From contig JAGSPR010000151.1 in assembly GCA_018262455.1 (NCBI GenBank), forward strand, positions 1 through 18,297: a stretch of DNA of 18,297 bases, written 5' to 3'. Made by a program: the position numbers and the translations under genes. The DNA comes from Deltaproteobacteria bacterium (GTDB taxonomy: Bacteria > Myxococcota > Polyangia > Haliangiales > Haliangiaceae). Shown here piece by piece: positions 1 through 18,297 of the stretch (position 1 is its first letter; each line of letters starts with the position of its first letter). Under the pieces are notes generated by a model. It saw nothing but the letters and a program-made list of their open reading frames with translations. It made no database searches and was not told the origin of the DNA.

Positions 1-1
1 G

Positions 2-133
2 CTCAAGCTGTTCCAGGACGTGCTGGCGCGCTCGCCGCGCCACGTCGAAGCGGCAGCCGAGGCGCGCGTGATCGAGGCAAGGCTTGCGGCTGGTTCCGGC
101 GACAAGCCGGGGCTGTTCAGCCGCAAGCGCTGA
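2..133 (+). CDS. C-terminal end of a gene entering from the left, probable TPR/helical-repeat protein
   Basis: An open frame runs in from the left edge and stops with TGA at 131-133, leaving 43 residues. They form an amphipathic helix pattern (LKLFQDVLARSPRHVEAAAE, then ARVIEARL), followed by a short basic tail ending FSRKR. A phrase of the type 'LFQ.VL...P.H.EA' is typical of the last TPR-like helix pair of deltaproteobacterial proteins that carry TPR or J-domain modules. The family cannot be named from this piece. It converges on the gene at 159-461 with 25 bases between the stops. The reading frame is clear from codon bias; the function is inference. Confidence 0.6.
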   Translation, partial: LKLFQDVLARSPRHVEAAAEARVIEARLAAGSGDKPGLFSRKR

Positions 134-158
134 GCGGTCGAGCGACCAACCCTTGGGT

Positions 159-461
159 TCAGTCGTCGGAGTCGGCCGCGCCGGCGAGCTCCCAGCCCTG
201 GATCGTCTCGCCGAGCGAACGCGCGTCGGCGCCGGCGAGCGTGATCGCCGCATGCTTCTTCCACGCCTCGTGCACGCGCTGCAGCCGGATCAGCGCCAGC
301 TTCGCCGGCTTCCAGCCGCCCTGGCGGTCGCGCTCCTCGAACACGATCGCGACGGTCGCCCAGCCGCGTCGCTCCCAGACCTTGCGATGGAGCGTACGGC
401 GGACCAGCTCGCCGTCGATCTCGAGGTCGTACTGGACGTCTTCGAGCTCCGCGACGACCAT
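159..461 (-). CDS. Small hypothetical protein (100 aa)
   Basis: I do not recognise the family. The product is a soluble, charged 100-residue protein with no signal peptide, membrane segment or cysteine. The N-terminal half looks like alternating beta strands (VVAELEDVQYDLEIDGELVR, then WATVAIVFEERD). A WKPAKLALIRLQR strand and a Lys/His-rich stretch (HEAWKKHAAITL) follow, and the C-terminus is acidic (ADSDD). Its ATG (459-461) overlaps the TGA of the upstream gene by one base (TGATG on the minus strand), so the two are probably translated together and may act together. Codon use matches the rest of the window. It is likely a real gene of unknown function. Confidence 0.6.
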   Translation of the reverse strand: MVVAELEDVQYDLEIDGELVRRTLHRKVWERRGWATVAIVFEERDRQGGWKPAKLALIRLQRVHEAWKKHAAITLAGADARSLGETIQGWELAGAADSDD

Positions 462-742
462 CAGCCATTCACCATGCGGCGCGGCTCCGAGCGGTCCGAG
501 AGCTCGAGGTCGGTGAGGCGCGCATCGGCGGGGCCGGTGTGGGCACGAACCCTGGCGACCGCCTCCGAGACGCTGCCATCCTGCTCGATCCGGACCGTGA
601 GCTCTTCGCCCACCTCGAACAGGTACGGCGAGCGGACCCGGACCATCGAGTTGTCCTCGTCAAAGCCCACCACTTCGAACACATCGTGGAGTCGCTCGTC
701 GTCGAGCACCAACACACGCGCAGCCCGGCTCGACACCGTCAC
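461..742 (-). CDS. Small protein with a PilZ-like beta-barrel appearance (93 aa)
   Basis: The chosen start is GTG at 740-742. No good Shine-Dalgarno sequence precedes it, and several in-frame GTG/TTG codons within the first 35 residues leave the true start open. The sequence is strand-rich: ARVLVLDDE, FEVVGFDEDN, MVRVRSPYLFEVGEELTVRI, then EAVARVRAHTG and ARLTDLELSD. The pattern 'LFEVGEELTVRIE ... ARVRAH ... TDLELSD' resembles small atypical PilZ-type barrels that bind c-di-GMP or have lost that ability. The RxxxR and D/NxSxxG ligand motifs of classical PilZ are not evident, so ligand binding cannot be claimed. It is coupled to the gene at 159-461 and is divergent from the GntR-type regulator, with a short shared upstream region. 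Confidence 0.6.
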   Translation of the reverse strand: MTVSSRAARVLVLDDERLHDVFEVVGFDEDNSMVRVRSPYLFEVGEELTVRIEQDGSVSEAVARVRAHTGPADARLTDLELSDRSEPRRMVNG

Positions 743-814
743 CAGGTAGCACGCCGCTCAATGCGGCCTCAAGCCTTCTACGAACCGTCCCGCTGGGTTA
801 CCCTGACGCGGCGG

Positions 815-1552
815 ATGCTCAAGCCTGTCGAGAAGCAACGCGTGGCCGAGGAAGTCGCGGAGCAACTCCGCGCGCTCATCCTCAACGGCCAGTATCCGCC
901 CGGCTCCAAGCTGCCCCCCGAGCGCGAGCTGTCCAAGCGCCTGCGGGTCAATCGCGCGTCGCTGCGCGAGGCCTTGAAGAAGCTCGAGCACCTCGGGCTG
1001 GTCCGGATTCGCCAGGGGGATGGCACCCGGGTCCAGAACTTCATGGAGACCGGCGGCATCGAGCTGGTCCAGCACCTGCTACCGCTCGCCGGCGGAAAGC
1101 CCGAGCTGATCCGCGATCTGCTCGAGTTCCGCCGGATCTTCGGCCGCGAGCTGGCGAGGCTGGCGGCGACCCGGCTGCGCGGGGATCTGGCGGGGCTCGC
1201 CAAGCTGCGCGCCCTCGCAGACCGGGCCGATCAGGCCGCCGGCGCCGCGGAGCTGTTCGAGCTCGACTTCGAGTTCTACGTGGTGATCGCGCAGCTCTCG
1301 GGGAACCAGGTGATGTTGCTGCTCATCAACACGGTTCGCGACGGCGTCCGCAACTTCATGCCGCTGCTCGCGAACCTCGCGGCACCGCAGGACGAGGTCC
1401 GCAAGCACCATCGCGAGCTCATCCTGGCGCTCGAACAGGGCGATCCGGCCACCGCGGGTCGCGTCGCCGACGAGTACCTCCGGCTCGGAGCCGAGCTTGC
1501 GGCTCGGGTCGGTGGTAAGCCCGAGCTGCAGCCGCAGCCGCTGCCCGAATGA
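815..1552 (+). CDS. GntR-family transcriptional regulator, FadR/FCD subfamily
   Basis: A DNA-binding repressor or activator of the FadR type, 245 aa, normal length for the family. Residues 7-75 form the GntR winged helix (AEQLRALILNGQYPPGSKLP, PERELSKRLRVNRASLREAL, then GLVRIRQGDGTRV). Residues 95-228 form an all-helical FCD ligand domain (LLEFRRIFGRELARLAATR, DFEFYVVIAQLSGNQ, HHRELILALEQGD). FCD domains usually hold a metal with one Asp and several His. Here Asp151 and His199 are present, but Tyr155 and Tyr221 occupy two usual His positions, so the effector may be bound without metal, as in FadR. I chose ATG at 815 because the product then begins just before the domain; ATG at 761 would add 18 residues. 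Only 15 bases separate it from gatC, suggesting one transcript. The effector and target genes are unknown; autoregulation or control of the divergent pair is inference. Confidence 0.85.
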   Translation: MLKPVEKQRVAEEVAEQLRALILNGQYPPGSKLPPERELSKRLRVNRASLREALKKLEHLGLVRIRQGDGTRVQNFMETGGIELVQHLLPLAGGKPELIRDLLEFRRIFGRELARLAATRLRGDLAGLAKLRALADRADQAAGAAELFELDFEFYVVIAQLSGNQVMLLLINTVRDGVRNFMPLLANLAAPQDEVRKHHRELILALEQGDPATAGRVADEYLRLGAELAARVGGKPELQPQPLPE

Positions 1553-1567
1553 TTCTGCCCGATTGAG

Positions 1568-1876
1568 ATGACGACCCTGACCCGGAACGAAGTCGAGGAG
1601 ATCGCGCTCCTGGCGCGGCTCCACCTCGAACCCGACGAGCTCGATCGGATGCAGACCGACCTGGGCGCGATCCTGGAGCACTTCGTGACGCTCGCCGCGG
1701 TCGACGTCACCGGCGTCGCGCCGATGACGCATGCGGGCGCTGCGGCGACCGACATGACGTTGCGTGCGGACGTCCCCGAGCCGTCGTTGCCCGTCGATGA
1801 AGCGCTGCGCGCGGTCGCGAGGCGGGATGGCGACCTGATCGTGGTCCCGTCGATCATCCCAGGAAACAACTCGTGA
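1568..1876 (+). CDS. gatC: Aspartyl/glutamyl-tRNA(Asn/Gln) amidotransferase subunit C
   Basis: This is the small subunit of GatCAB, which converts Glu-tRNA(Gln) or Asp-tRNA(Asn) to Gln-tRNA(Gln) or Asn-tRNA(Asn) in the cytoplasm. GatC wraps around GatA and GatB and stabilises the complex. At 102 aa it is of usual length. The family pattern is clear: [20 protein letters not shown] near the N-terminus, a helix with [20 protein letters not shown], then LRADVPEPS and a C-terminal VVPSII segment. The ATG at 1568 has only a weak TTGAG before it, which suits re-initiation after the regulator gene ending 15 bases upstream. Its TGA overlaps the gatA GTG (GTGA, 1873-1876), so translational coupling is expected. 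Confidence 0.96.
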
Positions 1877-3345
1877 CCGCTGCGTTCTGGACCGTGGCCG
1901 AGACGGCGCGGCAGATCGCGACCGGACAGATCACGGCGTCCCGTCTGGTCGACGCGACGCTCGCGCGGATCGCGACCGTCGATCGCGAGCTCGGCGCCTT
2001 CCTCGACGTCGACGAAGCCGGGGCCCGCGCGACCGCCCACGAGCTCGACCGCAAGCGGACCGCCGGCGAGCCCCTGGGCCCACTCGCCGGCGTGCCGATC
2101 GCGCTCAAGGATAACCTCGTCACCAAGGGCATCCCCACGACGGCGGGGTCTCAGATCCTCGTCGGCTGGATCCCGCCCTACGACGCCACGGTGGTCGAGA
2201 AGCTACGCGCGGCCGGGGCGGTGATCGTTGGCAAGACGAACCTCGACGAGTTCGGGATGGGTAGCTCGACCGAGCGCTCGAGCTTCAAGCAGACGCGCAA
2301 CCCGTGGGATGCGTCGCGCGTGCCCGGCGGCAGCTCGGGTGGCAGCGCGGCCGCGGTGGCGGCGGGCTTGTGCGCGGCGAGCCTTGGCACCGATACCGGC
2401 GGCTCGATCCGGCAGCCCGCGGCGTTCACCGGCGTCGTCGGACTCAAGCCGACCTATGGCCGGGTCTCGCGGTGGGGTGTGGTCGCGTTCGCGTCGTCGC
2501 TCGATCAGGTCGGCCCGCTCGCGCGCACGGTGGCCGATGCCGCGCTCCTGCTCGAGGTGATCTCCGGACACGATCCGCGCGACGCGACCTCGCTCGCCGC
2601 GCCGGTCCCGCGCTACACCGCGGCACTCGCAGGTGGGGTTGCGGGGCTGAAGGTCGGGCTGCCGCGCGAATTTTTTGACGGGCATGGCTCCGGCACGATC
2701 GACGCAGACGTCCGCGCCGCGCTCGACCGCACGATCGCGATGCTGCGCGACCAGGGCGCCGAGCTCGTCGAGGTCTCGCTGCCGCACACCCCGCTCGCGC
2801 TCGCCGCGTACTACATCGTCGCGCCCGCCGAGGCCTCGTCGAATCTCGCGCGCTACGACGGGGTGCGCTATGGCAAGCGCGCGGAGGCCAGCGACCTGCT
2901 CGACCTGTATCGCAAGACCCGCGGCGCCGGGTTCGGGCCCGAGGTCAAGCGTCGCATCATGCTCGGGACCTATGCGCTGCGCTCGGGCTACTACGATGCC
3001 TATTACAAGAAGGCGCAGCAGGTCCGCGCGCTGATCAAGCGCGACTTCGAGCAGGCGTTCACGCAGGTCGACGTGCTGCTGACGCCGACGACGCCGACCG
3101 CCGCGTTCCGGTTCGGTGCCAAGGCAACGCCGCTCGACATGTACCTCGGCGACATCTTCACGCTGTCGTGCAACCTCGCCGGACTGCCCGGGCTCAGTGT
3201 GCCGTGTGGCCTGACCTCCGAGGGCCTGCCGATCGGCGCCCAGCTGCTCGGCAAGCCGCTCGACGAGGCGACGCTCTTGCGAGTCGGCGCGGTGATCGAG
3301 CGGGAGGTCGGCCTCGGCGATCGGCGCCCGGGAGCGATCGCGTGA
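1873..3345 (+). CDS. gatA: Aspartyl/glutamyl-tRNA(Asn/Gln) amidotransferase subunit A
   Basis: The glutaminase subunit of GatCAB (490 aa) releases ammonia from glutamine and channels it to GatB. It is an amidase-signature enzyme. The catalytic Lys-cisSer-Ser triad is complete: Lys79 in VPIALKDN, Ser154 in PGGSSGGSA and Ser178 in [12 protein letters not shown], matching the numbering known for Staphylococcus GatA. The amidase core continues through [19 protein letters not shown] and [11 protein letters not shown]. The C-terminal part has the usual [11 protein letters not shown] and [13 protein letters not shown] motifs. Translation starts at GTG 1873, overlapping the gatC stop, with AGGA about 10 bases upstream. 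The stop again overlaps the next start (GTGA, 3342-3345). Amidases of this superfamily are numerous, but the gatC and gatB neighbours settle the assignment. Confidence 0.98.
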
Positions 3346-4802
3346 CCCGGACGGTCGCGGAGCTGCTCGAGGTGTGGGAGCCGGTGATCGGGCTCGAGGT
3401 GCATGTCCAGCTCGCGACGAAGACCAAGGCGTTCTCGGCCTCGGCGGTCGGGTTCGGCGAGCCCCCGAACTCGCTCACCGATCCGGTCGTGCTCGGGCTG
3501 CCCGGTTCGCTGCCGGTGTTCAACGCCGCGGCGCTCGAGCTGGCGCTCCGGCTCGGGATCGCGACCGGCTCGCAGATTCGCACGCGGTCACGGTTCGCCC
3601 GCAAGCACTACTTCTATCCCGATCAGCCGAAGGGCTACCAGATCTCGCAGTACGACGAGCCGCTGTGCGAGCACGGCCACGTCGACCTGATCCTCGGCTG
3701 CGCGGTCAAGCGCGTGCGGCTCACCCGGATTCACCTCGAGGAGGATGCAGGCAAGAACACCCACGTCGGGGCGGTCTCGCACGTCGATCTGAACCGCGCG
3801 GGTGTGCCGCTCGTCGAGGTCGTGTCGGAGCCAGAGCTGACCTCTGCCGAGGAGGCTGCCGAGTTCATGCGGTCGCTGCATCGCCTCGTGCGCTGGATCG
3901 AGATCTCCGAGGCGGACATGGAGAAGGGCCAGCTGCGGTGCGACGCGAACGTGTCGATCCGGCCGCGTGGCGACCACCGGCTCGGCACGCGCACCGAGCT
4001 CAAGAACATCAACTCGTTCCGCCACGTCCAGAACGCGATCGACCACGAGATCGCTCGCCAGCTGCGCATCGTCTCTGCCGGCGGCCAGATCGAGCGCGAG
4101 ACCCGGCTGTGGGACGCCGAGGCCGGCCAGTCTGCCTCGTTGCGTTCCAAGGAAGAGGCGAACGATTATCGCTACTTCCCAGATCCCGATCTGCCTCCGC
4201 TGGTGGTCGATAGCGCCATGATGGCCAACATCTTGCGAGCGCTGCCGGAGCTGCCCGCGGCCCGCTTCGAGCGCTACCAGCGGATGCACGGCATCTCGCC
4301 CGACGATGCGCGCACGCTGGTGTCCGATCGGTCGTTCGCCGAGTACTTCGATGCCGCGTGTGCCGCGCACCCCGGCGAGGGCAGCGGCCGGACGATCGCG
4401 AACTGGATGCTGACCGAGCTGCTCGGCGCGCTCAACGCCGAAGCCAAGCAGCTCTCGCAGGCTCGGATGTCGCCGGGGATGCTATCCGCGCTCGTCGGGC
4501 TCGTCGAGAACGGCACGATCAGCGGCAAGATCGGCAAGGAGATCTTCGCCGAGTGCTACGCGACCGGCGATCCGCCGCTGGCGATCGTCCTGCGCCGCGG
4601 GGTGCAGCAGATCTCCGATGAAGGGGTGCTGCGCGAGATCGTCGAGCGGGTCGTGACCGCCCACCCGAAACAGGCCGAGGGGTTCGCCGCGGGCAAGGAC
4701 GGGTTGTTCGGGTTCTTCGTCGGCGCGGTCATGAAGGAGACCCAGGGGAGGGCGAACCCGATCCTGACCTCGGACCTGTTACACAAGCGGCTGGGCCGCT
4801 AG
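3342..4802 (+). CDS. gatB: Aspartyl/glutamyl-tRNA(Asn/Gln) amidotransferase subunit B
   Basis: The kinase/transamidase subunit of GatCAB (486 aa) phosphorylates the misacylated amino acid on the tRNA and amidates it with ammonia from GatA. N-terminal motifs are [42 protein letters not shown] and [18 protein letters not shown]; the middle has [13 protein letters not shown] and [11 protein letters not shown]. The C-terminal helical YqeY-like tail that holds the tRNA elbow (from about residue 340) ends near [18 protein letters not shown]. The zinc-binding Cys residues seen in many GatB proteins are replaced (FSAS...SLTDPVVLG), so this is the zinc-free type. The start is GTG 3342, overlapping the gatA stop; the open frame extends further upstream, but only this start fits the family N-terminus. 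The presence of GatCAB implies a non-discriminating AspRS and/or GluRS elsewhere. Confidence 0.98.
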
Positions 4803-4822
4803 CTTGCGACGAAGAACTCGCA
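4786..4822 (+). terminator. Possible weak terminator: two adjacent small hairpins at the end of gatB
   Basis: AGCGGC (4786-4791) and GCCGCT (4795-4800) form a perfect 6-bp stem with a 3-base loop over the last gatB codons. TGCGA (4805-4809) and TCGCA (4818-4822) form a second 5-bp stem directly after the stop codon. No T-run follows either. They may slow or end transcription between gatB and rplU, but small GC-rich inverted repeats are common by chance in such DNA. Confidence 0.25.
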
Positions 4823-4891
4823 GGATCCCGGCCCCCGATGGCCGCCAACTGGCTGATCTGTCACAAGATCCATCGCGGGCGGTCGAGATGC

Positions 4892-4919
4892 TTGACCATT
4901 TGCGTTCGATCAATAAAGT
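4892..4919 (+). promoter_or_regulatory. Probable sigma-70-type promoter for rplU-rpmA
   Basis: TTGACC at 4892-4897 and TAAAGT at 4914-4919 match the -35 box (5/6) and -10 box (4/6) with a 16-base spacer. They lie 30 bases upstream of the rplU start codon in a noticeably AT-richer stretch. Transcription would begin near 4926 and leave a leader of only about 25 bases, too short for a structured L21 leader. The rest of the gatB-rplU gap (4803-4949) shows no gene. Confidence 0.55.
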
Positions 4920-4939
4920 ACGCGGTTCCTAAGGTTCGT

Positions 4940-4943
4940 GGAG
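4940..4943 (+). promoter_or_regulatory. Ribosome binding site deciding the rplU start
   Basis: GGAG lies 6 bases before ATG 4950. It overlaps an in-frame GTG at 4938, which rules that GTG out as the start. The ATG also gives the canonical L21 beginning MYAV. Confidence 0.75.
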
Positions 4944-4949
4944 CAAGTC

Positions 4950-5267
4950 ATGTACGCGGTAATTCAGACGGGTGGAAAACAGTACCGAGTCGAGCCCGGC
5001 AAGACCGTCGTGGTCGAGAAGCTCGTCGGTGACAAGGGTGCGCCGGTCGTGTTCGACCAGGTCCTCCTCGTGTCGTCCGGTGACGGCGGCAACGTCAACA
5101 TCGGCAAGCCGATCGTCGCGGGCGCCAAGGTGACCGGCGAGATCGTGGAGCAGGGCCGCGGCGAGAAGCTCGTCGTGTTCAAGTTCCGCCGCCGGAAGAA
5201 CTACGTTCGCAAGAACGGACACCGCCAGGACTACACGGCGGTCAAGATCGCCGATATCAAGGCCTAG
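4950..5267 (+). CDS. rplU: 50S ribosomal protein L21
   Basis: L21 binds 23S rRNA in the large ribosomal subunit. The 105-residue product has the typical length and the family start [18 protein letters not shown]. The middle shows the usual barrel strands ([20 protein letters not shown], then [20 protein letters not shown]). The basic C-terminal signature [19 protein letters not shown] ends in VKIADIKA. The start is ATG 4950. An AGAGG overlapping its stop codon serves rpmA 11 bases downstream, so both are made from one message. A promoter-like sequence lies just upstream. Confidence 0.98.
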
Positions 5268-5278
5268 AGGTACGCGTC

Positions 5279-5557
5279 ATGGCACACAAAAAAGGACAAG
5301 GTTCGACTCGTAACGGCCGCGACTCGCTGCCGAAGATGCGCGGCGTGAAGCGGTTCGCCGGTGAGCTGGTTCCGGCCGGCAGCATCCTCGTCCGCCAGGT
5401 CGGCACGAAGTTCCACGCCGGCAACAACGTCGGCATGGGTCGCGACTTCACGCTGTTCGCGAAGGTCACGGGCCTCGTGAAGTTCGAGCGCGACGGCAAG
5501 ACGCGGACGCGCATCGCGGTCTATCCGGCCGACGCTGCTGCTCCCGCTGCTGCCTGA
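5279..5557 (+). CDS. rpmA: 50S ribosomal protein L27
   Basis: L27 lies near the peptidyl-transferase centre of the 50S subunit, and its N-terminus reaches the P-site tRNA. The 92-residue product begins [16 protein letters not shown], the unprocessed, directly exposed form without the N-terminal extension found in Firmicutes. Family motifs [18 protein letters not shown] and [19 protein letters not shown] follow. The segment after GRDS reads LPKMRG, where many L27 proteins have KRLG. The tail is Ala/Pro-rich ([10 protein letters not shown]). AGAGG at 5266-5270 is the ribosome binding site. The stop at 5555-5557 is one base away from the stop of the opposite-strand ABC ATPase gene, leaving no intergenic terminator. 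Confidence 0.97.
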
Positions 5558-5558
5558 T

Positions 5559-6248
5559 TCACACTCGATCAGGCATCGCGTAGATCCGCGCGCCGAGCTG
5601 CTCGAGCAGCCCGGCGTCGTGGGACGCAAGGACGGTCGCGCCACCGTTGGTTGCGTGATCCCGGATCAGGCCGACGATCGCGTCGAGCCGCCTGGCGTCG
5701 AGCCCGTTGTCGGGCTCGTCCAGCACGAGCAGCTTCGGCGGGCCGATGAACGCGGCCCCCAGGCACGCGCGCCGGCGTTGACCGAGCGACATCCGCTCGA
5801 GCGCGGTGTCGCGGAGCTCGTCGAGTCCGAGGGCATCCCGGAGCTGCTGCGACGGCGGGTTGGCGCCCCGGGTGGCGGCACACAACGACCACAGCTCGTT
5901 GCCGAGCAGGAAGCCCGGCGGATCCGCGGCCTCCGGGACGTAGCCGAGCGCGCGGCGTGCTCGCTGCCGCTCGTCGCGCGAGCCCCACACCGATGCGCCG
6001 AGGATCACCACGCGGCCCTCGCGCGGCGCCAGCACGCCGGCCACGCAGCTGAGCAGCGTGGTCTTGCCGCAGCCGTTCTTGCCGACGATCCCGACGATCT
6101 CTCCAGCGCGCGCCTCGAGGTCTACGCCCTCGATCACGGTGCGCCCGCCCCGCCGGACCGCCAGCCGCTCGATCGAGAGCACCAGCTCCGCCTCGCGGAC
6201 CAGCGGAGCCTCGACGACCCGAGGAGCCTCGCTCGCGGGCTCGGTCAT
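5559..6248 (-). CDS. ABC transporter ATP-binding protein
   Basis: A 229-aa ATPase subunit that would power the membrane protein encoded just upstream. Walker A is GKNGCGKT at 56-63, Walker B is LLVLDEP at 173-179 with Glu178 as catalytic base, and the switch His is His210 (LASHD). The signature motif reads MSLGQRRR at 153-160 instead of LSGGQ, and the Q-loop position reads LGYVPE, as often in ABC-2-type exporters. About 25 residues precede the ABC fold. ATG 6246-6248 overlaps the TGA of the permease gene (ATGA). An open frame reaches further upstream to 6611, but that part is a shadow of the permease gene. Substrate is unknown; a single-copy ATPase plus one membrane protein suggests an exporter or a membrane-remodelling system. 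Confidence 0.93.
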   Translation of the reverse strand: MTEPASEAPRVVEAPLVREAELVLSIERLAVRRGGRTVIEGVDLEARAGEIVGIVGKNGCGKTTLLSCVAGVLAPREGRVVILGASVWGSRDERQRARRALGYVPEAADPPGFLLGNELWSLCAATRGANPPSQQLRDALGLDELRDTALERMSLGQRRRACLGAAFIGPPKLLVLDEPDNGLDARRLDAIVGLIRDHATNGGATVLASHDAGLLEQLGARIYAMPDRV

Positions 6249-7312
6249 GACCGCACCGTCAACAGGGCGAGCGCGCAGGTCGCCGCGAATGCGCCAGCGC
6301 CGGCCTCGCCAAACAGCCCGAGACAGAGCACGGCCGCCGCGGCGACGACGACCGAGCCGACCACGGCCCGAGCCGCGATCGTCGGAGAATCCTCGGCCGC
6401 GAGCAGGACGCGCGCGCAGCCCATCGCCGACGCCGCGGCCACGGTCAGCGCGGTCCCCGCGAGCCAGCACACCGTCGCGCCGTCGAGCTCGGCCAGGATC
6501 GAGGCGGCCGCGATCGCGATCACGGTGGCCGCGAGCTGGACGAGGGCGATCGCATAGACCACTGCCAGCGCCCGCGTCCGGTACGCGATCCCGAGCGAGG
6601 CGGCCATCCACGCGGTCGTGCGATGGGTCGCCAGGATCACCAGCAGCACGCCGACCTCCGCCGGCACGAGCACGATCGCGATGACCGAGGTCCCGACGAC
6701 CGCCGCGTCGGGGCCCGCGAGCGCGTTGTTGCGGACGAACAGCCCGGCGGTCGCCCCGGCGAGCAGCGACAGGCCCGCGCCGCGGACGAGGGCATCCCCG
6801 GCGCGGCGCCGCAACGCTCGCACGTGGATCGAGCGCAGCGCGCTCCCCTCGTCACGCCAGCCGGGCCACCCCGTCCGTAGCGGCGGCGGTCGCCAGCGCG
6901 CGAGCGCGAGGATCGCGAGGGTCACGGCCGCGACGACGGCGAGCCCGAGCAGCCCCTCTCCGACGATCCAGAGCGCCAGCCAGGGCAGCTGCAGCCCGAT
7001 CAGCGCGCCTCCGCCGATCCAGCGCGGCGCGTACAACGGTCCGGGTAACGACTGTAGATAAGCCGCGGCCTCGGCACGCACGATCAGGCGCGCGGTCGGC
7101 GCGAACACGAGCACCCAGGTGACCACGAGCGTGATGCCGACGCCGGCGTGATGCAGCGCGAGCCCGGTGAGCTCCGCAGGATGCATGCTCGACGGTCCGA
7201 AGATCACCCCTCCGGCGATCGCGGTGCCCACCCACACGGCCGATGCGCGGCGCCACGCGGGGACGATCACGGCCCGCGTCCACACGTCCATCCAGCGCGC
7301 ATCCCCGGTCAC
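6245..7312 (-). CDS. Putative ABC transporter permease, polytopic membrane protein
   Basis: A very Ala/Val/Leu-rich inner-membrane protein of 355 aa with about 8-10 hydrophobic segments, for example GVGITLVVTWVLVFAPTARL, VVGTSVIAIVLVPAEVGVLL, LAVVYAIALVQLAATVIAIA and VVGSVVVAAAAVLCLGLF. A basic cytoplasmic-looking loop (HVRALRRRAGDAL) lies mid-protein. I see no conserved family motif; the permease role follows from the overlapping ATPase gene. I chose GTG 7310-7312 because GGAGG sits 7 bases before it. ATG at 7354 would add 14 residues but has GGGGAG directly touching the start codon, which is too close. The gene is divergent from obgE, with 126 bases between starts and no clear promoter. Confidence 0.72.
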   Translation of the reverse strand: MTGDARWMDVWTRAVIVPAWRRASAVWVGTAIAGGVIFGPSSMHPAELTGLALHHAGVGITLVVTWVLVFAPTARLIVRAEAAAYLQSLPGPLYAPRWIGGGALIGLQLPWLALWIVGEGLLGLAVVAAVTLAILALARWRPPPLRTGWPGWRDEGSALRSIHVRALRRRAGDALVRGAGLSLLAGATAGLFVRNNALAGPDAAVVGTSVIAIVLVPAEVGVLLVILATHRTTAWMAASLGIAYRTRALAVVYAIALVQLAATVIAIAAASILAELDGATVCWLAGTALTVAAASAMGCARVLLAAEDSPTIAARAVVGSVVVAAAAVLCLGLFGEAGAGAFAATCALALLTVRS

Positions 7313-7316
7313 CGGT

Positions 7317-7324
7317 CTCCCTCC
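7317..7324 (-). promoter_or_regulatory. Strong ribosome binding site deciding the permease start
   Basis: On the minus strand this reads GGAGGGAG, with the GGAGG part 7 bases before the GTG at 7310-7312. It is the best Shine-Dalgarno match near the beginning of this open frame and favours GTG over the earlier ATG at 7352-7354. Confidence 0.6.
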
Positions 7325-7438
7325 GGCCGGTGCGGAGCGTCGGTCTCGGATCATCTCCCCGGGAACGTACCCGAAGAACGAGCGGGCCCGCTGGCTTCAT
7401 GTGCGCGCGCTCTCCATGTGATAGATCGACCCGCCGCC

Positions 7439-8434
7439 ATGCAATTCATCGACGAGGCCACGATCCACGTGAAGGCTGGCGCCGGCGGCAACGGCTGCGT
7501 CGCATTCATGGATGCCCGCGGCGGTCCGGCGGGGGGTGACGGTGGCGATGGTGGCAGCATCATCGTCGTCGCCGATTCGCACCTCGCCTCGCTGCTCGAC
7601 TTCAAGTATCGCCGGCACTACAAGGCCAAGCCGGGCGAGCACGGTCGCAACAAGGATCAGTACGGCGCCGCCGCCGAAGATCTGAAGCTGCGGGTCCCGG
7701 TCGGTACCGTGATCTACGAGGAAGGCACCGAGGCTCCGATCGCGGATCTCGCCGAGGACGGCGCGCGCTTCGTGCTCGCGAAGGGCGGGATCGGGGGCCG
7801 CGGCAACATCCACTTCAAGTCGCCGTGGAACCAGGCACCGCGCACCGCCGAGCCCGGCACTCCCGGGCAGGAGCGCACCGTCCGGCTCGAGCTCAAGCTG
7901 CTGGCCGACGTCGGGCTCCTCGGCTACCCCAACGTCGGCAAGTCGACGTTCATCAGCCAGGTGTCCCGGGCCCGCCCCAAGATCGCGGACTACCCGTTCA
8001 CGACCCTGGTGCCCAACCTCGGGGTCGTCCGGATGTCGGGCGAGCGCGACTTCGTGATCGCGGACATCCCAGGCCTTATCGAGGGTGCCGCCGAGGGCGC
8101 GGGCCTCGGCCTGCAGTTTCTGCGGCATGTCGAGCGTTGCCGGGTGCTGCTCCACATCGTCGAGGGCACGTTCACGACCGGCCCCACGCGCTCGCCGATC
8201 GAGGACTATCGCGTGATCAATGCCGAGCTGGGGCGCTATGCCCCCGAGCTCGCCAAGAAGCCGCAAGTCGTCGTGCTGAACAAGGTCGATGCCACGGATC
8301 CCGACCAGGTCGCCGAGCACCGGCGTGGCTTTGCCGCGCTGGGTGTGGAGCTGCTCACGATGTCGGCCGCGACCGGCGAGGGCACGGCCGCCGTGCTCGA
8401 GGCGTTGTGGTCTCACCTCCAGCGACCCCCATGA
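7439..8434 (+). CDS. obgE: Obg family GTPase (CgtA/ObgE), short form without OCT domain
   Basis: Obg is a GTPase needed for late 50S assembly and linked to the stringent response and cell cycle. Residues 1-157 form the glycine-rich Obg fold (FIDEATIHVKAGAGGNGCVA, GGDGGDGG, DLKLRVPVGT, LAKGGIGGRGN, FKSPWNQAPRTAEPGTPGQE). The G domain has G1 GYPNVGKST at 162-170, G2 DYPFTTLVPNLG, G3 DIPGLIEGAAEGAG from 209, G4 NKVD at 281-284 and a G5-like MSAATGEG. At 331 aa it ends right after the G domain, so the optional C-terminal OCT domain is absent. The usual basic segment between F and GGP in the first loop is about four residues shorter than in the E. coli and Myxococcus proteins (FMDARGGP here). The start is ATG 7439, which gives the family N-terminus, although no clear Shine-Dalgarno sequence precedes it. 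Confidence 0.97.
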   Translation: MQFIDEATIHVKAGAGGNGCVAFMDARGGPAGGDGGDGGSIIVVADSHLASLLDFKYRRHYKAKPGEHGRNKDQYGAAAEDLKLRVPVGTVIYEEGTEAPIADLAEDGARFVLAKGGIGGRGNIHFKSPWNQAPRTAEPGTPGQERTVRLELKLLADVGLLGYPNVGKSTFISQVSRARPKIADYPFTTLVPNLGVVRMSGERDFVIADIPGLIEGAAEGAGLGLQFLRHVERCRVLLHIVEGTFTTGPTRSPIEDYRVINAELGRYAPELAKKPQVVVLNKVDATDPDQVAEHRRGFAALGVELLTMSAATGEGTAAVLEALWSHLQRPP

Positions 8435-8480
8435 GCGCCCATGACATCGCAAAACCACCGGGTGCTTAGTTGATGCCCCC

Positions 8481-8518
8481 TGGCCCTGATGTTACAACCG
8501 GGCCATTCCTAACGGAAT
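8481..8518. promoter_or_regulatory. Tandem inverted repeats in the leader before the envelope-protein operon
   Basis: TGGCCC (8481-8486) pairs with GGGCCA (8500-8505) across a 13-base loop. ATTCC (8505-8509) pairs with GGAAT (8514-8518) across TAAC, and the two stems share one base. They lie in the relatively AT-rich gap between obgE and the next gene. Either may end the obgE transcript or act as a protein-binding site; no long T-run follows. The rest of this gap (8435-8624) has no gene. It has only a weak promoter candidate: TTGCGC at 8519-8524, then a poor -10 match (TACGAC at 8541-8546). Confidence 0.3.
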
Positions 8519-8624
8519 TTGCGCTGCCACTTAGAAAACATACGACGTCATCTCTCTCTTGGGGCAGTGCATTTGAGGGACCCTGCAAGGGCCGGCCAAA
8601 CTTGAGCCGGTTGGAGAATCAGGC

Positions 8625-9443
8625 ATGCGAGCTTCTTCGACTGTTGTGGTCTTGTCATCGCTGCTGATCGCGGCGAGTGCGGCGGCGGGTTCAGGTGACA
8701 AGGCGGGCGGAACACCTTCCGCCCCGGCCAAGACCACGCCGGCCAAGACGGGAAGCGGCAGCGCGGCAGCGACGGGCAGCGCCGGCGCGCCGGCGCCCTC
8801 GCCAGATCCGGTTCCTCCAACGGATCCAGCGTCGGTCAATCCTGCGGACATGCCGACCGCCGTGCGGATGCGCCGGCTCGAGCAGCAGACGCAGGCGCTC
8901 AAGGAACGCGCCTGGCAGCTCAAGGCCCGCGTGCAGATGCTCAAGGAGCAGATGCTCGGCGGTGGCGTCGGTGCGCAGACGCTGATCTCGCATGCGAACG
9001 ACATGGGCAGCTCGTTCCGGCTCACCAAGTTGATCTACTCGCTCGACGGTACGCAGGTGTTCGTCCGCACCGACGATACCGGCGACAACCTCTACAAGAC
9101 GAAGAGCTTCGACATCTTCTCGGGCCCGATCTCGCCCGGCAACCACACCCTCGCGGTCGTCGCGACCTATCGCGGCCACGGCTACGGCGTGTTCGAGTAC
9201 CTCTCGAAGTACACGTTCACCGCCAAGGGCGGCCAGACGTTCACCGCCGGTGAAGGCAAGGTCGCCAAGGTCGATTGCAAGGGCTTCGAGAAGGGCGGTC
9301 CCACCACGCCACTCGAGAAGCGCGCCTCGGTCGAGTGCAAGGTCACGCAGGTGGCGCAGGAGCGTCCGGCTGACAAGGCCCCGGTCGCGACGCCGCCGAC
9401 CCCGGCCAGCACGCCGGCTCCCGCCACCACGCCGGGGAAGTGA
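8625..9443 (+). CDS. Secreted coiled-coil / beta-domain protein, first gene of the envelope operon
   Basis: The 272-aa product begins with a signal peptide (hydrophobic 6-20, likely cleavage after ASAAA near residue 21). A Pro/Ala/Ser/Gly linker runs to about residue 75, then a coiled coil at 78-110 (RMRRLEQQTQALKERAWQLK). The folded domain at about 118-240 contains LISHANDMGSSFRLTKLIYS, SPGNHTLAVVATYRGHGYGV and GGPTTPLEKR. I recall a similar domain in other myxobacterial proteins, sometimes labelled dihydrolipoamide acetyltransferase, but nothing here supports that enzymatic role: there is no lipoyl or acyltransferase motif. Cys218 and Cys238 could form a disulfide. The C-terminus is again Pro/Thr/Ala-rich. 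GGAG eight bases before ATG 8625 is the ribosome binding site. The next gene begins three bases after the stop. Likely periplasmic; function unknown. Confidence 0.88.
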   Translation: MRASSTVVVLSSLLIAASAAAGSGDKAGGTPSAPAKTTPAKTGSGSAAATGSAGAPAPSPDPVPPTDPASVNPADMPTAVRMRRLEQQTQALKERAWQLKARVQMLKEQMLGGGVGAQTLISHANDMGSSFRLTKLIYSLDGTQVFVRTDDTGDNLYKTKSFDIFSGPISPGNHTLAVVATYRGHGYGVFEYLSKYTFTAKGGQTFTAGEGKVAKVDCKGFEKGGPTTPLEKRASVECKVTQVAQERPADKAPVATPPTPASTPAPATTPGK

Positions 9444-9446
9444 AAC

Positions 9447-11984
9447 ATGCGTCGCCGATCGCGTTGGCTTGCGTCGTTCCTGTTCAGTGCGCTGGGTCTG
9501 CAGGGGGCTGCGCGCGCCGACATCGACCGGCAGCTCGCATCGTACGAGACCGAAGCGCGGGCGATCGGCACGGATCTGCCCCAGCCGAACCAGCTCACCG
9601 GTGCCGCCGGTCAACGCCGGCTCGTCGACGCAGAGGTCGCCTACTCGCTCGGTGACTACGACACGGCCGCGCTCATGCTGTTCGATCTGTCGAGCAAGCC
9701 GGGCGCGGATCAGCAGGCGGCTACCTTCTACCTCGCCGAGTCGCTGTTCCAGAAGCACGATCGCGGCGCGGCACGCAGCTATTACGAGCAGATCGTCGCC
9801 GCGAACAACCCGGCGGACAGGTACTACCAGCCGAGCCTGCTGCGGTTGATCGAGATCGCGATCGCGATGCGTGACACGTCGAACGTCGCGACCCACCTCG
9901 CGGCGCTCGATCGGATGTCGCCCGGGCAGCGGCTGCCCGAGGTGCCCTATGTCCGCGGCAAGTTCGCGTTCTTCGACGGCAAGCTCGACGAGGCCCTGGG
10001 GTACTTTCAGGAGGTCCCCAAGGGCAGCGAGTTCGAGCTCCAGGCGCTGTACTACACGGGCACCACGCACGTCGCGAAGAAGGATCTCGGCCGTGCGACC
10101 GAGGTCTTCACCGACCTGATCGCGCGCAAGCCGCGGACCCCCAACGATCGCCGCGTCATCGAGCTCTCGCAGCTCGCGCTCGGCCGGCTGTTCTACGAGC
10201 GTGATCAGCCATCGAAGTCGATCGACAGCTACCTGCTCGTCGATCGCCACAGCGATCTGTTCCCCGACGCGCTGTACGAGGTCGCGTGGGTCTACGTGAA
10301 GGGCAAGCAGTACGACAAGGCGCTGCGCGCCCTCGAGCTGCTCGCGATCTCGGAGCCCAACTCGAACAACACGCCGACGGTCCGGATCCTCGAGGGCAAC
10401 CTGCGGATTCGCAAGGCCCAGATGATCCGCAACGCGAAGATCAGCGGCACGCTCGACGCGAACTTCAAGGACGCCGACCCCGGTCTCGAGTACGACAAGG
10501 CGGCCCAGGTCTTCACCCAGACCCACGATCTCTACATGCCGTCGTACACGACGCTCGCGCAGATGGTCGACGGTGGCGGGGATCCGGCGCGGTACCTCGA
10601 CCAGATCGCCGGGCGCTCGCCCCACGTGTTCCAGTCTGCGGCGCCGATCCCGGAGGCCGCCGCACAGTACCTGCGTGACGAGCCAGAGGTTCAGCGGGTC
10701 GTGCGCGTCGTGGTCGATCTCGGCGACGTCGAGGCGAACATCGCGCAGTCCGAAGCGATCATCTCTCACCTCGATGGCGTGCTCGCCGCGGGAGATCGCA
10801 GCGCGGTCTATCCGGCGCTCCAGAGCCGGCGCTCTCGGATCGGTCAGATCCAGGACGATCTGATCAAGATCCGGAGCGAGCTCGCCGATCAGCAGCTCAA
10901 GCTCGTCGATGGCGCGGGCTCGCTCGCGGCGCTGACGGCGACGCGCCAGCAGCTGATGCAGCAGTACGCCGCGATGCCGAACGCCGAGCAGGCGTTCGCC
11001 GATCGCAAGGCGCAGGCGCAGGCGCAGTACGACACCGTCGAGCAATCGACGGCCGAGGTCAGCGGGATCATCGACTCGACGCAGGCGGTCGCGGTCGCGC
11101 TTCGCAAGTACGCCGTCGATGCGACTCCGCAGCTGCCGGCCGACCAGCAGACCGCGGTCACGCAGACGCTCGATCAATCGGCCACCGAGGCCGCGGCGAT
11201 CGAGGCCGAGCTGACCGCGATCCAGCGCGAGATCGAGCTCGGTCGTGATCTCTCCGGGGTCGGCGACGAGGCGATGGCGAAGGCTCAGGAGGCGCGCCGT
11301 CAGCTCAAGGCGGCCGAGGACGCCGAACACCGCGAGCTCGCCGGGCTCGCCAGCTCGAGTCGGGATCGCAACAAGTCGCAGCAGCTCGTCGGGCTCGCCG
11401 ATCGCGCGACGCGCGTCGCCGACTCGCTCACCCAGACCGAGGCCCAGATCGACTCGGCCGCAGAGCGCGGGATGGCGCAGGTCAAGGCCGCGCTCGTCCA
11501 GGAACGCACCAACGTCACCGCCTACCGGACCGAGCTGGCCGCGTATGACGCCGAGGTCAAGTCGATCGGCGGCTCGGTGCTCGGCGGCAGCTTCAAGGAC
11601 GTCAAGGCGAAGTTCTACGACATCATCATCCGCACCGACGTCGGCAACGTCGATGTGAGCTGGTCGCAGAAGGATGACAGCGACGACGACCTCAAGCGGC
11701 TGAACCTGTCGCGCCAGCGCGAGCTCAAGCAGCTGAAGGATGAGTTCCGCGACATCCTCGAGGGCCCGGGCTCGCTCAAGCCCAGCCCCGCGAAGCCCGC
11801 GCCGCTCGAGGCGCCGCCTTCGGACTCGAAGGCCCCCTCCGGGAGCCCCGACAAGGGAACGTCCGATGGACGCGTGACGCCGGGGACTGGTACGGGTTCA
11901 CCGACCCAGCCGTCGGTGAAGCCCGACTCGTCGAAGGGCAGCACACAACCCAAGGGCACCCCGCCCAAGGGAGGTACGCGATGA
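9447..11984 (+). CDS. Exported TPR and coiled-coil protein (845 aa)
   Basis: Signal peptide with cleavage likely after GAARA (about residue 24), so periplasmic. Residues about 50-330 are TPR-like helix pairs (VAYSLGDYDTAALMLFDLSS, FYLAESLFQKHDRGAARSYY, VRGKFAFFDGKLDEALGYFQ, YEVAWVYVKGKQYDKALRAL). Residues about 420-710 are long Ala/Gln/Glu-rich helices with coiled-coil character. A distinct block at 719-770 (KAKFYDIIIRTDVGNVDVSW, then LKRLNLSRQRELKQLKDEF) looks conserved by composition. The last 75 residues are a Pro/Ser/Gly/Lys tail. There are no cysteines. Translation starts at ATG 9447 with GGGGAAG upstream, and the stop overlaps the next start (ATGA). Its place beside gltD/E/G-like genes suggests a scaffold role comparable to the TPR proteins GltC or GltI, but I cannot assign it to either. 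Confidence 0.9.
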   Translation: MRRRSRWLASFLFSALGLQGAARADIDRQLASYETEARAIGTDLPQPNQLTGAAGQRRLVDAEVAYSLGDYDTAALMLFDLSSKPGADQQAATFYLAESLFQKHDRGAARSYYEQIVAANNPADRYYQPSLLRLIEIAIAMRDTSNVATHLAALDRMSPGQRLPEVPYVRGKFAFFDGKLDEALGYFQEVPKGSEFELQALYYTGTTHVAKKDLGRATEVFTDLIARKPRTPNDRRVIELSQLALGRLFYERDQPSKSIDSYLLVDRHSDLFPDALYEVAWVYVKGKQYDKALRALELLAISEPNSNNTPTVRILEGNLRIRKAQMIRNAKISGTLDANFKDADPGLEYDKAAQVFTQTHDLYMPSYTTLAQMVDGGGDPARYLDQIAGRSPHVFQSAAPIPEAAAQYLRDEPEVQRVVRVVVDLGDVEANIAQSEAIISHLDGVLAAGDRSAVYPALQSRRSRIGQIQDDLIKIRSELADQQLKLVDGAGSLAALTATRQQLMQQYAAMPNAEQAFADRKAQAQAQYDTVEQSTAEVSGIIDSTQAVAVALRKYAVDATPQLPADQQTAVTQTLDQSATEAAAIEAELTAIQREIELGRDLSGVGDEAMAKAQEARRQLKAAEDAEHRELAGLASSSRDRNKSQQLVGLADRATRVADSLTQTEAQIDSAAERGMAQVKAALVQERTNVTAYRTELAAYDAEVKSIGGSVLGGSFKDVKAKFYDIIIRTDVGNVDVSWSQKDDSDDDLKRLNLSRQRELKQLKDEFRDILEGPGSLKPSPAKPAPLEAPPSDSKAPSGSPDKGTSDGRVTPGTGTGSPTQPSVKPDSSKGSTQPKGTPPKGGTR
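11967..11975 (+). promoter_or_regulatory. Very strong ribosome binding site for the GltD-like gene
   Basis: AAGGGAGGT ends five bases before ATG 11981 and lies inside the last codons of the preceding gene. It is close to a full anti-Shine-Dalgarno match. It fixes the start of the 1135-residue protein and implies high translation independent of the ATGA overlap. Confidence 0.8.
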
Positions 11985-14900
11985 AGCTCCTCCGCCTGGC
12001 AGTCGCCGTCGTCACGACCGCTGTCCTCTCCCACGGCGCGCTCGGCCAGCCCGGTCAGCCCCCGGCTCCCCCGCCTGATTCGGGCTCGGGCTCGGGCTCG
12101 TCGCCGGCCGTCCCGGTCACCGAGCCTGCGACTGCGCCAGGGCTCGGCACCCAGCCGGCCCCACCACGACCGCCGGCCCCGCCGGTCAACGTCACGCCGC
12201 TGCAGCTGAGCGACAAGGAGCTCGCGGAGCTCAAGGACATCGAGGCCGACTACACCCGCTTCCTGGGCTCGGCCAACGCGCATGACGCGCGGATGCGTGC
12301 GATCGCGCGCCGCGAATACGACACCCGGACCGAGGATCTGACGAAGCGCTACGCCGAGCGGATCGCCAAGACCGAGGCGGGGAGGAGCAAGCACCACGGC
12401 GACACGATCGTGCTGCTCGAGAAGTTCCTCAAGAACCACCCGAACCACGACCAGTTCACCCCGGACGCGATGTTCCGGCTCGCCGACCTCTACCTCGCGG
12501 CCGCCGACGACGAGGTCGACGCCCGGCTCGCAGCTCAGGAGCAGCTCGCGCCCGATCCGAACCGCCCCGACGCGGCGGCGATCATCGCCGACTACAGCCG
12601 CTCGGTCAGCCTGTGGGAGGACATCCTCAAGCGGTTTCCCCAGTATCGCCAGACTCCGTCGACGCTGTACCTGCTCGCGTACTACGGCAAGCAGAAGGAC
12701 GAGCGCCGGTCGCTGCAGATCTTCCTTTCGCTCGCGTGCGCGAACAAGTTCAAGTGGAGCGATCCGCCGTCCAAGCCGCCGACCCGCGAGGAAGCGATCA
12801 AGCGCGCGGAGGCCAAGCAGCTGCGCGATCCGTACGCCGACTGCACGCCGTATCCCGGTAGCGACGTCGAGCTGATCCGCCATGCCTGGGTGCGCGGTGT
12901 CGCTGACTACCAGTTCACGGTGCCCGGCGAGATCGACGAGTCGATCGCCGCGTACCTCAAGGTCGCCAACGGCGGCAACGACTCCAAGCTCTACGCCGAG
13001 TCGCTCTACAAGCTCGCGTGGTCCTACTACAAGCGCGATCGCCTGCCCGACTCGATCCGTCGGTTCGACGAGAGCGTGCAGCTCTACGATCAGATCGTCG
13101 CGAGCGGTGGCCAGCCGGCGCTCGAGCTCCGCGACGAATCGATCCAGTACATCGCGGTCGCGTTCACCGATCCATGGGAGGGCGAGACCAACTCCGATCC
13201 GAACAAGGCGATGGCGCGGGCCCGCGAGTTCTACAAGGGCAAAGAGAACCAGCCGCACGTCCGCGATGTCTGGGTCGCGATGGGCAAGGCGTTCGCCGAG
13301 CTGCAGGCGTGGGACCAGGCGGTCGATGCGTATCGGACCGCGATCGGCCCCCCGTGGGAGCTCAACTCCAAGAACCCGGTCGTCCACCAGGAGATCGTCA
13401 ACGTGTTCACGACGATGCGCAAGGACTACGAGGGCGCCAAGACGAAGGACCCTGCCGCCAAGGCGGAGTACCTCGCGATGTACAACAAGGCCGTCGAGCT
13501 CTACCGCACGTTCATCACGACGTACCCCGAGTCCGACTACACCTACGAGTTCACCTACAACCAGGGCGAGGCGCTGTACTGGAGCGAGCGCTACCCCGAG
13601 GCGATCGTCGCCTACACCTGGGTCCGCGATCACCGCGATCTCGGCACCTCGTTCTACATCGACTCCGCACGCAGCATCGTCCAGTCCTACGAGGCCGAGG
13701 CCCAGCGCCTCGTCAACGACGGCAAGCTCGCGCCGCTCAAGGTGCCGACCGTCGCCGAGCTGAAGACGCTACCCCAGCCGTTCCAGGCCCAGCCGATCCC
13801 GGACATCTACCTCAAGCTGCAGGCCGAGTACGACAACTTCCAGAACGTCGTCAACGATCCCGCCGCGGCGCCCCAGCAAGGCACGAACGCCGCGCTGATC
13901 AGCCTCGCGTACTTCCACGTCGACGATGCGATCCTCCGGTTCGCCAAGGTCATGGACAAGTTCTGCGGCCAGCCCCACGCGGCGAAGGCGAAGGACGGCA
14001 TCCTCGCGATCTACGAGGCGCAATCGAACTTCGATGCGATCGAGGCGACGAACAAGAAGTTCATCACCGCGAAGTGCGGCGATGCCAAGACGATCGGCGA
14101 TGCGATCGCGCAGAACCGCTCGCTCAACTTCTCGCGCGCCAACGCGCTCTATGCCGGCAAGCAGTACGCGGCGGCCGCCGAGTCGTTCTACCGGTTCTAC
14201 AAGACCGCGCCGCAGACCGACGTCGATCTCCCGGTCGCGCTCTACAACTCGGCGGTCAGCTACAAGCTGGCGGATCGGCCGAAGACGGCGATCTCGCTGT
14301 TCAAGGAGTTCGCCGCGAACCCCGCGAAGAACTTCCGCGAGAGCCCGTTCTACCTCGACGCGCTGCGGCTCCAGGCCGGCAGCTACCAGGCCGCGTTCGA
14401 CTACGACAACGCGGTGCGCACGTACCTCGAGCTCTACGACACCACGAAGAAGGCGCAGCGGCTCAAGATCAAGGCGCCGGATCCGCTGCCGGGCGAGGCG
14501 CCCCGCACCCTCGAGCAGATCGGGCTCGACGCGCTGTACAACGCCGCGCTCGCGTCCGAGCTCAACCGCGACTTCAAGAAGGCGATCGACCTCTACACGC
14601 AGTACCAGCGGATCGAGAAGGATCCGCGCAAGATCGATCGCGCGATGTGGTCGGTGATCGGCATCCACCGCCAGTCGGGCGATGTCGGCTCGATGACCGA
14701 GCTCCAGGACCGCTGGCGCGCGAAGTTCGGCGGCGCGCCGAACAACGAGGACGACTTCGTCCAGACGTTCTACGACGAGTCGCAGCTCCGCAAGCGCAAG
14801 GGTCAGACGGTCGCGGCGAAGGCCGCCGGCCAGGCCGCGATCGACGCGTGGAAGAAGCGCGGCGCGATCAAGAACAGCCGCGGCGCCAAGCTCGCCGGCG

Positions 14901-15388
14901 AGTGGGAGCTCCAGTTCGCCGAGGACAACTTCGCCGGCCGGTGGGAGCCCTACGCGATCAAGAAGGCGGCGCGCAACCTCAAGGAGTCCGAGGCCCAGGG
15001 CAAGGCGCTCACGGACGAGAAGACCCGCGCCGAGGACAAGTACATCGCGCTCGATCCATACGGCGTCGCCGAGCTGTCGATGGCGGCCAAGGTTCGCTAC
15101 GGCGAGATCCAGTACAACTACGGCCAGAAGCTCGCCGACGCGCCGATCCCGGTGCCGGTCGCCAAGAGCGAGAGCGCGACGGCCGCCTACCAGACCAAGC
15201 TCGACGCCAACGTCCAGAAGTACCTCGACGCCGCCAAGGCGCAGTGGATCCAGGTGGTCGACGTCTCGAAGCAGGCCGGCGTCTCCAACAAGTGGAGCCG
15301 GCTCGCACTCGAGAATCTCGGTCGCGAGTTCCCGAAGGAGTTCACCGTGTTGCGCCAGGAGCTGGTCCAGGGCACGGAGGCCCCGTGA
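11981..15388 (+). CDS. gltD: Large periplasmic TPR protein, GltD (AgmU)-like
   Basis: A 1135-aa exported protein: signal peptide (cleavage near GALG, about residue 22), then a Pro/Gly/Ser linker to about residue 72. After that nearly the whole chain is TPR and related helical repeats, such as DAMFRLADLYLAAADDEVDA, YAESLYKLAWSYYKRDRLPD, FTYNQGEALYWSERYPEAIV and VALYNSAVSYKLADRPKTAI. Length, periplasmic location and position directly before a TPR lipoprotein match AgmU/GltD, the periplasmic TPR component of Myxococcus gliding complexes, and its Nfs paralogue NfsD. The closing segment WSRLALENLGREFPKEF also looks family-like. Four cysteines fall in two close pairs (253/288 and 662/699), possible disulfides. 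The start overlaps the preceding stop (ATGA). The paralogue (gliding, sporulation or other) cannot be decided from sequence alone. Confidence 0.82.
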   Translation: MKLLRLAVAVVTTAVLSHGALGQPGQPPAPPPDSGSGSGSSPAVPVTEPATAPGLGTQPAPPRPPAPPVNVTPLQLSDKELAELKDIEADYTRFLGSANAHDARMRAIARREYDTRTEDLTKRYAERIAKTEAGRSKHHGDTIVLLEKFLKNHPNHDQFTPDAMFRLADLYLAAADDEVDARLAAQEQLAPDPNRPDAAAIIADYSRSVSLWEDILKRFPQYRQTPSTLYLLAYYGKQKDERRSLQIFLSLACANKFKWSDPPSKPPTREEAIKRAEAKQLRDPYADCTPYPGSDVELIRHAWVRGVADYQFTVPGEIDESIAAYLKVANGGNDSKLYAESLYKLAWSYYKRDRLPDSIRRFDESVQLYDQIVASGGQPALELRDESIQYIAVAFTDPWEGETNSDPNKAMARAREFYKGKENQPHVRDVWVAMGKAFAELQAWDQAVDAYRTAIGPPWELNSKNPVVHQEIVNVFTTMRKDYEGAKTKDPAAKAEYLAMYNKAVELYRTFITTYPESDYTYEFTYNQGEALYWSERYPEAIVAYTWVRDHRDLGTSFYIDSARSIVQSYEAEAQRLVNDGKLAPLKVPTVAELKTLPQPFQAQPIPDIYLKLQAEYDNFQNVVNDPAAAPQQGTNAALISLAYFHVDDAILRFAKVMDKFCGQPHAAKAKDGILAIYEAQSNFDAIEATNKKFITAKCGDAKTIGDAIAQNRSLNFSRANALYAGKQYAAAAESFYRFYKTAPQTDVDLPVALYNSAVSYKLADRPKTAISLFKEFAANPAKNFRESPFYLDALRLQAGSYQAAFDYDNAVRTYLELYDTTKKAQRLKIKAPDPLPGEAPRTLEQIGLDALYNAALASELNRDFKKAIDLYTQYQRIEKDPRKIDRAMWSVIGIHRQSGDVGSMTELQDRWRAKFGGAPNNEDDFVQTFYDESQLRKRKGQTVAAKAAGQAAIDAWKKRGAIKNSRGAKLAGEWELQFAEDNFAGRWEPYAIKKAARNLKESEAQGKALTDEKTRAEDKYIALDPYGVAELSMAAKVRYGEIQYNYGQKLADAPIPVPVAKSESATAAYQTKLDANVQKYLDAAKAQWIQVVDVSKQAGVSNKWSRLALENLGREFPKEFTVLRQELVQGTEAP

Positions 15389-15400
15389 GCCCGAACGTCG

Positions 15401-15408
15401 AAGGAGAT
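15401..15408 (+). promoter_or_regulatory. Ribosome binding site deciding the start of the TPR lipoprotein
   Basis: AAGGAGAT, with GGAG five bases before ATG 15412, favours this codon. The competing in-frame GTG at 15385 overlaps the previous stop as GTGA but would place nine extra residues before the signal peptide. Confidence 0.7.
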
Positions 15409-15411
15409 CCC

Positions 15412-16518
15412 ATGACCACCTCGCGCGTTACCAGATCCATGACCCGACGCCTCGGGGCGGTTGTCGTGTGCTCGTTGCTCGCCGTCGCCTGCGGCGGCGG
15501 CAGCAAGGGCGGCAAGACCACGCCGAGCAACCAGGCCGGCTCTGGCGATGGCACGCAGTCGATGACCGACCCGGGCGATCCCACCGGGGGCGGCGCGGCT
15601 GGAACGGGCGCTGGCAGCGGCGCTCCCGGCGGCGGCAGCGGTGGAGCTTCGACCGGCGGCGATCCAATCGACGTCGGAACCGGTGTCGGGGTGGTCGCGC
15701 CGAACCTCGATCCCGATCCCGCGCAGGCCAAGCAACAGGTCGACGCGCACCTGTCGATCGCGAAGAACGCCCTCTCGCAGCCCACCCCCGATGGTGACAC
15801 CGCGCTCCGCGAGGCTCGCGCGGCGCTGGCGCTCGACGCGACGAGCGTCGACGCGGCGGCGTACGTCGCGTTTGCCTACTATCACAAGAAGCTGTTCGAC
15901 ACCGCCGAGCTCGTGCTCGACGATCTGTTCAAGCGCGAGGCCGCGAAGTCGAACGCGAACGTCTACTACGTCTACGGCCTCATCTACGACCGGACCAACC
16001 GACCCGAGCGCGCGCTCGTCGCCTACAAGAAGGCTGTCGAGCTCGATCCCAAGCACGCGAGCGCGCTCGTCAACCTCGGCGTCCACCAGCTGCAGAACAG
16101 CCAGTACGGCGAGGCGCAGACGACGTTCGAGCGCCTGACCAAGGAGTTCGGTCGCAACGACGTCATCACCTTGACCTCGCTCGGCTCGGCGTACCGCGGT
16201 CGCTCGGCGGACTATCCGCAGGGCGCTCCGGAGCGCGATCAGTTCGTGCGCACGGCCGAGGCTGCCTACAAGCGCGCACTCCAGGCGAACGGGGACTACG
16301 GCCCGGCCTACTACAATCTCGGACTGCTCTACCTCGACACCGATCCGTTTCCGGGCCTGCCCGACACGTTGCAGCGGCTAGGTGCGGCCAAGGCGTACTT
16401 CGAGCAGTACAAGAACAAGCCGGGCTTTGACCTCAAGCTCTACGAGAGCCGCGTCAAGGACGCCGACAAGGCGATCAAGCGCGCCCAGAAGAAGCAGAAG
16501 CCCGCGAAGACTCCCTGA
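15412..16518 (+). CDS. gltE: TPR outer-membrane lipoprotein, GltE (AglT)-like
   Basis: A 368-aa predicted lipoprotein. The signal peptide has basic residues, then LGAVVVCSLLAVAC with acceptor Cys27 in a somewhat atypical lipobox (Ala at -3). The +2 residue is Gly, not Asp, which favours sorting to the outer membrane. A Gly/Ser/Thr-rich tether covers about residues 28-100. Residues about 105-330 are TPRs: EARAALALDATSVDAAAYVA, VYYVYGLIYDRTNRPERALV, AYKKAVELDPKHASALVNLG and ALQANGDYGPAYYNLGLLYL. The C-terminus is Lys-rich. A TPR lipoprotein placed between a GltD-like TPR giant and a GltG-like protein fits AglT/GltE of the Myxococcus gliding machinery (NfsE in the spore-coat paralogue). It follows the GltD-like gene by 23 bases. 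Confidence 0.83.
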   Translation: MTTSRVTRSMTRRLGAVVVCSLLAVACGGGSKGGKTTPSNQAGSGDGTQSMTDPGDPTGGGAAGTGAGSGAPGGGSGGASTGGDPIDVGTGVGVVAPNLDPDPAQAKQQVDAHLSIAKNALSQPTPDGDTALREARAALALDATSVDAAAYVAFAYYHKKLFDTAELVLDDLFKREAAKSNANVYYVYGLIYDRTNRPERALVAYKKAVELDPKHASALVNLGVHQLQNSQYGEAQTTFERLTKEFGRNDVITLTSLGSAYRGRSADYPQGAPERDQFVRTAEAAYKRALQANGDYGPAYYNLGLLYLDTDPFPGLPDTLQRLGAAKAYFEQYKNKPGFDLKLYESRVKDADKAIKRAQKKQKPAKTP

Positions 16519-16553
16519 ACTTCCGGCGCCATCCCTCATACTCGGAGAACCAC

Positions 16554-16880
16554 ATGCAGCACCCACCCAGGATCTCGTCGCCCGCCACCCTGTGGATGGT
16601 GTGTGTGGTCGGCATGCTCGCCTACGCACCCACCGCAGCGCGCGCCGAGGGCTGTCCCGATGAGGATGCCGCCGAGAAGAAGCAGGGCAAGTTCCACATC
16701 GAATACATCAACGGCAGGCCGGTCACCGTGATCGACACGATCGTGTCGGTGTGCGGCAAGGTCCCGCGGCCGAGCGTCGTCTATGTGCTCACGGCCAAGA
16801 ACATCGACTACGAGTGGGAGAACCTCAAGCAGGACTTCATGCCGCTCATCCTGGCGACCGTGAAGAAAGCGCCCTTCTGA
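16554..16880 (+). CDS. gltF: Small periplasmic protein in the GltF position
   Basis: A 108-aa exported protein with a signal peptide (hydrophobic TLWMVCVVGMLAYAPTA, cleavage likely after ARA at residue 31). The mature 77 residues include two cysteines, Cys34 and Cys67, that could pair. Beta-like strands follow (KFHIEYINGRPVTVIDTIV, SVVYVLTAKNIDYEWE), ending in a helix-like LKQDFMPLILATVKKAPF. No enzyme motif is visible. The symbol rests mainly on position: in Myxococcus a small gene, gltF, lies between gltE and gltG, and this one has a suitable size and export signal. GGAGAA six bases before ATG 16554 is the ribosome binding site. The TGA overlaps the next ATG by one base (TGATG), so production is coupled to the membrane partner. 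The gene itself is clear; the name is tentative. Confidence 0.62.
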   Translation: MQHPPRISSPATLWMVCVVGMLAYAPTAARAEGCPDEDAAEKKQGKFHIEYINGRPVTVIDTIVSVCGKVPRPSVVYVLTAKNIDYEWENLKQDFMPLILATVKKAPF

Positions 16881-18289
16881 TGGCGACCCAGCGCCCACCC
16901 CAGACTCAGGCTCGGCGGCCCGCGAACCCAGGCAACGGTGCCCAGCCGCCACGCCCTCGCATCCTTCGCATCGGCGTGTTGCTCGGAGGCAAGATCGTCG
17001 AGGAGCGGCTGATCCGCGAGCGCACCGCGGTCTCGATCGGCCAGTCGATGAAGAACACCTTCTCGATCCCGATCGAGGCGTTGCCCCTCGAGTTCACTCT
17101 GTTCGCGCTCGACGAAGGCAAGTACTCGCTCCGGTTCTTCGACAAGATGGATGGTCGGCTCAGCGACGCAGGCGGCCAGGTCAACACGCTCGACGCGCTC
17201 AAGGCGCGAGGCGCGCAGAGTCAGGGCAACTACTGGCAGGTGCCGCTCACCGATAGCGCGCGCGGCAAGCTCTCGCTCGGCGACCTGACGATCCTGTTCC
17301 AGTTCGTCACCGAGCCGCCTCGTCAGCCCAAGCCGATGCTGCCCGCTTCGGTGCGCGGCACGTTCGCAGACCGGTTCGATCCTCGGCTGCTCGTCATCCT
17401 CGGTGCGTCGATCCTGGCGCACTTCGCGATCGTGATCATCGCGCTCATGGGCGACATCGAGAAGAAGACCGCCGCAGAGCGCGCGTACGAGCTCACATTC
17501 GAGCCCGAGAAGTATCAGGTCGAGCTCAAGCCCGAGCCCGAGCCGGTCGCCGAGGCCGGATCTGCCGCGGGCAGCGCCGCCAAGCCGGCGACTCCGGACA
17601 AGCAGCCCGCCAAGGACCCGGGCCACAAGGATCCCGGCGGTCGAGACGCCAAGAAGGACGTCGCGATGACCGAGGATGACGCCGAGGCGTTCGCGAACAA
17701 GATGACCGTCGATGGTCCGAACGGCACCGACGCCGCGGACATCAACAAGCGGTCTCCAGGCGCCGACCTCAAGGCCCAGACCGACGCGATCCGCGAAGGC
17801 AACAAGACGGTCGCGGTCGGCGGCGGCACCGGGCGCGGTTCGCGCGGAGATGGCGACGCACGCGTCGGCACCGGCACCGGCACGAAGATCAATGGCCCCG
17901 GCGGCATCGACAGCGCGGGCGGCGGCAAGACCAGCGAGAAGGGTCCGTCGGGCCGGATCTCGGTGAGCGACAAGAAGTCGTTCGACGAGTCCTCGCTGAC
18001 GCCCGACATCGTGCTCTCGAAGATCCAGAGCGTCTACATGGCGGGCCTCAAGCGCTGCTACAAGACCTACCTCAACAAGGATTCCAGCGCGCGCGGCAAG
18101 GTGACCCTGTCACTCACCGTCAACGCCACGGGCCGCACGGTGAATGGCTCGGCCAAGGGCTTCGCGAGCGAGGTCGACGACTGCATCACCGCGCAGATGG
18201 GTGGCTGGCGGTTCCCGATCCCGAAGGACAAGGACGGCGAGGCGAGCGAAGCGACCTTCGCCATCACGCTCCAGCTCGTTCCGGACTGA
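16880..18289 (+). CDS. gltG: Single-pass inner-membrane protein with AgmX/PglI-type C-terminal domain, GltG-like
   Basis: A 469-aa bitopic protein. Residues 27-145 form a cytoplasmic beta-rich domain resembling a degenerate FHA fold (ILRIGVLLGGKIVEERLI ... TAVSIGQSMKNTFSIP ... GKLSLGDLTILFQFV). One membrane helix lies at about 169-190 (LLVILGASILAHFAIVIIAL). A long periplasmic linker of about 200-370 is first charged and Pro-rich (ELKPEPEPVAE), then Gly-rich. The C-terminal domain at 375-469 carries the AgmX/PglI pattern: DIVLSKIQSVYMAGLKRCYK, GKVTLSLTVNATGR, DDCITAQMGGWRFPIP. It is TonB-like and has the conserved cysteine pair Cys393/Cys435. This architecture matches PglI/GltG; the paralogue GltJ/AgmX instead has zinc-finger and GYF domains, absent here. 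The start is ATG 16880, overlapping the previous stop. It presumably contacts a TolQR-type motor and the TPR proteins. Confidence 0.87.
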   Translation: MATQRPPQTQARRPANPGNGAQPPRPRILRIGVLLGGKIVEERLIRERTAVSIGQSMKNTFSIPIEALPLEFTLFALDEGKYSLRFFDKMDGRLSDAGGQVNTLDALKARGAQSQGNYWQVPLTDSARGKLSLGDLTILFQFVTEPPRQPKPMLPASVRGTFADRFDPRLLVILGASILAHFAIVIIALMGDIEKKTAAERAYELTFEPEKYQVELKPEPEPVAEAGSAAGSAAKPATPDKQPAKDPGHKDPGGRDAKKDVAMTEDDAEAFANKMTVDGPNGTDAADINKRSPGADLKAQTDAIREGNKTVAVGGGTGRGSRGDGDARVGTGTGTKINGPGGIDSAGGGKTSEKGPSGRISVSDKKSFDESSLTPDIVLSKIQSVYMAGLKRCYKTYLNKDSSARGKVTLSLTVNATGRTVNGSAKGFASEVDDCITAQMGGWRFPIPKDKDGEASEATFAITLQLVPD

Positions 18290-18297
18290 GCTAGCAG

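Follow-up and report, generated by a model that had tools for sequence, protein, structure and literature searches.

Several described envelope machines resemble the locus analyzed here. The Glt machine (G1/G2, with AglRQS) drives gliding in Myxococcus xanthus, and its paralogue, the Nfs spore-coat machine (G3), works with ExoA-I; according to the accessible portion of one report, Nfs uses AglRQS to move spore-coat polymer, and the nfs and exo locus tags lie apart (PMC3858216). A core complex consisting of gltC, gltD, gltE and gltG with aglRQS was described by Luciano et al. (2011) as group B, present in Gammaproteobacteria, Geobacter and others, and the accessible text of that study describes no porin or outer membrane polysaccharide export (OPX) protein with it. 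The role of this core machine behind gliding was left open, as was the purpose of clusters G4 and G5 and of a second motor (M2). Composite translocons of an OPX protein and a beta-barrel protein have also been described (Saidi 2022; Schwabe 2022), and the portions accessible to us mention neither a Glt-type scaffold nor a motor; PMC9603273 never uses the term "Glt", and its 3 occurrences in PMC9601211 all refer to a gltB control strain.

The stretch of DNA analyzed here (the window; 18,297 nt from a soil myxobacterium) carries six adjacent open reading frames on the plus strand, in the order A-GltC-GltD-GltE-GltF-GltG, and ends 8 bases past the G stop at 18289. The distance from the upstream obg GTPase gene (7439-8434, plus strand; GTP1_OBG match) to A is 190 bases, followed by 3 (A-C), -4 (C-D), 23 (D-E), 35 (E-F) and -1 (F-G) bases, so that the first-pass annotation was right in reporting six same-strand genes with gaps of at most 35 bases and two overlaps. 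A coding pattern in GC content by codon position is present across the block (E and G being judged within longer frames). All six products are exported or membrane proteins, as that annotation had claimed, and the cluster is not the gliding (Glt) cluster but belongs to a separate paralogous group, designated type II here, with the Glt-type clusters designated type I.

Gene A (8625-9443), the marker gene of this cluster type, encodes an exported protein of 272 aa in which an Ala/Pro-rich linker is followed by a coiled coil and a beta-sandwich. It represents a family of its own; its structure model has a mean pLDDT of 51 and gave no PDB match at E ≤ 0.001. The second gene (9447-11984), left unnamed in the first-pass annotation, encodes a GltC-like exported protein of 845 aa with TPRs and a coiled coil (NF033756, E 3.3e-13, 49.2 bits against a cut-off of 450), and a C profile made from type II rows only recovered C in 10/10 type I loci with E-values of at most 5e-31. 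In the GltD-like exported protein (11981-15388; 1135 aa), Pfam and NCBIfam see TPRs only. As a lone query the window D retrieved none of the type I D proteins at E 1e-3, and a type II-only profile recovered D in 10/10 type I loci with E-values of at most 1e-47. The GltE-like TPR lipoprotein (15412-16518; 368 aa) matched NF033758 (E 4.9e-15, 55.4 bits, cut-off 225) when submitted from position 15400. The small exported protein encoded next (16554-16880; 108 aa) matched no Pfam or NCBIfam family and is called GltF-like from its position between E and G and from weak profile matches, which a type II-only profile gave in 7/10 type I loci (E 3e-6 to 1e-2) and an iterated profile in 8/10. Earlier E-values for D and F came from iterated profiles that had absorbed type I rows, and the test was repeated with type II rows only. 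The assignment of the last four genes as GltD-GltE-GltF-GltG consequently holds for D, E and G, with F placed by position and weak similarity.

The last gene (16880-18289) encodes a short GltG-like transducer of 469 aa, composed of an FHA-like cytoplasmic domain (about residues 27-145), one transmembrane helix (168-191), a disordered linker and a TonB-like C-terminal domain (358-468); Foldseek returned no PDB match at E ≤ 0.001. It matches NF033760 over profile positions 202-632 only (74.1 bits, cut-off 650) and NF033768, the AgmX/PglI tail, above its cut-off (43.0 bits, cut-off 40). The NCBIfam models for GltE, GltG and the AgmX/PglI tail thus all match, the first two below cut-off, and the TPRs in C, D and E, the single helix in G and the G tail are confirmed. 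A 19-residue hydrophobicity scan (threshold 1.6) picked up hydrophobic N-termini in A, D and E, one strong transmembrane segment in G (residues 170-188) and no segment over threshold in C and F, whose N-termini are signal-peptide-like by eye; the predicted signal peptides and lipobox therefore fit the scan for A, D and E, and the reading by eye for C, F and the E lipobox (LAVAC).

The type II cluster is assigned outside the Glt cluster because the scores of the window's proteins are far below the Glt equivalog cut-offs tested, because relatives carry a separate Glt-type cluster and because the trees split. A further paralogous cluster, as envisaged in the first-pass annotation, is present as a separate Glt-type cluster in 10/10 related genomes checked; a giant TPR gene was found in 9/10 of these type I loci, within the stretch covered, and none was mapped after type II G. 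The G tree separates type I (10 rows) from type II (38 rows) at 100/100, and the C tree (33 type II rows) and D tree (34 type II rows) separate from the 10 type I rows at SH-aLRT 100, all trees being rooted on type I for want of a true outgroup, a rooting that leaves the ancestral form raised in the first-pass annotation no more than a possibility. None of GltH, GltI, GltJ and GltK is among the six genes (the window ends after G). The GltG cut-off was passed by no genome of 237 or of 57, type I copies included; the cut-off is therefore narrow, and there is no close M. xanthus relative among these genomes to anchor G4. Since GltG-family proteins were found in 232/237 genomes, G alone says little; the GltC, GltD, GltE and GltG families occur together in the cluster and make up the family set of the core complex of Luciano et al. 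By comparison with the Glt machine, type II has homologous GltC, GltD, GltE and GltG in unchanged order, a GltF placed by position, and in orthologues a motor of the same TolQR-type class, but its GltG is short, missing roughly the first 200 profile positions, A stands in front, and in orthologues protein X, a porin (B) and an OPX protein (O) follow where Glt has the giant TPR gene.

The fullest orthologous clusters, distributed over the phylum, read (Obg)-A-C-D-E-F-[TolQ-TolR-TolR]-G-X-porin-OPX, and the six genes are thus not the self-contained scaffold that had been proposed. Counts were made in 80 loci drawn from A matches, picked by hand from the listed matches roughly by E-value rather than at random, with many weaker rows and minus-strand matches too near a contig start left out. 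Where enough sequence was available, C and D followed A in 73/73 loci, E in 64/64 and F in 62/63, an order conserved more than by chance, and G lay within 14.5 kb of A in 49/59 and was missing in 10/59. These neighbors do not fit a plain TonB/TolA family lacking Glt neighbors. Obg was upstream of A in 19/73 loci of one set and in 6/7 and 8/8 of two others, and is hence frequent, not universal.

Downstream of G, 49 hand-picked loci with at least 4.5 kb of sequence contained the porin in 45 cases, X in 43 and OPX in 37 (missing in 12/49); all three were present in 36/49 and none in 4/49. A complete motor (Q and two R) was located between F and G in 20/53 A-drawn loci with G. In a smaller set of 20 loci drawn from G matches, none of X, B and O was seen in 4/14 and the full motor in only 2/16; four loci with no A in the stretch (L027, L032, L033 and L034) were left out of these counts, three of them showing Q-R-R-G-X-B-O and L033 none of it. 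X, B and O were all absent from the 20 control loci, which surround other members of the GltG family (in one of them, L056, the sequence stops at G), and for porin B the difference between type II loci and controls gave a Fisher p of 9e-14. Pfam identified Q as MotA_ExbB, R as ExbD, O as Poly_export plus SLBB and B as BBP2_2 (E ≤ 0.01 in 8/12 B proteins), and matched nothing in two TolQ-like remnants. Genes for Wzc, a UDP-sugar dehydrogenase, a DegT aminotransferase and Wzy_C stand close by in several loci. The OPX of Sandaracinus amylolyticus, which is encoded next to Wzy and Wzc, falls together with the OPX proteins found after type II G, in agreement with WzaB synteny as given in the accessible portions of two publications (PMC7310880, PMC7484181).

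Type II shares with Nfs its paralogy to Glt and, on the reading proposed below, action with a proton motor on a Wzx/Wzy polysaccharide, and differs in having, in orthologues, the exporter in the cluster and a complete motor in the 20/53 loci, although Nfs is set apart here by its description, not by sequence. The fullest orthologues share with group B the core-complex families in one cluster, again likened by description, and with the OPX/beta-barrel translocon a short OPX and BBP2-type porin neighbors.

In M. xanthus, the accessible text assigns MXAN_1922 as the GltD paralogue of cluster G4 (PMC3169522), and MXAN_1916 and MXAN_1915 as WzpB and WzaB, an "orphan" pair for BPS export (PMC9603273). 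The GltD paralogue of G4 thus lies no more than seven tags from a class 3 OPX and the porin that goes with it, in the porin-then-OPX order of type II, and since D-E-F-?-G-X-B-O would take exactly eight locus tags, the published tags are consistent with a type II cluster made up of G4 beside WzaB/WzpB. Judged by tags and order, G4 is probably the orthologue of type II, although A and X are absent from its published description as far as accessible. A search of open-access full text found no paper tying G4 to WzaB/WzpB, none reporting a tested function for G4, and no mention of MXAN_1917, 1918, 1920, 1921, 1923 or 1924.

Gene A was detected in 178/237 Myxococcota genomes and co-occurs with X: in raw genome counts that ignore kinship, 162 genomes have both, 16 have A without X, 3 have X without A and 56 have neither (161, 17, 1 and 58 without three weak X matches at E > 1e-5). 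In the window's own group, the space between F and G contains no motor (0/11 loci of the close-relative set), and X is present in 8/11 genomes, always next to B or O, and was not found in the other three (G001-G003). In this group and in S. amylolyticus the scaffold lies apart from X, B and O, and the organism of the window would be expected to carry its motor and exporter partners at other loci.

Motor and export pore are linked to the scaffold in many relatives, which suggests that the type II machine assists in driving polysaccharide through the envelope to the outside; the glycan-secretion guess of the first-pass annotation is now backed by synteny and co-occurrence. We regard it as reasonably probable that the products of the six genes make up the scaffold and transducer part of a second machine of the Glt/Nfs type, probably orthologous to G4, that serves Wzx/Wzy polysaccharide export. 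The parts would form one complex in which an inner-membrane TolQ-TolR-TolR proton motor would move the transmembrane helix of the short GltG, and the TonB-like tail would carry this movement across the periplasm to protein A and the scaffold formed by GltC, GltD, GltE and GltF. The scaffold, with force from the motor reaching the exporter, would act at the outer membrane on a WzpB/WzaB-type porin/OPX exit and protein X, so that polymer may be drawn or moved out. The cargo would be a polysaccharide, probably an acidic one. Polymer synthesis and the Wzc co-polymerase are regarded as the driving forces of OPX export; to our knowledge, a dedicated proton motor for it would be new.

The same parts could instead form a surface conveyor, which moves or packs polymer downstream of secretion in the manner of Agl-Nfs while the porin and OPX export alone. 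Nfs acts after Exo secretion and, in the accessible portion of that report, is not co-localized with BtkA-marked export sites (PMC3858216), and the separation of scaffold from X, B and O in the window's group and S. amylolyticus would fit as well; we nevertheless consider a conveyor rather unlikely, given that X-B-O stands right after G in most A-drawn loci. General envelope maintenance of the Tol-Pal or Ton kind, with the polysaccharide neighbors reflecting co-regulation only, could account for the TolQR/TonB-like parts and for the obg and ribosomal-protein neighbors seen in some lineages, but becomes improbable when at least one of X, B and O follows G in 45/49 loci and in none of the 20 controls, and when A co-occurs with X. 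That type II is a further engine for gliding or another kind of motility, using the polysaccharide as slime or adhesive, could be argued from its paralogy with the Glt-type cluster and from the reported aid of slime to adhesion of Glt proteins (PMC7310880, accessible portion). The related genomes checked already carry the separate Glt-type cluster, nine of them with the giant TPR gene, and disruption of MXAN_1922 left motility normal according to the accessible text of Luciano et al. (PMC3169522), which, if orthology holds, makes such an engine highly improbable; a polysaccharide assay of this mutant was not found in that text.

A polysaccharide-export role would also bear on the origin of the family, as the phylum-wide cluster joins core parts to a polysaccharide exporter and offers a route from a secretion engine to a motility engine. 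It is tentatively possible that the earliest machine of the Glt/Nfs family was a polysaccharide exporter powered by protons, whose function type II, with its scaffold, motor and OPX/porin exit joined in an operon-like block, has kept across the phylum, and that Glt and Nfs are later duplicates, for gliding and for spore-coat wrapping, in which the force chain would have been kept and the cargo changed. Type II would then be an energized outer-membrane polysaccharide export machine, which would explain G4, the "orphan" WzaB and perhaps the second motor MXAN_3003-5.

Separate motors are encoded elsewhere in the genomes of the window's relatives. In the motor tree, one set of separate motors (Ma) nests with the in-cluster motors at only 90/83 and on long branches, and part of the testing left out rows whose branches were very long. 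The AU test kept both the grouping of in-cluster motors with Ma (p 0.30) and that of Ma with a further set, Mb (p 0.36), and the grouping of in-cluster motors with Mb was borderline (p 0.049).

The six genes at 8625..18289 on the plus strand of the window (the marker gene A and the GltC- to GltG-like genes C, D, E, F and G) represent a paralogous machine of the Glt/Nfs type, here termed type II, which is widely conserved and tied to polysaccharide export; our searches of the literature found no publication that joins machine and exporter. The window reads gntR-gatC-gatA-gatB-rplU-rpmA (rpmA called by eye), an ABC transporter ATPase with a hydrophobic partner on the minus strand (5559-7354), obg and the six genes, whose open reading frames, frames and tight spacing, re-derived from the window sequence, agreed with the first-pass annotation. 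Named close protein matches were from MAGs of Kofleriaceae, Myxococcales, Myxococcota or Deltaproteobacteria. NCBIfam models assigned the second, fourth and sixth genes to GltC, GltE and GltG, all far below the equivalog cut-offs; the AgmX/PglI tail previously proposed for G scored over its own cut-off. By Pfam, C, D and E contain TPRs, and A, F and G match no family. Since G aligns only to positions 202-632 of the 650 in the GltG profile, it lacks the first 200 profile positions; its predicted structure runs from an FHA-like sandwich through a single TM helix and a disordered linker to a TonB-like end.

Mapping of 40 loci fetched around GltG-family matches, using iterated profiles started from the window's genes, separated two cluster types. 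Type I, the Glt type, was found in 10 loci from ten genomes with the order C-D-E-(F)-long G-TPR; the giant TPR gene is present in nine of these loci, and the tenth, L056, stops at a contig end. As read from gene A matches, all ten genomes also carry the window type (loci L005, L023, L025, L029 and L034-L039). Profiles built from type II rows alone matched C, D, E and G in 10/10 type I loci, some of the best matches to gene E being the TPR giants, and the corresponding F profile gave weak matches in seven. The two types separate with full support in the G, C and D trees, which do not give their age order because the root was placed on type I by choice. Additional short G genes that lack neighbouring C, D and E were seen in L041, L042, L049 and L051, with similar flanking gene sizes in the last three; these could possibly represent another paralogous system.

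Among 80 loci picked from gene A matches, C and D follow A in all 73 loci with at least 7 kb of sequence, E is present in 64/64, F in 62/63, and G within 14.5 kb in 49/59. Exporter genes follow: of the 49 loci with at least 4.5 kb after G, 43 carry X (the gene that follows G in the fullest clusters), 45 the BBP2-type porin and 37 the OPX gene (on either strand), with all three in 36 and none in four (L100, L104, L113 and L132); in L100 (G012), an X match lies just past the end of the fetched stretch. In a second set, 16 A-bearing loci drawn from G matches, the 14 with enough sequence gave X in nine, porin in nine, OPX in ten and none of the three in four; among the 11 loci of a close-relative set, the five with enough sequence gave X and porin in two and OPX in none. 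None of these genes was found in 20 other GltG-family loci (L056 having no sequence after G). Pfam confirmed BBP2_2 and Poly_export/SLBB for the exporter genes. Obg-A-C-D-E-F without G in the fetched stretch was observed in L107, L110, L117, L118, L119, L122, L123, L124, L126 and the shorter L114; in three of these genomes (G035, G054 and G084), A and X share a contig at a distance of 22-34 kb. Gene A is duplicated in tandem in L104, L105 and L113.

Across the phylum sample, gene A was found in 178/237 genomes, mostly as a single copy, a protein resembling the window's G in 179 (some matches being weak), and both together in 174. A and X co-occur strongly, a signal inflated by shared ancestry.

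Near the exporter genes of the scanned loci are genes for Wzc (Wzz+GNVR+AAA_31), Wzy_C, a UDP-glucose/GDP-mannose-type dehydrogenase, an epimerase, a DegT aminotransferase, a Gfo/Idh oxidoreductase and a hexapeptide transferase. In the window's own group (G001-G006, G094, G226, G230, G241 and G232; best G matches 44-75% identical), X is present in 8/11 genomes and adjoins porin or OPX in all eight. G005 and G230 carry OPX, X and porin with Wzc- and Wzy-like genes (called by eye) in one cluster, and G006 has X and OPX roughly 8 kb downstream of G. CysC (adenylyl-sulfate kinase) directly follows G in five (L001, L002, L005, L006 and L007) of the nine close-relative loci with downstream sequence (L001-L008 and L010), and several of them also have CysN close by, which hints at a possibly sulfated cargo. 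Close relatives also carry downstream a second GltG-like gene (L010:8458-9756, L004:2916-4229, L002:7710-9080 and L007:16627-18189), with 38-41% identity to the window's G in the measured cases. Genes for an exported protein and a Ser/Thr kinase come next, the kinase being confirmed in L010 and called by eye elsewhere.

The system can tentatively be connected to Myxococcus xanthus. In Sandaracinus amylolyticus (G182), the OPX gene adjoins Wzy and Wzc, the neighbours published for its WzaB orthologue (PMC7310880, PMC7484181), and its product clusters with the OPX proteins of type II loci (11-row group, SH-aLRT 97). MXAN_1922 is the GltD paralogue of M. xanthus cluster G4, described as of unknown function in PMC3169522, which reports normal motility upon its disruption; MXAN_1916 and MXAN_1915 are the porin WzpB and the OPX protein WzaB (PMC9603273), the latter termed "orphan-like" (PMC7310880). 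We infer that the order D-E-F-(one gene)-G-X-porin-OPX fits tags MXAN_1922 to 1915 one by one; the portions of the literature searched contained no link between G4 and WzpB/WzaB.

The set of parts fits a proposed mechanism in which PMF would be passed from a TolQR-type motor through the GltG TM helix and TonB-like tail to the TPR scaffold and an outer-membrane exit. Published precedents are the two-hybrid interaction of AglR with GltG (PMC3169522) and transport of spore-coat polymer by Agl-Nfs (PMC3858216). The force may serve export or, alternatively, the movement of polymer outside the cell. The second M. xanthus motor, MXAN_3003-5, is reportedly not needed for motility and sporulation (PMC3169522, PMC3858216) and is therefore a candidate motor of the type II machine, for which the motor tree gives only hints.

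Motor genes, confirmed by Pfam as MotA_ExbB and ExbD, vary in position. A TolQ homologue lies between F and G in 22/53 A-drawn loci, 20 of which also have two TolR homologues; a full motor was found there in 2/16 A-bearing G-drawn loci and in 0/11 close-relative loci. In some lineages lacking the motor there, the F-G interval holds a gene with faint similarity to TolQ (E 2.5e-5 to 7e-3), which looks like a motor remnant; two genes in this position had no Pfam match. All five window-group genomes from which two motor loci were fetched (G003, G005, G094, G232 and G241) carry a pair of complete TolQ-TolR-TolR sets located away from the cluster, and the single locus fetched from each of G004 and G226 is likewise complete. 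S. amylolyticus carries two complete, adjoining and divergent TolQ-TolR-TolR sets (L160:7010-11267).
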